Source: Hyphomonadaceae bacterium (GTDB lineage Bacteria; Pseudomonadota; Alphaproteobacteria; Caulobacterales; Aquidulcibacteraceae). Taken from it: a DNA stretch of 64,000 bases. The notes beneath the pieces are model-generated. The model saw only the letters and a list, made by a program, of their open reading frames with translations. It searched no databases and was not told the DNA's origin. A program made the position numbers and the translations under genes. Positions 1-64,000 of this stretch are shown here, piece after piece. The stretch is taken from contig JAHDXR010000004.1 of the NCBI GenBank assembly GCA_023384105.1, forward strand, positions 62,001 through 126,000. Reading direction: 5' to 3'. The first letter of the stretch is position 1; the number at the start of each line of letters is the position of its first letter.

Positions 1-591
1 CTCGACCGCTACGCCGCCCAGCTTGCCGCCGCCGGTCTGGGCGAGGAGCCGCTGACGCCGGACCTCACCTGGCTGCGCCATGTGATGCGCGATCCGCCGC
101 GCCTGAGCCCGGAATATTTCGGCATCCGCGGGCGCTACATCGTGCTGCTGCCGCGCGGCTCGAACGCGGACCCCGCGCGCCGCTGGTCGGAGGAGGGCTA
201 CGCCGAACTCGCGCGCCGCGCCGCCGGCTACGGGGTGACGCCGGTCGTGCTCGGCGGGCCGGAGGAGCGCCCGGTCGGCGCCGCCGTCGCCAAGGCCGAA
301 CCGCGCGCCAAGAACCTCGTCACCCGGCCGGACCTGTTCCAGACCATCGCGCTGATCGAGCGCTCGTCCTTCGCCGTCGGCGACGATGTCGACCTGATGC
401 ACGTCGCCGCCGCCGCCGGCGCGCCGTGCCTAGTCTTCCTGTCGGCCATGAGCCACCCCGAACTCAGCGCCCCGCGCGGGCCCGGCGGCGTGGTCACCCT
501 GACCGCCTCGGTGATCGCCGATCTGCCGGTGGAGCAGGTCGAGCGCCAGGTCCGGAATTGCGGCGTTTTCCGCCAGATCGCCACGGCTTGA
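1..591 (+). CDS. Glycosyltransferase family 9 (heptosyltransferase-like), 5' truncated by window edge
   Basis: The reading frame is open from base 1, so the N-terminal domain lies outside the window. The visible 196 residues are the C-terminal nucleotide-sugar-binding half of a GT9 (ADP-heptose:LPS heptosyltransferase-like) enzyme. They show YIVLLPRGSN, then RRWSEEGYAELARR, then the late motif AVGDDVDLMHVAAAAGAP. GT9 enzymes usually have G-N-D-T/S-G-P-M-H at that last site; here it reads GDDVDLMH, so the conserved Gly-Pro is lost. The family adds sugars to LPS core at the inner face of the inner membrane. The exact acceptor cannot be told from this fragment. Confidence 0.75.
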   Translation, partial: LDRYAAQLAAAGLGEEPLTPDLTWLRHVMRDPPRLSPEYFGIRGRYIVLLPRGSNADPARRWSEEGYAELARRAAGYGVTPVVLGGPEERPVGAAVAKAEPRAKNLVTRPDLFQTIALIERSSFAVGDDVDLMHVAAAAGAPCLVFLSAMSHPELSAPRGPGGVVTLTASVIADLPVEQVERQVRNCGVFRQIATA

Positions 592-676
592 TGAAAGCCG
601 CCGCAACAGCGATATTCCATTCATGAGTCACGCACCCCATAAGGGCTGCGGCGATTGTCATTGTATCAACAACCCC

Positions 677-693
677 AAGGAGAATGCCCGATA
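677..693 (+). promoter_or_regulatory. Shine-Dalgarno and non-canonical ATA start of infC
   Basis: AAGGAG (677-682) lies 8 nt before an in-frame ATA (691-693). The only ATG nearby (684-686) is out of frame and meets a stop after four codons. A TTG at 655 is in frame but would translate straight through the Shine-Dalgarno. infC is the classic gene with a rare initiator codon (AUU in E. coli), used for autoregulation because IF3 rejects such codons. AUA would be the equivalent here. Confidence 0.55.
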
Positions 694-1236
694 GCTAGAC
701 GTCCGTACGCTGCGCCGCCCCCTCAAAAGGACGGGCCGCGCGTGAACGAGGAAATCCGCGGCGTGCCGCGCGTGCTCCTCATCGATGAAGAAGGAGAGAA
801 GCAGGGGGAAATGCCGATCTCGGCGGCGCTCGAAGCCGCGCGCGAAGCCGGCCTCGATCTGGTCGAGGTGGCCCCCAACTCGAATCCGCCCGTCTGCAAG
901 ATTCTCGACTACGGCAAGTTCCGGTTCGAGGAGCAGAAGAAAAAGGCCGAAACCCGGAAGAAGGCCAAGCGGGTCGAGCTTAAGGAGATCAAGGTCCGTC
1001 CCAACATCGACGACCACGATTACGAAGTGAAGATGAAGGCCATCCATCGCTTCTTCGAAGAGGGCGACAAGGTGAAGGTCACGCTTCGCTTCCGTGGCCG
1101 CGAAATGGCGCACACCCATCTCGGCATGGAATTGCTCGAACGCATGCGCAACGAGCTCGACGACATCGCCAAGGTCGAACACGAGCCGCGCTTCGAGGGC
1201 CGCCAGGTCGTCATGGTGATGGCCCCGCGGGCGTAA
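691..1236 (+). CDS. infC: Translation initiation factor IF-3
   Basis: IF-3 binds the 30S subunit, keeps subunits apart and proofreads start codon and initiator tRNA. From the proposed ATA start it is 181 aa, normal for the family. The N-terminal domain includes [20 protein letters not shown] and [21 protein letters not shown] lysine-rich linker ([15 protein letters not shown]) leads to the C-terminal domain with [18 protein letters not shown] and [15 protein letters not shown] at 742 is an alternative start but would remove the conserved KDGPR lead-in. Usually infC is followed directly by rpmI-rplT; here about 960 bp of foreign-looking sequence separates them. Confidence 0.95.
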
Positions 1237-1254
1237 AGCCCCGGCAGAACCAGT

Positions 1255-1406
1255 CACCCATTCCCGGATTGGCGCGCAGCGCCAACTCCGGGACCCATTA
1301 ACGCTGGCTTCAGCAAGTAGAGCCTTACTGGCGCCGCTTCTTCGGTTTTCGGCTTCGAGTTAATGGGTCCCGGGTTTTCGGCTTCGCCGAACCCCGGGAA
1401 TGGGTG
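1255..1406. repeat. Composite inverted repeat downstream of infC
   Basis: Two arms, 1255-1302 and 1359-1406, are imperfect inverted copies: CACCCATTCCCGG...GGGACCCATTAAC against GTTAATGGGTCCCGGG...CCCGGGAATGGGTG. Each arm has its own small hairpin (GGCGC-GCA-GCGCC in the left, CGGC-TTC-GCCG in the right). The right arm runs into the 3' end of the GIY-YIG reading frame. The layout resembles a small palindromic, MITE-like insertion and may also act as the infC terminator. Confidence 0.75.
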
Positions 1407-1558
1407 CTTGCGTACTTGCGCGCGAACTTCGACCCGACGCCGTTCTTGTGGTCCCACACACGGACGATGAGATCGAGCGCCGAGCCAAGATAGAGCGTCC
1501 CATGCCGGCGGCTCGCCATCATGTACGCCGCCGTCAGCCGGCTTTCACCTACACGCAT
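1325..1558 (-). pseudogene. Truncated GIY-YIG nuclease-like gene
   Basis: The N-terminal half of a small (normally about 90-100 aa) YhbQ-type GIY-YIG protein is recognisable: AAYMMASRRHGTLYLGSA, then RVWDHKNGVGSKFARKY. After that the reading frame enters the palindromic repeat and codes for unrelated basic sequence ending in KPKKRRQ. The C-terminal helix region with the conserved glutamate is missing. I read this as a gene broken by repeat insertion. The upstream end looks intact, with a possible ATG or GTG near 1558. No remaining 3' fragment was found before infC. Confidence 0.6.
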
Positions 1559-1562
1559 TGCA

Positions 1563-1985
1563 TCAGCCCCGCGTGTGTCTCCGCCGTCTGGTCATGATCG
1601 TCATGTTGATCAGCAGCAGGACGAGGCCGCCGCCTGCGCCGGCGGCATTGATCAGCGGAACGTAGTCCGGGTTGGCGTCGGCCCAGCTCTGGCCGCGCTC
1701 GCCCAGCGCCTCGCGCTCGGCCGCTTGCCGCGCCTCGCGCGCCTGTTCGCCCACGACGCCGAAATCGACGCTCTCCGGCAGCCCCACCGCCGCCAGCGAG
1801 AAGCCGCCGAAACTCGGCAGCTGGGTCGGCGAGTAGATCAGGTTGACGCCGAACGCGATCACCAGCGTCGCCAGGATCGCCGTCAGCCAGCGCGAGCCGG
1901 CGATGGCCGAGAGCGACGAGGCGATTTTGGCCTTCTCCTCGCGGAAAACGGCCTTCGCCTCGTCCAAGGATTGCGGCTGCCGCAT
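1563..1985 (-). CDS. Hypothetical membrane protein (140 aa)
   Basis: No family recognised. It has a charged N-terminal segment (SLDEAKAVFREEKAKIASSL), a hydrophobic segment around residues 30-48 (WLTAILATLVIAFGVNLIY), a middle region rich in Glu, Arg and Ala (about 85-105), a second hydrophobic stretch near 118-128 (GGGLVLLLINMTIM) and a basic tail (RRRRHTRG). It probably sits in the inner membrane with two spans. It lies opposite to its neighbours, between infC and rpmI, and may have arrived with the adjacent GIY-YIG fragment. Confidence 0.55.
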   Translation of the reverse strand: MRQPQSLDEAKAVFREEKAKIASSLSAIAGSRWLTAILATLVIAFGVNLIYSPTQLPSFGGFSLAAVGLPESVDFGVVGEQAREARQAAEREALGERGQSWADANPDYVPLINAAGAGGGLVLLLINMTIMTRRRRHTRG

Positions 1986-2199
1986 CGGCTCCTCCCACGC
2001 AGGCGGAGCCTAGCCGAGCAGCGGCCCGCCCGCCACGGCTCGCTGACCATGCCCTAACGTCAGTTCGGGCGCCCCGGCTCGCTTGTTCCGGCCGGCCCCC
2101 CATGCTACACGCCCCGCCTTCTTGGGCGGCCCGGCTGAACGGCATGCCGTGGCGGCCCTTTCGCGCGCCCTGCGCGCTTCGATCCGACTGGAGGATGAA

Positions 2200-2403
2200 A
2201 TGCCGAAACTGAAGACCAAGAGCGGCGTGAAAAAGCGCTTCAAGCTCACGGCTTCGGGCAAGGTGAAGGCCGGCGTCGCCGGCAAGCGCCACCGCCTGAT
2301 CAGCCACAAGGGCAAGTACATCCGTCAAAACCGCGGCACCGACGTCCTGGCCAAGCCGGACGGCGATCGCGTGAAGCTGTGGATTCCCTACGGGCTCGAT
2401 TGA
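2200..2403 (+). CDS. rpmI: 50S ribosomal protein L35
   Basis: 67 aa, standard for L35, starting MPKLKTKSGVKKRFKLT and containing GKRHRLISHKGKYIRQNRG. The start at 2200 follows GGAGG at 2190-2194. It is a small basic 23S rRNA-binding protein of the large subunit. rplT follows after 33 bp in the same transcript. A longer in-frame extension from 2083 exists but is unsupported by the family. Confidence 0.97.
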   Translation: MPKLKTKSGVKKRFKLTASGKVKAGVAGKRHRLISHKGKYIRQNRGTDVLAKPDGDRVKLWIPYGLD

Positions 2404-2436
2404 GCCGTTGAACCTCAAATCTGACGGAGAAGCACA

Positions 2437-2793
2437 ATGGCCCGCGTCAAAGGGGGCGTCACCGCCCACGCACGCCACAAGAAAGTTCTGAAGAAGGCGA
2501 AAGGCTATTATGGCCGCCGCAAGAACACCTTCCGCGCCGCCAACGCTGCGGTCGAGAAGGCCGGCCTCTACGCCTATCGCGACCGCAAGGCCAAGAAGCG
2601 CACCTTCCGCGCGCTCTGGATCCAGCGCATCAACGCCGCGGTGCGGGAAGAAGGCCTCACCTATTCCCGATTTATCAGCGGGCTCGCCAAGGCGGGCATC
2701 GAGCTGGACCGCAAGGTCATGGCCGACATCGCCATGCACGAGCCCGCGGCTTTCAAGGGTCTTGTCGCTCAAGCCCAAGCCGCACTGAAGTAA
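2437..2793 (+). CDS. rplT: 50S ribosomal protein L20
   Basis: 118 aa, full length for L20. It begins [28 protein letters not shown], with the typical long basic N-terminal helix, then [21 protein letters not shown] and a globular C-terminal domain. L20 binds 23S rRNA domains I-II early in 50S assembly and represses the rpmI-rplT operon in some bacteria. No obvious regulatory pseudoknot can be picked out upstream of rpmI by eye. GGAG sits just before the ATG. Confidence 0.98.
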
Positions 2794-2810
2794 GCCGCCG
2801 CGCTACGCCA

Positions 2811-2977
2811 TCCTTCCCCTCGATGGGGAAGGTGGCCGCGAAGCGGCCGGAAGGGGTGGCAGCGCGACGCTTCGGGCTAGCCTCAAGTGGCTCATCCGCA
2901 CCGTTGAGAGACCACCCTCTCAGTCATCGCGCTTCGCGCGCTGACAGCTCTCCCATCGAGGGAGAGCAGGGGAGTCA
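2811..2977. repeat. Palindromic repeat cluster between rplT and pheS (family C type)
   Basis: Stacked hairpins: CTTCCCC-TCGA-TGGGGAAG, GGCCGC-GAA-GCGGCC, then CGCGC-TTC-GCGCG and CTCTCCC-ATCGA-GGGAGAG towards the pheS start. It is similar in style to the family C elements at 4274, 23996, 24678 and 53175. It may serve as terminator for rplT. No gene is visible in it. Confidence 0.6.
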
Positions 2978-2979
2978 CG

Positions 2980-4068
2980 ATGAACGCCGGCGCCACCGAT
3001 CTCCACGCCCTCGAACGCGATCTGCTCGCGCGCGCAGCCGCGGCCGACGACGAAGCATCGCTCGAAGCGCTGCGCGTCGAAGCGCTGGGCAAGCAGGGCT
3101 CCATTTCGGCGCTGATGAAGAACCTGGGCGCGATGAGCCCGGACGAGCGCAGGACGTTCGGCGCCGCCCTCAACGTCCTCAAGGATAAGGTCACCGAAGC
3201 CATCCTCGCCAAGAAGGCGGCGCTCGCCGAAGCCGCGCTCGACCGCCAGCTTCAGGCCGAAGCGGTGGACGTCACGCTGCCGCCGGTGAAGCCCCGCCTC
3301 GGCACGATCCATCCCGTCTCGCAGGTGATGGAGGAACTCGCCGCCATCTTCGGCGAGATGGGCTTCGCCGTCGAAGAAGGCCCCGACATCGAGACCGACT
3401 TCAACAACTTCACCGCGCTCAATTTCCCGCCGAACCATCCGGCGCGCGAAACGCACGACACGTTCTTTCTCGACGCAAAGGGCGAGGACGGCGCGCGCAA
3501 GGTGCTGCGCACGCACACGAGCCCGGTGCAGGTGCGCACCATGCTGAAGCAGAAGCCGCCCATCCGCATGATCTGCATGGGCCGCACCTTCCGCAAAGAC
3601 TCCGACGCCACCCACACGCCGATGTTCCACCAGATCGAAGGCCTCGTCATCGACGAAACCTCGACCATGGCTGACTTGAAGAGCGTGCTCACCGCCGCGC
3701 TGAAAGCCTATTTCGAAGTGGACGACGTGCGCCTGCGCTTCCGCCCGCACCATTTCCCGTTCACCGAGCCGAGCGCGGAAGTCGATGTCGGCTGCGACCG
3801 CTCCGGCGGCCAGGTGAGGATCGGCGTGGGAAACGATTGGCTCGAAATCCTCGGCAGCGGCATGGTGCATCCGAACGTGCTCCGCAACTGCGGCATCGAT
3901 CCGGACAGATACCAAGGCTACGCCTTCGGCATGGGCATCGACCGCCTCGCCATGCTGAAGTACGGCATGCCCGATCTCCGCGACTTCTTCGCCGCCGACA
4001 CGCGCTGGCTGAAACACTACGGCTTCTCGCCATACTTGCTGCCCGGCTTGGCGCAGGGAGTGGGGTGA
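2980..4068 (+). CDS. pheS: Phenylalanine--tRNA ligase alpha subunit
   Basis: 362 aa, full length. PheS carries the catalytic core of the heterotetrameric class II PheRS in the cytoplasm. The N-terminal coiled coil (about 1-90) is followed by motif 2-type sequence [32 protein letters not shown] and the C-terminal motif 3 region [20 protein letters not shown] follow. PheT starts 295 bp downstream, separated by palindromic repeats. This is unusual spacing for an operon whose subunits are needed in equal amounts. Confidence 0.98.
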
Positions 4069-4164
4069 TGGGCGCCGCTTTAAACTGCTCTCCCGTTTAC
4101 GGGGAAGCTGTCAGCACGCGCAGCGTGTCGACAGCGGGGGCGGGCGCCGGCGTTCGCCGGGCTT

Positions 4165-4266
4165 TATGGAGCGCCGGCGCCCCCGCCGGCATGCGCCAGA
4201 TCGAACGAGCGCCTACCCTTGTCGGTAGCAGTCGCGCCATGCCGGCGAGGGCGCCGGCGCTCCATA
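4165..4266. repeat. Palindromic repeat, family B
   Basis: Perfect 16-bp inverted arms TATGGAGCGCCGGCGC (4165-4180) and GCGCCGGCGCTCCATA (4251-4266) enclose about 70 bp. The enclosed sequence contains GCATGCG and CTTGTCGGTAGC. Nearly the same element recurs at 44800-44900 and in part at 28582-28640. It lies between pheS and pheT. Confidence 0.8.
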
Positions 4267-4273
4267 GTTTGTG

Positions 4274-4345
4274 CGCGACGTCGAACGTCGCGCTTCACCC
4301 CGCCCCCCAATCCCCTCCGCTCGAGGGGAGGGGGAGCGCGGTTGC
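4274..4345. repeat. Palindromic repeat, family C (half element)
   Basis: CGAACGTCGCGCTTCACCCC followed by a G/C-run hairpin CCCCTCCGCTCGAGGGGAGGGG. The same order, almost base for base, occurs at 53287-53335. It ends about 20 bp before the pheT start codon. Confidence 0.75.
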
Positions 4346-4363
4346 GCTCTCAGGGATCGCCCC

Positions 4364-6757
4364 ATGAAATTCACGCTCTCCTGGCTCAAAGAGCATCTCG
4401 CCACCGATGCGGGCGTCGACGCCATCGTCGAGCGCATGACCATGACCGGCCTCGAGGTCGAAGGCGTCGAGAACGCCGGCGAGAAGCTCAAGGCCTTCAC
4501 CGTCGCGCGCGTCGTCAGCGCCGCCAAGCACCCGAACGCCGACAAGCTGCAGGTCTGCCAGGTCGAAACCGCGCAAGGCCGGCTCGAAATCGTCTGCGGC
4601 GCGCCGAACGCGCGCGCGGGCCTCGTCACCGCGTTCGCGCCCATCGGCGCCTACATTCCGGGCTCCGGCCTCACGCTCGAAGCCAAGCCGGTGCGCGGCG
4701 TCGTCTCCAACGGCATGCTCTGCTCGGGCGCCGAGCTTGAACTCGACACCGACGCCGACGGCATCCTCGAACTCGATCCCGAACTCAAAGTCGGAACCCC
4801 GCTCGCCGAAGCGCTCGGCCTCAACGATCCGGTGATCGACATCGAAGTCACGCCCAACCGTCCCGACTGGCTGGGCGTCGCCGGCATCGCCCGCGACCTC
4901 GCCGCCGCCGGCCTCGGCAAAGTGCTGACCAAGCCCGTTCTGCCCGTGCCGGGCCGCTATCCGTCGCCGCAGAAAGTCGCGACCGAAGCGCCGCAGGCGT
5001 GCCCGATGTTCGCCGGCCGCTTCATCCGCGGCGTCCGGAACGGCCCGTCGCCGGCGTGGCTGCAGCAGCGCCTGCGCGCCATCGGCCAGAAGCCGATCAG
5101 CGCGCTGGTCGACATCACCAACCTGATCACGCACGACCGCGCCCGTCCGCTGCACGTCTATGATGCGGCTAAGCTGTCCGGCGTCGTCCGCGCCCGCATG
5201 GGCCGCGACGGCGAGAGCTTCAAGGCGCTCAACGGCAACGTCTACAACGTCACGCCCGCCATGTGCGTGATCGCCGACGACGAGCGCGTGCTCGGTCTGG
5301 GCGGCGTCATCGGCGGCGAATATTCCGGCGTCGGCGAAGACACGACCGACATCCTGGTCGAATGCGCGCTGTTCGATCCCACCGTCACCCACCAGACCGG
5401 CCGCGCGCTCACGCTGACCACCGACGCGCAATACCGCTTCACCCGCGGCGTCGATTCCGGCTTCGTCGTTCCCGGCCTCGAACTCGCCACCCACCTCATC
5501 AAAGAGCTGTGCGGCGGCGAGCCGAGCGAGATCATGATCGCCGGCAAGGAGCCCGAGCCGCCGAAGCCGATCACCTTCAATCCCGACCGCGTGCGCCAGC
5601 TCGCCGGCATCGACGTGAAACCGACGCGCGTGCGCGCCGTGCTGAAGGATCTCGGCTTCGAAGTGAGCGGGGAAGGGCAAAGCTCGAAGAACTTCATCGT
5701 CCAGCCGCCGACCTGGCGGCGCGACGTCGAAGGCGGCGCCGATCTCGTGGAGGAGGTCGCGCGCATCGAGGGCTACGACAAGCTGCCGGTGAACGAGCCG
5801 CCGCGCGCGCCCGGCTTCCGCCCGCCCCCGGCCAGCGTCGGCGAAAGCCGCATCCGGCTCGCGCGCCGCGCCGCCGCCTCGCTCGGCTACAACGAAGCCA
5901 TCACCTGGAGCTTCTGCTCGCGCGCGCAGGCGCAGGCGTTCGGCGGCGGCGCCGAGCAGATGCTCGTCGCCAACCCGATCGCATCCGATCTCGATTGCAT
6001 GCGGCCCACGGCTTTGCCGCAATTGCTCGTCGCCGCGCAGAAGAACGCCGACCGCGGCTTCGACGATGCGCGCCTGTTCGAAGCCGGCCCGGCCTATGCG
6101 AACGTCCATGACGGCGGCCAGAGCCGCACGCTCGCCGCCGTCTGGCGCGCGCGCCCGCTGCGGCACTGGCGCGCCGCACCGCAGCCCGACATCTTCGACG
6201 TGAAGCGCGACGTGCTGACGATCCTCGAAGCCGTCGGCGCGCCCGTCGCTTCGCTGCAAACGTCCAGCGAAGCGCCCGCGCACTGGCGCCCCGGCCGCAC
6301 CGGCGCGCTGAAGCTCGGCCCAAAAGCGATCGCTTATTTCGGCGAAATCCACCCGCGCGCGCTCAAGGCCATCGGCGTCGAAGCGCCGGCGCTTGCGTTC
6401 GAGATCTTCATCGACGCGCTGCCTGCGCCGCGCGCCAGAGGCGGGCGCGCCAAGGCGCCGCTCGAAAAGCTCGATCTGCAGCCGCTGACGCGCGACTTCG
6501 CCTTCATCGTCGACGACGGCGTCTCCGCGCAGGACGTCGTCCGCGCCGCCGTCGGCGCCGACAAGCAGCTCGTCGCCGACGTGAACCTGTTCGACGTCTA
6601 TCGCGGCGAGCGCATGGCGCCGGGCAAGAAGAGCCTCGCCATCGAAGTCACGCTGCAGCCGCGCGAAAAGACGCTCACCGACGCCGAGATCGAAGCCGCC
6701 AGCGCCAAGATCGTCAGCGCCGTAATGAAAGCCACGGGCGGCGCGCTGCGCGGCTAA
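4364..6757 (+). CDS. pheT: Phenylalanine--tRNA ligase beta subunit
   Basis: 797 aa from MKFTLSWLKEHL, the usual start of PheT; the 31 in-frame codons upstream encode repeat sequence. The N-terminal tRNA-binding (OB) domain (about 40-150) contains AKHPNADKLQVCQVET and SNGMLCSGAELEL. The B3/B4 editing domain covers about 210-390, B5 about 400-475, then the catalytic-like core. The C-terminal FDX-ACB domain (LQPLTRDFAFIVDDGVSAQ to the end) grips the tRNA anticodon stem. It partners PheS to charge tRNA-Phe and edits mischarged Tyr. Confidence 0.97.
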   Translation: MKFTLSWLKEHLATDAGVDAIVERMTMTGLEVEGVENAGEKLKAFTVARVVSAAKHPNADKLQVCQVETAQGRLEIVCGAPNARAGLVTAFAPIGAYIPGSGLTLEAKPVRGVVSNGMLCSGAELELDTDADGILELDPELKVGTPLAEALGLNDPVIDIEVTPNRPDWLGVAGIARDLAAAGLGKVLTKPVLPVPGRYPSPQKVATEAPQACPMFAGRFIRGVRNGPSPAWLQQRLRAIGQKPISALVDITNLITHDRARPLHVYDAAKLSGVVRARMGRDGESFKALNGNVYNVTPAMCVIADDERVLGLGGVIGGEYSGVGEDTTDILVECALFDPTVTHQTGRALTLTTDAQYRFTRGVDSGFVVPGLELATHLIKELCGGEPSEIMIAGKEPEPPKPITFNPDRVRQLAGIDVKPTRVRAVLKDLGFEVSGEGQSSKNFIVQPPTWRRDVEGGADLVEEVARIEGYDKLPVNEPPRAPGFRPPPASVGESRIRLARRAAASLGYNEAITWSFCSRAQAQAFGGGAEQMLVANPIASDLDCMRPTALPQLLVAAQKNADRGFDDARLFEAGPAYANVHDGGQSRTLAAVWRARPLRHWRAAPQPDIFDVKRDVLTILEAVGAPVASLQTSSEAPAHWRPGRTGALKLGPKAIAYFGEIHPRALKAIGVEAPALAFEIFIDALPAPRARGGRAKAPLEKLDLQPLTRDFAFIVDDGVSAQDVVRAAVGADKQLVADVNLFDVYRGERMAPGKKSLAIEVTLQPREKTLTDAEIEAASAKIVSAVMKATGGALRG

Positions 6758-6770
6758 CGCGGCGCCCCCA

Positions 6771-6903
6771 CGTTTCCCGGCCAAGCAAGCGGGCATCGAA
6801 CGATGCGCGCTCGCGCCGCGCCGGGACCCAGGGGCAAACGCTTCCCCGCTTATCCTTGGGGCCCGGATCGCACCCCGGCTCAGGGCCGGGGCTGCGTCCG
6901 GGG
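6771..6903. repeat. Palindromic repeat, family A (copy A1)
   Basis: It reads CGTTTCCCGGCC, then a GATGCGCGCTCGC segment, CCGGGACCCAGGGGC, and finally CGGATCGCACCCCGGCT with GCCGGGGCTGCGTCCGGG. Related copies lie at 10380 (inverted), 43143, 59188 and 59392. It sits between pheT and the guanidine riboswitch. Confidence 0.8.
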
Positions 6904-6947
6904 GCGCGCGGAGTTGAAGCGCGGCGCTCTCGTCCTACCTATGCGTT

Positions 6948-6991
6948 GCGCGGGACGGCCCGCGCGCTTTTCATCCAGCGGGGACGGCCCC
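6948..6991 (+). promoter_or_regulatory. Guanidine-II (mini-ykkC) riboswitch
   Basis: Two successive GC-rich hairpins both have the loop ACGG: GCGCGGG-ACGG-CCCGCGC (6948-6965) and GGGG-ACGG-CCCC (6980-6991), joined by a 14-nt linker. Two stems with ACGR loops are the defining features of the guanidine-II class, in which guanidinium-bound loops kiss and free the ribosome-binding site. The next gene is the guanidinium exporter. Its Shine-Dalgarno AAGGAG (7009-7014) is 17 nt beyond the second hairpin, which suits translational control. Confidence 0.85.
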
Positions 6992-7019
6992 ATAAGCGCG
7001 AACGCGCGAAGGAGTCGTC

Positions 7020-7343
7020 ATGAACGCCTGGATCATGCTTGCCGCGGCGGGCCTGCTCGAAATCGTCTGGGCCGTCGGCCTCAAATACGCCCACGGCTTC
7101 ACTAGGCCGCTCGCCAGCGCCGTCACCATCGCCGCCATGGTCGTTTCGATGTGGCTGCTGGCGCAGGCCGCGCGCACGCTGCCGATCGGCACGGCCTACG
7201 CGATCTGGACCGGCATCGGCGCGGTCGGCGCCGCCGTCCTCGGCATCATGCTGTTCTCCGAAAGCGCCAGCGTCGTGCGGATCGGCTGCATCGGCCTGAT
7301 CGTTGCGGGCATCGTCGGCCTCAAGCTCTCCTCGCCCGCTTGA
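7020..7343 (+). CDS. gdx: SMR-family guanidinium exporter (Gdx/SugE)
   Basis: 107 aa with four transmembrane helices, the size of small multidrug resistance proteins. The first helix has [19 protein letters not shown] with the essential membrane-embedded Glu. The later [19 protein letters not shown] and [17 protein letters not shown] are typical of the SugE/Gdx branch rather than EmrE. Gdx dimers export guanidinium in exchange for protons across the inner membrane. The guanidine-II riboswitch immediately upstream strongly supports this substrate. Confidence 0.92.
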
Positions 7344-7361
7344 GGCCGCACTTTCCAAGAA

Positions 7362-7934
7362 TCAGAACGGATTGATCCGCCGGCGGCGCGAATAGGCGAG
7401 GTAGCCGATATTGGCGCCGAGCCGGAAGCCCACGCCCGCGCGCATCGGCGCCAGCGTGACGCCGTCGCGGCGCTGATAGTTCACGCCGACGCCGCCGATG
7501 AAATAGGCCGAGCCGTCGACGCCGGGGAAGCGCTGGAAGATCTGGTCCGGATCGCGCATGCCATAGACCAGCGTGAACACTTTCGAGGCGTTGCCGCCGG
7601 TGTCGAAGCCGAGCGACGGTCCTTGCCAGTAGACGCGCGTCACGCCGCTGCGCCCTTTCAGCCTGAGCCGCCCGTCGCCATAGCGCAGGCCCACGCCGAT
7701 CGCGCCCGAGCCTTCTTCGCCTTCGATGTAGCCGTTCGGCCGGCCCAGGTCCTCGAACACGTGGCTGACCGCCGCCGCCACGCCTTCCGCGCCCGCGCCG
7801 AAGAAGCGCTCGGCTGCGTCGACGATCTCCGGTTCCGAATAGGTGTCGTCGCGCTGCGCCCATGCCGCGCCCGGCAAGAGCGCGCTCGCGCCCAATCCCA
7901 GGGCCAAAGCGCGGCGTGAAATCTCATCGGTCAT
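7362..7934 (-). CDS. DUF1134 envelope protein, EipA-like
   Basis: 190 aa from MTDEISRRALALG, with GAGG six bases before this ATG; the upstream GTG overlaps that site and is less likely. A signal peptide ends near GAAWAQ. The mature part matches DUF1134: AAERFFGAGAEGVAAAV, RPNGYIEGEEGSGA, RVYWQGPSLGFDTGGNASK, then DGSAYFIGGVGVNYQ. In Brucella the family member EipA is a periplasmic protein needed for envelope integrity. It is convergent with gdx and separated from it by 18 bp. Confidence 0.85.
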   Translation of the reverse strand: MTDEISRRALALGLGASALLPGAAWAQRDDTYSEPEIVDAAERFFGAGAEGVAAAVSHVFEDLGRPNGYIEGEEGSGAIGVGLRYGDGRLRLKGRSGVTRVYWQGPSLGFDTGGNASKVFTLVYGMRDPDQIFQRFPGVDGSAYFIGGVGVNYQRRDGVTLAPMRAGVGFRLGANIGYLAYSRRRRINPF

Positions 7935-8006
7935 GGCGTACCTCACTGCTCAGCATATGTGGCGCGCGCGGTGCTGAGCGCAAGCTGAACGGGACGGCGT
8001 GAGAAC

Positions 8007-8981
8007 CTAGGCCGCGCCTTCGATTTCAAACCGCCCGATCGCCAGGAAGCGCTCGCGCCGCTGCTTGCGCAGCTCGTCCGGCGACAATTGCGCCAGCTCG
8101 TCCAGCGCCTTGGCCACCGCCGCGCCGACCGTGGCGATCGCCGCCGCCGCCTCGCGGTGCGCGCCGCCGATCGGCTCCTTGATGATCTGGTCGATCACCT
8201 TGAGTTCGTAGAGATCCTGCGCGGTGATCTTCATCGCCGTCGCCGCGTCCTTGGCGCGCGCCGAATCCTTCCACAGGATCGAGGCCGCGCCTTCGGGGCT
8301 GATCACCGAATAGATCGAGTGCTCCAGCATCAGCACCTTGTTCGCCGCTGCGATCGCGATCGCGCCGCCGGAGCCGCCTTCGCCGGCGATCACCGCCACC
8401 ATCGGCGCGCCCAGCGTGAGGCAGCGCTCGGTCGAGCGCGCGATCGCCTCGGCCTGGCCGCGCTCTTCGGCGCCGATGCCCGGATAGGCGCCCGCGGTGT
8501 CGACGAAGCTCACCACCGGCAGCGAGAACTTCTCCGCCAGATTCATCAGCCGCACGGCCTTGCGGTAGCCCTCGGGCCGGGCCATGCCGAAATTGTGCTT
8601 CAGGCGGTCGGCGGTGGTGCGGCCCTTCTCGTGGCCCATCACCAGCACCGGCCGGCCCAGGAATTTGCCCGTGCCGCCGAGGATCGCCGCGTCCTCGCCA
8701 TAGCTGCGGTCGCCCGACAGCTCGACGAAATCCGTCACCAGCGCCGCGACATAGTCGCGGAAGCGCGGCCGGTCCTGGTGGCGCGCCACCTGCGTCTTCT
8801 GCCACGGATCGAGCTTGGCGTAGATCGCCGCCAGCTGGCTCTCGGCCTTGCTCTTCAGGCGCGACAGCTCCACGCCCTGGGAGATGGCGTCCGCGCCGGA
8901 GGCCTCGGCCAGGGCCGCCAGCTCTTCGATCTTGTTTTCGATCTCGGCGACCGGTTTTTCGAAGTCGAGATAGGTGCGCAA
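8007..8981 (-). CDS. accA: Acetyl-CoA carboxylase carboxyltransferase subunit alpha
   Basis: 324 aa, full length. AccA with AccD moves the carboxyl group from carboxybiotin to acetyl-CoA, giving malonyl-CoA for fatty acid synthesis. It starts [65 protein letters not shown] and the oxyanion-hole region [11 protein letters not shown] are all present. It is transcribed away from the lyase gene to its right, with a 167-bp divergent region between them. Confidence 0.98.
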
Positions 8982-9148
8982 AGCGGCTCAAACCCCGGGC
9001 CGCGCCCCGCGGCCCACCCATGGAAGCGCCGGACAATACAAGCCCGCCCCCTCACTTCAAGGTAAAGCGCCAGCGACGCTACGGCGATTGCCAGCCGCCC
9101 CGGCCCGCCCCATGCTGCGGCTGCGAACAGAATAGGACCAGACCACCC

Positions 9149-10201
9149 GTGACCAAGCCACCTCGCCAATTCTTCGCCCCCCTGGCCGCCGGCGCGCCCA
9201 AGCCGCTGCGCGAGCTGCCGGTGCGGCTGGAGCGGATGATCCACTTCGTGCCGCCCCATAACGAGAAGCTGCGCGCGCGCGCGCCGGAGATGGCGGCGCA
9301 GGTCGACGTCATCCTCGCCAATCTCGAGGACGCCATCCCCGCCGACGCCAAGGACGCCGCCCGCGCCGGCGCGATCGAGATCGGCAAGAGCGTCGATTTC
9401 GCCAGGACCAGCACCGGCTTCTGGTGCCGCATCAACGCGCTCAACGCGCCCTGGCATCTGGACGACGTCACCGAACTCGTCGCCAGCATCGGCAACCAGC
9501 TCGACGTCATCATGGTGCCGAAAGTCGAAGGGCCGTGGGACATCCACTACATGGACCAGCTGCTGGCGCTGCTCGAAGCCAAGCACGATGTGAAGCGCCC
9601 GATCCTGCTGCACGCCATTCTCGAAACCGCCCAGGGCGTGGCCAATGTCGAGGCCATCGCCGGCGCATCCCCGCGCATGCACGGCATCTGTCTCGGCCCC
9701 GCCGATCTCGCCGCCTCGCGCAAGATGAAGACGACGCGCGTCGGCGGCGGCCATCCCGGCTATCGCGTGCTGAGCGATGCGGAGGAGGACGGCTCCGAGC
9801 GCGCGTCGGCGCAGCAGGACCTGTGGCACTACACCTTCGCGCGCATGGTCGACGCCTGCGTCATGCACGGGATCAAGCCGATGTACGGCCCGTTCGGCGA
9901 CTTCGCCGATCCCGCCGCCTGCGAGCAGCAATTCCGCAACGCCTATCTCATGGGCTGCGTCGGCGCCTGGACGCTGCACCCCTCGCAGATCGAGATCGCC
10001 CGGCGCGTGTTCACGCCGGACGTGGAAGAGGTGAGGCTCGCCAAGCGCATGATCGACGCCATGCCCGACGGCACAGGCGTTGCGCTGGTCGACGGCAAGA
10101 TGCTCGACGACGCCACCTGGAAGCAGGCCAAGGTGATCGTCGATCTGGCCAGGCTCGTCGCCGCCAAGGAGCCGGAGCTGAAAGCCGCTTACGGCTTCTG
10201 A
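9149..10201 (+). CDS. HpcH/HpaI-family CoA-ester lyase (malyl-CoA lyase-like)
   Basis: 350 aa from a GTG start ([15 protein letters not shown]); upstream in-frame sequence is Pro/Arg-rich and not family-like. It is a TIM-barrel metal-dependent C-C lyase: [12 protein letters not shown] (metal-binding Glu/Asp), [51 protein letters not shown] and [15 protein letters not shown]. The family cleaves malyl-CoA or beta-methylmalyl-CoA to glyoxylate plus acetyl- or propionyl-CoA. Proximity to accA suggests acyl-CoA metabolism. The exact substrate is not proven. Confidence 0.8.
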
Positions 10202-10230
10202 TCCACACGGAGCCTGCGTCCGCGCCGCGC

Positions 10231-10244
10231 GTGACCGCCGTCAC
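10231..10244. promoter_or_regulatory. GTGAC-N4-GTCAC palindrome upstream of a small membrane peptide
   Basis: GTGACCGCCGTCAC, a perfect dyad with 4-bp spacer, 39 bp before the start of the 28-aa peptide. The same arms occur at 33248-33261, ahead of a similar 30-aa peptide, and both are followed by GGCG-rich sequence. It is probably an operator for a dimeric regulator. The regulator is unknown. Confidence 0.45.
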
Positions 10245-10283
10245 GGCGCGCGCGCCGCCATTGCCGCTATTGCGGACGCAGCC

Positions 10284-10370
10284 ATGAAAACCAAGCACCT
10301 CGCCATCCTGATCGCCGCGGCGCTGACCTACTTCACCCTCGCCGCCCTCAGCTCGCCCATGCTCCACTGA
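10284..10370 (+). CDS. Small membrane peptide (28 aa)
   Basis: MKTKHLAILIAAALTYFT... is one basic-then-hydrophobic helix ending ALSSPMLH. It resembles the 30-aa peptide at 33355 in length, in its K-then-LIAAA pattern and in having a GTGAC-N4-GTCAC dyad upstream. No clear Shine-Dalgarno is visible. It could be a real single-span peptide or a signal-peptide-like leader. No function can be assigned. Confidence 0.4.
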   Translation: MKTKHLAILIAAALTYFTLAALSSPMLH

Positions 10371-10379
10371 GCCGCCCGC

Positions 10380-10516
10380 TTTCCGGACGCAGCCCCGGCG
10401 AAAGCCGGGGTGCGATCCGGGACCCAGGGAGTGACGTGCGGCGCACTTGCCCCTGGGTCCCGGCTCGGCGCGCGCCCGCATCGATGATGCGCGCGCGCTT
10501 GGCCGGGAAACGTGGG
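10380..10516. repeat. Palindromic repeat, family A (copy A2, inverted)
   Basis: TTCCGGACGCAGCCCCGGCG with AAAGCCGGGGTGCGATCCGGG, then CCCTGGGTCCCGGC, a CGCATCGATGATGCG hairpin and GGCCGGGAAACGTGGG. This is the reverse orientation of the copy at 6771. No gene seen. Confidence 0.8.
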
Positions 10517-10621
10517 TGAGCGAAGCGCCCTATCCAACGCGAAATCGCGCTAAGCGCTTGAGCGCGCGCGCACATGTTCGACACCGATGCGGGAACGGGG
10601 TGATCGAGCGTGATGCGCGGA

Positions 10622-10897
10622 GGCTCCCCGACGCGGGAAGGCGAGCACGAGGCGAGGCGAGCGCCGTTGACCTGCGAGCTTCGCGCACCGTAGCGCCAGA
10701 GCGCAGAAGCTCGCGCCAAATGCGGGAAGACGCACCGCCGCGTCCCGCTTTCCGCCGTCGGCTCCCCGACGCGGGAAGGCGAGCACGAGGCGAGGCGAGC
10801 GCCGTTGACCTGCGAGCTTCGCGCACCGTAGCGCCAGAGCGCAGAAGCTCGCGCCAAATGCGGGAAGACGCACCGCCGCGTCCCGCTTTCCGCCGTC
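10622..10897. repeat. Perfect 138-bp tandem duplication
   Basis: Bases 10622-10759 and 10760-10897 are identical over all 138 positions. The unit starts GGCTCCCCGACGCGGG and ends CTTTCCGCCGTC. It contains an inverted repeat GCGAGCTTC...GAAGCTCGC. Because 138 is a multiple of 3, spurious long reading frames run through it on both strands. With flanking repeat A2 it fills the 660-bp gap before the dipeptidase; nothing in it looks coding. Confidence 0.95.
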
Positions 10898-11032
10898 CGA
10901 TCGCAAGATCGACCAGGATCACGCACGCCTGAAATCGGCGCGAAAAGGAGAAGCCATCCGCAAAGCGCCGTGGGCGAGGGGTGACGCGGGCGGCGGCGGC
11001 GTCTAATCAGCTGCGCAACATCAGGAGACGTC

Positions 11033-12256
11033 ATGCGCATCATCGTTTCGCTACTCGCTCTCGCATTCGCCGCCGCGCCGGCCGCAGCGCTGGCGCAGGT
11101 GGAGCCCAGCCGCGCCGAACAGCAGCGCATCGACCGCGTCCTCGCCCGCACGCCGCTGATCGACGGCCACAACGATCTGCCCTGGGCGATCCGCGGCGAT
11201 CATGGCGGCGATCTCGCCGCGCTCGATCTCGACAGCGACACGCGCGCGCTCCAGCCGCCGCTGCACACCGACATTCCGCGCCTGCGCCAGGGCCGCGTCG
11301 GCGCGCAATTCTGGTCGGTTTACGTGCCGGCCTCGCTCAAGGGCCTCGCCGCGACCGAGGCGACGTTCGAGCAGATCGATCTCGCCCGGCGCATGATCGC
11401 GCGCTATCCGCGCGCGTTCGAGTTCGCCGACAGCGCCGACGACATCGTGCGCATCCACCGCGCCGGCCGCATCGCCTCCATGTTCGGCATGGAGGGCGGC
11501 GAGGCGATCAACAACAATCTGGCGCTGCTGCGCGAATTCCGCGCCGCCGGCGCGCTCTACATGACGCTGACGCATGCGCAGAACACCGATTGGGTCGACA
11601 GCGCCACCGACGCGCCGCGCCATGGCGGCCTTACGCCGTTCGGCGAAGAGGTGATCCGCGAGATGAACCGCATCGGCATGCTGGTCGATCTCTCCCACGT
11701 TTCCGCCGACGCCATGCGCGATGCGATCCGCGTCAGCGCCGCGCCGGTGATCTTCTCGCACTCGTCCGCGTTCGCGCTGACGCCGCATCCGCGCAATGTT
11801 CCCGACGACGTGCTCGACCTGGTGCGCGCCAATGGCGGGGTGGTGATGGTGAACTTCAACGCGCCGTTCGTCTCCGAGCCCATGCGCCAGTGGAGCGCAA
11901 CGCGCTCCGGCGAGGAGCGGCGCCTGCAGGCGCTCTATCCGGGCGATCCCGAAGCGGCGCGCGCGGCGCTGGATCAATGGACCGCCGCCAATCCGCCGCC
12001 GCGCGTCGGCGTCGGCGATCTCGCCGATCACATCGAGCACATCGCCCGCGTCGCCGGGCGCGATCATGTCGGCATCGGTTCCGATTATGACGGCGTCAGC
12101 TATCTGCCCGAAGGCATGGGCGGGGTGGAGGCCTATCCCACTCTGTTCGCCGAACTGATCCGGCGCGGCTGGAGCGAGTCCGATCTCGCCAAGCTCGCCG
12201 GCGGCAATCTGCTGCGGGCGCTGCGCGCGGCCGAGCGGGTCGCGGCGCGCCGCTAG
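11033..12256 (+). CDS. Membrane dipeptidase, peptidase family M19
   Basis: 407 aa with a signal peptide (MRIIVSLLALAFAAAPAAALAQ). It has the M19 binuclear zinc ligands in order: PLIDGHNDLPW (H-x-D), FGMEGGEAI (bridging Glu), VDLSHVS and VIFSHSSAFAL (His), and HVGIGSDYDGV (Asp). The family (renal dipeptidase type) hydrolyses dipeptides, including some with D-residues, outside the cytoplasm. It stands alone, 72 bp before the next gene. Confidence 0.93.
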   Translation: MRIIVSLLALAFAAAPAAALAQVEPSRAEQQRIDRVLARTPLIDGHNDLPWAIRGDHGGDLAALDLDSDTRALQPPLHTDIPRLRQGRVGAQFWSVYVPASLKGLAATEATFEQIDLARRMIARYPRAFEFADSADDIVRIHRAGRIASMFGMEGGEAINNNLALLREFRAAGALYMTLTHAQNTDWVDSATDAPRHGGLTPFGEEVIREMNRIGMLVDLSHVSADAMRDAIRVSAAPVIFSHSSAFALTPHPRNVPDDVLDLVRANGGVVMVNFNAPFVSEPMRQWSATRSGEERRLQALYPGDPEAARAALDQWTAANPPPRVGVGDLADHIEHIARVAGRDHVGIGSDYDGVSYLPEGMGGVEAYPTLFAELIRRGWSESDLAKLAGGNLLRALRAAERVAARR

Positions 12257-12328
12257 CTGACCCGCGCGCGGGCGAAGCTATGCGTTCTTGGATGATGCAT
12301 CCGGCGCCCGCTGCGCGATTATAGGTGA

Positions 12329-13654
12329 ATGATGACGCGCAAACGCATCGCCATCATCGGCGGCGGCTTGAGCGGCGTCGCGCTCGCGGCGCAGCTCGCG
12401 CGCCGGCAGCCGCGGCCGCGGATCGTGCTGATCGAGCGCAGCCGCCGCTTCGGCCGCGGCCTCGCCTATGGCGCGGCGGACAGGGCGCACCTGCTCAACG
12501 TCCGCGCCGCGAACATGAGCCTCTTCGCCGACGCGCCGGATCACTTCGCCGCCTGGGCGAAGGCGCGCGCAGGGCTCGACGCCGACGGCTTCGCGCCGCG
12601 CAAGCTCTATGGCGCGTATGTCGAACATGTGCTGCGCCGAAGCGGCGGCCGGTTCGGCGAAGCGATCGCGCGCGTGCGCGGCGAAGCGGTCGCGTGCATG
12701 GGCGCTGACGGCGCCTGGCGCATCGGGCTCGGCGACGGGCGGGGGATCGAGGCCGACGCCGTCGTGCTCGCGCTCGGCCATCCGCGGGCGCAGCGCTTCG
12801 GCGTGTTCGAGGACGCCGGCGTGCGGCTGCTCGATCCGTGGGACGCCAAGGCCTTGCGGCGCTCGCCGCGCGGCGACGTCCTGCTGCTCGGCGCCGGGCT
12901 CACCATGGTCGATGTCGCGCTGTCGCTGGCGGCGCGGCGCGACGGCGTCATCTATGCGCTGTCGCGGCGCGGGCTCGCGCCGCGCGCGCATCACGAACCG
13001 CCGCCGCCGCGTCACACCGAGCCGATCGATCTGCCGTTGCCGCTGAGCGAGGCGGTGCGCGGCTTCCGCGCCGCGGCCGATGCGGCGGCGCGCGGCGCGC
13101 CGTGGCAAGCGACGTTCGACCGGCTGCGGCCGCAGACGACGGCGCTGTGGCGGCGCCTGCCGCTGGAGGCGCAGCAGCGGTTTTTGCGCCACCTGCGGCC
13201 GTGGTGGGACGTGCATCGCCACCGCATGGCGCCGCAGGTCGCGCGCCAGGTCGACGCGCTGAAGCAGGCGGGGCGTTTGCGCGTGCTGGCGGGAGAGCTT
13301 GCGTCGGCGGCTGAGAGCGCGCGCGGCGTGAGCGTGCAGTATCGCCTTCGCGGCGGCCGCGCGCGCCACCGCGTCGAGGCCGCCGCCGTGGTGAACTGCG
13401 CCGGCGCCGACATGGACATCACCCGCAGCGCCGATCCGCTGTTGCGCCAGCTGCTGGGCGACGGTCTGGCGCGGCCGCACCCGAACGGGCTCGGCTTCGA
13501 CCTCGACGAGCACAGCCGCCTCGTCGGCGCCGGCGGGCAGGCGCACGAGACGCTCTACGCCATCGGCCCGCTCACGCAGGGCGCGTTCTGGGAATCCACC
13601 GCCGTGCCCGACATCCGCGTCTGGGCCGCGCGCATCGCCGAACGGCTGGGCTGA
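12329..13654 (+). CDS. FAD/NAD(P)-binding protein
   Basis: 441 aa. The N-terminal dinucleotide fold is KRIAIIGGGLSGVALAAQLARR with acidic end IVLIERS, then RGLAYGAADRAHLLNVRAANMSLFAD, as in the COG4529-type FAD proteins. A second Rossmann-like stretch (DVLLLGAGLTMVDVALSLAAR) suggests NAD(P)H binding. The C-terminal part has VVNCAGADMDITRSADPLLRQLL and TLYAIGPLTQGAFWESTAVPDIRV. The family is poorly characterised (hydroxylase or oxidoreductase-like) and no substrate can be named. AGGTGA precedes the tandem ATGs. Confidence 0.8.
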   Translation: MMTRKRIAIIGGGLSGVALAAQLARRQPRPRIVLIERSRRFGRGLAYGAADRAHLLNVRAANMSLFADAPDHFAAWAKARAGLDADGFAPRKLYGAYVEHVLRRSGGRFGEAIARVRGEAVACMGADGAWRIGLGDGRGIEADAVVLALGHPRAQRFGVFEDAGVRLLDPWDAKALRRSPRGDVLLLGAGLTMVDVALSLAARRDGVIYALSRRGLAPRAHHEPPPPRHTEPIDLPLPLSEAVRGFRAAADAAARGAPWQATFDRLRPQTTALWRRLPLEAQQRFLRHLRPWWDVHRHRMAPQVARQVDALKQAGRLRVLAGELASAAESARGVSVQYRLRGGRARHRVEAAAVVNCAGADMDITRSADPLLRQLLGDGLARPHPNGLGFDLDEHSRLVGAGGQAHETLYAIGPLTQGAFWESTAVPDIRVWAARIAERLG

Positions 13655-13703
13655 GATGGCGAACGATTGTGGTCGGGCGCGCGCTTCGTGTATCGCAGAC
13701 GCC

Positions 13704-14150
13704 ATGAGCAAGGACGAACCCAGCGCCGGGCGCTTCGACGGCCGCGCGCACTACCTGCCGGTGCGAATCTATTACGAGGACACCGATTTCACCGGCGTCG
13801 TCTATCACGCCAACTATCTGCGCTATTTCGAGCGCGCCCGCAGCGACTTCCTGCGCCTGGCCGGGGTTCACCATACCGCGCTGCTGGAGGGGCCGGAGCC
13901 GGTGGGATTCGCCGTCAACAAGATCAATTTGGACTTCCTGAAGCCCGCCCGGATCGACGATGCGCTGACGGTCAGGACCCTGTTCGAAACCATGCGGGGG
14001 CCGCGGATTTTCATCCGCCAGCAGCTGCTGCGGGAGGCCGAACTGCTGGCGACGGCGGAGCTGCAAGTCTGTTGCATCAGCCTCACGGGCCGGCCCCGAA
14101 AGCCGCCAGCCCTGCTTTCGGAGCGGCTTAAACCCTTTCTAGAGCCATAG
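13704..14150 (+). CDS. ybgC: Tol-Pal-associated acyl-CoA thioesterase
   Basis: 148 aa hotdog-fold thioesterase starting MSKDEPSAGRFDGR. The catalytic motif VRIYYEDTDFTGVVYHANYLRYFERARSDFLR is the YbgC/4HBT signature (Asp in YEDTD). It heads the tol-pal cluster, as in most proteobacteria, about 85 bp before tolQ. YbgC hydrolyses acyl-CoA or acyl-ACP and interacts with phospholipid synthesis enzymes at the inner membrane. Confidence 0.95.
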   Translation: MSKDEPSAGRFDGRAHYLPVRIYYEDTDFTGVVYHANYLRYFERARSDFLRLAGVHHTALLEGPEPVGFAVNKINLDFLKPARIDDALTVRTLFETMRGPRIFIRQQLLREAELLATAELQVCCISLTGRPRKPPALLSERLKPFLEP

Positions 14151-14235
14151 GCGTCCAGCTTTTGACAAACTATTGCGGCTCTAAACCGGGCTGGGGCGCG
14201 GCTGAGTCCTGAAGGCCGCGGATGCGGGAGCGAGC

Positions 14236-14919
14236 ATGGAATCCGGCGAACAGATTACTGTCCTGACCCTGTTTATGCAGGCCGACCCGGTCGTGAAGGC
14301 GGTCATGCTGATCCTGGCCGTCGCCTCGGTGTGGTCCTGGGCCATCGCTGTGGATAAGTGGCTGCAGTTCGGCGACCTCGACGCGCAGGCGCGCAAGTTC
14401 GAGCGCGAGTTCTGGTCGGGCCGCTCGATGGACGACGTCGACGACCGCGGCAGCGACCGGCCGCGCGATGCGCTGTCGCGGATCTACGCAACGGCCGCGC
14501 GCGAGTTCCGCGAGGCCCGCCGGTCCGGCCTGGGCGACGGCGGCCAGCAATTGCTGGAGCGCGTCGACCGGCTGATGCAGGCGCAGATTTCGCGCGAGCT
14601 GAGCCGCGCGGCGAAGAATCTGGGCTTCCTGGCGACGGTGGCGGCCTCGGCCCCGTTCATCGGCCTGTTCGGCACGGTTTGGGGGATCATGAACGCCTTC
14701 ACCAACATCGCCCAGCAGCAGCAGACCAATCTCGCCGTCGTCGCGCCCGGCATCGCCGAGGCGCTGTTCGCCACCGCGCTCGGCCTCGTCGCCGCCATTC
14801 CCGCGGTCATCTTCTACAACAAGTTCTCCGGCGATCTCGATCGCTTCGGCGACCGGCTCGAAACCTTCAGCGACGAAGTCGCCGCGCGCATTTCGCGCCG
14901 TTTGAGCGAGCGCGGCTGA
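14236..14919 (+). CDS. tolQ: Tol-Pal system protein TolQ
   Basis: 227 aa ExbB/MotA-family inner membrane protein with three predicted spans: near residues 15-35 ([20 protein letters not shown]), around 130-155 ([22 protein letters not shown]) and 170-195 ([24 protein letters not shown]). The central [13 protein letters not shown] is diagnostic. With TolR it forms the proton channel that energises TolA for outer-membrane constriction. Its stop overlaps the tolR start (TGATG). A possible -35 TTGACA lies at 14163. Confidence 0.97.
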
Positions 14920-15386
14920 TGGCGGGCGGATTCGCCGCTTCCGCCAGGCGCGGCCGGCGCAGGCGCCGCGCCGGCCGCCTGGCCGAGATCAACGTCACGC
15001 CGTTCGTCGACGTGATGTTGGTGCTGCTGATCGTGTTCATGGTCACCGCGCCGCTGCTGACGGTCTCGATCCCGATTGAGCTGCCGCGCACCGAAGCCAA
15101 GCAATCGGCGGCGGAGACCGATCCGCTCTCGATCACGATCCGCAACGACGGCGTGATCTTCCTGCAGGAGACGCAGGTCACGCTCGAAGAGCTGGTGCCG
15201 CGCCTCCGGGCCATTTCCAACGAAGGCTACGACCGCTCGATCTACATTCGCGGCGACGCGCAGACCTCGTGGGACACCATGGCGCGCGTGCTGGCGAGCG
15301 TAAGCTCGGCCGGCTTCCGCAAGCTGCAGCTGGTCACCGATACGGACGACCGCGCAAGGGCGCGCCCGGCCGCGGGGGGCGGTTGA
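14919..15386 (+). CDS. tolR: Tol-Pal system protein TolR
   Basis: 155 aa ExbD-family protein. A basic cytoplasmic N-terminus ([22 protein letters not shown]) precedes a single membrane helix [18 protein letters not shown]. Its Asp is the proton-carrying residue of the family. The periplasmic domain has [18 protein letters not shown] and [18 protein letters not shown]. It starts within the tolQ stop, indicating translational coupling. Confidence 0.97.
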
Positions 15387-15390
15387 ACCG

Positions 15391-16119
15391 ATGCGAGCCG
15401 GTCTGGTCGTCTCGATTATCGGCCACGTCGGGGCAGTCCTGATGACGATGCTCGTCTGGGAGGCGCGCACGACGCTGCCGACGGACATCGTCGCCGTGGT
15501 TCCGGTCGAGATCGTCGACATCGCCGCGGAATCGAACGTCCGCGCGCTCGCGGTCGAAGCGCCGGCGGAAGAGGAAGTCACCGCGCCGGAAGAGCGGACG
15601 GTGCGCGAGGAAACGCCCGCCGTCGCGCCGGCGCCGACGCCCGCGCCGCGCCGGCCGCAGCGCCAGGACGACGAGTTCGACCTCTCGGACGCCAGCGCCT
15701 TCATCAATCGCGAACGCAGCCAGACCCAGCGCCGGCAGGAAGGCGAAACCGCCGACCGCACCCAGCGCGCCGCCGGGCGCGGCACGGCGGAAACGGCCTC
15801 GCTCGAGGCCCGCGTCGCCAGCATCGCCAGCGCCGCGCTCAACCGCTGCTGGCGCTCGGTGGCCGATCTGCCCGATCCGGAGCGGCTGCGCGTCGTCGTC
15901 GCGATCCGGCTCAACCGCGACGGCAGCCTGAACGGCCAGCCGCGCATCGTCAGTCCGGCCAATTACACGTTCGACCCGCTGATGAACGAAGCCGTGAACC
16001 GCGCCTTGCGCGCGGTCCGCACCTGCGATCCGATCGACCGCCTGCCGCAAGATCCGATCGTGGGCGAGGCCTACGATCTGTGGCGGGACCAGGAAGTCAC
16101 GTTCGCGGTGCGGCAATGA
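15391..16119 (+). CDS. tolA: Cell envelope protein TolA (short form)
   Basis: 242 aa with an N-terminal membrane anchor ([19 protein letters not shown]). A Glu/Pro/Arg-rich linker covers about 50-140, shorter than the long helical rod of enteric TolA. The C-terminal TonB/TolA-like domain contains [13 protein letters not shown] and [15 protein letters not shown]. TolA links the TolQR motor to Pal and TolB across the periplasm. Position in the operon supports the call as much as sequence. Its TGA overlaps the tolB ATG. Confidence 0.9.
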
Positions 16120-17441
16120 AGAGAGCAGACGCCATGATCAGAAAAATCTTCGCGGCCTTCGCCGTCGTCATCGCCGCCGCGCTCGCCGCGCCGGCGCATG
16201 CGCAAGTGCGCGTCAGCGTCGAGGAGGGACACCTCAACCCGATGCCGATCGCGGTGGTGGATTTCCTCGGCGCCAATCCGGCGGCGCAGCAGGTCGGCCG
16301 CGACGTCGCCGGCGTGATCCGCGCCAATCTCGATCGCTCCGGGCTGTTCCGGCCGATTTCGTCGAACGCCTTCATCGAGCGCATCGGCGCGCTCGAAGTG
16401 CCGCCGCGTTTCGCCGACTGGAAGATCATCGACGCGCAGGGGCTCGTCGTCGGCCAGGTCACGCCGCTGCCGGACGGGCGCATCCGCATCGACTTCCGTC
16501 TCTATGACGTGTTCGCCGAACAGCAGATGACCGGCTTCACTTACACCACCACGCCGGACAACTGGCGCCGCATCGCCCACCGCATCTCGGATCAGATCTA
16601 CGAGCAGCTCACCGGCGAGCGCGGCTATTTCGACACCCGCATCGTATTCGTCTCCGAGACCGGCCCGCGCACGCGCCGCGTCAAGCGGCTGATGATCATG
16701 GATCAGGACGGCGCCAACCCGTTCTTCCTCACCAGCCCGGATGCAATGGTGCTGACGCCGCGCTTCTCGCCCTCGACGCAAATGATCACCTACATGAGCT
16801 TCGAGACCGGCGCGCCGCGCGTGTTTCTCTACAATCTCGAAACCAACCGCCGCGAAGTGCTGGGCGATTTCCCGGGCATGACGTTCTCGCCGCGCTTCTC
16901 GCCGAACGGGCGCAGCATCGTCTTCACGCTCGACATGAACGGCAATTCCGAGATCTTCAGCATGGATCTCGCCACCCGCTCGCGCCAGCGGCTCACCAAC
17001 AACGCCTCGATCGACACTTCGCCCAGCTATTCGCCGGACGGCGCGCAGATCGTCTTCACCTCCGACCGCGGCGGCTCTCCGCAGCTTTACGTGATGAACG
17101 CGGACGGTTCGGGCCAGCGGCGCATCTCGTTCGGCGCCGGCCGCTACTCGACCCCGGTTTGGTCCCCGCGCGGCGATCTCATCGCCTTCACCCGCGAGGG
17201 CGGCGGCCGCTTCGCCATCGGCGTGATGCGCCCCGACGGCTCGGGCGAGCGCATCCTTACCGAAAGTTATCTCGATGAAGCGCCGACCTGGTCGCCCAAC
17301 GGGCGCGTCATCATGTTCTTCCGCGAGAGCCGAGGGGCCGGCCCGCGTTTATGGTCCGTTGACCTTACCGGACGGAATTTACGCGAGATTCCAACCCAAA
17401 CCGACGCGTCCGACCCGGCCTGGTCGCCGCTTTTGCCGTGA
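16116..17441 (+). CDS. tolB: Tol-Pal system beta-propeller protein TolB
   Basis: 441 aa from [12 protein letters not shown], overlapping the tolA stop by ATGA. A signal peptide ([11 protein letters not shown]) is followed by the N-terminal TolB domain ([19 protein letters not shown]). A six-bladed WD-like propeller follows, with repeats such as [42 protein letters not shown] and [18 protein letters not shown]. TolB is periplasmic and shuttles between Pal and TolA. Confidence 0.97.
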
Positions 17442-17548
17442 TCGTGTCATGATTGTGGGCTAGGGAAGACGCTTGTAAGGTTCGCATTTCTTGTGTCGGG
17501 GGATCGGCGTCTGCCGAATGCGCCGCTGATTAAGGGGAGAATTGCCTA

Positions 17549-18046
17549 ATGCGTAAGATCGTCATCGCCACCGCGGCCGTCGCCGCTCTCGCCGCGTGCG
17601 CCAGCCGCCCTGAGCCCACGCCGACCCCGACCGAGCCGACGCCGCCGCCGGTCACCCAGCCGAGCGGCCCTGTGGCGGGCTCGGCCGAAGACTTCCGCGT
17701 CTCGGTCGGCGACCGCGTGTTCTTCGGCTACGACCGCTTCGACCTGACCTCGGAAGCGCGCTCGGTGCTCGAGCGCCAGGCGGCCTGGCTGCAGCGCTAT
17801 CCGAACGTCCGCGTTCTGGTCGCCGGCAACGCCGACGAGCGCGGCACGCGCGAATACAACCTCGCGCTCGGCGCCCGCCGCGCCGCCGCCGCGAAGGACT
17901 ACCTCGTTTCGCTCGGCGTTTCCGCCGCTCGCATCGAAACCGTCTCTTACGGCAAGGAGCGCCCGCTCGACCCGCGCTCGAACGAAGAAGCCTGGAGCGT
18001 GAACCGCAACGCGCACACCCAGATTGTGAGCGGCGCGGTCTCGTAA
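17549..18046 (+). CDS. pal: Peptidoglycan-associated lipoprotein Pal
   Basis: 165 aa lipoprotein. The signal sequence ends in the lipobox LAAC with the lipidated Cys at residue 17. A Pro/Thr linker (PEPTPTPTEPTPPPVTQP) follows. The OmpA-like peptidoglycan-binding domain has DRVFFGYDRFDLTSEARSVL and VAGNADERGTREYNLALGARRA (diaminopimelate-binding Asp and Arg). A 107-bp gap from tolB, with AAGGGGAGAA before the start, suggests that pal also has its own promoter. Confidence 0.98.
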   Translation: MRKIVIATAAVAALAACASRPEPTPTPTEPTPPPVTQPSGPVAGSAEDFRVSVGDRVFFGYDRFDLTSEARSVLERQAAWLQRYPNVRVLVAGNADERGTREYNLALGARRAAAAKDYLVSLGVSAARIETVSYGKERPLDPRSNEEAWSVNRNAHTQIVSGAVS

Positions 18047-18088
18047 GCGCCCAACTTTAGCCCGAGCGAGCGGACAAGGGTTTAGCCC

Positions 18089-18901
18089 ATGACTTGTCGT
18101 TCGGCTCCCGCCACACGGACCCGGCTCGCGGCGTGCCTCGCCGCGGCCGGGCTTCTTCTTGCCAGCGCCGCTGCGGCGCAAACCCGTCTGCCGCCGCCGA
18201 CCCAGCCGGTCACCGCCGACGCGCGCCAGGATCGGATCGAGGAACTCGAGCGCCAGCTGCGCGAGCAGACCGCCGAGACCGAGCGGCTGCAGTTCGAACT
18301 GAACCAGGCGCAGCGCGAACTCACCCGTCTGCGCGGCATGGTCGGCGAGCTGGCCGGCGTGAACCAGCAGCTCATCACGGCGCCGCCGGCGGATGCGGAC
18401 GCGCCAAGCGGCGGGAACCCGGCGCCGGCTACGCTGAACGACGCTCAGCGCGCCGCCACCGGCGCGCTCGGCAGTCTGCCCGCCGACGCTGCGCCCGCGC
18501 CCGCCGCGCCGCGCGATCCGGCGGCCGAATACGCCCGCGCCCGCCAGCTGCTGGTGAACGGCCAGTACGCCGAGGCGGAGGCGGCGTTCAGCTCCTATCT
18601 CGAAGCGCATCCGCAGGCCGAGAACGTCGCCGACGCACGTTTCTGGTTCGCTTTCACGCTTGCGGCGCGCAATAACCACGCCGATGCCGCCGCGAATTTC
18701 GTGCAGTACCTGCAAGCCTACCCGAACGCGCCGCGCGCCGCGGAAGCGCAGGTGCGGCTCGGCATGGCGCTCGTCGCCATGGGCAACACCCGCCAGGGCT
18801 GCGGCGCTTTCTCCAACCTGGCGCGCCGCTATCCGAACGCGCCGCGCAACGTGCGCGATCTCGCCGCCCGCGAAGCCCGCGCCGCCAATTGCCCAGCCTG
18901 A
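18089..18901 (+). CDS. cpoB: Tol-Pal system protein CpoB (YbgF)
   Basis: 270 aa with a signal peptide (AAAGLLLASAAAAQ). A coiled coil at about 45-100 (RIEELERQLREQTAETERLQFELNQAQREL) is the trimerisation region. C-terminal TPR-like repeats include EYARARQLLVNGQYAEAEAAF, DARFWFAFTLAARNNHADAAANF and AEAQVRLGMALVAMGNTRQGC. In E. coli CpoB coordinates peptidoglycan synthesis with Tol-driven constriction in the periplasm. It follows pal by 42 bp. Confidence 0.93.
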   Translation: MTCRSAPATRTRLAACLAAAGLLLASAAAAQTRLPPPTQPVTADARQDRIEELERQLREQTAETERLQFELNQAQRELTRLRGMVGELAGVNQQLITAPPADADAPSGGNPAPATLNDAQRAATGALGSLPADAAPAPAAPRDPAAEYARARQLLVNGQYAEAEAAFSSYLEAHPQAENVADARFWFAFTLAARNNHADAAANFVQYLQAYPNAPRAAEAQVRLGMALVAMGNTRQGCGAFSNLARRYPNAPRNVRDLAAREARAANCPA

Positions 18902-18910
18902 AGCAGAGCC

Positions 18911-20116
18911 ATGCTCGATCGGCTGACGGTCGAGCGGCTCGAAGCGGTCTCCGAGGGCGGCGCGATTGTCGTCGCGCTCTCCGGCGGCGGCGATTCGCTG
19001 GCGCTTTTGCACCTGCTGAAAGAGGCGCTGGGAGCGGCGCGACTGCGCGCCGTCGTCGTCGATCACGCACTGCGCGCGGGCGCCGCCGACGATGCGCGCG
19101 CGGCGCACGGCTTCGCGCGCGACGCCGGCGTCGAAGCCGAAATCGTCACGCTGCGCTGGCCCGCCGGTCCCAGCCGCGCGCAGAGCGCCGCACGCGCGGC
19201 GCGCTATGCGGCTTTATGCGAACGCGCGCGGGCGCTCGGCGCGCGCGCCATCGCCGCCGGCCACACCCGCGACGATCAGGCCGAGACGGTGCTGCTCCGC
19301 GCCGAGCGCGGCAGCGGCTGGCGCGGCCTCGCCGGCATGGCGCCGCTCGCGCCCGCGCCGGTCTGGCCGGAGGGGCGGGGCCTGTGGCTCGCGCGCCCGC
19401 TGCTCGCGGCGCGGCGTGAAGCGCTGCGCGCCTTTTTACGCCAGCGCGGCCTGCGCTGGATCGAGGACCCCGCCAACGCCAACCCCGATTTCGCCCGCGT
19501 CCGCGCCCGGCAGGCGCTGGCCGAGCTGGAGCAGGGCGGCCTGGACCCGATGCGTTTCGCCGCACTGGCGGAGCGGATCGCCCCGCACGCGCGCGCGCTC
19601 GACGCCGCCGCCTTCGCGCTGATCGGGGCCGCCGCTGCGTTCGAGACCGACGCCATCGTGATCAACCGCGCGCGGTGGCGCGCCAGCGTTCCGGTGCTGC
19701 AACGCGCGCTTTCCGTGCTGCTCGCCGCCGCCGGCGGGGCGGCGCGGGCGCCGGCGCCGGATGCGCTCGTGGCGGAACTCCAGCTGGACAAGGCCTTCAC
19801 GCTGGCCGGGGCGCTGCTGCGGCCGGGCCGCGGCGGCGTCCGCATCGTGCGCGACCCCGGCGCGCTGACGGGCCGGGCGGACGGCGCCGCGCCGCCGCCG
19901 CCGCTCGCGCTCGCGCCCGGAACTGAAGCAGTTTGGGACAACCGCCTCGCGCTCACCGTGATGGAACCCGGCTGGTCGCTGGTGACCGAAAACGGCGCAC
20001 CCCGGCTGGCGCGCGGCGCGGATCGGCTCGGAGTGCCGCACGTCAGCCATTCCTGGCTGCTGAAGGCCCGCGTGCAGCACCTGCTCGGGCGAACCGGCGG
20101 CGGCGAAAATGCGTGA
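18911..20116 (+). CDS. tilS: tRNA(Ile)-lysidine synthetase
   Basis: 401 aa. The PP-loop ATP-binding motif SGGGDS is at residues 24-29, followed by VVVDHALRAGAADDARAAH and AGHTRDDQAETVLLR. This is the N-type ATP-pyrophosphatase core of TilS. The enzyme puts lysidine on C34 of the minor tRNA-Ile so it reads AUA. The C-terminal end (GVPHVSHSWLLKARVQHLLGR) is divergent. It is linked to tol-pal and ftsH, the usual alphaproteobacterial order. The proposed AUA start of infC makes AUA decoding notable here. Confidence 0.93.
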   Translation: MLDRLTVERLEAVSEGGAIVVALSGGGDSLALLHLLKEALGAARLRAVVVDHALRAGAADDARAAHGFARDAGVEAEIVTLRWPAGPSRAQSAARAARYAALCERARALGARAIAAGHTRDDQAETVLLRAERGSGWRGLAGMAPLAPAPVWPEGRGLWLARPLLAARREALRAFLRQRGLRWIEDPANANPDFARVRARQALAELEQGGLDPMRFAALAERIAPHARALDAAAFALIGAAAAFETDAIVINRARWRASVPVLQRALSVLLAAAGGAARAPAPDALVAELQLDKAFTLAGALLRPGRGGVRIVRDPGALTGRADGAAPPPPLALAPGTEAVWDNRLALTVMEPGWSLVTENGAPRLARGADRLGVPHVSHSWLLKARVQHLLGRTGGGENA

Positions 20117-20255
20117 TTTCGCGTCTGCGGCGTTCACCCGGCCTTGACCGCGCCTATGGCATTGAGGGGTGTTCAGCGCCGGGGCCGGTCCCTATCTTGC
20201 TGAAGAAAGTGTTTCCGCGCCCTGAGCTTGGCGCGTGGCCAGAAGGTCCCGGTTG

Positions 20256-22178
<1,923 letters not shown>

Positions 22179-22197
22179 GCCAAACACCAAACATGAA

Positions 22198-22219
22198 CCG
22201 CCGGCGGAAACGCCGGCGG
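22198..22219. repeat. Palindromic repeat, family B (short copy)
   Basis: CCGCCGGCG-GAAA-CGCCGGCGG is a perfect 9-bp stem followed by TCCATAGGGG, the family B end. It lies just after ftsH and could aid termination. Confidence 0.75.
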
Positions 22220-22321
22220 TCCATAGGGGCGGCGCGTTGGATTTAGCGCATGGCGCTGCAGGCGACGTCCGCGCTGCGCCGGACGGAACTTGCTCCCGCT
22301 TGTCCAGCGCGCGTGAGCCAA

Positions 22322-22349
22322 GGACCGCGGGCCTTCAGGCCCGCGGTCC
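22322..22349. terminator. Hairpin between convergent ftsH and SRPBCC genes
   Basis: GGACCGCGGGCC-TTCA-GGCCCGCGGTCC is a 12-bp perfect GC-rich stem in the 177-bp convergent gap. It has no long U tract on either side, so it would be a bidirectional hairpin terminator or transcript-end stabiliser. Confidence 0.6.
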
Positions 22350-22355
22350 GTTCCC

Positions 22356-22874
22356 TCACGCCGCGCCTTCGTAGGCTTCGTGCGCGGCCAGCACCGACGC
22401 CCAGAACCGGTTCGTCGGCTTGCCTTCGAGCAGCCCGGCCAGCGTCTCCACATGCGCCGTCCAGCCGCCGGCATAGTCGCGCGCCGCTTTTTCGGTTTCG
22501 ATTTTAGTGTGGGTCAGCGTCAGCAATGTCTCGTCGCCCATCGCCGTGAGCGCGAAGCTCACTTCGGAGACGTTCTCTTCGCCGAACGTGATCGTCAGCA
22601 GCCGCGGCGGATCAAACGCCAGCACCCGCCCCGCCATCGGAAATTCGCCGTTCTTCATCGCCGCCCAGCGCTCGGGCGGGGTCTCATCGGTGATGCGATG
22701 GTGCGCGAAGAGAATGCTGAACGCCTGCCCGGCGGCGCTGAGCGTGTCGCCGCCCGCGAACCAGCGCGCGCGCTTTTCGCCATCGACAAAATAGCTCCAC
22801 ACCCGCTCGACCGGCGCTTTGAGACGGCGTTCGAGGACGAAAGTGTCCGGCGCAGCGAAGCGGCCCAATTCCAT
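22356..22874 (-). CDS. SRPBCC (AHSA1-like) domain protein
   Basis: 172 aa START/Bet v1-like fold. It shows TFVLERRLKAPVERVWSYFVDGEKRARWFAGG at the start and FGEENVSEVSFALTAMGDETLLTLTHTKIE, then WTAHVETLAGLLEG. This pattern is typical of activator-of-Hsp90 C-terminal-like proteins encoded next to ArsR regulators. The ligand is unknown. It follows the ArsR gene by 11 bp on the same strand and is presumably under its control. Confidence 0.85.
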   Translation of the reverse strand: MELGRFAAPDTFVLERRLKAPVERVWSYFVDGEKRARWFAGGDTLSAAGQAFSILFAHHRITDETPPERWAAMKNGEFPMAGRVLAFDPPRLLTITFGEENVSEVSFALTAMGDETLLTLTHTKIETEKAARDYAGGWTAHVETLAGLLEGKPTNRFWASVLAAHEAYEGAA

Positions 22875-22885
22875 GATCTGCTCCT

Positions 22886-23209
22886 TCAGTCGTCATGCTC
22901 GGCCAGGGCGCGCTCCAGCGCGTCGAGGCGGATGTTCCAGAGTTTGCGCTGCTGCTCGATCCATTCCGCCGCAGCGTCGAGCGGCTTCGGATTGAGCGAA
23001 AGGTAGTGCTCGCGGCCCGCGCGGCGGCGGCGCACCAGCTCCGCGCGCTCCAGCATGCGAATGTGTTTCGACACCGCGTTGAGCGACATCGCGAACGGTG
23101 CGGCGATCTCCGTCACCCGCGCTTCGCCGGCGCCGAGCCGCTGCAGGATCGCCCGCCGCGTCGGATCGGCGAGGGCGAGCATGGTGTGATCGAGGGCGGC
23201 CGGATTCAT
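22886..23209 (-). CDS. ArsR-family transcriptional regulator
   Basis: 107 aa winged-helix repressor: HTMLALADPTRRAILQRLGAGEARVTEIAAPFAMSLNAVSKHIRMLERAELVRRRRAGREHYLSLNP. The region NAVSKHIRMLERAEL is the recognition helix. No metal-binding Cys motif (ELCVCDL type) is present, as in the ArsR/SRPBCC pair subgroup. The ATG at 23209 is preferred; a TTG two codons earlier is possible. A perfect dyad overlaps the start, which implies autorepression. Confidence 0.9.
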   Translation of the reverse strand: MNPAALDHTMLALADPTRRAILQRLGAGEARVTEIAAPFAMSLNAVSKHIRMLERAELVRRRRAGREHYLSLNPKPLDAAAEWIEQQRKLWNIRLDALERALAEHDD

Positions 23210-23231
23210 ATTCAACTAATAAGTTGAATAT
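23208..23231. promoter_or_regulatory. Operator dyad at ArsR start
   Basis: Perfect 10-bp inverted arms ATATTCAACT (23208-23217) and AGTTGAATAT (23222-23231) with a 4-bp AATA spacer. The dyad is AT-rich in a GC-rich genome and overlaps the start codon of the ArsR gene. This fits dimer binding that shuts off the ArsR-SRPBCC operon. Confidence 0.75.
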
Positions 23232-23317
23232 TAGCGTGCGTCAACCCCGCGCTGGCGCCGTCCGCCCGTATCGGTTAGAGCCGCGCCAACGTTTCGCGAA
23301 TCCGTTTGGGGCAAGAC

Positions 23318-23398
23318 ATGGCCGCGCTTATCGCCATCGGCGTCTTCATCGTCGCCATCTTCCTGCTGAACCTCCTGGACTTCGGCCGCCTGGACTAA
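23318..23398 (+). CDS. Small single-span membrane protein (26 aa)
   Basis: MAALIAIGVFIVAIFLLNLLDFGRLD: one hydrophobic helix followed by an acidic/basic tail. It overlaps the pgsA stop tail-to-tail by about 4 bp. GGGG lies 8 bp upstream. Neat hydrophobic content and a compact frame argue for a real microprotein. There is no homology evidence and its function is unknown. Confidence 0.4.
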   Translation: MAALIAIGVFIVAIFLLNLLDFGRLD

Positions 23399-23991
23399 GT
23401 CCGGCGCAGCAGCGCGGCCGCGTATTGCGCGCCGCTGATCAGCGCCAGCGCCGCCGCCGCCCACAGAAGCAGCCGCGCGCCCCAATAGAGCCCCAGCACC
23501 AGCGCGGCCGACTGGCCCAGCAGCGCCGCGGTCTGGAACGCCAGAAACGCGGCCACGCCGCACATCTCCGCCGCCGCCTTCCACTTGCCGAGCCGGCTCA
23601 CCGGCAGCGACCTGCCTTGCGCCGAGACGCCTTCGCGCAGGCCCGCCACCGCCACATCGCGCCCCAGGATCAGCACCGACGCCGCCACAAGTTCGAGCGG
23701 CAGCGCCGCGTAGGCGAGCGCGATCAGCGCGCAGGTGATCAGCACCTTGTCGGCGGCGTGATCGAGTGCTGCGCCCAGCGGCGTGACGGCGTCGAGCTTC
23801 CGCGCCGCCCAGCCGTCGAGCCAGTCGGTCGCCGCCGCCAGCAGGAAGAGGAAGAGGGCAAGCCCGAAAATGAGCCCGGCGACGAAGCGGTCGGCGTGCA
23901 GCAGCGTCGCCCCCCACAGCACCAGCCCCGCAATCGCCGGCCCCATGACGATGCGGAAAATGGTGAGCAGGGTGGGAATGTTCGACACCAT
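23395..23991 (-). CDS. pgsA: CDP-diacylglycerol--glycerol-3-phosphate 3-phosphatidyltransferase
   Basis: 198 aa from MVSNIPTLLTIFRIVMGP; the longer upstream frame is repeat sequence. The CDP-alcohol phosphotransferase motif D-x2-D-G-x2-A-R-x8-G-x3-D-x3-D reads DWLDGWAARKLDAVTPLGAALDHAAD (residues about 54-80). Four or more hydrophobic helices surround it. PgsA makes phosphatidylglycerol phosphate in the inner membrane. It sits downstream of uvrC, a common proteobacterial order, with a family C repeat between them. Confidence 0.95.
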   Translation of the reverse strand: MVSNIPTLLTIFRIVMGPAIAGLVLWGATLLHADRFVAGLIFGLALFLFLLAAATDWLDGWAARKLDAVTPLGAALDHAADKVLITCALIALAYAALPLELVAASVLILGRDVAVAGLREGVSAQGRSLPVSRLGKWKAAAEMCGVAAFLAFQTAALLGQSAALVLGLYWGARLLLWAAAALALISGAQYAAALLRRT

Positions 23992-23995
23992 CACC

Positions 23996-24122
23996 CCTTC
24001 CCTTTGAGGAGAAGGGGCAGGGAGCGGGGTGAAGCGCGGCGTTTTGAGTTTGCGATGCCGCACGTTTCGGGAAGCGGCGGCGCATCGCCCCACTCCCAAC
24101 CCCCTCCCCTCGCGGGGAGGGG
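23996..24122. repeat. Palindromic repeat, family C (full element)
   Basis: Left part CCCCTTCCCTTTGAGGAGAAGGGG with GGGAGCGGGGTG, about 60 bp of spacer, then CGCCCCACTCCCAACCCCC and hairpin CTCCCCTCGCGGGGAG. It has the same architecture as the element at 53175-53338. It occupies the uvrC-pgsA gap. Confidence 0.75.
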
Positions 24123-24126
24123 ACTT

Positions 24127-26247
24127 TCAGCGCGTGCTGTCGTGGAAGAAGTCATAGATGCGCTTCGCCAGTTCCTTGTTCACGCCTTCGACGCCTTCGA
24201 GTTCCGCCAGCGCCGCGCGCGAGACGCCGCGCGCGGAGCCGAAGCGATCGAGCAAGGCGCGTTTGCGGGCAGGACCGATGCCGCCGATCTCGTCGAGCGG
24301 GTTCCTGGCGATGCCGGCTTTGCGCTTGCCGCGATGGGCGCCGATGGCGAAGCGGTGGGCTTCGTCGCGGAGCCGTTGCAGGTAGTAGAGGACGGGGCTT
24401 TTCTCGTCGAGCCGGAACGGCGCGCGGCCCGGAACGAAGAAGCGCTCGCGGCCGGCGTCGCGGTCCACGCCCTTGGCGATGCCGGCGATGGTGATGCGAT
24501 GCTTGAGACCGAGTTCGTCCAGCGCTTCGAGTGCGGCGTTGAGCTGGCCTTCGCCGCCGTCGATCAGCACAAGGTCGGGCCAGGCGCCGAACCTCGTCTC
24601 GCGCTCGCCGTCGTCGCGCTCCTTGGAGAAATCGACGCCGCCGTCGACGATCTTGCCGCCGCGCGCGCGTTCAACTGCTCCCCCGCTTGCGGGGGAGCTG
24701 TCATCCCGGACTTGATCCGGGATGACTGAGGCGGCGCTGGCGCTTTCCCCCTCCCGCTCGCTGTCGCTCGCGACCTCCCCCGCAGGCGGGGGAGGCGTTT
24801 CATCGTCCCGCTCCGCCAGCATGCGTGCGAAGCGGCGGCGGATCGTCGCTTTCATCATGGCGAAGTCGTCGCCGCCGAACGCCTCGCTCTTCATGTTGAA
24901 CTTGCGGTACTGGGTCTTCACGAAGCCCTCAGGGCCGGCGACGATCATCGCGCCCAGCGCGTTCGACCCCTGGATGTGGCTGTTGTCGTACACCTCGATG
25001 CGCTCGGGCCGCTGCGGCAGGCCGAACACTTCGGCGACGCCGTCGAGCAGCTTCGCTACGCTGCCGGTCTCGGCCATGCGCCGGCCCAGCGCTTCGCGCG
25101 CGTTGAGCAGGGCGGCGTCGACGATTTCGCGTTTCTCGCCGCGCTCGGGCTTGCGGATCTCGATCCTGCACTCGGCGCGCACGCACAGGGCTTCTTCGAG
25201 CAGGCCGCGGTCGGCCGGCTCGACATTGGTCAGCACCAGCTTGGGCGGTTCGCGGTCGTCGTAGAATTGGGCGATGAACGCGGCCAGGATGTCCTCGGGC
25301 GTTTCCTCGGCGCCGTGGCGCGGGAAATAGGCGCGGTTGCCCCAGTTCTGGCCGGCGCGGAAGAAGAACACCTGGATGCAGCTCTGCCCGCCCTCGCCGT
25401 GCAGCGCGAACACGTCGGCTTCCTCGAACGTCTGCGGATTTATCCCTTGCGAGGCGCGCACCGCCGCCAGCGCGCGGATGCGGTTGCGCAGCCGCGCGGC
25501 GTGTTCGAACTCGAGCTTCTCGGCTGCGTCGCGCATTTCGGCGGCGAGCCGGTCCTGCAGCTCGACCGAGCGGCCTTCCAGGAAATCGATCGCGTCCTTC
25601 ACCAGCGCGGCGTATTCTTCCTTGCTGACGAAATCGACGCACGGCGCCGCGCAGCGCTTGATCTGATAGAGCAGGCACGGCCGGGTGCGGCCCGCATAGG
25701 TGGAGTCCGAGCACGAGCGCAGCAGGAACGCCTTCTGCAGCGTGTTGAGCGTGCGGTTCACCGCGCCGGCGCTGGCGAACGGCCCGTAGAACTTGCCCTT
25801 GAAGCTCTTGGCGCCGCGGTGCTTCTGCAGCGCCGCCGCCGGATGATCCATGCGGATGGCGATGTACGGGAAGCTCTTGTCGTCCCGCATCAGCACATTG
25901 TAGCGCGGCCGAAGCCGCTTGATCATGTTGGTTTCGAGCAGCAGCGCTTCGGTCTCGGTCGCGGTGACGATCACTTCGAGCGACGCCGTCTGATGGATCA
26001 TGCGATGGACGGCGTTGGTGTGCGCGCGTCCCTGCGCGTACTGGCCGACGCGGTTCTTCAGGTTCTTGGCCTTGCCGACATAGAGCACCTCGCCGTCGGC
26101 CCCGAGCATGCGGTAGACGCCCGGCCGCGACGGCAGCCGTTTCCACGCGTCGCGGATCGCCTCCACGCCCTTCAGTTCGGGACGTGGGGCGTCTTCGCCC
26201 GGCAGTTCGCTCAGCGGGGGCAGGGAGGGTTTGTCGGCGCCGCTCAT
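24127..26247 (-). CDS. uvrC: Excinuclease ABC subunit C, with in-frame repeat insertion
   Basis: 706 aa, longer than the usual ~600-640. It has the N-terminal GIY-YIG nuclease ([28 protein letters not shown]), a Cys region ([15 protein letters not shown]) and a UVR domain. The RNase H-like endonuclease domain includes [19 protein letters not shown] and [20 protein letters not shown]-terminal (HhH)2 region has [19 protein letters not shown]. Between FARMLAER and the PDLVLIDGG strand, residues about 478-530 are palindrome-encoded low-complexity sequence ([17 protein letters not shown]). UvrC makes both incisions in nucleotide excision repair. Confidence 0.96.
24678..24797. repeat. Palindromic repeats inside uvrC
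   Basis: Three dyads lie within the coding sequence: CTCCCCCGCTTGCGGGGGAG (24678-24697), TCATCCCGGA...TCCGGGATGA (24701-24725) and CTCCCCCGCAGGCGGGGGAG near 24774-24793. The outer two form a larger inverted pair. They keep the reading frame and are absent from ordinary UvrC proteins. This is like the protein-coding palindromic elements known from Rickettsia, though of different sequence. Confidence 0.85.
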
Positions 26248-26362
26248 CGAAGCAGTCAGTCTAGCCCAGAGAATGGGGCTTCGTCCGGCCTGATCCCAGA
26301 GGGTTGATCGGAGCGCGCGCCCGCTCTAGCCCTGGAGGCTCGCCCAGGGGAGGACGGGGCCG

Positions 26363-26845
26363 ATGCGCGCAGTTCTATGTTGCGCCGCGCTCGCCGCGGC
26401 GGCGGTCGCGGGCGCGGCGTCGGCGCAGGAGGATTTCCGCCGCCAGGTGCTGGGCTATCTGGAGCACGGCCTCGCCCGCCATGCCGCGCAGGGCTACGCC
26501 GTGGAGCGCACGGTTCCCGATCTCGTCGCGCCGCTGGAGCTGGATCGGCCCTATCTGTGGTCGGTCTATCTGATCGAGGGCGTGACCTATCGCGTCTATG
26601 CGGCCTGCGACGTCGATTGCGCCGATCTCGACATGGAAATCTACGGCGCGGACGGAACCTTCGTCGAGCGCGACGCGGCTCGCGACGACACGCCTTACGT
26701 GCAGCTCACGCCGGCGCGCACCGGGCGTCACTATGTGCGCCTGTGGCTCTACGAATGCAGCGCCGAGCCGTGTTTCGTCGCCGCCCGCGTGGTCTCTGGC
26801 GGCCGGCCCGCCGAGCGCGCGGCGGCGCCGGCGCAAAGCCCGTGA
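26363..26845 (+). CDS. Hypothetical secreted protein (160 aa)
   Basis: A signal peptide (MRAVLCCAALAAAAVAGAASAQ) precedes a helix-rich start (FRRQVLGYLEHGLARHAAQGY). A beta-rich domain follows: LWSVYLIEGVTYRVYAACDVDCADLDMEIYGADG, then LTPARTGRHYVRLWLYECSAEPCFVAARVV. The layout resembles pre-peptidase C-terminal (PPC-like) beta-sandwiches. Two short Cys pairs, C-DVD-C and C-SAEP-C, probably form disulfides in the periplasm. Function is unknown. Confidence 0.7.
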   Translation: MRAVLCCAALAAAAVAGAASAQEDFRRQVLGYLEHGLARHAAQGYAVERTVPDLVAPLELDRPYLWSVYLIEGVTYRVYAACDVDCADLDMEIYGADGTFVERDAARDDTPYVQLTPARTGRHYVRLWLYECSAEPCFVAARVVSGGRPAERAAAPAQSP

Positions 26846-26899
26846 GGCGCGACCCGATGCCTTATCGACCCCTCCGTTGCGGCAGCCCAGGTAGAGCCC

Positions 26900-27247
26900 A
26901 TGGATGACGCTCCGCCTCCGGCTGTGAAGCCCGCCGCCCGGTTCAGCGCGCCCGATCCCGAAGCGTGCGAGACCATGAAGGACGTCCGCGCCGGCGTGGA
27001 CGAGATCGACCGCATGCTGGTCGCGCTCATCACCCGCCGCCAGGGCTACATGGACGCCGCCGCCCGCATCAAGCCGACCCGCGCGGTGGTCCGCGACGAG
27101 GCGCGCATCCAGCAGGTGCTCGACAACGTGAAGGCCGAGGCCGAGAAGCACGGGCTTTCCTGGTCCATCGCCGAGCCGGTCTGGCGCGAGCTGATGGAAC
27201 GCTGCATCGCCCACGAATTCGAGGTCTGGGACCGGACCCGGACCTGA
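26900..27247 (+). CDS. Chorismate mutase, AroQ class
   Basis: 115 aa monofunctional AroQ-type helical mutase: MKDVRAGVDEIDRMLVALITRRQGYMDAAARIKPTRAVVRDEARIQQVLDNV. The conserved Arg (R of ITRRQGYM), Lys (IKPTR) and Arg/Asp (VVRDEARI) match the active site of the short chorismate mutase/pyochelin-lyase-like subgroup. It converts chorismate to prephenate for Phe and Tyr. Some relatives are isochorismate-pyruvate lyases, so activity is likely rather than certain. No aromatic pathway neighbours. Confidence 0.8.
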   Translation: MDDAPPPAVKPAARFSAPDPEACETMKDVRAGVDEIDRMLVALITRRQGYMDAAARIKPTRAVVRDEARIQQVLDNVKAEAEKHGLSWSIAEPVWRELMERCIAHEFEVWDRTRT

Positions 27248-27490
27248 CTTGTCCACCCGCCAGGGGCGGTATTGCTGCGTCCGCATGCTGACGCGCCGGC
27301 TTGCGCTGTGTTAACCCAAACCGGCTGGGGTGGCTGTCGTCCGGGGGCGGGTGATGGCTTGGTTACTGTCGGCGGCGCAACTTCGCGCGCGGCGCGAGGC
27401 GAAGCGGCGCGATGCAAGCATGCATGGTCGCGCGTGGCGCGGAATCCGCTCTGATGATAGGGGCTTATGCTTCTGCGTGAGGGGCGGCGC

Positions 27491-28564
27491 ATGAGGTGGT
27501 TTCTAGGTTTCCTGCTGGTGATCGCGCTGGTTGCGGGCGCGCTCTACGCGGTCGGCCGCTTTCTGCTGCCCAACCAGCTCGAGGTCGCCCGCAGCATCCA
27601 GGTCGAACGGCCGCGCGCCTCGGTGTTCGCGATGATCAACGATCTGAACATCGCCAAGGAATGGTCGCCCTATTACGCACGCGATCCCAACGCGCAGTTC
27701 ACCATCTCGCCCGCGCCGGGCGAGGGGCAGCGCATGCGCTGGGCCAGCAATGTGCGCGAGGTCGGCTCGGGCAGCATGTCGATCGTGCGCTCGGTCGAGA
27801 ACGAGGCGGTGGAGAGCCTGCTCCAGATCGGCGACCGCGCGACGCTGAACTCGCGCATCGATCTGCAGCGCGGCGAGAACGTAACCAACGTGAACTGGGC
27901 CATCAGCGCCGAGTGCGCCGAAGGCTGGATCAACGTGCCGTGCCGCTACATGAACCTGATCATCCGCTCGACCATCGAGAAGGATCTCGATTCAGGCCTC
28001 GCGCGCCTCAAGGGCCGCGCCGAACAGCTGCCGGCGCAGGACTTCGAAGGCTACGACATCGTCGAAGTGCTGGTGCAGCCGCAGGACGTGATGTTCGTGG
28101 ACGTCACGCTGTCGAACCCGGCGCCGACGTTCGAGGACCGCGACCGCGCCGAGCGCCAGGGCGTGCAGGCGCTGATGAACTCGATCGCCAGCGCCGGCGG
28201 CCAGGCCGACACGGCGACGCTGATCCGGGTTTTCCCGCAGGACAACGGCATTGGCGGGCGTTTCCGCTTCAGCGTCGGCCATCCCTATAGCGGCCCGGCG
28301 CCGGTGCTGATCGGCTCGCGCGTGGGCCAGACGCCGGGCGGGGCCGCGCTGCGCGCCACCGTGGTCGGGCGCCGCTCGCAGGTGCCGCTGATGTACCAGC
28401 GGCTCGAAGCGTTCCGGCAGGCGCATCGTATCGGCCTGCGTCCCGGCGCCGAAGCATGGGAGATCGCCACGCCGACGCCGCAGCCGGACGGCGCCGACCC
28501 CAACGATCCGGTCGAGCGAACCGAGATTTTCTATCCGATCGAAGTGGCTCGCGAACGCAGCTGA
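27491..28564 (+). CDS. SRPBCC and GyrI-like ligand-binding membrane-anchored protein
   Basis: 357 aa from MRWFLGFLLVIALVAGALYAVGRF, a single membrane anchor. A START/SRPBCC domain follows at about 32-165 (VARSIQVERPRASVFAMINDLNIAKEWSPYYARDP). Then comes a region like the GyrI/effector-binding fold at about 180-350 (GVQALMNSIASAGGQADTATLIRV ... LMYQRLEAFRQAHRIGLRPGAEAWEI ... TEIFYPI). The same pairing occurs in many uncharacterised proteobacterial proteins. It presumably binds a hydrophobic small molecule at the membrane. Confidence 0.75.
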   Translation: MRWFLGFLLVIALVAGALYAVGRFLLPNQLEVARSIQVERPRASVFAMINDLNIAKEWSPYYARDPNAQFTISPAPGEGQRMRWASNVREVGSGSMSIVRSVENEAVESLLQIGDRATLNSRIDLQRGENVTNVNWAISAECAEGWINVPCRYMNLIIRSTIEKDLDSGLARLKGRAEQLPAQDFEGYDIVEVLVQPQDVMFVDVTLSNPAPTFEDRDRAERQGVQALMNSIASAGGQADTATLIRVFPQDNGIGGRFRFSVGHPYSGPAPVLIGSRVGQTPGGAALRATVVGRRSQVPLMYQRLEAFRQAHRIGLRPGAEAWEIATPTPQPDGADPNDPVERTEIFYPIEVARERS

Positions 28565-28581
28565 CCACAGCGCGCCGCCGC

Positions 28582-28640
28582 TATGGAGCGCCGGCGTCCT
28601 CGCCGGCAACCCGCTTCAAGCAGGCGACGTCGGCGAGGAT
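28582..28640. repeat. Palindromic repeat, family B (partial copy)
   Basis: CTATGGAGCGCCGGCGTCC with CGCCGGCAACCCGCTTCAAG, then GACGTCGGCGAGGATGGCGCC. It starts like the 4165 and 44800 elements but the distal arm has diverged. Confidence 0.6.
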
Positions 28641-28679
28641 GGCGCCGACGAAGCGCGAAGGTGCGGCGCAAACAGACAA

Positions 28680-28711
28680 AAGGCCCGCGAGGAGTGATCC
28701 CCGCGGGCCTT
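28680..28711. terminator. Bidirectional intrinsic terminator
   Basis: AAGGCCCGCG (28680-28689) pairs with CGCGGGCCTT (28702-28711) around a 12-nt loop. Reading leftward from the cold-shock gene the stem is followed by TTTTGT. Reading rightward it is followed by CGTGTTT. It lies between two convergent genes and can serve both. Confidence 0.8.
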
Positions 28712-28737
28712 CGTGTTTCCGGCTGAGGCCGTCGAGA

Positions 28738-29433
28738 CTATTCGACGACCTTCAGGTTCACGGCCTTCGGGCCCTTGCCCTTGGTGTCGGGCAGGGTCTG
28801 GAAGTTCACGCGCTGGCCTTCGACCAGCTGGGTGAGGCCCGCGCGCTCGACCGCGCTCACGTGCACGAACACGTCCGCGCCGCCGCCGTCCGGCGTGATG
28901 AAGCCGAAGCCGCGCGCGCCGTTGAAGAACTTCACGGTGCCGTCCTGCGGATCGCCGAGCGGCTGGCGCGGAGGCCGGTCGCCGCCGCCGAAGCCGCCGC
29001 CTTCACGCGGCCCGCGGAAACCGCCGCCGCCGCCACCGTAGCCGCCGCCACCGCCGCCGCCACGATAGCCGCCGCCACCGCCGCCGCCGCGATAGCCGCC
29101 ACCGCCGCCTTCACGGCCGCCGCCGAAGCCGCCGCCGCCGCCGCGATACCCGCCGCCGCCATAGCCGCCGCCTCCACCGCCGCCGCGGTCACCGCCGCCG
29201 CCACGATAGCCGCCGCCACCGCCGCCGCCGCGGTATCCGCCACCGCCGCCGCCGTATCCGCCGCCACCACCACCGTATCCGCCACCGCCGCCGCCAAAGC
29301 CGCCGCCGCCGCCACCAAAGTCACCGCCGCCACCGAATTCCGGCGTGTCTCTTTCCCGGCCCCGTCCGCCGCGCTTTTCTTTCTTCTTGCCGTTGTCGTC
29401 GTCGTCGCCGCCAAATTCGTCGTCGAAACTCAT
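28738..29433 (-). CDS. Cold-shock domain protein with long glycine-rich N-terminus
   Basis: 231 aa. It starts MSFDDEFGGDDDDNGKKKEKRGGRGRERD, then about 120 residues of GGGGGYRGGGG/GGGFGG repeats with RGG and YRGG elements. A canonical cold-shock domain from residue 164 has KFFNGARGFGFITPDGGG (RNP1), then DVFVHVSAV (RNP2). The CSD binds single-stranded RNA or DNA; the RGG-type tail may add RNA affinity and drive condensation. The order (disordered tail first) is the reverse of plant glycine-rich CSPs. A terminator follows at 28680-28711. Confidence 0.88.
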   Translation of the reverse strand: MSFDDEFGGDDDDNGKKKEKRGGRGRERDTPEFGGGGDFGGGGGGFGGGGGGYGGGGGGYGGGGGGYRGGGGGGGYRGGGGDRGGGGGGGYGGGGYRGGGGGFGGGREGGGGGYRGGGGGGGYRGGGGGGGYGGGGGGFRGPREGGGFGGGDRPPRQPLGDPQDGTVKFFNGARGFGFITPDGGGADVFVHVSAVERAGLTQLVEGQRVNFQTLPDTKGKGPKAVNLKVVE

Positions 29434-29643
29434 TTCCACTTTTCCTGATTGAGGCCGAGGCGCGCGCCATCGGCCGCGCGTGCGCAACGGCGCACGCGCT
29501 TCACCGCGAATTCCTGCTTTGTTGGGGAAAGAAAACTCTGCCGCACTCTGCGGAACTTCGCACCTTAACCGGCCGCCGGGCCGGCTTTTCACAACCGAGT
29601 TATGGGCGAGAGGGTTCCGCCGCGCAAGCCGCAAAGAGCTGCT

Positions 29644-30261
29644 TTACGCCGGATTCATCTCGTTTGCGGCTTTGCGTTTCTCCTGCGCCGCAACAATTTG
29701 CGACACGACCCAAGCGCCGAGGAGCTTGGAAGCAATGCCGGTCAAGACCGTGCCCCAGGCGAAGATTCCGGGCACGACCAGGGATGCAAGGCCGATGAAC
29801 ACCACCTGATCCAGGGGCGCGGACGCCAGGCTCGACATCATGATGCGCTGCGATAGCGGCCGGTTCGAGAAGGTGTAGACCGCCCAATCGACCGTCTCGC
29901 TGATCAGAAAGGCCAGCCCGCTGGCGACCACCACAGTGATCCATGAGGTGAGGGTGGAGAGCAGCAGGCCGATGATCATCGCCGCCCACACCCAGTGCTT
30001 CATCTCGCGCTGAGCGAAGTCGCGCACCACCAGCACGAGCCCGGTGACGATCGCCAGCGGCTGGAACTGTCCGCCGCCCAGCGCATCCGGGATCGGATAG
30101 GTCGGCACCGCCGCGAACGACCAGTTGATGAACGGCATCAGCCCGACATAAAGCGCCGCCCAGCGATAGCCGCTGAAGAAGAACGCCGCCATCGTGACGA
30201 GCACGACCGGCACGGCGATCTGCCATTGCTGCAGAAATGCGAAAATCTGTTCGAAGCTCAT
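29644..30261 (-). CDS. VUT-family transporter (queuosine-precursor type)
   Basis: 205 aa from MSFEQIFAFLQQWQ, with about six hydrophobic segments. The signature LVLVVRDFAQREMKHWVW plus SGLAFLISETVDWAVYTF matches the COG1738 vitamin-uptake/YhhQ group that imports preQ0/preQ1 in several bacteria. The C-terminal LLGAWVVSQIVAAQEKRK is basic. Substrate is inferred from family only. An IS1595-type element is inserted 52 bp upstream of the start and has probably displaced or altered the original promoter. Confidence 0.75.
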   Translation of the reverse strand: MSFEQIFAFLQQWQIAVPVVLVTMAAFFFSGYRWAALYVGLMPFINWSFAAVPTYPIPDALGGGQFQPLAIVTGLVLVVRDFAQREMKHWVWAAMIIGLLLSTLTSWITVVVASGLAFLISETVDWAVYTFSNRPLSQRIMMSSLASAPLDQVVFIGLASLVVPGIFAWGTVLTGIASKLLGAWVVSQIVAAQEKRKAANEMNPA

Positions 30262-30302
30262 GGGCCCGTCCCCGCCCGTCTTTGTCGGCAGGTTCGCGCG
30301 GC

Positions 30303-30316
30303 GTGACAAGCGTCAC
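30303..30316. promoter_or_regulatory. GTGAC-N4-GTCAC dyad at left IS junction
   Basis: GTGACAAGCGTCAC. An identical 14-mer in the same orientation lies at the right junction (33248-33261). The inner 8 bp ACAAGCGT (30306-30313) is the likely target duplication. The final CAC comes from the element's own end. Confidence 0.6.
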
Positions 30317-30336
30317 GATGGTGACCTTTGAACCAC
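30314..30336 (+). repeat. Left terminal inverted repeat of IS element
   Basis: 23 bp beginning CACGATGGTGACCTTTGA; the exact reverse complement is at 33228-33250. Both ends create the last or first three bases of the flanking GTGAC-N4-GTCAC dyad. Confidence 0.85.
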
Positions 30337-30364
30337 AACGACTATGGGTGGGGGCGAACAAAAA

Positions 30365-30385
30365 AGCCCGGCGTATCGCCGGGCT
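30365..30385. terminator. Bidirectional terminator inside the IS left end
   Basis: AGCCCGGCG-TAT-CGCCGGGCT has a 9-bp perfect stem flanked by AAAAAA on the left and TTTCGTTT on the right. It can stop transcription from either side. It would insulate the flanking VUT gene from transposase read-through. Confidence 0.8.
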
Positions 30386-30520
30386 TTCGTTTGCTGACGC
30401 CGTCCCAGGGTTTTAGCACGCGGCGGGACGGGAGGGCGCTCAGTATCGCTTTCAGCGCACACCTCCTTTGACCGTCGCTTGTGACGATCACCTAGGATGT
30501 GGGGGCGCGAACGTCTGGGC

Positions 30521-30694
30521 TCAACCCTCTTTTTCCCCCCAGCGCTTTTGCGCGGCCTTCCTGGCGATCTCAGACCGCTGCTTCTTCGTCAGCGCCTTTG
30601 CGCGCGCCTTGCCGCCCTTAAGTCCGCCAAGTCGTCCTAGCGCGACGGCGGCGGGGTTCTTCTCACTTGGGGCGCTTTTGCTTTTTCTTGCCAT
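30521..30694 (-). CDS. Small Lys/Gly-rich protein (57 aa), IS passenger
   Basis: It starts MARKSKSAPSEKNPAAVALG and continues with RLGGLKGGKARAKAL, then TKKQRSEIARKAAQKRWG. This pattern, AAVALGRLGGLKGGKAR followed by a SEIARKAA..RW helix, is a widespread family of tiny basic proteins of unknown role in mobile and plasmid DNA. It is highly positive, so nucleic-acid binding is plausible. It lies just downstream of the transposase on the same strand, within the TIRs. Confidence 0.65.
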   Translation of the reverse strand: MARKSKSAPSEKNPAAVALGRLGGLKGGKARAKALTKKQRSEIARKAAQKRWGEKEG

Positions 30695-30744
30695 GCCTCA
30701 GTTCCTTCGTTCGCTTTCGGCCTAGGCGTTTCCACGCACGCAGA

Positions 30745-31722
30745 TCAGCGTGCGTGCTGTCCTTTGCCGTGAGTCCGCCGATAGGTCAGGCGCTTGCCTT
30801 CCGCACCTGCCAGCAAGAGGTCCGCGCGTTGCTTATCATCAACACCCAGCTTCGTGCGGGTGTTATGGCGATAGTCGAACTCCGCAAGGTAGCGGTGCAG
30901 GTGCTTTTCTTGGCAGTGCTGATAGACGCCTTTCATGCCGCGTTTGAACACTGAGAAATAGCTTTCGGCGCTGTTGTTGTGGACGGGGCCGGTGGGCTCG
31001 TAACGCACATATTCCTCTTGGCTATGATCAACGCTTTCGTGGGCGGCGAACTCCTTGCCAACAGCCGTGTAAAGGCCGCTGCCATCAGTGTGCAGGCGGC
31101 TTTCCTTTGCGATGTTCTCGCGCACGATTTTTTGCACGGTCGGCAAATCGGCCTTTGCGACGTGGAAGGTGCGAGCCTGCCCGCCGCGCTCAATGAGCGT
31201 CACGATAGCGCGCTTGTCGCCAACGCGGCGGCTTCCGCCAAGCTTCGTCGTCGATCCGCGCTTGCGCTTCGTGCGGCGCTCCGAAGCCTCGGCAATTTTG
31301 CCGTGGTACGTTTCGTCAACCTCCACGACCTTGCCCGGCCCGCCGAGCGGCGCGGCCAAGCCGCCAGCTTTCATCGCCTCACGCACGCGATGCGTCATGA
31401 ACCAAGCGGCCTTCATCGACACGCCTAGCGAGCGGCGCACCTGATGCGAGCTGATACCCTTCTTGCTCGCGCACATCTGGTAGAAGACCCACAGCCACTT
31501 GCTGAGGCCGATGTGGGATTGCTCCATGACCGTCCCGGTCGTGGTCGAGAAATCCTTGCGGCATTCTTTCGCGCCGCAGCGATAGCGGCCTGCGCGCTTG
31601 GTCGCGTACTCAGCCCCGATCACACCGCAATGCGGGCACACACGGCCATCCGGCCAGCGGATACGCTCGAAATAGGCGCGGGCCGCTTCGTCGTCGTGGA
31701 ATTGGGGCTGCTGCAAGAACAT
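30745..31722 (-). CDS. IS1595-family (ISXO2-like) transposase
   Basis: 325 aa from MFLQQPQFHDDEAARAYFERIRWPDG; 45 in-frame codons upstream cover the promoter. An N-terminal zinc ribbon (CPHCG, then YRCGAKECRKDFS) precedes the catalytic domain: VVEVDETYHGK (first Asp), SRLHTDGSGLY (second Asp) and HNNSAESYFSVFKRGMKGVYQH (Asn/Glu third position). The C-terminal helix YLAEFDYRHNTR is typical of ISXO2-like enzymes. It catalyses cut-and-paste or related transposition and looks intact. Confidence 0.93.
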   Translation of the reverse strand: MFLQQPQFHDDEAARAYFERIRWPDGRVCPHCGVIGAEYATKRAGRYRCGAKECRKDFSTTTGTVMEQSHIGLSKWLWVFYQMCASKKGISSHQVRRSLGVSMKAAWFMTHRVREAMKAGGLAAPLGGPGKVVEVDETYHGKIAEASERRTKRKRGSTTKLGGSRRVGDKRAIVTLIERGGQARTFHVAKADLPTVQKIVRENIAKESRLHTDGSGLYTAVGKEFAAHESVDHSQEEYVRYEPTGPVHNNSAESYFSVFKRGMKGVYQHCQEKHLHRYLAEFDYRHNTRTKLGVDDKQRADLLLAGAEGKRLTYRRTHGKGQHAR

Positions 31723-31728
31723 GCTTCC

Positions 31729-31762
31729 TATATACAGGCCAATGCTTGAGCGGTCAAGCATT
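31729..31762 (-). promoter_or_regulatory. Transposase promoter with overlapping dyad
   Basis: On the minus strand, TTGACC (31757-31752) and TATATA (31734-31729) are 17 bp apart, a near-consensus sigma-70 promoter. A perfect dyad AATGCTTGA-GCGG-TCAAGCATT (31741-31762) covers the -35. The -10 ends only 6 bp before the transposase ATG, so the transcript is probably leaderless. The dyad may bind a repressor, perhaps one of the passenger proteins. Confidence 0.65.
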
Positions 31763-32060
31763 GCGCGAACGTTTATTCTGCGTGCGAGACGAGAGTCGTC
31801 GCGCGGACTCCAAAAACGTGAATCAAGCGTTGCTAACGTGCTGAAAGAATCCAACAAAAAGCGCTTGCGCCGTTGTTCACAGCGTCAGCGAATCCGCGCA
31901 ATTAATTGGATTGGCCAATGGAAACGGGCGGCACCTTCCACAGCACCGCCCGCCCCGTTTTCGACTTTGGTCCGGCGACGTTTGAGCGACACGCCGAACA
32001 TCAGCACGAATCTCAGACTAGCATCGTCTGGGGTTAAAGCGGAGTAGCTCGCCGCGACGA

Positions 32061-32252
32061 ATGAGCACAATGGTAATCACGATTGATGACGTTCCCGTAG
32101 TGAAGCTCGCGCTTCGCTTGGGCTATTGGCAGCACGTAATCGCTGCATACTTCCATGAAAACCAAGGCCGCATTTCCGAAATCAAAACGGGCAAGCTGTT
32201 TCCTGGCGCGCCCGTGGCAGATCACTTGCCGCCGGATTTCCCGCCTTTGTGA
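32061..32252 (+). CDS. Small HTH-like protein (63 aa), IS passenger
   Basis: The sequence includes DVPVVKLALRLGYWQHVIAA, then YFHENQGRISEIKTGKLFPG. The segment WQHVIAAYFHENQGRISEIKTGKLF reads as a compact helix-turn-helix like those in small mobile-element regulators. It could control the transposase through the dyad at 31741. It overlaps the opposite 51-aa ORF tail-to-tail by 31 bp. The 338 bp between the transposase start and this gene hold that dyad and promoter, otherwise nothing recognisable. Confidence 0.55.
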   Translation: MSTMVITIDDVPVVKLALRLGYWQHVIAAYFHENQGRISEIKTGKLFPGAPVADHLPPDFPPL

Positions 32253-32377
32253 CCGCTTGGCCGCTCGCGCTCCGGCGCGGGCGGTTTGCCCTTCACTTTG
32301 TCTGCGCCCTTTAGCGCTTGCTCGAAACGGCGCTGGGCTTCGACCCCACTGTATTGATCCTTGGGTTTCTTCGACAT
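32222..32377 (-). CDS. Small charged ORF (51 aa), IS passenger
   Basis: It begins MSKKPKDQYSGVEAQRRFEQ, has ALKGADKVKGKPP and ends HKGGKSGGK. Its composition (KKPKDQYS..EAQRRFEQALKGA) resembles small hydrophilic ORFs common in mobile DNA. It starts on the complement of the CATG that also starts the next rightward gene, so the two starts overlap by 2 bp. Function is unknown. Confidence 0.5.
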   Translation of the reverse strand: MSKKPKDQYSGVEAQRRFEQALKGADKVKGKPPAPERERPSGHKGGKSGGK

Positions 32378-33209
32378 GCAGAACGCCAGTTTTATCTACC
32401 GCGCGCCATCCCCGCCACCGGCGACGAACGACATCTTCTTCGAGTCAGTCGTGAAGCTTTATTGCGCCCGCCTGCACATTGAGCAAGTCAGCAAAATCTG
32501 GGAGCGAACGATCCAAAAGCACGCTGATGCCGTTGCCGATGTGAAACTCCGCCCCGAGGATGGATCGTTTGATCCGCTGCGCCCACGCCCAACTTACTTG
32601 CTGCCGCTCATGATGGGAAATGCCATCCGCAATCTCCGCAGCACCTTGGACTATCTGGTTTCGGCGCTTGCCCGCGAAGCCGGCCTCTCCGACGCTCAAA
32701 CCATCTTTCCATTCGCAGATAAACGCACAGGAATCCAATCGTCCTTCAATGAACCGCTCCCCGGCGACAAGGCGCGAAAAGGAAGGAAGGCGGGCGCGCT
32801 CTACGAGGTAAGCAGGCGCTATCCCGATCTGGAAACGGTCATCCTCGATCGCGTTCAGCCATACAGCGCTGATGATGGAGCCGGCCCCGGCGGGGATTTG
32901 ATCTGGCGCCTCGTGACGAGTGACAACATCGACAAACACCGGCTCATGACCACAATCATTCACCACACTCACATCGGCCACATCGCCTTCGGCAAGGGTT
33001 CGGAAATCAGCGGCATCGAAACTATCGGCCCGGTCCTTCGTCTCGGACCTGATACGGAGTTCCAGGGTCAGCCACAGCTTGCCTTCGACATATTGTTTGC
33101 CGAGCCAGCTCGCCTTGCCAACCGCCCAGTAGTGAGCACGCTCGTTGAGGCGAGCAATATCATCAGCCAGACGATCGAGACGTTCGAGGCGTACTTCAAG
33201 CGGGGCTAA
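32376..33209 (+). CDS. Hypothetical IS passenger protein (277 aa)
   Basis: From ATG at 32376 (MQNASFIYRAPSPPP). The segment MGNAIRNLRSTLDYLVSALAREAG resembles a recurrent motif of uncharacterised mobile-element and phage proteins (GDAIHNLRSALD.L). The segment DLIWRLVTSDNIDKHRLMTTIIHH follows later in such proteins. It is predicted to be mainly helical and cytoplasmic, with no signal or membrane segment. No catalytic signature is recognised. Codon use is less GC-biased than the chromosome around it. Confidence 0.65.
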   Translation: MQNASFIYRAPSPPPATNDIFFESVVKLYCARLHIEQVSKIWERTIQKHADAVADVKLRPEDGSFDPLRPRPTYLLPLMMGNAIRNLRSTLDYLVSALAREAGLSDAQTIFPFADKRTGIQSSFNEPLPGDKARKGRKAGALYEVSRRYPDLETVILDRVQPYSADDGAGPGGDLIWRLVTSDNIDKHRLMTTIIHHTHIGHIAFGKGSEISGIETIGPVLRLGPDTEFQGQPQLAFDILFAEPARLANRPVVSTLVEASNIISQTIETFEAYFKRG

Positions 33210-33227
33210 ACCCCAGATTTTGCGCTT

Positions 33228-33250
33228 GTGGTTCAAAGGTCACCATCGTG
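33228..33250 (-). repeat. Right terminal inverted repeat of IS element
   Basis: GTGGTTCAAAGGTCACC followed by ATCGTG, the exact reverse complement of the left end over 23 bp. It is followed by the direct repeat ACAAGCGT (33251-33258). Confidence 0.85.
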
Positions 33251-33261
33251 ACAAGCGTCAC
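33248..33261. promoter_or_regulatory. GTGAC-N4-GTCAC dyad at right IS junction
   Basis: GTGACAAGCGTCAC, 93 bp before the small peptide gene at 33355. It is followed by CGGCGGCCGGACGCGCG, resembling the sequence after the dyad at 10231. Before IS insertion this was probably a single site between the divergent VUT gene and the peptide gene. Confidence 0.5.
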
Positions 33262-33354
33262 GGCGGCCGGACGCGCGCGCGGCTAGCGTCCTCTCATCGC
33301 AACGACGCGATGCAAGCCGGCTCTAGCAAGCCAGTTCCAGCAAGGGAGGACGAC

Positions 33355-33447
33355 ATGACGAAGTTCTACTGCCTGATCGCCGCCGCCGCCGTGTTCTTCC
33401 CGCTGGCTATGGCCACGATGAACCAAGCCGCGATGATCGTCGCCTAA
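33355..33447 (+). CDS. Small membrane peptide (30 aa)
   Basis: MTKFYCLIAAAAVFFPLAMA, then a short polar-poor tail ending MIVA. A good Shine-Dalgarno AAGGGAGGA (33342-33350) precedes the ATG. It resembles the 28-aa peptide at 10284 (basic N-terminus, LIAAA, then F..LA) and shares the upstream dyad. It could be a single-span membrane peptide or a cleaved leader. The strong ribosome-binding site makes it more convincing than its relative. Confidence 0.55.
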   Translation: MTKFYCLIAAAAVFFPLAMATMNQAAMIVA

Positions 33448-33472
33448 CGGCGCGGCGCGCGCAGCGAGGGGG

Positions 33473-33498
33473 AAGGGCGCGGAGCGATCCGCGCCCTT
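33473..33498. terminator. Intrinsic terminator-like hairpin
   Basis: AAGGGCGCGGA-GCGA-TCCGCGCCCTT is an 11-bp stem with a GCGA tetraloop followed by TTT on the right. It ends the small peptide transcript. The left arm would also serve rlmJ, whose stop codon abuts it. Confidence 0.75.
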
Positions 33499-34325
33499 TA
33501 GCGCTGCTCCAGCCGCCAGCCGGGCCGGCCCTTGGTCAGCGCCTCGGCGAGGAACGGCAGCGCGTCGCGCAGCTCTTCCTCCAGGCCGTACGGCGGATTG
33601 ATCAGCAGCACGCTGGAGCCGACGAGCCGGCCTTCGGCTTGCGGCCGGTCCACCCAGAGATCGGCGCGCAGCGTGTCCTTCGCGCCTTGCGCGCGCGCCT
33701 CGTCGTCCGCCGCCGCCAGCGCGCTTTCGCTCTTCAGCGGGCGCCACCACAGATACGCGCCGTGGCCGAAGCGTTTCAGCGCCGGCCCCAGCGCGCGCGC
33801 CGCCTTCGCCAGTTCGTCCGGCGCCTCGTAGGGCGGATCGATCGCCACCAGCCCACGCCGCTGCGGCGGCGGCGAGAGTGCGCCCAGCGCCTCCCAGCCG
33901 TCGCGCGCATGCACCTGCACGTTGGGCTGGCGCGGCAGCGCCCGGCGCAGCGCCGCGTGCTCCTCCGGGTGCAGCTCGCACGCCATCAGCACGTCCTGCT
34001 CGCGCAGCTGCGTCGTCGCCAGCGCTGGCGAGCCCGGATAGACGCGCAAGGCGCCGTCCTGGTTGAAGCCGCGCACCGCAGCGAGATAGCGCGCCACCAG
34101 CGGCGGCGGCGCCGGCCAGTCCCAGATGCGGCCGATCCCGTCGCGCCATTCGGGGCTGCGCTCGGCCTCCGCGCCGCCGAGATCGTAGAGCCCGCGCCCG
34201 GCATGGGTGTCCAGCACCGCGAACGGCGCGGGCTTGCGCCGCAGCGCTTCGAGGCAGAACAGCAGCACGGCGTGCTTCAAAACGTCGGCATGATTGCCCA
34301 CGTGAAAGGCATGGCGATAATTCAC
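33498..34325 (-). CDS. rlmJ: 23S rRNA (adenine(2030)-N6)-methyltransferase
   Basis: 275 aa, standard length. It starts MNYRHAFHVGNHADVLKHAVL, the hallmark N-terminus of the family. It shows DTHAGRGLYDLGG (SAM-binding motif I), MACELHPEEHAALRRAL and VAIDPPYEAPDEL, the catalytic DPPY motif for N6-adenine methylation. RlmJ modifies A2030 of 23S rRNA before 50S assembly. Stand-alone gene. Confidence 0.96.
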   Translation of the reverse strand: MNYRHAFHVGNHADVLKHAVLLFCLEALRRKPAPFAVLDTHAGRGLYDLGGAEAERSPEWRDGIGRIWDWPAPPPLVARYLAAVRGFNQDGALRVYPGSPALATTQLREQDVLMACELHPEEHAALRRALPRQPNVQVHARDGWEALGALSPPPQRRGLVAIDPPYEAPDELAKAARALGPALKRFGHGAYLWWRPLKSESALAAADDEARAQGAKDTLRADLWVDRPQAEGRLVGSSVLLINPPYGLEEELRDALPFLAEALTKGRPGWRLEQR

Positions 34326-34369
34326 CGGCCCGGCCTAGCTTGTGGGGCCAAGGCAGGAAAGGGGCGGCG

Positions 34370-34642
34370 ATGGACGGCTTCCGCGACAATGCAGCCGAGC
34401 ACCGGTACGAGTTCGACGCGCCGGAGGGCGTGTCGTTCGCCGACTATCGGGACGTTGAGGGCGTGCGCGTGATCCTGCACGTGGAGACGCCGGAGGCGGC
34501 GCGCGGCAAGGGCTACGCGCAGCAGCTGATGGATGCGGTGGTCGAGCAGGCGCGCAAGGACGGCCAGCGCCTGCGCGCCAGCTGTGCCTACGCCGTCGCC
34601 TATTTCCGCCGCCATCCCGCCGCGCAGGACGTGCTGGGTTAG
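34370..34642 (+). CDS. GNAT-like N-acetyltransferase (YidJ type)
   Basis: 90 aa from MDGFRDNAAEHRYEFD. It is a minimal GNAT domain: YRDVEGVRVILHVETPEAARGKGYAQQLMDAVVEQARKDGQRLRASCAYAVAYFRRHP. ARGKGYAQQLM is the acetyl-CoA pyrophosphate loop. The AYFRRHP ending is typical of the short COG2388 proteins. Acceptor unknown. Divergent from rlmJ with 44 bp between them. Confidence 0.85.
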   Translation: MDGFRDNAAEHRYEFDAPEGVSFADYRDVEGVRVILHVETPEAARGKGYAQQLMDAVVEQARKDGQRLRASCAYAVAYFRRHPAAQDVLG

Positions 34643-34678
34643 AGTTAGCTGAGCGCTTCGGCCAATCCGAGAGCGCGG

Positions 34679-35095
34679 TCAGAAGGCGGGAAATTCTTCG
34701 AGGAGGGCGCTGGCGTCAGCTGCGCTCTCTTTGAAGTCCGGGACGGATCCATGCGGGAAGCGGGGCGTCTGGTTGGCGTAGCGCTCCGTGACTTCATCTG
34801 TCGGGCCGTAATCCGCGACCACGCCATGTTCGAGCCAGAGCCCCTTGTTGCAGAAGTCGCGCAGCACGCCGCTTGAATGAGACGCCATCACCGTGATGCG
34901 GGATCCCGTATCGGCGGCGCGGGCGCGGGCGCGTTCGCGCGCGCTCCATGAAGAAGGCGTCGCCGGCGCCGATGACTTCGTCGACGAAGATGTCGCCCGG
35001 AAAAGACGTCGCCAGCGCGAACGAGAGGCGCACGGCCATACGGCCCTACGGGCGTGCGCCGCTCTGGGCGTAGGGAGGACATCCTCACTAAGCCC
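34679..35095 (-). pseudogene. Decayed ABC-type polysaccharide exporter ATPase (Wzt-like)
   Basis: Only the C-terminal half of the nucleotide-binding domain is left. MAVRLSFALATSFPGDIFVDEVIGAGDAFFMERAR (from 35039) contains the Walker B and D-loop. After a one-base shift near 34925 the sequence continues ERARARAADTGSRITVMASHSSGVLRDFCNKGLWLEHG with the H-switch His, to VTERYANQ. Walker A, Q-loop and most of the signature helix are gone. It borders the sugar gene cluster, so an O-antigen or capsule export system was probably lost here. Confidence 0.7.
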
Positions 35096-35131
35096 GGACT
35101 GGATATCGAGACTGCGGTGTGGGGTTTTCAA

Positions 35132-35601
35132 GGCTGGCCTTCGCCGCCTGTCTCAACCCGCTTCCCTGCCGGCGTCCCTGAAACTTCTTGTTAATTTTTC
35201 CAGGGATTTTGGCGCCCAACCATGCATAACTGGCAGCACGCATTGAACATTTTGCACCGCGTTAGCGGCGGAGACGCTCAGGTTCCCTCAAAGTCCCTGT
35301 ATTCTCCCAAAGAAATTAGGGAATTTCGGTTATTCGACGCCGGAGACTGGCTCTCTCGTGACTGTCTCCACCTGAGATCCGTTCACGCTGCCAGCGCCTT
35401 TAAGCTGTGCTGACGTTATCCACATCTTACTAAGTCGGCGCTGGGTCGCGAGCCTGCAGATCGGTGAGATTGCCGCGGGTGCTCGCCCCTCGACAGCCAA
35501 TCGCTGCTGATGAGTGCATTGCCGCGCGCCCTCGGAGCGCGTAAGAGGCCCATTGCGTAAGGCCGACATGCACTGCTATCTAAGGCTGTGGGGGAGAGGG
35601 G
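35132..35601. other. Non-coding, lower-GC stretch
   Basis: 470 bp between the pseudogene and the sugar dehydratase. It is richer in A and T than the rest of the window. TTCCAGGGATTTTGG, AAGTCCCTGTATTCTCCC and TTAGGGAATTTCGG give a loose series of CCCTGNA-like motifs. No convincing gene, tRNA or hairpin is seen. GGAGAGGGG near its right end is the ribosome-binding site of the next gene. It may be a scar of the same rearrangement that broke the ATPase. Confidence 0.5.
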
Positions 35602-36684
35602 ATGACTAGCCTTGCTCTGGGGCGGCCCGAGGTCGAGTTTGACGCTTCGGCCCAGCGATTGTTTTACGCCAACAAGCGCGTGCTGGTGACCGGCGCAGCG
35701 GGCAGCATCGGCTCCGCCCTTGCCCTGAAGCTTGCGCAAAGCGGCTGCGCCCACCTCGCCTTGCTCGACCAATTCGACCATGGCCTCCTCGACGTCGTGG
35801 AGGCGGTGCATGCGGCGGCGCCGGCTTTGCCGGTCACCGAAGCGCTGTGCGACATCCGCGACGCGGGACGCCTGAACGCCTGGATGCACCGCATCGAACC
35901 CGACGTGGTGATCCATTCCGCGGCGCTGAAACACGTGCACATGGGCGAGCGCCACGCCGCCGAATGCGTGCTGACCAATCTCGTAGGCGTGCGCAATGCG
36001 CTGGCCGCCGCCGCCGACGCAGGCGCTTCGCATTTCATGCTGGTGTCGTCCGACAAGGCGGCCGCGCCGGTCTGCGTCATGGGCGCCACTAAGCGGCTGG
36101 CGGAGCTTCACCTGCTCGGCTTCCAGATGGAGCGCAATCCGCAGATGCGGCTGCGCTCGGTGCGTTTCGGCAACGTGCTGGGCTCGCAGGGCTCGGTGCT
36201 GCCGCGCTTCATGGCTCAGATCGAGAAGGGCGGGCCGGTCGAAGTCACGCATCCGGGGATGGAGCGCTTCTTCATGTCCGTGAACGAAGCCGTCGGCCTC
36301 ATCCTCAGCGTCGCCGCGACCGACGACCGCGGCGCCAGCGGCGCGTGCGCTTACTACATGGAGATGGGCGAGCCGGTCTCGATCATGCAGATCGCTCGTG
36401 AGCTGATCGGCCGTTCCGGCCGCGAGGCGCCTATCAAGATCACTGGATTGCGGTCCGGCGAACGGCTGTCGGAGCAATTGTTCGACGATCTTGAAGCCGT
36501 CGCCCCGTCGGCCTTGCCTGGCGTCTATCGCATTACGCCGAACGCCGCCGACGCCTACGTCGCCTCCGCCGATGTCGCCCACCTTGAAACCGTGGCGCGG
36601 ACGTTGGACAACGCCGTCGTGCGCCAGCGCGTATTCGCGCATCTGGATGAGCGACTGGGACGAAACGATCGCGCCGTCAGCTGA
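35602..36684 (+). CDS. UDP-sugar 4,6-dehydratase-like SDR (polysaccharide biosynthesis, short form)
   Basis: 360 aa extended SDR: VLVTGAAGSIGSALALKLAQ (NAD-binding), VIHSAALKHVHMGERHAAECVLTNLVG, and SSDKAAAPVCVMGATKRLAE in which Met replaces the usual catalytic Tyr before the Lys. This is characteristic of FlaA1/CapD/PglF-type 4,6-dehydratases. Then VRFGNVLGSQGSVLPRFMAQI and VTHPGMERFFMSVNEAV. It lacks the four membrane helices of the CapD/WbpM forms, so it is soluble. It probably acts on UDP-GlcNAc or a similar precursor. Confidence 0.88.
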   Translation: MTSLALGRPEVEFDASAQRLFYANKRVLVTGAAGSIGSALALKLAQSGCAHLALLDQFDHGLLDVVEAVHAAAPALPVTEALCDIRDAGRLNAWMHRIEPDVVIHSAALKHVHMGERHAAECVLTNLVGVRNALAAAADAGASHFMLVSSDKAAAPVCVMGATKRLAELHLLGFQMERNPQMRLRSVRFGNVLGSQGSVLPRFMAQIEKGGPVEVTHPGMERFFMSVNEAVGLILSVAATDDRGASGACAYYMEMGEPVSIMQIARELIGRSGREAPIKITGLRSGERLSEQLFDDLEAVAPSALPGVYRITPNAADAYVASADVAHLETVARTLDNAVVRQRVFAHLDERLGRNDRAVS

Positions 36685-36783
36685 GCTGGCCTGCTTGCCG
36701 TACTTTGCGCGGACGCGCCCAAGGTGCTTGCGTGCGCGCCGCTTTGCGCACATTGCAGCATACATGGCAGGCTTAGTCGTTCC

Positions 36784-37932
36784 GTGCCCCTGATCCCGTT
36801 TTCCTCCGTTCGCCACTGGATGTTCGATCAGGCGCTGCCGGTCTGGGCGGAGCGCGGCGTGGATAGGGCTGAGGGCGGTTTTCTGGAAGAATTGTCGCTC
36901 TCGGGCGAGGCCACGAATTGCGACTACAAGCGGGTCCGCACGATCTGCCGCCAAACCTACGTATTCTCTCACGCGGCCCTGTCGGGCTGGAAGGAGGGCG
37001 AGGCGTTGTCCCGCCTGGGGTATGAATACCTCATCGCCCACGCCAAGCTTGCCGATGGCGCGTGGGCCAGGCGGCTCAGCCGCGACGGGCGCGTCATCGA
37101 TCCCACGCCGGACCTCTACGATCTGGCCTTCGTGATCTTCGCCATGGCGTGGCGCTATCGCGTCTCCGGCGATGACGGCGCCCGCGCCGAGGCTAACGCC
37201 GCGCTTCGGTTCGTCCGCGAGCGCATGGCCGGTCCGCATGGCGGATTCTGGCATGTGCTGCCGCCGTCGGGGCCGAGGCTGCAGAATCCGCACATGCATC
37301 TGGCGGAAGCCTGTCTGGCCGCATTCGAAGCGACCCGGGACGAGATCTATCTCGAGACGGCGAACGCGGCGGTCGACCTGCTGGTTCAGCGTCTTTTCGA
37401 CGGCGTCAGTCTCGGCGAGCGCTTTCGCGACGATTGGCGCCGTCTGCCGGGCGAACTCGAGCCGGGGCATCATTTTGAATGGGCTTGGATCCTGGGGCGG
37501 CGCGCGAAAATCGCCGGCGTAAACGCGGCCGGGGACGTCATGTTGCGCCTGCTGGACTACGCCGAGAGGCAGGGCGTCGACCCCGCGTCAGCGGCCGTCT
37601 ATGACGCCGTGGGCGACGATGGAGCGGCCACGCGCACGAGTTCGCGCGTCTGGCCCAACACGGAGCGCATCAAGGGGCATTTGGCGGCCTTCGAGATTGC
37701 CGGGCGCGATCCCGCGCCTGCCGTCGCCAGCTCGCTCAAGCTCATCTTCGAACGCTATTTCGCGCCGCCGGCCGCGCCCGGACTGTGGACCGACCAATTC
37801 GACGGCGAAGGGCGGCCGCTCGCGAAAGCCGTGCCCGCGTCTTGCGTCTATCACTTGTTCTTGGCCTTCAGCGAAGTGCTGCGGCTTCAGCCGGAGATCG
37901 AGGCCGGCGGACATAGTGCGCGACAGACCTAA
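36784..37932 (+). CDS. AGE-family epimerase/isomerase (alpha/alpha-barrel)
   Basis: 382 aa from a GTG (MPLIPFSSVRHWMFDQALPVWAERG). N-acylglucosamine 2-epimerase/mannose isomerase family: FSHAALSGWKEGE, PDLYDLAFVIFAMAWRYR, NPHMHLAEACLAAFEAT, GHHFEWAWILGRRA and SSRVWPNTERIKGHLAAFE, containing the active-site His and Arg/Trp residues. It could be mannose-6-phosphate isomerase-like, YihS-like or GlcNAc 2-epimerase. Placement beside sugar genes supports sugar isomerisation. Its stop overlaps the next gene's stop. Confidence 0.85.
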   Translation: MPLIPFSSVRHWMFDQALPVWAERGVDRAEGGFLEELSLSGEATNCDYKRVRTICRQTYVFSHAALSGWKEGEALSRLGYEYLIAHAKLADGAWARRLSRDGRVIDPTPDLYDLAFVIFAMAWRYRVSGDDGARAEANAALRFVRERMAGPHGGFWHVLPPSGPRLQNPHMHLAEACLAAFEATRDEIYLETANAAVDLLVQRLFDGVSLGERFRDDWRRLPGELEPGHHFEWAWILGRRAKIAGVNAAGDVMLRLLDYAERQGVDPASAAVYDAVGDDGAATRTSSRVWPNTERIKGHLAAFEIAGRDPAPAVASSLKLIFERYFAPPAAPGLWTDQFDGEGRPLAKAVPASCVYHLFLAFSEVLRLQPEIEAGGHSARQT

Positions 37933-39068
37933 AGGCTCTCGAGCGCGCGCTGGGCTGCAAGCTCCGCCAGCGCCAGAGACGCGGTGAGGCCGGGGCTTTC
38001 GATGCCGAACAGGCTCACCAGGCCCGGCAGGTTGTGCGTTTCCGCGCCGTCGATGCGGAAGTCGGCGCCGCGTTCGCCGCGGCCGGACAGTTTGGGCCGG
38101 CAGCCGGCATAGTCCGGCGTCAGCGCGCCGTCGGGCAGGCCGGGCCAGTAGCGCCGGATCGCCGCGTAGAAGCTCTCGGCGCGGCGCGGATCGACGCTGT
38201 AGTCCACGCGCGCGGGATCGTGCTGGTCGAGCCATTCCACATCGGGCCCGAACCGCATCCGCCCGGCAAGGTCGAGCGTCAGATGCACGCCCAGGCCGCC
38301 ATCGACGGGCGCGGGGTAGACCAGCCGGCTGAACGCCGGACGTCCCGCGCATCCGAAATAAGAGCCCTTCGCCAGCACCAGCGGCGGAATCGTCTCCGCG
38401 GGGACGCCTTCTATCGTGCTCGCCACCCGCTGCGCGCCGAGTCCGGCCGCATTGACGAGCACCCGGCATCGAAGTGTCGCGGCGCTTCCGCCGCCCGTCT
38501 CCACCTCGAAACCGCCCGCCGTGAGCGCCCGCGCGCGCAGCACGGGCGCATGGAGCGCCAGCGCCCCGCCCCGGGATTCAATCTCACCCAGCAGGGCCAG
38601 CATGTAGCCGTGGCTGTCGATAATGCCGGTTTCGGCCGAGAGCAGGGCGGAGACGCAGGCTAGGTTCGGCTCCACCGCCATCGCCTCGGCGCCCGTCAGC
38701 GTCGCGACGTTCTCGACGCCGTTCTCCTCGGCGCGCCGATGCAGCGCGGCGAATTGATCTTCCTCCGCCGCACTGGCGGCGACGATCAGTTTGCCGCACT
38801 TCCTGTGCGCCACGCCGCGCGCGGCGAGATAGGCGTACAGCATGCGCCGGCCGCGCACGCACATCGTGTGCTTCAAGCTTCCGGTGGGGTAGTAGAGCCC
38901 TGCGTGGATCACTTCGCTGTTGCGCGATGACGTGCCCGAGCCGATACAGCCCGCCGCTTCCAGAACGAGCACGTCGCGCCCGCGCCGCGCCAGCTCCGCC
39001 GCGCAAGCGAGGCCCACGGCGCCGGCGCCAACGACGACCGCATCGATCTGGTGAACCTCGCCGCCCAT
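37929..39068 (-). CDS. FAD-dependent oxidoreductase, L-2-hydroxyglutarate oxidase-like
   Basis: 379 aa of the DAO superfamily. The N-terminal FAD fold is DAVVVGAGAVGLACAAELARRGRDVLVLE. The LhgO-type motif SSRNSEVIHAGLYYPTGSLKHTMCVRGRRML follows. Later, VLVNAAGLGAQRVASTIEG, SRLVYPAPVDGGLGVHLTLDL and the C-terminal LVSLFGIESPGLTASLALAELAA. Related enzymes oxidise L-2-hydroxyglutarate or other 2-hydroxyacids to keto acids. Its link to the sugar genes is unclear. Confidence 0.82.
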   Translation of the reverse strand: MGGEVHQIDAVVVGAGAVGLACAAELARRGRDVLVLEAAGCIGSGTSSRNSEVIHAGLYYPTGSLKHTMCVRGRRMLYAYLAARGVAHRKCGKLIVAASAAEEDQFAALHRRAEENGVENVATLTGAEAMAVEPNLACVSALLSAETGIIDSHGYMLALLGEIESRGGALALHAPVLRARALTAGGFEVETGGGSAATLRCRVLVNAAGLGAQRVASTIEGVPAETIPPLVLAKGSYFGCAGRPAFSRLVYPAPVDGGLGVHLTLDLAGRMRFGPDVEWLDQHDPARVDYSVDPRRAESFYAAIRRYWPGLPDGALTPDYAGCRPKLSGRGERGADFRIDGAETHNLPGLVSLFGIESPGLTASLALAELAAQRALESL

Positions 39069-39140
39069 GTCCGCGAGCTTAGCGGCCGGGCTCCGCGCCG
39101 AACATCGCTTTTGTGCGGCGCGAACGGATCGGACTCGCCG

Positions 39141-39170
39141 CGCTTATGGACCGCCGGCGGTCCATAAGCG
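39141..39170. repeat. Palindromic repeat, family B (minimal perfect copy)
   Basis: A perfect 30-bp palindrome with no spacer, each half CGCTTATGGACCGCC. It ends 3 bp before the stop of the DegT gene. It could be a terminator hairpin for that transcript. Confidence 0.8.
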
Positions 39171-39173
39171 CCC

Positions 39174-40304
39174 TTAGCCGCCCGCCCTCGCGAACTCGCG
39201 CACGGCGTTCGCGATCCTGGTCTGCGTCTGGCCGTCGAGATAGGGGTGCATCGGCAGCGCCAGCACGCGGCGGCAGACGTCCTCGCTCACCTTCATGCCG
39301 CCGGCGCCGACGGGAAAGTTCGCGTAGGCGGTCTGCTTGTGCAGCGGCTTCGGATAATATTGCGCGGTGGGGACGCCGGCCTCGCGCAGATGCGCGGCGA
39401 GCCCATCGCGCGCCTCGTGTTCGACCACGTACTGCGCCCATGTGCTCACGCCGCCGTCGATCACCTTCGGCGTCTTCACCAGGCCTTCGAGCATCTGCGC
39501 GTAGCGGTCCGCCACCTCGTTGCGGGCGCGGATTTCGTCGGCGAAGATGGCGAGCTTCTCGATCAGGATCGCGGCCTGGATGGTGTCGAGGCGCGAGTTC
39601 ATGCCGATGCGGGCGCAATTGTACTTGTCGTCGCCGCTTGCGCCATGGAACGCGATCGAGCGCATCGTCACCGTGTCTTCGTCGTTGTTCGAGAGCGTGG
39701 CGCCGCCGTCGCCGTAGCAGCCGAGCGGCTTGGCCGGGAAAAACGAGGTCGTGGCCGCATCGGCCCAGTGCATCGGGTGCTTGCCGTCGAGCGTGCAGCC
39801 ATAGCCTTGCGCGCTGTCTGCGATCAGTTTCAGGCCCTCGCGTCTGCAGATGGCGCCGATGGCCGGATAGTCGGCCGGCTGGCCGAACAGATCGACGGCG
39901 ATCACCGCTTTCGGCTTGAGCTTGCCGTCCTTCCTGACCCCCGTAATCGCCGCTTCGAGCGAAGCGGGGTCCATGTTGTAGGTGTCCGGCAGAATATCGA
40001 CGAACACCGGCGTCGCTTCCAGCCAGGGCGCGACCTCCGCCGTCGCCGCGAAGGTGAAGGAGGGACAGAACACAGCGTCGCCTTTGCCCACGCCCCACGC
40101 CCAAAGCGGCAGCGCCAGCGCATCGGTGCCGTTGGCGTTGGCGATGCAGTGCCTGGCGCCGCCGAAAGCGGCGAGCTGGCCTTCGAGCGTCTTCACTTCC
40201 GGGCCGAAGATGAACTGGCCGTGCGCCAGCACGCGCGCGATGGCGGCGTCGATCTTGTCGGCGATGCGCGCGCGCTGGGCCTTGAGGTCGATGAAGGGGA
40301 TCAT
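39174..40304 (-). CDS. DegT/DnrJ/EryC1/StrS-family sugar aminotransferase
   Basis: 376 aa from MIPFIDLKAQRARIADKID, the classic start. PLP enzyme motifs: NANGTDALALPLWAWGVGKGDAV, VDLFGQPADYPAIG, IADSAQGYGCTLDG and the Schiff-base Lys in TTSFFPAKPLGCYGDGGA, then ARIGMNSRLDTIQAAIL. It transfers an amino group to a keto sugar nucleotide. With the adjacent Gfo/Idh oxidoreductase it resembles Wlb/Wbp-type amino-sugar pathways. It is third in the glmS-gfo-degT run on this strand. Confidence 0.92.
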   Translation of the reverse strand: MIPFIDLKAQRARIADKIDAAIARVLAHGQFIFGPEVKTLEGQLAAFGGARHCIANANGTDALALPLWAWGVGKGDAVFCPSFTFAATAEVAPWLEATPVFVDILPDTYNMDPASLEAAITGVRKDGKLKPKAVIAVDLFGQPADYPAIGAICRREGLKLIADSAQGYGCTLDGKHPMHWADAATTSFFPAKPLGCYGDGGATLSNNDEDTVTMRSIAFHGASGDDKYNCARIGMNSRLDTIQAAILIEKLAIFADEIRARNEVADRYAQMLEGLVKTPKVIDGGVSTWAQYVVEHEARDGLAAHLREAGVPTAQYYPKPLHKQTAYANFPVGAGGMKVSEDVCRRVLALPMHPYLDGQTQTRIANAVREFARAGG

Positions 40305-40365
40305 GGGTGCGTTTCCGTGTTCTGCGGGGCGTTCGGCGGGGGCGGCTGACAATTCTCGAGGTCGT

Positions 40366-41297
40366 TCATGAGTGCGACGGCAGTCCGGACGCGGCGTCCA
40401 CCTCCAGCGCCAGCTCCAGCACCGCCAGCGCCTCTTCGCCGGTGGCCACCGGCCGCGGCGCGACGCCGAGCACGGCGTCGATGAAGATCGCGACATTGGC
40501 GCCGAGCGGGTCCGCGCCGATGCGTGTTTCCGCGAACGCGGCGTTGAGCGGGAAATCCGTGGTGTTCTCGAACGTGCGGGCGAGGAAATCGATCCTCACC
40601 TCGCCGGAGGGGTAGACCGCGCGCATCGTGCGCCGCCGGCCGCTGGCGATGCGGCTGGAGGTGAAAACCGCCTGCGCGTCGCCGAAGCCGATCCGCGCTT
40701 CGATCTCGTCGCTGGCCGTGCCGTGCTCGGCGCGCGCCTTCGCTTCGACGCGGCTTGCCTTCGCGCCCATCAGCTTCAGCGCCAGATCGAGATCGTGCAC
40801 CATCAGGTCGAGCGTCACCGAGACGTCGGCGCTGCGGCCGGTCCACGGCCCCTCGCGCACGCTCTCGATCAGCAGCGGCTTCTCCGGCGCGTCGAACAGG
40901 CCCATCGCCTCGAACACCAGCCGTTCCTGGTGCCCGCACGCCAGCACGCACTTCCGCTCCGTCGCCGCGCGCACCAGCTCGGCGCCGGCTGCGCGCTCCG
41001 TCGCCAGCGGCTTCTCGACCAGCGCGTGCTTGCCGGCCTGCAGCGCGGGCAAGGCGGCGCCGGCGTGGAACGAGGGCGGCGAAGCGACCGTGATCACGTC
41101 GGTCTGCGCCAGCATCGCCTCCAGCGTGGCGAAGGCTTCGGCGCCGTGCGTGTCCGCCAGCATCTGCGCGCGCTCGGCGTCCGGGTCCCACACGCCCATG
41201 AAGATCACGCGCGCGTCTTCGGCGTATTTGCGCGCATGGTGACGGCCAAAAGCGCCGGCGCCGACGACGCCCGCGCGCGGACGGCGCTCCTGCTTGC

Positions 41298-41301
<4 letters not shown>
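40366..41301 (-). CDS. Gfo/Idh/MocA-family oxidoreductase
   Basis: 311 aa: RAGVVGAGAFGRHHARKYAE (NAD(P) fold), VITVASPPSFHAGAALPALQAGKHALVEKPLATE with the conserved EKP Lys, then VTLDLMVHDLDLALKLMG, where MVHDLD carries the family His/Asp. The family oxidises or reduces sugars and sugar nucleotides. Its ATG overlaps the glmS stop (ATGA), so it is translationally coupled to glmS. This suggests UDP-GlcNAc-derived substrates. Confidence 0.88.
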
Positions 41302-43121
<1,820 letters not shown>

Positions 43122-43142
43122 GCGGTCGCACTCGCTCCATCC

Positions 43143-43228
43143 GTCTCCCGGCCGACCGAAGGGAGAGCCGGGACCCAGGGGCGAACGCACAGCCTTGCCA
43201 TCCCCTGGATTCCCTATCCCGGATGACG
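43143..43228. repeat. Palindromic repeat, family A (copy A3, partial)
   Basis: CTCCCGGCCGACCGAAGGGAG with CCGGGACCCAGGGGCGAACG, then ATCCCCTGGATTCCCTATCCCGGATGACGG. It has the core CCGGGACCCAGGGG of family A. It lies in the 286-bp divergent glmS-glmM gap, where the promoters must also lie. Confidence 0.65.
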
Positions 43229-43407
43229 GTGGCGGAGGCGCGCCTCTCTGCTGGAATGTCCCGGCGCCCTCATGCACGCCAGGCCATTGATTTGCACCTC
43301 AATTAGTCTTTCAACATGCGACGGTTTCGGGGTTTTCGCGGCAAGCGCGCGCGGGCGGCCCCGGTCTTGGTTTATCCGCCCCACGAGGCGGCGGGGACGG
43401 AGAGAGC

Positions 43408-44769
43408 ATGACGCGAGCCTACTTCGGGACCGACGGCATTCGGGGAACCGCCAACCGCCACCCCATGACGCCCGAAGTGGCCATGCGCGTGGGCCTCGCC
43501 GCCGGCAAGCGCTTCCGCAGCGCCGACGACCGCCGCCACCTGGTCGTCATCGGCAAGGACACCCGCCTGTCCGGTTACATGCTCGAGCCGGCGCTGACGG
43601 CGGGCTTCACCGCCGCCGGCATGGACGTGGTGCTGTTCGGCCCGCTGCCGACGCCGGCCGTGGCCATGCTCACGCGCTCGCTGCGCGCCGACCTCGGCGT
43701 GATGCTCTCGGCTTCGCACAACAAGTTCGCCGACAACGGCATCAAGCTGTTCGGTCCGGACGGCTACAAGCTTTCCGACGACGCCGAAATCGAGATCGAG
43801 CAATTGATGGATTCGAAGCTCGATGAACACCTGGCCGCGCCGGACAAGCTCGGCCGCGCCAAACGCATCGACGACGCCCAGGCGCGCTACGTCGAAATCG
43901 TCAAGGCGACTTTTCCGAAGGGGCTTTCGCTGAAGGGCCTGCGCATCGTCATCGATGCGGCCAACGGCGCCGGCTACAAGGTCGCGCCGGTCGCCCTCTA
44001 CGAACTGGGCGCCGAGGTCATCAAGATCGGCGTCGATCCCGATGGCTTCAACATCAACGAGGAGGTCGGCTCCACCGACACGCGCGCGCTGAAAGACGCC
44101 GTGCTGCAATATCGCGCCGACCTCGGCATCGCCCTCGACGGCGACGCCGATCGCGTCGCCGTCGTGGACGAGAAGGGCCATCTGATCGACGGCGACCAGC
44201 TCATGGCGCTCATCGCCAAGAGCTGGAAGGAGCAGGACCTGCTGGCCAAACCCGGCATCGTCGCCACCGTGATGAGCAATCTCGGCCTCGAGCGTTTCCT
44301 CGACGGTCTCAAGCTCAAGCTCGAGCGCACCAAGGTGGGCGACCGCTACGTCGTCGAGAGGATGCGCGCCAAGGGCTACAATGTCGGCGGCGAACAATCC
44401 GGCCACATCATCCTCAGCGATTTCTCCACCACCGGCGACGGCCTGCTCGCCGCCTTGCAGGCGCTCGCCGTCATCGTCCAGAGCGGCAAGCCCGCCAGCG
44501 AAGTGCTGAAGCTGTTCGAGCCGGCGCCGCAGGTGCTGGAGAACGTGCGCTACGAAAAGGGCCGGCCCGATCCGATGGAAGCGGCCAGCGTCAAGGAGGC
44601 GATCAAGGCGGCCGAAGCGCGTCTCACCGGTAAGGGCCGTCTGCTCGTGCGCAAGAGCGGCACCGAGCCGCTGGTGCGCATCATGGCCGAAGGAGATGAC
44701 GAGACGCTGGTCCGCGCGACCGTGGCGGAGGTGAAGAACGCCGTCGTCGCCGCAGCGCGCGCCGCCTAG
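43408..44769 (+). CDS. glmM: Phosphoglucosamine mutase
   Basis: 453 aa, full length. [26 protein letters not shown] at the start, active-site phosphoserine in [20 protein letters not shown], metal loop [18 protein letters not shown], sugar loop GGEQSGHII and phosphate loop [16 protein letters not shown]. GlmM turns glucosamine-6-P into glucosamine-1-P for UDP-GlcNAc. Pairing divergently with glmS is a logical arrangement. Confidence 0.98.
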
Positions 44770-44799
44770 AGCGTTGCGCCAAGGTTGGATGCGCCGCCC

Positions 44800-44900
44800 T
44801 ATGGAACGTCGGCGTCCCGCCGGCATGCGGCTTATCGAACAAGCGCCTGCGCTTGTCGGTAGCGGTTGCGCCGCGCCGGCGAGGGCGCCGGCGCTCCATA
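44800..44900. repeat. Palindromic repeat, family B (long copy)
   Basis: It begins TATGGAACGTCGGCG and ends GAGGGCGCCGGCGCTCCATA. Its middle (GCATGCG, then ATCGAACAAGCGCCTGCGCT and TGTCGGTAGC) is nearly the same as that at 4165-4266. It lies between convergent glmM and the histidine kinase. Confidence 0.8.
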
Positions 44901-44931
44901 CTGCGTTGCGTCGAATTTAACGCACGGCGCT

Positions 44932-46128
44932 TTAGTTGCTTGGCGCGGACCTCGGCGCGCTCGGCAGCGACATGACGATCGTGCTGGCGCCTTCGACGCT
45001 CACTTCGGCCTGCAGCACTCCGCCCAAGCGGCGCACCAGTCCGCGCACGACCGCGAGCGAGAGCACCGTGTCGGCCCGCTCCGGCTTGACGTAGTCTTCC
45101 CGGACAGGATCGCTGAACAATTTGATCACGCGTTCGGCGTCCTCGCCGCGGCTGTGGAAAACGAAGTCGACCCAGTCGCCGGCCAGCGCCAGCCGCCGCC
45201 GCACGCGCACCGTCAGCGCGCCTTCATGAAGAAAGCGGGCGGCGTTGGCGGCGATGGCGTCGAGGCACTGGCGCAGCTTGTCCGGGTCGGTCGTCAGCAC
45301 GCCAACGTCATGATCCGGCTCGAAGTTCAGCTCGATGCGCTTGCCTTGAGCGTCGTTGCTCACGCTGTTGAGCGAGGCGCGGGCGAACGGCACGGGGTCG
45401 AACGTTTCGTGCGACAGCTCGTCCACATCGGTTTCGATCTTGGCCAGCGCCAGCAGGCTGTCGAGCAGATGCAGCAGTCGTTGCGCGGCCGACAGGATCG
45501 CCGTGACGTCGGCCGTCAGCGTGAAATCCTTGGGCAAGTCTTCGAGCAGCAGCTCGGCATAGCCGATCACGGCGTTGAGCGGCGTGCGCAGATCGTGACT
45601 CAGGTCGGTCAGCAGACGCGATTTCGCAGTGCTTTCGGCGCGAAGCTCTTCCAGATAGGCCGTAAGCACTACGCCCATGTCGAAACTGGCGCATTTCACC
45701 AGGGCGGTGGACAGCTTTTCCGCCGTCACGGCGTCGATCGCGCCCTGGGCGGAGGCCCTGAACACCTGCCGGATCAGCTCGTCCAGCACGTGCGAGTAGC
45801 CGCCCATGTAAATCCGGTGGTCGAGCTTGATTCGGGCATGCGCCGCGCCAATGCGCTTGGCGCGCTCTTCGTAGGCGTTGTCGAACACGCCCTGAAGCAT
45901 CATGCGCCAGTGACTGATCTGCGCATCCCTGGCGCGCACCAATTGCGGCTCGTCGGAGAAGCGTCCCAGGGCGGAGGCGTCTTTACGGATGTTCGCGTAG
46001 AGGCCGTCGACGGCAGAAATCAGCACATCGTCAAGCAGAGATCGATGAAACGCGAGTACGGCGGCTTCGTCATCGCTGAGCCTCATGAAAGGCGCGAGCC
46101 GTAGTGCCTCTGCGGGCGCGCTGTTCAT
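44932..46128 (-). CDS. Globin-coupled sensor histidine kinase (degenerate ATPase)
   Basis: 398 aa from MNSAPAEALRLAPFM. Residues about 15-160 are a protoglobin sensor domain: HWRMMLQGVFDNAYEERAKRIGAAHARIKLDHRIYMGGY, with His97 the likely proximal haem ligand. The HisKA H-box LSHDLRTPLNAVIGYAELL has His178. In the ATPase domain the N-box Asn295 (AIAANAARFL) is kept. The G1 box reads HSRGEDAERV instead of DxGxG, and the G2 glycines are missing (TVLSLAVVRGLVRRLGG). It may bind O2 or NO but have weak or no kinase activity. Confidence 0.82.
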   Translation of the reverse strand: MNSAPAEALRLAPFMRLSDDEAAVLAFHRSLLDDVLISAVDGLYANIRKDASALGRFSDEPQLVRARDAQISHWRMMLQGVFDNAYEERAKRIGAAHARIKLDHRIYMGGYSHVLDELIRQVFRASAQGAIDAVTAEKLSTALVKCASFDMGVVLTAYLEELRAESTAKSRLLTDLSHDLRTPLNAVIGYAELLLEDLPKDFTLTADVTAILSAAQRLLHLLDSLLALAKIETDVDELSHETFDPVPFARASLNSVSNDAQGKRIELNFEPDHDVGVLTTDPDKLRQCLDAIAANAARFLHEGALTVRVRRRLALAGDWVDFVFHSRGEDAERVIKLFSDPVREDYVKPERADTVLSLAVVRGLVRRLGGVLQAEVSVEGASTIVMSLPSAPRSAPSN

Positions 46129-46211
46129 GCCGTCTCCCCAGCCGGCCACCATTCACCGATGGTGGACAGAGAGTAGGCGCAGATTCGCGAGAATCAGCAG
46201 CGGGCTACCGA

Positions 46212-46225
46212 TTGATCTAGATCAA
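46212..46225. promoter_or_regulatory. Perfect FNR/FixK-type box
   Basis: TTGATCTAGATCAA matches the TTGAT-N4-ATCAA consensus of FNR, FixK and Anr regulators exactly. It lies 84 bp upstream of the kinase start and just before the proposed GTG of the Crp/Fnr gene, so it can control either or both. Confidence 0.8.
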
Positions 46226-46228
46226 CAA

Positions 46229-47050
46229 GTGAAAGAAACTGAAATCGCCGCGAGTAACGTGGCCGGTGAATGCGATTGCGCGAATGCGTTCACGCCCTAT
46301 GGAGCGCACGGCTTAAATTTCGAGAAGGCGTTTTCGGTGGTCCCCGGTGAGATAAATTGCGCGACGTGCCCTATCGGGCCGCTCACCATTTATGGCCCCT
46401 ACATCAAGAAGTGCCCCGAAGGCGTGTGCGCCCGACGAAAGGCTGTCCTGCGCGCGCGTCCGCACCAGCTGATCCAGAGCGCGGGCGATCCGGCGGACTG
46501 GGTGTTCACGGTGTTTCGGGGGTGGGCGCTGCGGTCGATGCATTTTCCTGACGGCCGCCGCCAGGTGATTTCGATCCTTCTGCCGGGCGACACCGGTCCC
46601 ATGGAAGCTGTCTGGGCCGACGGCCAGCGTTTCCACTCCTCGGTGCGCGCGCTGACCCACGTCATTATGTGCACCTTCAGCCCTGAGGACATGCGGGCCA
46701 TGGTCTTCGGCTCCGACGCGCAGCGCGCGCGGGCGGCCGAGATCGCGCTCCGGCACAAGACGCGGACCGAGCGCCGCCTGGCCGATATCGGTCGCCGCCG
46801 TGCGATCGGGCGGATAGCGCATCTGGTGCTCGACGTGGACGAAACGCTGCGCGAGCGCGGCATGTCGCGCGGCGACGAGTTTGACTTTCCGTTACGTCAG
46901 GAAGACATCGCCGACATGCTCGGCCTCACCAAGGCGCACGTGAACCGCACGTTGGTGGCGCTGCGCAAGCAGGCGATCCTCGAAATCAAGCAGGGCCGGC
47001 TCTACCTGCTCAACCGCCAGCTGCTGACGGAAATCGCCGCCGCGAACTGA
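46229..47050 (+). CDS. Crp/Fnr-family regulator with cysteine-rich N-terminus
   Basis: 273 aa from GTG 46229 (a GTG at 46259 is also possible); longer frames to 46085 would run back across the FNR box and the kinase start. Six N-terminal Cys are grouped CDC (15, 17), NCATCP (44, 47) and KCPEGVC (62, 67). This suggests an Fe-S cluster or redox centre rather than plain cAMP sensing. The cyclic-nucleotide-like barrel follows (WVFTVFRGWALRSMHFPDGRRQVISILLPGD). The C-terminal winged helix is FPLRQEDIADMLGLTKAHVNRTLVALRKQ. Confidence 0.82.
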   Translation: MKETEIAASNVAGECDCANAFTPYGAHGLNFEKAFSVVPGEINCATCPIGPLTIYGPYIKKCPEGVCARRKAVLRARPHQLIQSAGDPADWVFTVFRGWALRSMHFPDGRRQVISILLPGDTGPMEAVWADGQRFHSSVRALTHVIMCTFSPEDMRAMVFGSDAQRARAAEIALRHKTRTERRLADIGRRRAIGRIAHLVLDVDETLRERGMSRGDEFDFPLRQEDIADMLGLTKAHVNRTLVALRKQAILEIKQGRLYLLNRQLLTEIAAAN

Positions 47051-47062
47051 GGCGCCGCCGCT

Positions 47063-47091
47063 CCCTATGGGCCGCCGGCGGTCCATAGGGG
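47063..47091. repeat. Palindromic repeat, family B (short copy)
   Basis: CCCTATGGGCCGCC followed by GGCGGTCCATAGGG, a near-perfect dyad. It lies 13 bp after the Crp/Fnr stop and may terminate it before the curli genes. Confidence 0.8.
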
Positions 47092-47202
47092 CCGTCCTCA
47101 CTCTGAGCCCGCCGTTCAAACGCTGCTCAGCCTGCACGCTCTAGCCTCCATCACATCGGGCGCGTCGAGGGCCGCACCCGCAGGAAAGCGGAGCAACGCA
47201 CT

Positions 47203-47706
47203 ATGAAACGTCTTCTCATCGCCGTCAGCGCGGCAGCCCTCTTCACCTCGCTCAGCGTGAGCGGCGCCGCGGCTCAGAACCGCACCGTGATCAGCCAGTT
47301 CGGCCGCGACAACGGCGCCGCCGCCTCGCAGCAAGGCGTGCGCAACGACGTCCGGATCGAGCAGAGCGGCCGCGCGCACTATTCGCGCGCCGTCCAGACC
47401 GGCCGGGACAATTTCCTGCGCATGAACCAGGGCGGCACCCGCAACCAGGCGGTCACCGAGCAGTACGGCAACAACAACCTCGCCGTCACCGGCCAGGAAG
47501 GCCGCCGGCTCGACGCCGCGATCTATCAGTCGGGCAACGGCAACATCTCCGGCATCGCCCAGATCGGCAACGGCTCCATCGCCACCACCGATCAGGCCGG
47601 CCGCAACAACACCACCGGCGTCATCCAGGTCGGCGACAACCAAGACGCGAGCGTTGTCCAGCGCGGCAACAACAACATCTCGGTTGTGATCCAAGGCGGC
47701 CCGTAA
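47203..47706 (+). CDS. Curlin-repeat amyloid subunit (CsgA-like)
   Basis: 167 aa with a signal peptide (MKRLLIAVSAAALFTSLSVSGAAAQ). About seven curlin repeats of the form Q-x-G-x2-N-x5-Q follow, for example SQFGRDNGAAASQQG, EQYGNNNLAVTGQEG, QSGNGNISGIAQIGNG and QVGDNQDASVVQRGNNN. Curlin repeats stack into extracellular functional amyloid. It is first of a three-gene curli set. No csgEFG secretion genes are in the window. Confidence 0.88.
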   Translation: MKRLLIAVSAAALFTSLSVSGAAAQNRTVISQFGRDNGAAASQQGVRNDVRIEQSGRAHYSRAVQTGRDNFLRMNQGGTRNQAVTEQYGNNNLAVTGQEGRRLDAAIYQSGNGNISGIAQIGNGSIATTDQAGRNNTTGVIQVGDNQDASVVQRGNNNISVVIQGGP

Positions 47707-47725
47707 CCGTGGGCTGCTCCGAACA

Positions 47726-47754
47726 GCGGAAGGGCGCTCCCTGCGCTCTTCCGC
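47726..47754 (+). terminator. Intercistronic hairpin in curli locus
   Basis: GCGGAAG-GGCGCTCCCTGCGCT-CTTCCGC, a 7-bp outer stem plus inner GCGC/GCGC pairing, between the first curlin and csgH genes. It has no U tract. It probably lets the major subunit be made in excess over the downstream genes. Confidence 0.55.
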
Positions 47755-47776
47755 CCTGCCGGAAGGAGGACATCTC

Positions 47777-48175
47777 ATGTCACGTCTATTGCTGATTGCG
47801 GGCCTTCTCGGCGCCACGGTCGCGTGCGCCGCCGCGAACGAGATGGCCGCCGAACCGGCGCCCACGCATTACGTCATGGCCGCGGCCGCGCCGTTTGAGC
47901 CTGCGTGCGACATCGAAGTCACCCGCATCGATGGCGGCGTCCGGCTCGAAGCGCTCGCGCCCGAGTTCCGCGCATCGCCCGAGCCGCTGGAATATCGCTT
48001 CACCGTCACCAAGCGGGACCGCGCCGGTTCGTCCGACATCGTCCAGGGCGGCGAAGTGGTCGAGCCCTTGCTCGGCTCGGTCGATCTCAGTCTCGATCGC
48101 GGCGCCGGCTATCGCGCGCGTCTCACGCTCCGCGACGGCGATGGCCAGGTCTGCGCAACGGAGGTTCGGTCATGA
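47777..48175 (+). CDS. csgH: CsgH-like curli assembly protein
   Basis: 132 aa with a signal peptide (LLLIAGLLGATVACAA). The mature beta-rich domain shows CDIEVTRIDGGVRLEALAPEF, then RFTVTKRDRAGSSDIVQGGEV and QVCATEVRS. This matches CsgH of alphaproteobacterial curli loci, an immunoglobulin-like periplasmic protein that restrains premature amyloid formation. Two Cys near the ends may form a disulfide. It is coupled to the next gene by ATGA. Confidence 0.8.
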   Translation: MSRLLLIAGLLGATVACAAANEMAAEPAPTHYVMAAAAPFEPACDIEVTRIDGGVRLEALAPEFRASPEPLEYRFTVTKRDRAGSSDIVQGGEVVEPLLGSVDLSLDRGAGYRARLTLRDGDGQVCATEVRS

Positions 48176-48609
48176 AGAAACTCGGCTTGATGGCGGCGGC
48201 CGTCGCGCTGGCGATGGCCGCCGCGACGCCGCCCGCTTCGGCGCAAGTGCTCTCGCGTCTGCACAACCGCGCGACGGTCGAGCAGCAGGGCCGCGACAAC
48301 GGCGCGGCGGTCGCCCAGAACGGGATCGCCAACCGCGCCGGCGTCTGGCAACGCGGCGTGGCGCATACCGGGGTCGTGCGTCAGGACGGCGCCAACAACG
48401 CCGGCGGCGTGATCCAGAACGGCGCCGCCAACACGGCCACCGTCACGCAGAACAACAGCAACAACCAGCTCTGCCTGATGCAGCGCGGCGACCGTCTGAA
48501 CGCCGACGTGACCCAGAACGGCAACGATGCGTCCTGGTACGTCCAGAGCAACGACCGCGTGCTGCGGATGCCGGCCGGCGGCCTCGTCTTCCGGATGTGC
48601 GCCGGTTGA
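48172..48609 (+). CDS. Second curlin-repeat protein (CsgB/minor subunit-like)
   Basis: 145 aa from MKKLGLMAAAVALAMAAATPPASAQ, overlapping the csgH stop. Repeats include EQQGRDNGAAVAQNGIANRAGVWQRG, RQDGANNAGGVIQNGAANTATVTQNN and MQRGDRLNADVTQNGND. The C-terminal part (NDRVLRMPAGGLVFRMCAG) is non-repetitive, and there are two Cys (NQLCLMQ and FRMCAG), unlike the first subunit. Such features fit a nucleator or anchoring subunit. Confidence 0.82.
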   Translation: MKKLGLMAAAVALAMAAATPPASAQVLSRLHNRATVEQQGRDNGAAVAQNGIANRAGVWQRGVAHTGVVRQDGANNAGGVIQNGAANTATVTQNNSNNQLCLMQRGDRLNADVTQNGNDASWYVQSNDRVLRMPAGGLVFRMCAG

Positions 48610-48667
48610 CGGGAGCGCGGAAGCCGTTTCGAGCCCAAGCTCGGCGGCTTCCGCAATCCGCCCGCCG

Positions 48668-50212
48668 CTACTTCAGCCGCTCCAGCCAGTGCGCCGTGCT
48701 GGCGTCCACATCCGCCGGCGCGGGCGCGCCTTCGAGCGCGGGGAGAAGCGCGTTCGCCATCTCCTTGCCGAGTTCGACGCCCCACTGGTCGAACGGATTG
48801 ACGCCTGCGAGCACCGCCTGCGCGAACGTACGGTGCTCGTAGAACGCCAGCAGCGCGCCCAGCGCCTCGGGCGTCAGCGCGTCGATCGCCATCATGGTCG
48901 AGGCGCGATCGCCCGGGAAAGCGCGGTGCGGCGCAAGCGCCGCTGCGCCGGCGACGCCCTTCGCCTGCATGTCGGCTAGCGCCTGCGCCTCGGATTTGCC
49001 CACCATCAGCGCGCGCGCCTGCGCCAGCGCGTTGGCGTACACCTTGGCCCGGTGCGAGGCCGGCCCTTCCTGCGGCCCGGCATTGACGACGAACTCGACC
49101 GGAATTTCCTCGACCCCCTGGTGCAGCAGCTGGAAGAACGAATGCTGCGCGTTCGTCCCCGCCGCGCCCCACGTTACGGCGCAGGCCGAACGCTCCAGCG
49201 GCGCGCCGTCGCGGCTCACGCGCTTGCCGTTGGATTCCATCTCGAGCTGCTGCAGCCATGCCGGCAGCAGCCGCAGCCGCTCGGCGTAGGGGATTGCGGC
49301 GTAGGAGCCGTGCCCCAGCGCCTCGCGATTCCACATCTGCACCGCCGCCGAAATCGCCGGCAGGTTCTTGTGGAACGCGGCGCGCTGGAAATGCGCATCC
49401 ATCGCCGCCGCCCCGTTCAGCAGCCGTTCGAACGCCCGCTCCTTGAGCGCGATGGCGCAAACCAGGCTCACGCTCGACCACAGCGAATAACGCCCGCCGA
49501 CCCAATCCCAGAATGCAAACACGTTCTCCGCCGGAACGCCCCAGGCGATCGCTTTCTCAGGCGCCGCCGTCGCTGCGGCGAGATGGGCCGGGCCCCACGC
49601 GCGCACGAACGCGGCGTTCGCCAGCGTTTCCTGGGTCGTGAACGTCTTCGAGACGACGATCAGCAGCGTCCGTTTCGGATCGAGCCCTTCGATTGCGTCG
49701 GCGACATCGGCGCCGTCGACATTGGCGGCGAAGCGCACGTCGAGGCCGTGGCGCTTCAGCGGCTTGAGCGCATCCATGATCAGCCGCGGCCCGAGATCCG
49801 AGCCGCCAATGCCCAGATGCACGATCGCGTCGATCTCCGGCCGCACCCGGTCGCCGAACGCCGCCATTTCCGCCGGCACGGCCTTCACGTCGGCCGGCGC
49901 GTTCGGATCGCGCAGCCGCCAGTGCATGGCGGCGCGGCCTTCGGTGGTGTTGACGACGTCGCCGGCGAACATCTTCGCCCGCCAGCCGTCGAAATCCGCC
50001 GCCCCGGCCAATTTCTCGAACGCCGCCAGCGCCGCAGGGTCGATCCGCTGTTTGGAAAAGTCGGCCGTCAGGTGCGGAGCGTCGTAGGTTAATGTGCGGA
50101 CGCGGTTCGGATCGGCGAACAAATCCAGGAGCGCAACGTTCGCCAGCCGCGCGGCGTGCGCCTCAATATCGGCCCAGGCTTGCTTCATGGCGGCGAAACT
50201 GATGGCGTTCAT
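48668..50212 (-). CDS. pgi: Glucose-6-phosphate isomerase
   Basis: 514 aa, full length. SIS-domain enzyme with VHLGIGGSDLGPRLIMDAL, VVSKTFTTQETLANA, FWDWVGGRYSLWSSVSL (PGI signature) and GTNAQHSFFQLLHQG with the active-site Glu/His region. The C-terminal LAGVNPFDQWGVELGKEMA is also typical. It links glucose-6-P and fructose-6-P, feeding both glycolysis and the GlmS route. It is 28 bp from divergent galE. Confidence 0.98.
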   Translation of the reverse strand: MNAISFAAMKQAWADIEAHAARLANVALLDLFADPNRVRTLTYDAPHLTADFSKQRIDPAALAAFEKLAGAADFDGWRAKMFAGDVVNTTEGRAAMHWRLRDPNAPADVKAVPAEMAAFGDRVRPEIDAIVHLGIGGSDLGPRLIMDALKPLKRHGLDVRFAANVDGADVADAIEGLDPKRTLLIVVSKTFTTQETLANAAFVRAWGPAHLAAATAAPEKAIAWGVPAENVFAFWDWVGGRYSLWSSVSLVCAIALKERAFERLLNGAAAMDAHFQRAAFHKNLPAISAAVQMWNREALGHGSYAAIPYAERLRLLPAWLQQLEMESNGKRVSRDGAPLERSACAVTWGAAGTNAQHSFFQLLHQGVEEIPVEFVVNAGPQEGPASHRAKVYANALAQARALMVGKSEAQALADMQAKGVAGAAALAPHRAFPGDRASTMMAIDALTPEALGALLAFYEHRTFAQAVLAGVNPFDQWGVELGKEMANALLPALEGAPAPADVDASTAHWLERLK

Positions 50213-50240
50213 GACGGCAAGCCTCTAACAGGACCAGGGC

Positions 50241-51227
50241 ATGGCGACAATTCTTGTCACGGGCGGCGCGGGCTATGTCGGCTCGCATTGTTGCCTGGCG
50301 CTCAAGCGCGCCGGGCACGACGTCGTGGTTTACGACAATCTGTTCAACGGCCACGAACGGTTCGTGAAGTGGGGGCCGTTCGAGCGCGGCGACATTCGCG
50401 ACAAGGCGCGCCTCGCCGAGGTGTTCGCCCGCCACAAGCCGGCGGCCGTGATTCATTGCGCGGCGCTGATCGAGGTCGGCGAGTCGGTGAAGTTCCCGGA
50501 CCGCTTCTACGACAACAACGTCGCCGGCGCGCTGGCGCTGCTCGACGTCATGCGCGAGGCCGGCGTCGGGCCGTTCGTGTTCTCCTCCACCTGCGCCACC
50601 TATGGCGAACCGCTCCGGCTGCCGATGGATGAGACCCATCCGCAGAATCCGGTCAGCCCCTATGGCTGGACCAAGCTGATGATCGAGCGCGCCAGCCGCG
50701 ACATCGCCGCCGCCTACGGCATGTCGTTCGCGCATCTGCGCTACTTCAACGCCGCCGGCGCCGCGCCGGAAGAGGGCGTTGGCGAACGCCACGAACCGGA
50801 AACGCACGCCATTCCGCTGGCGCTGATGACGCTGCTCGGCCGCCGCGACGGCTTCAAGATTTTCGGCCAGGATTGGGACACGCGCGACGGCTCGTGCCTG
50901 CGCGACTACATTCACGTGCTCGATCTCGCCGACGCCCACGTGCGCGCGGTGGAGCGCCTCATGAGCGGCGGCGAAAGCCTCGCCGCCAATCTCGGCGTTG
51001 GCGACGGGGTCACGGTGATCGAACTGCTCGCCGCGATCGAGCGCGTCACCGGCAAGCGCGTGCCGGCGTCGCCCGCGCCGCGCCGCGCCGGCGATGCGCC
51101 GGCGCTGGTGGCGAACAACGCCTACGCCCGCCGCGAACTCGGCTGGACGCCCGCGCGGGACATCGATGCGATCATCGCGGACGCCTGGAAATGGCACTGC
51201 GAGGTCGAGCCGAAGCTGTTCTCTTAG
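50241..51227 (+). CDS. galE: UDP-glucose 4-epimerase
   Basis: 328 aa extended SDR: ILVTGGAGYVGSHCCLALKRAGHDVVVYDNLFNGH (NAD-binding), VIHCAALIEVGESVKFP, FSSTCATYGEP, catalytic PYGWTKLMIE (Tyr-x3-Lys), LRYFNAAGAAPEEGVGE and DGSCLRDYIHVLDLADAH. It interconverts UDP-glucose and UDP-galactose, or the GlcNAc forms, for surface polysaccharides. It groups with pgi and ugd. Confidence 0.95.
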   Translation: MATILVTGGAGYVGSHCCLALKRAGHDVVVYDNLFNGHERFVKWGPFERGDIRDKARLAEVFARHKPAAVIHCAALIEVGESVKFPDRFYDNNVAGALALLDVMREAGVGPFVFSSTCATYGEPLRLPMDETHPQNPVSPYGWTKLMIERASRDIAAAYGMSFAHLRYFNAAGAAPEEGVGERHEPETHAIPLALMTLLGRRDGFKIFGQDWDTRDGSCLRDYIHVLDLADAHVRAVERLMSGGESLAANLGVGDGVTVIELLAAIERVTGKRVPASPAPRRAGDAPALVANNAYARRELGWTPARDIDAIIADAWKWHCEVEPKLFS

Positions 51228-51236
51228 CTCGACACA

Positions 51237-51255
51237 CATAACGTTATACGTTATG
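51237..51255. promoter_or_regulatory. higBA operator
   Basis: Perfect dyad CATAACGT-TAT-ACGTTATG, 7 bp before the higB ATG. It is AT-rich and placed over the likely -10/start region, as expected for autorepression by the HigA antitoxin dimer. Confidence 0.75.
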
Positions 51256-51262
51256 CCACCCT

Positions 51263-51544
51263 ATGATCCAGAGTTTCGCGGACAAAGAAACCGAGAAAAT
51301 CTGGTCAGGCCGTCGAAGCGGCAAACTGCCGACGGACATCCAGACGGCGGCGCTTCGGAAGCTGCGTTTGCTGAATCAGGCGCGTGTGCTGGAAGATCTT
51401 CGTGTTCCGCCCGGCAATCGCCTGGAAGCCTTGGCCGGCGGTCGCAAGGGTCAACATTCGATCCGTATCGACGATCAATGGCGAATTTGTTTTGTGTGGG
51501 AGAAAGGAGGGCCGGCCGATGTCGAGATCGTCGACTACCACTAA
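51263..51544 (+). CDS. higB: HigB-type (RelE superfamily) mRNA-interferase toxin
   Basis: 93 aa. It starts MIQSFADKETEKIWSG, the usual opening of the HigB/GraT group. It continues ALRKLRLLNQARVLEDLRVPPGNRLEALAGGRKGQHSIRIDDQWRICFVWEKG. The RIDDQWRICF strand is the family's catalytic/ribosome-binding end. It cleaves mRNA on the ribosome when not bound by HigA. The toxin gene comes first, as is typical of hig systems. Confidence 0.92.
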   Translation: MIQSFADKETEKIWSGRRSGKLPTDIQTAALRKLRLLNQARVLEDLRVPPGNRLEALAGGRKGQHSIRIDDQWRICFVWEKGGPADVEIVDYH

Positions 51545-51845
51545 CAAGGGCGCGCTGCTTCCGAATCCGACGCCGGGCGAAATCCTGTTCGAGGAGTTTC
51601 TGATTCCAATGGGGTTGAGCCAAAGCGAATTGGCCCGCGCCATCGATGTCCCGCCGCGCCGCATCAACGAGATCGTTCTCGGCAAGCGCGCCGTCACGGC
51701 AGACACCGACCTCAGGCTCGCGCGCTATTTCGGCATGTCCGACGGTTTCTTCCTCGGCCTTCAAGCGGATTACGATCTGATGGAGAAGCGCAGAGAGATC
51801 GAAGCCGTGATCAAGTCGATCACGCCGCGGTCCAACCGCCGCTAG
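51519..51845 (+). CDS. higA: HigA-type antitoxin (XRE helix-turn-helix)
   Basis: 108 aa from MSRSSTTTNKGALLPNPTPGEILFEEFLIPMGLSQSELARAIDVPPRRINEIVLGKRAVTADTDLRLARYFGMS. It is the HigA/VapI-type XRE fold, with SQSELARAIDVPPRRINEIV as the HTH. It overlaps the higB end by 26 bp and has its own AAGGAGG (51504-51510) inside the toxin gene. It neutralises HigB and represses the operon through the upstream dyad. Confidence 0.92.
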   Translation: MSRSSTTTNKGALLPNPTPGEILFEEFLIPMGLSQSELARAIDVPPRRINEIVLGKRAVTADTDLRLARYFGMSDGFFLGLQADYDLMEKRREIEAVIKSITPRSNRR

Positions 51846-53149
51846 CTCCGCCCCACGCTCACGTATTTGAAGCCCTTCGCGCGCATTTCGTCCGGCGTGT
51901 AGATGTTGCGCAGGTCGACGACCACCGGCGCTTTCAGCGCATCCTTCATGCGGTCGAGATCGAGCGCGCGGAACTGATCCCACTCGGTGATGATCGCCAC
52001 TGCATCCGCGTTCTGCACGCAGTCGTAAGGCCCGGTCGCGAACTGCACATCCTTCAGCATATGCTTGGCTTCGTGCATGCCTTCGGGATCGAACGCGCGG
52101 ATCTTCGCGCCTTCGGCCTGCAGCGTCGGCACGATGTCGAGCGCGGGCGCGTCGCGCATGTCGTCGGTGTTGGGCTTGAAGGTGAGGCCCAGCACCGCGA
52201 TGGTCTTGCCGGCGACATTGCCGTCGAGCGCGTCGATGATCTTCTGCGCCATCTTCTGCTTGCGCGCCGTGTTCACCCGCACCGTGGTCTCGATCAGTTC
52301 GATCGGCGCGCGATAGTCGCGGGCGGTCTTCATCAGCGCCAGCGTGTCCTTCGGGAAGCACGAGCCGCCATAGCCGGGGCCGGCGTTCAGGAACTTGCGG
52401 CCGATGCGGTTGTCGAGGCCGATGCCCTTGGCGACTTCCTGCACGTTGGCGCCGACTTCCTCGCACAGATCGGCGATCTCGTTGATGAAAGTGATCTTCA
52501 TCGCCAGGAAGGCGTTGGCGGCGTACTTGATCAGCTCCGAGGTGCGCCGCTCGGTGAAGATGATCGGCGTCTCGTTGAGGAAGAGCGGGCGGTAGAGTTC
52601 GCCCATGATGTGGCGCGCGCGCTTGTCGTCGGCGCCGCCGACGACGACGCGGTCGGGGCGCTTGAAGTCGTTGATGGCCGCGCCTTCGCGCAGGAATTCC
52701 GGGTTGGAGACGACGGCGAACTCCGCATCCGGCCGTTTTTCGCGGATGATCGCTTCGACCTCGTCGCCGGTGCCGACCGGCACCGTCGATTTGGTGACGA
52801 TGACGGTGTAGCCGTTCATCAGTCCCGCGATCTCTTCGGCCGCCGCATGAACGTAGGAGAGGTCGGCGTGGCCGTCGCCGCGGCGCGAGGGGGTGCCGAC
52901 GGCGATGAACACGGCGTCCGCGTCGCGGATCGCCTGCGCGGGATCGGTGGTGAAGAAGAGCCGGCCTTGCTCGACATTGTCCTTCACCAGCTCATCGAGC
53001 CCAGGCTCGAAGATCGGAATCTCGCCCTTCTGCAGGCGCGCGATCTTGCCGGCGTCCTTGTCGACGCAGGTCACGGTGTGGCCGAAATCGGCGAAGCACG
53101 CGCCGGAGACGAGGCCAACGTAGCCGGTGCCGATCATGGTTACGCGCAT
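51842..53149 (-). CDS. ugd: UDP-glucose 6-dehydrogenase
   Basis: 435 aa: VTMIGTGYVGLVSGACFADFGHTVTCVDKD (NAD fold), VAVGTPSRRG region, FVSNPEFLREGAAINDF-like PEFLREG motif, KYAANAFLAMKITFINEIADLC, catalytic Cys in NAGPGYGGSCFPKDTLAL and GLTFKPNTDDMRDAPALD. It oxidises UDP-glucose to UDP-glucuronate. This is the substrate for the UXS enzyme at 57525. Its stop overlaps the higA stop. Confidence 0.97.
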   Translation of the reverse strand: MRVTMIGTGYVGLVSGACFADFGHTVTCVDKDAGKIARLQKGEIPIFEPGLDELVKDNVEQGRLFFTTDPAQAIRDADAVFIAVGTPSRRGDGHADLSYVHAAAEEIAGLMNGYTVIVTKSTVPVGTGDEVEAIIREKRPDAEFAVVSNPEFLREGAAINDFKRPDRVVVGGADDKRARHIMGELYRPLFLNETPIIFTERRTSELIKYAANAFLAMKITFINEIADLCEEVGANVQEVAKGIGLDNRIGRKFLNAGPGYGGSCFPKDTLALMKTARDYRAPIELIETTVRVNTARKQKMAQKIIDALDGNVAGKTIAVLGLTFKPNTDDMRDAPALDIVPTLQAEGAKIRAFDPEGMHEAKHMLKDVQFATGPYDCVQNADAVAIITEWDQFRALDLDRMKDALKAPVVVDLRNIYTPDEMRAKGFKYVSVGRS

Positions 53150-53174
53150 TGTGCTTCACTCCGTGTCGGGCGTT

Positions 53175-53338
53175 TCGCACCCCTTCCCTTTGAGGGGAGG
53201 GGGCAGGGGGCGGGGTGAACCTCCGCAGTTTCCCGTTAGCGTGCGCCCGTCTTTCTAGCCATTTCCGAACTGGGTGCGAGGATTGCGAACGTCGCGCTCC
53301 ACCCCGCCCCCAACCCCCTCCCCTTGAGGGGAGGGGGA
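53175..53338. repeat. Palindromic repeat, family C (full element)
   Basis: CACCCCTTCCCTTTGAGGGG with AGGGGGCAGGGGGCGGGGTG, about 65 bp of spacer, then CGAACGTCGCGCTCCACCCC and GCCCCCAACCCCCTCCCC followed by a TTGAGGGGAGGGGG stem. The two halves are roughly inverted. It fills the gap between the phosphohexomutase and ugd genes, with no gene in it. Confidence 0.8.
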
Positions 53339-54862
53339 TTAAATCTCCTGATTGTAAGCGCCGACTTCGGCGAAGCGGGCGAGGCGCGGCTTCACTTCTT
53401 CGCGGAAGAGGGCGCGCATGTCGTCTTCGCTGGTCATGCTTTCCACCACGACCACCAGTTCCGGCTTGTTCGAGGAGGCGCGCACCAGCACCCATGCGCC
53501 GTCTTCGAGCGTCACGCGGGCGCCGTTCACGGTGTTCACGTCGCGGATGGCGCGGCCGAGTATCCTGCCGCCGTCCTTCGCCAATTGCCGATACGCCGCG
53601 ACCACCTTCTCGACGACGCCGTACTTTTTCTCGTCGTCGCAATGCGGGCTCATGGTGAGCGAGGTGAAGCTCTTCGGCAGCGCCTTCCTCAGCTCGGAGA
53701 GCTTCCTGCCCGGGTTGCGGTCGAGCATCGAGAGCACGGCGGCCGCGGCGACGAGGCCGTCGTCGTAGCCGTAGCCCAGCGGCGGGCGGAAGAAGAAGTG
53801 GCCGCTTTTCTCGAAGCCGGCGAGGGCGCCCAGTTCGGTGGTGCGGCGCTTGATGTAGGAATGACCGGTTTTCCAGTAGTCGACCTTGGCTCCGTTCGCC
53901 TGCAGCACCGGGTCGACGGCGTAGAGGCCGGTCGATTTCACGTCGGCGACGAACGTCGCGTTCTTGAACTCTGCGGAGAGATCGCGCGCCAGCATGAGGC
54001 CGACCTTGTCGGCGAAGATTTCCTCGCCTTCGTCGTCGACCACCCCGCAGCGGTCGCCGTCGCCGTCGAAGCCGAGCGCGACGTCGGCGCCGTGCTGTTT
54101 CACCGCGCGCGCCATGTCGTGCAGCATCTCGGCGTCTTCGGGATTGGCGTTGTAATTGGGGAAGGTCCAGTCGAGCGCCGTGTGCAGGTCGATCACCTCC
54201 ACCCCCATGCGCCGCAGCGCTTCCGGCGCAAACGCGCCCGCCGTGCCGTTGCCGCACGCGGCGATCACCTTGAGCGGGCGCGCGAGCTTCGCGCGCGCGG
54301 CGACGTCGGCGATGTAGCGCTCGCGCATGCCGTCGACGCGCTGGCAGGCGCCGCCCGGGCGCGCCTTGAACGCCCCGCCGAGCACGATCTCCTTCAGCCG
54401 GCCCATTTCCTCCGGGCCGAACGTGAGCGGCTTGTTCGCGCCCATCTTCACGCCGGTCCAGCCGTTTTCGTTGTGCGAGGCCGTCACCATCGCCACGCAT
54501 GGAATGTCGAGCGCGAACTGCGCGAAATAGGCGGTGGGCGAGAGCGCCAGCCCGATGTCGTGGACCTCCATCCCCGCCTGCATCAGGCCCAGCGTCAGCG
54601 CCTGCTTGATCGACTGCGAGTAGAAGCGGAAGTCGTGGCCGACGACGATGCGGGGGGCGACGCCGAATTCATGCACCAGCGCGCCCAGTCCCAGGCCCAG
54701 CGCCTGCACGCCCAGCAGGTTCAGCTCCGGCGGCTTCTCCGCACCCGGAATGCCGAACCACCAGCGCGCGTCGTATTCCCGGAAGCCGGTCGGTTTGACC
54801 AAGGGGAAGGTCTCGAACTCGGCAGTGTTGGGGCTGAGGCTTGCGCGCGGCGCAGGCAGCAT
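53339..54862 (-). CDS. Phosphomannomutase/phosphoglucomutase
   Basis: 507 aa alpha-D-phosphohexomutase. Opening substrate loop PTGFREYDARWW, active phosphoserine in AMVTASHNENGWTGVKMG, metal loop ALGFDGDGDRCGVVDDEG, sugar loop GFEKSGHFFFR and phosphate loop VLVRASSNKPELVVVVE. AlgC/ManB-like enzymes convert Man-6-P/Man-1-P and Glc-6-P/Glc-1-P. It therefore feeds GDP-mannose and UDP-glucose. It precedes ugd on the same strand, fitting a UDP-glucose to UDP-glucuronate flow. Confidence 0.93.
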   Translation of the reverse strand: MLPAPRASLSPNTAEFETFPLVKPTGFREYDARWWFGIPGAEKPPELNLLGVQALGLGLGALVHEFGVAPRIVVGHDFRFYSQSIKQALTLGLMQAGMEVHDIGLALSPTAYFAQFALDIPCVAMVTASHNENGWTGVKMGANKPLTFGPEEMGRLKEIVLGGAFKARPGGACQRVDGMRERYIADVAARAKLARPLKVIAACGNGTAGAFAPEALRRMGVEVIDLHTALDWTFPNYNANPEDAEMLHDMARAVKQHGADVALGFDGDGDRCGVVDDEGEEIFADKVGLMLARDLSAEFKNATFVADVKSTGLYAVDPVLQANGAKVDYWKTGHSYIKRRTTELGALAGFEKSGHFFFRPPLGYGYDDGLVAAAAVLSMLDRNPGRKLSELRKALPKSFTSLTMSPHCDDEKKYGVVEKVVAAYRQLAKDGGRILGRAIRDVNTVNGARVTLEDGAWVLVRASSNKPELVVVVESMTSEDDMRALFREEVKPRLARFAEVGAYNQEI

Positions 54863-54941
54863 GAGGATCTATCCGTGGCGGCCGGAGGGGAAGCCGGGGT
54901 GATGGGCGAAAAGCCGGAAAATGGCAATTGCCCCCAGCTTC

Positions 54942-55526
54942 TCAGGGATGCGGCGTAACGCGAACGCGGGTGATTTCAAGGGCGTATGCCTGGTCGGTTC
55001 CGCCCGACAGGGCGCGCAGGCCGATGGCGTTGACGGCGAACTGGGCCGGTAGCTCGAACCGGAGCGTGGCGGGCTCCGCCGGGGCCGGCTGGCTCGCCCA
55101 GTCGGCGGGGCCGATGCCCTGCAGGCTCACCGCAAGCCCGCTCGCGGCGTTGATCTGCGAGGGCTCGTAGCTGACCTCGACGGTCACCGGCCTGTCGTCG
55201 ATCATGGCGGCCTGCTCGTCGGTGAGCAGGAGGCGCACGCCCTGTTCGGCCGGCGTCGGCGGCGGCTGGCCCGGGAGCTGGGCGATGCGCAGCGTCTGCG
55301 CCCGGCCCCAGAAGTCGCGCACCACGGTCATGTCCTGCTCGGCGCCGACGGCGGGCGAATTGAAGCCCTCGCCCTCGAACACCAGCGCCCCGTTTTCGAC
55401 CTTGGCCGCCACCGGCGCGGGCTCGCGCGGCCAGCTTTGCGGCTTCACGCTGATCACGATCGCCAGGGCGGCGAGCAGGATCGCCAGCGGGTAGAATACG
55501 AGCGGATGGAAAAACCAGGTGCGCAT
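54942..55526 (-). CDS. Hypothetical membrane-anchored periplasmic protein (194 aa)
   Basis: An N-terminal anchor (FFHPLVFYPLAILLAALAIVISV) precedes a soluble beta-rich region. That region includes ENGALVFEGEGFNSPAVGAEQDMTVVRDFWGRAQTLRIA, PVTVEVSYEPSQINAASGLAVSLQG and LRFELPAQFAVNAIGLRALSG. It looks like a carbohydrate-binding or jelly-roll-type fold, but no family is recognised. It is 76 bp divergent from gpmA and follows the mutase genes on the same strand. Confidence 0.6.
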   Translation of the reverse strand: MRTWFFHPLVFYPLAILLAALAIVISVKPQSWPREPAPVAAKVENGALVFEGEGFNSPAVGAEQDMTVVRDFWGRAQTLRIAQLPGQPPPTPAEQGVRLLLTDEQAAMIDDRPVTVEVSYEPSQINAASGLAVSLQGIGPADWASQPAPAEPATLRFELPAQFAVNAIGLRALSGGTDQAYALEITRVRVTPHP

Positions 55527-55603
55527 GCGCTTCCTCTGTAACGGCTGGGCCGCGACCCTCCAAGCTCTTGACGGGCGGGGTCCAGGCTGAAACTCAAGCG
55601 CCC

Positions 55604-56320
55604 ATGCCTTTCATCGCGCTTCTCCGCCACGGCCAGAGCCAGTGGAATCTTGAAAACCGCTTCACCGGCTGGGTCGACGTCGATCTCACCGCCGAGGGCG
55701 AGGCCCAGGCCCGCCGCGCCGGCGAATTGCTGGCCCGGAGCGCGGCGCCGTTCGACAAGCTGTTCACCTCGGTGCAGACCCGCGCCATCCGCACCGGCAA
55801 TCTGGCGCTCGACGCGGCCAAGCTTTCCTGGCTGCCGGTGGAGCGCAGCTGGCGGCTGAACGAGCGCCACTACGGCGCGTTGACCGGGCTCGACAAGGCC
55901 GAAACCGCGGCCAAGCACGGCGACGAGCAAGTGAAGATCTGGCGCCGCTCCTACGACACGCCGCCGCCGCCGCTCGAACCGGGCGGCGCGTTCGATCTGT
56001 CCAAGGACCGCCGCTATGCGGGGGTGGAGCTGCCGCGGACTGAATCGCTGAAGCTTACCCTCGAGCGCGTGCTGCCGTACTGGAACGACGCCATCGCGCC
56101 GGACCTCAAGGCCGGCAAGAACCTGATCGTCGCCGCGCACGGCAACTCGCTGCGCGCGATCGTGAAGCACCTGTTCGACGTTCCGGACGACAAGATCGTC
56201 GGCGTCGAGATGCCCACCGGCAATCCGCTGCTGATCGAACTCGACGCGAACCTGAAGCCGCTCTCGGCGCGCTATCTGGACGAAACGCGGGCGGAAAAGC
56301 TGCCGCCGCTGCCTGCGTGA
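55604..56320 (+). CDS. gpmA: 2,3-bisphosphoglycerate-dependent phosphoglycerate mutase
   Basis: 238 aa from MPFIALLRHGQSQWNLENRFTGWVDVDLTAEG. LLRHGQS has the phosphorylated His. ERHYGALTGLDKAETAAKHG carries the catalytic Glu, and IVAAHGNSLRAIVKHL the second His. This is the histidine-phosphatase-fold dPGM of glycolysis. Its TGA overlaps the GTG of the deaminase gene. Confidence 0.96.
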   Translation: MPFIALLRHGQSQWNLENRFTGWVDVDLTAEGEAQARRAGELLARSAAPFDKLFTSVQTRAIRTGNLALDAAKLSWLPVERSWRLNERHYGALTGLDKAETAAKHGDEQVKIWRRSYDTPPPPLEPGGAFDLSKDRRYAGVELPRTESLKLTLERVLPYWNDAIAPDLKAGKNLIVAAHGNSLRAIVKHLFDVPDDKIVGVEMPTGNPLLIELDANLKPLSARYLDETRAEKLPPLPA

Positions 56321-56751
56321 CGGACCCGGCTTTCATGCAGCGCGCGCTGGCGCTTGCCGCGCCGGGCGTGGGGCGGACCGGCGACAATCCGAGCGTAGGC
56401 TGCGTGATCGTGCGCGACGGCATGGTCGTGGGCGAGGGCGCGACCGCGCCCGGCGGTCGCCCGCACGCGGAAGACGTGGCGCTGGCGCGCGCAGGCGCCG
56501 AGGCGGCCGGCGCCGACGTCTATGTGACGCTCGAACCGTGCGCGCAGCGCTCGGTGCCCGGCGCGGCCTGCGCGGACCTGCTGATCGGCGCCGGCGTGGC
56601 GCGCGTCATCATCGGCGCGCGCGACCCGCATCCGCACGCCAACGGCGCAGGGCTCGAACGCCTGCGCGCAGCCGGCGTCGAGATCGTGCTCGGCGTGATG
56701 GAAGCCGAAGCGCGCGCGCAGAACGCAGCTTTTTTTGCGAAATGGGACTGA
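56317..56751 (+). CDS. RibD-like cytidine/deoxycytidylate deaminase-fold protein
   Basis: 144 aa from a GTG overlapping the gpmA stop. Zinc deaminase ligands are GGRPHAEDVALARAG (His, Glu) and VTLEPCAQRSVPGAACADLLIG (two Cys). The sequence DNPSVGCVIVRDGMVVGEG resembles the N-terminal half of RibD. The RibD signature between the Cys (HxGxTPPC) is altered and there is no reductase domain. It could be a stand-alone pyrimidine deaminase for riboflavin synthesis or a divergent relative. Confidence 0.72.
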   Translation: MTDPAFMQRALALAAPGVGRTGDNPSVGCVIVRDGMVVGEGATAPGGRPHAEDVALARAGAEAAGADVYVTLEPCAQRSVPGAACADLLIGAGVARVIIGARDPHPHANGAGLERLRAAGVEIVLGVMEAEARAQNAAFFAKWD

Positions 56752-56761
56752 CGCCCGGCGA

Positions 56762-57439
56762 TCAGGCGTGCTGATCCTTGCCGGACAGCAGAGACCAGAT
56801 TGACCGTCTGGGCAGCCGCTCGGGTTCCGGTTCCGGCGCGTTCAACCTCGGGCGAAACGGAAGTTTACGCAGCACCGCATTGCGCGCATGAGCCGGCGGG
56901 CCTCTGAACCGGATGTGCTCGTCGGTTTCCTCGTGACGGATCGCCCAAGTCGGACGCGCGTCGACTAGCTCCGCTACGTTACGCGCAATCTTGTCCGTGT
57001 CGGGATCGCAGGCGCGGTACGGCAGGCCCAGCGCGTCGATTTGCGTGACCAAGCTTGTCCGCCTTTGTTGGCCCTTCTGGTTCACAAACAAAATTGGAAT
57101 TCCGTAGCCGATGGCGGCCAGCTGCACTTCCCAAGTCACCCATTCCGAGCGCGACACGCCTGGGCGGCTGGGGGCGATCACGATATCCGAGGTGTAAATC
57201 CGCGCCGCGACTTCGGCCTGGATGTCGAGCGTCGGCAAGTGGCCGCCGCGCGGCCCCGCCATCAGATGGTTTGCGCTCAGCGAGATATCCTGGACCGAAA
57301 AGCCATTTCTGGTGATCGCGGAAATGACGTCGTCGTACAGCGGCTGATCTTTTCCGTAGCGGTGGCTAATAAAAACGCGAAGCTGGCGTTCTTCGCTGCC
57401 GGGGGTCCAGTACTCGAATGGCGTCGCCGTCATAGCCAT
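56762..57439 (-). CDS. TIR-domain protein
   Basis: 225 aa from MAMTATPFEYWTPG. A TIR-like domain spans about 15-150: RVFISHRYGKDQPLYDDVISAI, then TSDIVIAPSRPGVSRSEWVTWEVQLAAIGYGIPILFVNQKG. SEWVTWEV places a Glu where catalytic TIR NADases have theirs. The C-terminal region (ETDEHIRFRGPPAHARNAVLRKLPFRPRLN) is basic and unassigned. Its base composition is lower in GC than its neighbours. It stands alone between gpmA and uxs genes; an immune or NAD-cleaving role is inference. Confidence 0.75.
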   Translation of the reverse strand: MAMTATPFEYWTPGSEERQLRVFISHRYGKDQPLYDDVISAITRNGFSVQDISLSANHLMAGPRGGHLPTLDIQAEVAARIYTSDIVIAPSRPGVSRSEWVTWEVQLAAIGYGIPILFVNQKGQQRRTSLVTQIDALGLPYRACDPDTDKIARNVAELVDARPTWAIRHEETDEHIRFRGPPAHARNAVLRKLPFRPRLNAPEPEPERLPRRSIWSLLSGKDQHA

Positions 57440-57524
57440 GCCCGCGCCCAACCTGCGATTATGGTTAACGCAAGCCTTGTTTCGGTCAAGGAATAATGAC
57501 GACTATCTTTCCTGCGATCCGGCC

Positions 57525-58493
57525 TCAACGCCCCACGATCAGCGGGTCGCCTTCTTTCAGCAGGCCGTCGAAATACGCGATCGTCTTCTTCAACCCGTCG
57601 CGCAATTGCACTTTGGGCCGCCAGCCGAGCGTTTCGCGCGCCTTTTCGATGTCGGGCTGGCGCTGCCTGGGGTCGTCGCTCGGCAACGGGCGATAGACCA
57701 GTTTCGAGGTCGAGCCGGTGAGGTCGATCACGGTCTCGGCCAGCTGCCGAATCGTGAACTCGTCCGGATTGCCGAGATTGTACGGGCCCGGCAGATCGCC
57801 GTCCTTGTCCATGTAGGCCACGAACGCGTCGACCAGATCGTCGACATAGCAGAACGAGCGCGTCTGCGCGCCGTCGCCGTAGAGCGTGATGTCCTCGCCC
57901 TTGAGCGCCTGCACGATGAAGTTGGAGACCACGCGCCCGTCGTTCGGATGCATGCGCGGCCCGTAGGTGTTGAAGATGCGGCCGACGCGGATGTCGAGCC
58001 TGTGCTGGCGATAATAGTCGAAGAACAGCGTCTCGGCGCAGCGCTTGCCTTCGTCGTAGCAGGAGCGGACGCCGATCGGATTGACGCGGCCCCAATATTC
58101 CTCCGGCTGCGGATGCACGTCCGGATCGCCATACACTTCGGAGGTCGAAGCCTGGAAGATGCGCGCCTTGAGCCGCTTGGCGAGGCCCAGCATGTTGATG
58201 GCGCCGTGCACGCTCGTTTTCGTCGTCTGCACCGGGTCGTGCTGGTAGTGGATCGGCGAAGCCGGGCAGGCCAGATTGTAGATCTGGTCGACCTCGACAT
58301 AGAGCGGGAAGGTCACGTCGTGGCGCAGGAACTCGAAGTTCGGCCGGCCGATCAGATGCGCGATGTTGCGCTTGCGGCCGGTGAACAGGTTGTCGGCGCA
58401 GACGACGTCGTCGCCGCGCGCCACCAGGCGGTCGCACAGGTGCGAGCCCAGAAACCCGGACCCGCCGGTAACGAGAATGCGCCGTTCGAACAT
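57525..58493 (-). CDS. uxs: UDP-glucuronate decarboxylase (UDP-xylose synthase)
   Basis: 322 aa extended [41 protein letters not shown], then [48 protein letters not shown], catalytic [17 protein letters not shown] (Tyr-x3-Lys) and [22 protein letters not shown] are all UXS hallmarks. It converts UDP-glucuronate, made by Ugd, to UDP-xylose for surface polysaccharide. Confidence 0.95.
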
Positions 58494-58749
58494 GGCCTCT
58501 CCTTAGGCGGGCGGCGGTGTTTCGTCCATGCGGGGCTCGGGATCGGGGATTGGAGATCGGCGCAGCTCCGAAGCGGACATGGCTGCGCGCAAGCCGGCGC
58601 CGCCGCGCCGGCTTCGCCCATCCCGAAAACCCAATCCCCAATAGGAGCCGGGGCGCGCGATCCGCGCTGAGTCGTCTCTGAAGGGTGCGCGGCCCATCTC
58701 TGAACCGCGCCGCGCGCTTCGCGCGCCCCGTTTTCCGATCGTTTTTCCC

Positions 58750-58954
58750 GGTGCGGACGGAGGAGTTGCGTGAAGCCACTCTCTGGCACGCCTCCTGGAC
58801 GATGGACCTTTCGGGGACCAACCGCCATCGACGGTTCTTCCCTCTGGGGCTTAGCTCCATGCCCGCATTGCCGGTGCTGCGGGCGAAGCTTCCGCTGCTT
58901 CGGACCTTCCGGTTTCACTCCCCGGAAGCAAATCCCGCCGACCGTCGCCGCACC
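58750..58954 (+). ncRNA. Candidate structured non-coding RNA
   Basis: About 205 bp in the 1.07-kb gap after uxs. A closing stem GGTGCGGACGG (58750-58760) pairs with CCGTCGCCGCACC (58942-58954, 2-nt bulge). Inside are consecutive hairpins: GCCA/TGGC near 58775, CGATGG/CCATCG (58800, 58825), GCCCGCA/TGCGGGC (58861, 58878), CGAAGC/GCTTCG (58884, 58897) and CTTCCGG/CCGGAAG (58906, 58922). This density is unlike the repeats elsewhere. A 6S-like RNA is possible but unproven; strand is assumed. The remaining gap (58494-58740, 58960-59187) shows nothing clear. Confidence 0.4.
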
Positions 58955-59187
58955 TCCCGAAGTTTCGGACGTCTTCAAAAGCTCCCGTGTGCGACGGGGG
59001 AAAGCCTACGCGCGTGTCGAGCCGGTCGGATAGATTTTGTGAGACGTAAGCAGGCAGGCGCGCGCCGCTGCGCGGCGGCGTCGCGTTTTTGGTTTAACGT
59101 CCAACGTTTGGCGCAGCTGCGCCGCGGCGCGGCGCGCGCCTGCTAAATGCGTCGCGCTGTTGGACAGCACGCCCGTCTATCCCCGCA

Positions 59188-59318
59188 TCGCTCCCACGCT
59201 TCCCGGCCGCAGCGCAGCGGAGAGCCGGGATCCAGGGGCCGACGCAGCGCGCTTCAACTCCTGGGCCCCGGCTCGCACCCCGGCTTTCGCCGGGGCTGCG
59301 TCCGGGGAGCGGGGCCGC
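59188..59318. repeat. Palindromic repeat, family A (copy A4)
   Basis: TCGCTCCCACGCTTCCCGGC, GGAGAGCCGGGATCCAGGGG, CAACTCCTGGGCCCCGGC and CTTTCGCCGGGGCTGCGTCC. It is about 97% like copy A5, which lies 204 bp further on in the same orientation. Confidence 0.88.
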
Positions 59319-59391
59319 CGCGTCCTCCCCCGTCAGGGGGAGCACGGGCGGTGGTGCGGTGGTTTTCCGGCGGCGCTCCACTATCGCGCGC

Positions 59392-59521
59392 ATCGCTCCC
59401 ACGCTTCCCGGCCGCAGCGCAGCGGAGAGCCGGGACCCAGGGGCCGACGCAGCGCGCTTCAACTCTTGGGCCCCGGCTCGCACCCCGGCTTTCGCCGGGG
59501 CTCGTCCGGGGAGCGGGGCTG
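59392..59521. repeat. Palindromic repeat, family A (copy A5)
   Basis: A direct copy of A4 differing at a handful of positions (GGATCC to GGACCC, CTCCTGG to CTCTTGG, one base missing in GGGCTCGTCCGG). It ends 42 bp before the asnB stop and may be its terminator. Confidence 0.88.
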
Positions 59522-59563
59522 CACGGCGGGTGATGGCTGGGGTCGGAGCGGGCAGGCGCTTTT

Positions 59564-61252
59564 TTAGACCCGCGCCAGGCTTGCGAGCGCGTCGGCGGGC
59601 GTGGCGCCTTCGGTGTGGATGCGCCCCCACAGGCCCAGGAACAGGAGCGGCCAGCGCAGCGCGGCGTGCGCATCGTCGGTGAAGATCGCGCGCACCGTCC
59701 CGGCGTCGCAGGCGGCGCGCACGGCTTCGACGCCGGCAAGGCTTTGCGCCAGTTCGCCCGCGCGCGGCGCGATCCAGGTCGCGACCGGCACGGTGAAGCC
59801 CTTCTTCTTCGCCCAGGGCTCGGCGGCGGGGCAGCGCCGCTCCAGCCATTTGCGCAGCAGATACTTGCCGAAGCGCCCGCGCACTTTGAGATTGTCCGAG
59901 AGATGAAACGCAAACGCCGCGACCTCTGGATCGAGAAACGGCGTGCGGCCTTCAAGCCCGTGCGCCATCAGGCAGCGGTCGAGCTTCAGCAGCAGATCGT
60001 TCGGCAGCCAGGTGGCGATGTCGCGGTATTGCGCCTGTTGCAGCGGCGTGAGGCCGGCGGGCGTTTTTACGTGCCGCCGCCAAGCGTTGAGCGCGTCGCC
60101 GCCAAGCACGGAATCTACTTGCGGCTCGGCGGGGCGCCCGCCCAGCCATGACGGGCGCAGCGCGCGGCGATAGCGGCCATAGCCGCCGAACAATTCATCG
60201 CCGCCTTCGCCGGTGAGCACCACCGTCAGGCTTTGCTTCGCGGCGGCGGCGAGCTTGTAGGTCGGCAGGCAGGCATAGTCGGCGACCGGATCGTCCATCG
60301 CCCACGCCACGTGCGGGGCGATGGCCCAGAAATCCTCTTCGGTGAACAGCGTTTCGCGCCAGTCGAGCTTCAACGCCGTTGCGACGGCCTCCGCCCGCGC
60401 GCGTTCGTCGCGCGCGCCGGGCGCGTCGAAGCCGCACGTATAGGCGATCACCGGGCGCTCGTTGAGGCGCGCCATCAGAGTGGCGATCGCCGCGCTATCG
60501 ATGCCGCCGGAGAGGAAGAGGCCGTAGGGCACGTCCGAACGCTGGTGCACGCGCACGCTGTCTTCCAACACGGCGTCGAGCGCATCGAGCGCGCGCGCCT
60601 CGTCGCTGATCGGCGCGCGCGGGCGCGGGATCGCTTCGCGTTTGCGGCGCGGGATCAATTCGCCGTCAACGAATTCCGCGATCTCGCCGGGCTCCAGGCG
60701 ATAAACGCCCGGCCAGGCGGTTTCCTTGGCGAGCGCGTAATTGAGGCTGGCCACCTCGCGCATCAGTTCAGGGCGCGCGTGGGCGGCGCCGAACACGCGC
60801 GGCTCGGAGGCGAAGCGCGCCACGCCGTCGGCGACGTGCGCGTAAAGCGGCTTGATGCCGAACGGATCGCGCACCAGCCACGTGCGCCCGTCCGCGCCGA
60901 TCAGACAGAACGCATACATGCCGCGCAAGCGGTCGAACGCGGCCTCGCCCTCCTGCGCGTAGATATGCAAGAGCGGTTCGAAATCGGAGCCGGTGTGGAG
61001 CTTGCCGTCGAGCTGATAATCGCGCGCGAGTTCGATGTAATTGTAGATTTCGCCGTTGCCGATGATGGTGGAGCCGGCGGCCGAGAGCGGCTGCCAGCCG
61101 CCTTCCAGATCGATGATCGAAAGCCGCGCGTGCGCGAGCGAGCGGTTCGGGCCCTGTTCGATGCGGACGCCGTTCGGCCCGCGATGTTGCAAGGGCTGGA
61201 TCAGCGCCTCGGCGCTTTCCTCATCGCCCAGAACGCCTGCGATGCCGCACAT
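59564..61252 (-). CDS. asnB: Asparagine synthase (glutamine-hydrolysing) / amidotransferase
   Basis: 562 aa from the second of two tandem ATGs, giving MCGIAGVLGD with the glutaminase Cys2. Glutaminase domain: LQHRGPNGVRIEQG, LAHARLSIIDLEGGWQPL, GNGEIYNYIEL. Synthetase domain: PYGLFLSGGIDSAAIATLMA (PP-loop SGGIDS), LTGEGGDELFGGYGRYRRA and HGLEGRTPFLDPEVAAFA. The family includes true AsnB and enzymes that amidate sugars or peptides. Coupling to a glycosyltransferase makes a surface-glycan amidation role possible. Confidence 0.88.
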   Translation of the reverse strand: MCGIAGVLGDEESAEALIQPLQHRGPNGVRIEQGPNRSLAHARLSIIDLEGGWQPLSAAGSTIIGNGEIYNYIELARDYQLDGKLHTGSDFEPLLHIYAQEGEAAFDRLRGMYAFCLIGADGRTWLVRDPFGIKPLYAHVADGVARFASEPRVFGAAHARPELMREVASLNYALAKETAWPGVYRLEPGEIAEFVDGELIPRRKREAIPRPRAPISDEARALDALDAVLEDSVRVHQRSDVPYGLFLSGGIDSAAIATLMARLNERPVIAYTCGFDAPGARDERARAEAVATALKLDWRETLFTEEDFWAIAPHVAWAMDDPVADYACLPTYKLAAAAKQSLTVVLTGEGGDELFGGYGRYRRALRPSWLGGRPAEPQVDSVLGGDALNAWRRHVKTPAGLTPLQQAQYRDIATWLPNDLLLKLDRCLMAHGLEGRTPFLDPEVAAFAFHLSDNLKVRGRFGKYLLRKWLERRCPAAEPWAKKKGFTVPVATWIAPRAGELAQSLAGVEAVRAACDAGTVRAIFTDDAHAALRWPLLFLGLWGRIHTEGATPADALASLARV

Positions 61253-62277
61253 CATTCGCCTCCGTAGCGCGAGAAAAGCGCGCGCCATTGCGCGACCACG
61301 GCGGCTTCGGAGAAATCCGCCGCCACGCGCGCGCGCCCGGCGGCGGCGAAACTTCGACGGAGGGCGGGATCGGCGAGCAAGGCGCGCACCTTGTCGGCCA
61401 GCGCCTCGGCATTGTCGATGGGGATGAGCGCGCCGTCTTCGCCGTCGCGGATCAGCGAGGCGGGGCCGGCGGCGTTCGCCGCGATCACCGGCAAGCCGTG
61501 CGCCCAGGCTTGGATCACCACATTGCCCAGCGGCTCGAAGCGCGAGGGAAACACGCACAGGTCCGCGCTGCGGTAGAGCGACGGCGCATCCGTGCGCCAG
61601 CCGAGGAAACGCACGCGCGGGGCGACGCCCAAATCTTCCGCCAGCGCCTTGAGCTTGTCTTCCTCCGGCCCGCTGCCGGCGATCCAGAGATAGGCGTCGG
61701 GCAACAGCGTGAGCGCGCGCAGCGAAACGTCATGCGCCTTGCTTTCGTGCAGGCGTCCCATGCCGAGCAGCAGCGGGACGCCCTCGGGCGTGGCGAAATG
61801 CGCGCGCGGGATCGGCGCGCCTTCGCCTTCGGCGGCGAAGTTGGGAATGTAATGCGCGTGCGCCTTGGCCCAGCCTTCGCGCACCATCCAATCGGCGATG
61901 TCCTGCGTGTTGCCGACCAGTGCGTTGAAGTCGCGATAATTCTTGAGCTTGTAATAGCCGCCGAGCCGGCCGATGCGCGCGTAGGGGCCGGGCGGGGTGC
62001 GCGAGGCGGCGCGGTTCATCCAGGCCAGCACCACTTTGGCGCCGAACGCGCGTGTCATTTTTTCAATCGCGGGCGCGGTGGCGAAATCGAACGGTTTGGA
62101 AAACAGCTCTAGGCGCGTTTCCACGCCCAGCGCCTTCAGCGCCGCTTCGCGCCCGGCATGCGGGCGGATGACGGCGGCTTGCTGAAAGCCCGCGCGCGCG
62201 AACGCGCCGACCAGCTCGGTGAAATAGGTTTCAGCGCCCCCGTCGCCGGAGGCGCCGAGCGTGTGAACCAGTTTCAT
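61252..62277 (-). CDS. Glycosyltransferase family 4
   Basis: 341 aa GT-B enzyme: MKLVHTLGASGDGGAETYFTELVGAFARAGF at the acceptor side, then PLLLGMGRLHESKAHDVSLRAL. LWIAGSGPEEDKLKALAEDLGV, VRFLGWRTDAPSLYRSADLCVFPSRFEPLGNVVIQAWAHGLPVIAANAAGP carries the EX7E-type donor-binding region (FEPLGNVVIQAW). It probably transfers a hexose or heptose to LPS or capsule. Its stop overlaps the asnB start and its start overlaps the kdsA stop. Confidence 0.9.
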   Translation of the reverse strand: MKLVHTLGASGDGGAETYFTELVGAFARAGFQQAAVIRPHAGREAALKALGVETRLELFSKPFDFATAPAIEKMTRAFGAKVVLAWMNRAASRTPPGPYARIGRLGGYYKLKNYRDFNALVGNTQDIADWMVREGWAKAHAHYIPNFAAEGEGAPIPRAHFATPEGVPLLLGMGRLHESKAHDVSLRALTLLPDAYLWIAGSGPEEDKLKALAEDLGVAPRVRFLGWRTDAPSLYRSADLCVFPSRFEPLGNVVIQAWAHGLPVIAANAAGPASLIRDGEDGALIPIDNAEALADKVRALLADPALRRSFAAAGRARVAADFSEAAVVAQWRALFSRYGGE

Positions 62278-63137
62278 TCCGCGGCGGCGAGGGAGGTTTT
62301 CGCCAAACGATCAAACGCCATCAGATCGCGCACGAGATTTTCCAGCTCCGCGAAGGGCACCATGTTGGGGCCGTCGCTGGGGGCGTTGTCGGGATCGGGA
62401 TGGGCTTCGATGAACACGGCCGCGACGCCGATCGACACCGCCGCGCGCGCCAGCATAGGCACGAATTGGCGCTCGCCCCCGCTCGTATCGCCGCGCCCGC
62501 CGGGCTGCTGCACCGAGTGCGTGGCGTCGAACACGACGGGCGCGCCAAACGTCTTCATGATCGGAATCGCGCGCATGTCGGACACCAGCGTGTTGTAGCC
62601 GAAGCTCGCGCCGCGTTCGCACGCCATCACGTTCGGGTTGCCGCTGCCGGTGATCTTGGCGATCACGTTTTTCATATCCCACGGCGCCAGGAACTGGCCC
62701 TTCTTGACGTTGATCGGCTTGCCGGTTTCCGCGGCGGCGACCAGCAGGTCTGTCTGGCGGCAAAGGAAGGCGGGGATTTGCAGCACGTCCACCACTTCGG
62801 CCACGTCGGCGCATTGATCGGGCAAATGCACGTCGGTGATCACCGGCACGCCCAGCTTGGTGCGGATTTCCTCGAAGATCGGGCCGGACTTGGCCAGCCC
62901 CGCGCCGCGCTTGGTGCCGAGGCTGGAGCGGTTGGCTTTGTCGAAACTGGTTTTGTAGATGAAGCCCGCGCCGGCGCGCGCGAACAGGTCGCGCAGGAAC
63001 TCAGCCGTCTCCAGCGCGTGGCCGCGGCTTTCGAGCTGGCAGGGGCCGCAGATGAAGGTCAGCGGCAAGTGGTTGCCGATCTCCAGCGCGGTGCTTTCCA
63101 CGCGCGGAATGCGGATGACGGGCGAAGGCGTGCTCAT
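62274..63137 (-). CDS. kdsA: 2-dehydro-3-deoxyphosphooctonate aldolase (KDO-8-P synthase)
   Basis: 287 aa from MSTPSPVIRIPRVEST. LTFICGPCQLESRGHALETAEFL, YKTSFDKANRSSLGTKRGAG, PVITDVHLPDQCADVAEVVDVLQIPAFLCRQTDLLVAAA and DATHSVQQPGG are all KdsA-type. KDO-8-P joins PEP and arabinose-5-P for the LPS inner core. The Cys in FICGPCQ suggests the metal-dependent form. The GT4 and asnB genes follow by overlapping stops and starts. Confidence 0.97.
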   Translation of the reverse strand: MSTPSPVIRIPRVESTALEIGNHLPLTFICGPCQLESRGHALETAEFLRDLFARAGAGFIYKTSFDKANRSSLGTKRGAGLAKSGPIFEEIRTKLGVPVITDVHLPDQCADVAEVVDVLQIPAFLCRQTDLLVAAAETGKPINVKKGQFLAPWDMKNVIAKITGSGNPNVMACERGASFGYNTLVSDMRAIPIMKTFGAPVVFDATHSVQQPGGRGDTSGGERQFVPMLARAAVSIGVAAVFIEAHPDPDNAPSDGPNMVPFAELENLVRDLMAFDRLAKTSLAAAE

Positions 63138-63219
63138 TGGGGGGCCTCGGTTCAGGGTCCGAACCACATAGGCCGGCGCGCCCTTTCCCTCAACCGTGCG
63201 AACCGCATGGGAGGCGCCT

Positions 63220-64000
63220 TTAGGCGGCGACCACGTGTTCCGGCGCGGCCAACGGGCAGGGATGCTCCTCCGCCGCCGCGCGCGCGGCCAGCCAATCGCG
63301 AAACTGCGCCGTTTCGGGGTTCAGATTGCGGCCCGCCAACCATACCAGCCAGTAAGAAAAATCGTCCCGCAGCGAAACGCTGAACGGCGCGCAGAGTCGC
63401 CCGGCGCGCACCTCCTCGATCGCCAGCCAATGGCGCCCCAGCGCCACGCCGTCGCCTTGCAGCGCTGCGCGCAGCAGAAGTCCGCTATCGTCGAACACCG
63501 GCCCGCGCGCGGGCTCCGGCCAGTCCAGCCCCGCCGCGCGGAACCAGCGCGCCCAGGGCGTCCACGCATTGCGCAGGAAGGCGGCGCGCGCGAGGTCGGC
63601 CGGTTCGCGCAGATCGAGCTTGTCGCGATAAGCGGGCGTGCAGACGGGGGTCAGCGCCTCGTCGAACAGCTTCGCCGATTGCATGCCGTCCCAGCCGCCC
63701 CGGCCCAGGCGCACGCCCAGATCGACGCCCTCTTTCTTGAAATCGCTCAAGCGGTCGGTGACGCGCAATTCGATGTCGATATCGGGCCGTTCGGCGCGAT
63801 ACTCGCCGAGCCGCGCGGAAAGCCAGGCGGCCGCAAGGCTCGGCACCGCGCTGATCACGATCGGACGCTGCGCTTTGGCTGCACGCGCGCGCGGCGGGGC
63901 GAAGGCTTGCTCCAGCAGGCTGAGCCCCTGGCGCACCTGCGCGTGCAGGCGCTGGCCGTCCTCGGTCATGCGCATGACATTGCCGTCGCGGCGGAACAGT
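63220..64000 (-). CDS. LysR-family transcriptional regulator, 5' part outside window
   Basis: 260 residues are visible to the window edge; the helix-turn-helix N-terminus is missing apart from the trailing FRRDGNVMRMTEDGQRLHAQV. The effector-binding domain has RPIVISAVPSLAAAWLSARLGEYRAERPDIDIELRVTDRLSDFKKEGVDLGVRLGRGGWDGM and LTPVCTPAYRDKLDLREPADLARA. This GcvA-like pattern is common in regulators of divergent metabolic genes. It is convergent with nothing: kdsA is on the same strand, 82 bp downstream. Confidence 0.85.
   Translation of the reverse strand, partial: LFRRDGNVMRMTEDGQRLHAQVRQGLSLLEQAFAPPRARAAKAQRPIVISAVPSLAAAWLSARLGEYRAERPDIDIELRVTDRLSDFKKEGVDLGVRLGRGGWDGMQSAKLFDEALTPVCTPAYRDKLDLREPADLARAAFLRNAWTPWARWFRAAGLDWPEPARGPVFDDSGLLLRAALQGDGVALGRHWLAIEEVRAGRLCAPFSVSLRDDFSYWLVWLAGRNLNPETAQFRDWLAARAAAEEHPCPLAAPEHVVAA

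Follow-up and report, generated by a model that had tools for sequence, protein, structure and literature searches.

The 64,000-nucleotide stretch of Hyphomonadaceae DNA analyzed here (the window) encodes a protoglobin fused to a histidine-kinase core with a degenerate ATPase and, divergent to it, a regulator of the Crp/Fnr family. Our preferred reading, held tentatively and at a little under an even chance, is that these genes form a genus-level globin gas module linked to low oxygen, in which the window protein would act as a RetS-like phosphatase or inhibitor and not as an autokinase. Conservation of the pair, the occurrence of two kinds of output beside related regulators, and the position of one relative's pair beside cbb3 oxidase genes suggest such a module. 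Against it count the one glycine of the DxGxG motif that still aligns, the 7 of 15 protoglobin loci (six of them short) without such a regulator nearby, the weak single box scores in other pairs, and the poor AF2 models of the kinase half and of the regulator. A first-pass annotation had suggested an O2/NO circuit whose globin protein may not act as a kinase; its observations largely hold and are partly confirmed, with corrections to the start, cysteines and recognition helix of the regulator, and its interpretation is partly supported.

Table 1. Features of the gene pair in window coordinates; residue numbers of the globin-kinase protein (Tyr44, His97, His178, Thr182, Asn295, Gly328) are counted from the Met at 46128.
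Feature	Position	Strand	Remarks
Globin-HisKA-HATPase protein	44932..46128	minus	398 aa from Met at 46128; GGGGAG precedes that Met
Protoglobin domain	45643..46098	minus	Pfam PF11563, 97 bits (cut-off 25); Tyr44 and His97 kept
Proximal His97 codon	45838-45840	minus	
HisKA domain	45430..45627	minus	Pfam PF00512, 64 bits (cut-off 26.9)
H-box SHDLRTPLN of the HisKA domain			Carries His178 and Thr182 (H-D-x-x-T)
Degenerate HATPase domain	44959..45291	minus	Pfam PF02518 (HATPase_c), 38.3 bits (cut-off 26.4)
Divergent intergenic region	46129..46336	.	208 bases with starts at 46128 and 46337
Perfect FNR-type palindrome TTGATCTAGATCAA	46212..46225	.	
Crp/Fnr-family regulator	46337..47050	plus	237 aa from GTG 46337
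N-terminal cysteines C8xxC11 and C26xxxxC31 of the regulator	46358..46429	plus	
Winged-helix DNA-binding domain	46808..47032	plus	Pfam PF13545; recognition helix AHVNR

A globin sensor on a degenerate kinase core

The longest ORF of the globin-kinase gene is intact and spans 44932-46152 on the minus strand (406 aa), the Met at 46128 being a likelier start than 46152. The protoglobin with proximal His97 fused to a HisKA domain that the first-pass annotation had proposed is borne out by Pfam matches and by alignment to HemAT and AfGcHK, which agree: Tyr44 and His97 pair with HemAT chain residues 70 and 123, His97 also pairs with residue 99 of the AfGcHK globin chain, and both are invariant across a seven-sequence globin alignment. 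HemAT gives the best PDB alignment of the globin. The AF2 model is fair in the globin part (block means of 55-88 for residues 11-160) and poor elsewhere (whole-model mean pLDDT 56.8); Foldseek recovered both the AfGcHK globin, at a TMt of 0.79 (E 6.6e-3), and HemAT, at 0.73 (E 1.5e-3). As described in passages of PMC8697598, AfGcHK is a globin-gated autokinase whose proximal His is His99 and whose distal Tyr is Tyr45. The window protein has the makeup of a globin-coupled sensor, i.e., a protoglobin with proximal His and distal Tyr and a fused output domain, and is a probable haem-containing gas sensor. From its fold and the retention of Tyr44 and His97, its globin part would be expected to bind haem and to shift shape with O2, NO or redox state.

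The ATPase had been described as lacking both the DxGxG motif and the G2 glycines while keeping the H-box and the N-box Asn. Alignment with three homologues (from genus genomes G011, G019 and G006) upholds this except at one position: Asn295 and the H-box are kept, and at the DTGIG motif the Asp and first Gly are gone (a two-residue gap), but Gly328 still occupies the place of the second Gly. Where the G2 stretch should have GxGLGL, the window protein has DTV-LSL, such that all G2 glycines are lost. Compared with an active HisKA kinase, the protein retains the phospho-acceptor His178 but, from the N, G1 and G2 boxes, the N box alone; it has instead the combination found in RetS, a degenerate HATPase with an intact HE/DxxT phosphatase motif. 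Among the kinase loci that the same search returned (L005-L030), all 26 had both His and DxGxG and 22 had the G2 pattern, a control that is one-sided because the script required a G1-like motif and the loci are mostly best matches of similar kinases.

The ATPase is the only part of the window protein that is out of line, since its globin and HisKA identities to the homologues are not lowered. Globin identities to G011, G019 and G006 are 46, 48 and 41% (47, 41 and 51% among the other three pairs), those of HisKA are 49, 45 and 55% (47, 56 and 46%), and those of the ATPase are 33, 28 and 27% (40, 36 and 33%). Because the kinase-type globins of G011 and G006 (i.e., two of the four kinase-type loci) keep all kinase motifs, the ancestral form was probably an active kinase; the globin part of the G006 frame contains an in-frame TGA. 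In G019 the ATPase boxes are intact and the H-box reads GDDLRTPLN, its His replaced by Asp. Directly after it, in the same orientation, a gene (L087:4684-5328) encodes a response regulator that is of NarL type by Pfam (GerE, and Response_reg at 30.8 bits, just over the cut-off of 30.2). Its receiver carries Asn in place of the Asp, so that this kinase and response regulator together lack both phospho-residues. That response regulator has no near-identical relative in the genus, its best other match there being 73.5 bits, and translated ORF lists place no response regulator next to the window, G011 or G006 globin-kinase gene. The acidic residue and the Thr of H-E/D-x-x-T are kept in all four kinase-type globins.

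A PDB sequence search with the window protein ranked RetS first (1.3e-14), with DivL at 1.5e-13. In passages of PMC5992135, RetS has a degenerate HATPase, its HExxT serves as a transmitter phosphatase on GacS, and it also blocks GacS autophosphorylation; passages of PMC3510030 describe tests on HisKA proteins in which phosphatase activity depended on the Thr/Asn and kinase activity on the acidic residue. Non-kinase signalling, as the first-pass annotation had suggested, is supported by the degenerate ATPase, the retention of His178 and Thr182 of the phosphatase motif, and the match to RetS. Because the kinase half has lost ATP-binding residues, the protein probably signals by phosphate removal or by contact: its ATPase half is probably unable to bind or use ATP normally, which would preclude autokinase activity, and it is most likely a globin-gated transmitter phosphatase or inhibitor of another HisKA kinase or response regulator, acting perhaps through His178-Asp179-x-x-Thr182 in the way that RetS acts on GacS. 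The nearest kinase in its own genome (G000:C11:71346, 37% over residues 163-398; a hybrid with a receiver, by eye) is a weak clue to a partner, in that many relatives likewise have a long kinase of this sort as their best match. If a pseudo-histidine kinase carries a recognizable ligand domain, its input could be set by the haem ligand and its non-kinase output measured directly.

The divergent regulator and the FNR-type box

That a Crp/Fnr protein lies divergent to the globin kinase, as first annotated, is confirmed by Pfam matches to HTH_Crp_2 (53.1 bits) and cNMP_binding (36.7 bits). Its long ORF overlaps the globin gene, and ATG 46085 and 46127 fall inside that gene or right where it begins. 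Of the Shine-Dalgarno matches in the ORF, the best one (5 of 6 to AGGAGG) precedes GTG 46337; GC3 is 0.73, 0.56 and 0.65 over three stretches before this codon and 0.84 after it; and an aligned GTG occurs in the G019, G011 and G006 regulators (Shine-Dalgarno matches of 4, 5 and 4 of 6), yielding four kinase-paired regulators of 237, 236, 238 and 238 aa. Counter to this start, the G019 regulator has an ATG further upstream with a 5 of 6 match. GTG 46337 is the most likely start, well supported though not proven. Starting there puts the CxC upstream of the protein and leaves five cysteines (Cys 8, 11, 26, 31 and 112), such that the six-cysteine regulator originally described, with CxC, CxxC and CxxxxC groups, probably does not exist in that form.

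Cluster ligands in E. coli FNR are C20, C23, C29 and C122. Cys 8, 11 and 112 of the window regulator align with Cys 20, 23 and 122, but the place of Cys29 is taken by Ile, so that the full set of an FNR [4Fe-4S] protein (three N-terminal Cys plus Cys122) is not present. Only the CxxC and the Cys122 equivalent are common to the four kinase-paired regulators; C26 and C31 vary (neither occurs in G011, one in G019). These two cysteines might stand in for the missing ligand, but they are not conserved in all four. The case for an FNR-type Fe-S cluster is weakened by the sharing of no more than the CxxC and the Cys122 equivalent, by the Ile, and by the exclusion of the CxC from the likely protein.

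DNA contacts in the FNR/FixK class are made by the ExxSR residues of the recognition helix, which reads ETISR in E. coli FNR, ETVSR in the FixK-like protein of the same genome (236.8 bits on the FixK model, under the cut-off of 300) and ENLSR in its two FtrB-like proteins (one of which, scored by NCBIfam, reached 321.7 bits against a cut-off of 211). The window regulator has AHVNR, without the Glu and the Ser, and as judged from this alignment would probably not bind TTGAT sites. Its AF2 model was too poor to use (pLDDT 50.0).

The perfect FNR box that had been noted between the divergent genes is indeed present, TTGATCTAGATCAA, and dinucleotide shuffling of the 217-base region produced a perfect box once in 1000 trials. 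Ten TTGATNNNNATCAA sites, this one included, occur in the 3.67-Mb genome, as against none for the reversed control. Their neighbors, identified by translation and NCBIfam, include a gene of the NarK family, two FtrB-like genes, the second of which precedes hemN, a carbonic anhydrase and a carotenoid-type oxygenase (the NarK-family and hemN matches being under the curated cut-offs, and hemN cut by the locus end). Some of the ten are thus FNR/FixK-type operators in the sense of TTGATNNNNATCAA sites near low-oxygen genes, and several have no evident low-oxygen neighbor. In the other seven pairs, the best box scores (out of 10) are 8 in G011, 9 in G019a, 8 in G006, 7 in G019b, 8 in G005, 8 in G009 and 6 in G023; none of 1000 shuffles attained their sum of 54 (shuffled sums averaged 47.0 and peaked at 53), with single-pair shuffle P values from 0.017 to 0.997. 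These scores hint at a conserved box in the kinase-type pairs and give weak evidence of one in the rest.

Because the helix of the regulator is AHVNR and not ExxSR, TTGATCTAGATCAA is more likely read by the FixK- or FtrB-like proteins of the genome, and autoregulation through this box is made less likely by the missing Glu and Ser. We searched by eye for an operator shared by the divergent regulators and found none. The regulator is FNR-related but has neither the third N-terminal cluster Cys nor recognition residues of FNR type, and so probably binds some other DNA site; its first candidate targets are its own promoter and that of the globin gene. The FNR-type box would place the module under FixK- or FtrB-like regulators, in which case it may be expressed when O2 is low or nitrate is respired.

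Conservation and context of the gene pair

Whereas a custom globin profile had found 9 protoglobin loci, the Pfam model recovered 15, in 10 of the 30 genus genomes. Nine are output-bearing, namely four of kinase type and five globin-MCPs (MCP and protoglobin were confirmed by Pfam for G019b, and the other chemoreceptor-type globins were assigned by motif). A divergent Crp/Fnr gene of the present lineage stands beside eight of these nine (8 of the 15 protoglobin loci), four being kinase-type and four chemoreceptor-type pairs, and the arrangement is divergent in every one. The conserved neighborhood that the first-pass annotation had asked for was therefore found. The ninth, a globin-MCP of the window's own genome (G000:C17), has no Crp/Fnr gene in the flanks examined or in a 10-kb gene list inspected by eye. 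Kinase-like and chemoreceptor outputs beside one regulator lineage offer a natural test of how sensor modules and Crp/Fnr proteins come to be linked. The remaining six protoglobins are short and apparently single-domain (frames of 185-235 aa; L031:1402-2025 in G000:C24, L157, L158, L159, L164 and L165, from the window's own and five other genus genomes); no Crp/Fnr match lies near them, three of the six loci ending at contig ends.

The best match covers globin and kinase together in four of 61 genomes, i.e., G000, which holds the window, and G011, G019 and G006, whose proteins are 42, 40 and 37% identical to that of the window (the G006 match starting at residue 68). Their regulators, each immediately divergent, are 46% (G011), 50% (G019) and 48% (G006) identical to the window regulator. 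A kinase-type search of 60 family genomes (30 of which make up the genus) and 385 class genomes placed these three at 281.5-295.5 bits, all within the genus, with the next match at 123.1 bits, a gap inflated by the profile having been built from those three. A contig search for relatives returned one, JALHQO010000021.1 (a Hyphomonadaceae MAG), which is G011. Outside the genus, tblastn with 15 Crp/Fnr queries found none within about 1.5 kb of the globin at 46 loci (17 family, 29 class; the best 46 of a longer list, four of them cut by contig ends). In another genus of the family, G075 carries at L110 a different globin-HisKA with a 617-aa frame, SHEIRTP and DTGxG, and with no Crp/Fnr match nearby.

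Kinase-type globins form one clade (100/100). In the regulator tree, the kinase-paired regulators group with a paralogue from the window's own genome (85/87), and the chemoreceptor-paired ones group together (89/92); the trees are midpoint-rooted with several forks open and are compatible with the pairing having arisen once or twice. The paralogue (G000:C13) adjoins an apparent TetR-family gene and not a globin. Two further genomes, G027 and G020, have related Crp/Fnr genes with a CxxCx6C N-terminus divergent to apparent OprB-type porins (L042, L043), no globin being seen there.

The kinase-type pair occupies four different contexts: glmM (by eye) and curlin genes in the window, XRE and FliG-like genes in G011 (by eye), the response regulator and cbb3 oxidase genes in G019 (ccoP and a copper ATPase by NCBIfam), and a protease and a CoxE-like gene in G006 (by eye). 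By eye, three chemoreceptor-type pairs (L088, L091 and L093 in G019, G005 and G023) lie in apparent chemotaxis clusters with a second chemoreceptor and CheA, and in two cases each with CheY and with an OprB-type porin. The curli locus reported to follow the window regulator is real to the extent that two curlin-repeat ORFs (Pfam Curlin_rpt; 47203-48609) lie 3' of the regulator on the same strand, but the link is not conserved: the curlin-repeat pattern, which picks up both genes of the window, has no match within 13-14 kb of sequence around the pair in the three kinase-type relatives, and we discarded it. Between and partly over the curlin ORFs is a small ORF without a Pfam match (47777-48175), and two small overlapping ORFs at 51263-51845 appear by eye to be a HigB/HigA-type toxin-antitoxin pair.

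Alternative readings and known systems

Given that its ancestor was probably an active kinase, the window gene could be in decay, i.e., a globin kinase that has lost its ATPase, whose remainder is drifting and which has no function left. The CA domain is the least conserved part of the window protein, the G006 homologue has an in-frame stop, and the distribution of kinase-type loci is patchy, with 4 of the 30 genus genomes having one, all as decay would have it; but the 406-aa ORF is intact, the globin and HisKA identities are not lowered, the haem residues, H-box and Thr182 are kept, and the regulator is itself intact, its start being aligned and the box beside it perfect, and we regard decay as quite unlikely. 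Alternatively, the protein might be an ordinary O2-sensing kinase resembling AfGcHK and NmpU despite its divergent ATPase, or His178 might be phosphorylated in trans by another kinase. We hold this reading to be unlikely in either form, given that the G1 Asp and all G2 glycines are lost, His and DxGxG persist in 26 of 26 loci of the one-sided control and no response regulator adjoins the window gene, even though the H-box, the N-box Asn and one G1 Gly remain, the G011 homologue keeps all motifs, and AfGcHK, with His99 and Tyr45, is a globin-gated autokinase (PMC8697598, in the passages noted above).

The pairing itself might be purely regulatory, with the Crp/Fnr protein controlling the neighboring globin gene whatever its output and the two proteins sharing no pathway. 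NssR controls globin genes in Campylobacter in what may be a similar manner. That related regulators adjoin both kinase-type and chemoreceptor-type globins, divergently in all eight pairs, is what such an arrangement would produce; yet no operator of the regulator's own was found by eye, and the one site that recurs is FNR-like and fits a different protein, and we think this explanation improbable. Beyond the RetS-like module that we prefer, it is possible, though we incline to doubt it, that phosphotransfer has been abandoned by two routes, through the ATPase motifs in the window and through the kinase His and response-regulator Asp in G019, while the haem pocket, dimerization helix, phosphatase Thr and Crp/Fnr partner were kept, leaving a gas module that signals by contact and has an exchangeable output (kinase or chemoreceptor) beside one regulator lineage.

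Among known systems, AfGcHK of Anaeromyxobacter and NmpU of Myxococcus share the order of protoglobin followed by histidine kinase, and the proximal His is aligned in AfGcHK. According to passages of PMC11841059, NmpU is part of a system controlling the operons for cbb3 oxidase and hemN, a likeness to the G019 pair, which adjoins cbb3 genes. The window protein differs from both in its degenerate ATPase and in having no adjacent response regulator, and its Crp/Fnr partner has no counterpart reported for either in those literature passages. Among the matches listed in a search of open-licence papers, no title dealt with a globin pseudokinase or with the pairing of a globin sensor and a Crp/Fnr gene. 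RetS and DivL have in common with the window protein a HisKA domain with a non-kinase core. DivL is without the phospho-acceptor His, unlike the window protein, which keeps its H-box His. RetS keeps HExxT where the window protein keeps HDxxT, and it carries REC domains (both in passages of PMC5992135), whereas the window protein has a globin sensor and no REC, and its partner kinase is putative. With the FNR/FixK family, the window regulator shares the Crp/Fnr fold (by Pfam) and, as in E. coli FNR, the CxxC and Cys122 equivalent, but it has Ile at the place of Cys29 and AHVNR in place of ETISR or ETVSR. Finally, globin chemoreceptors of HemAT type have a chemoreceptor as output where the window protein has a kinase-like core, and the globin-MCPs of the same genus likewise adjoin related Crp/Fnr regulators.
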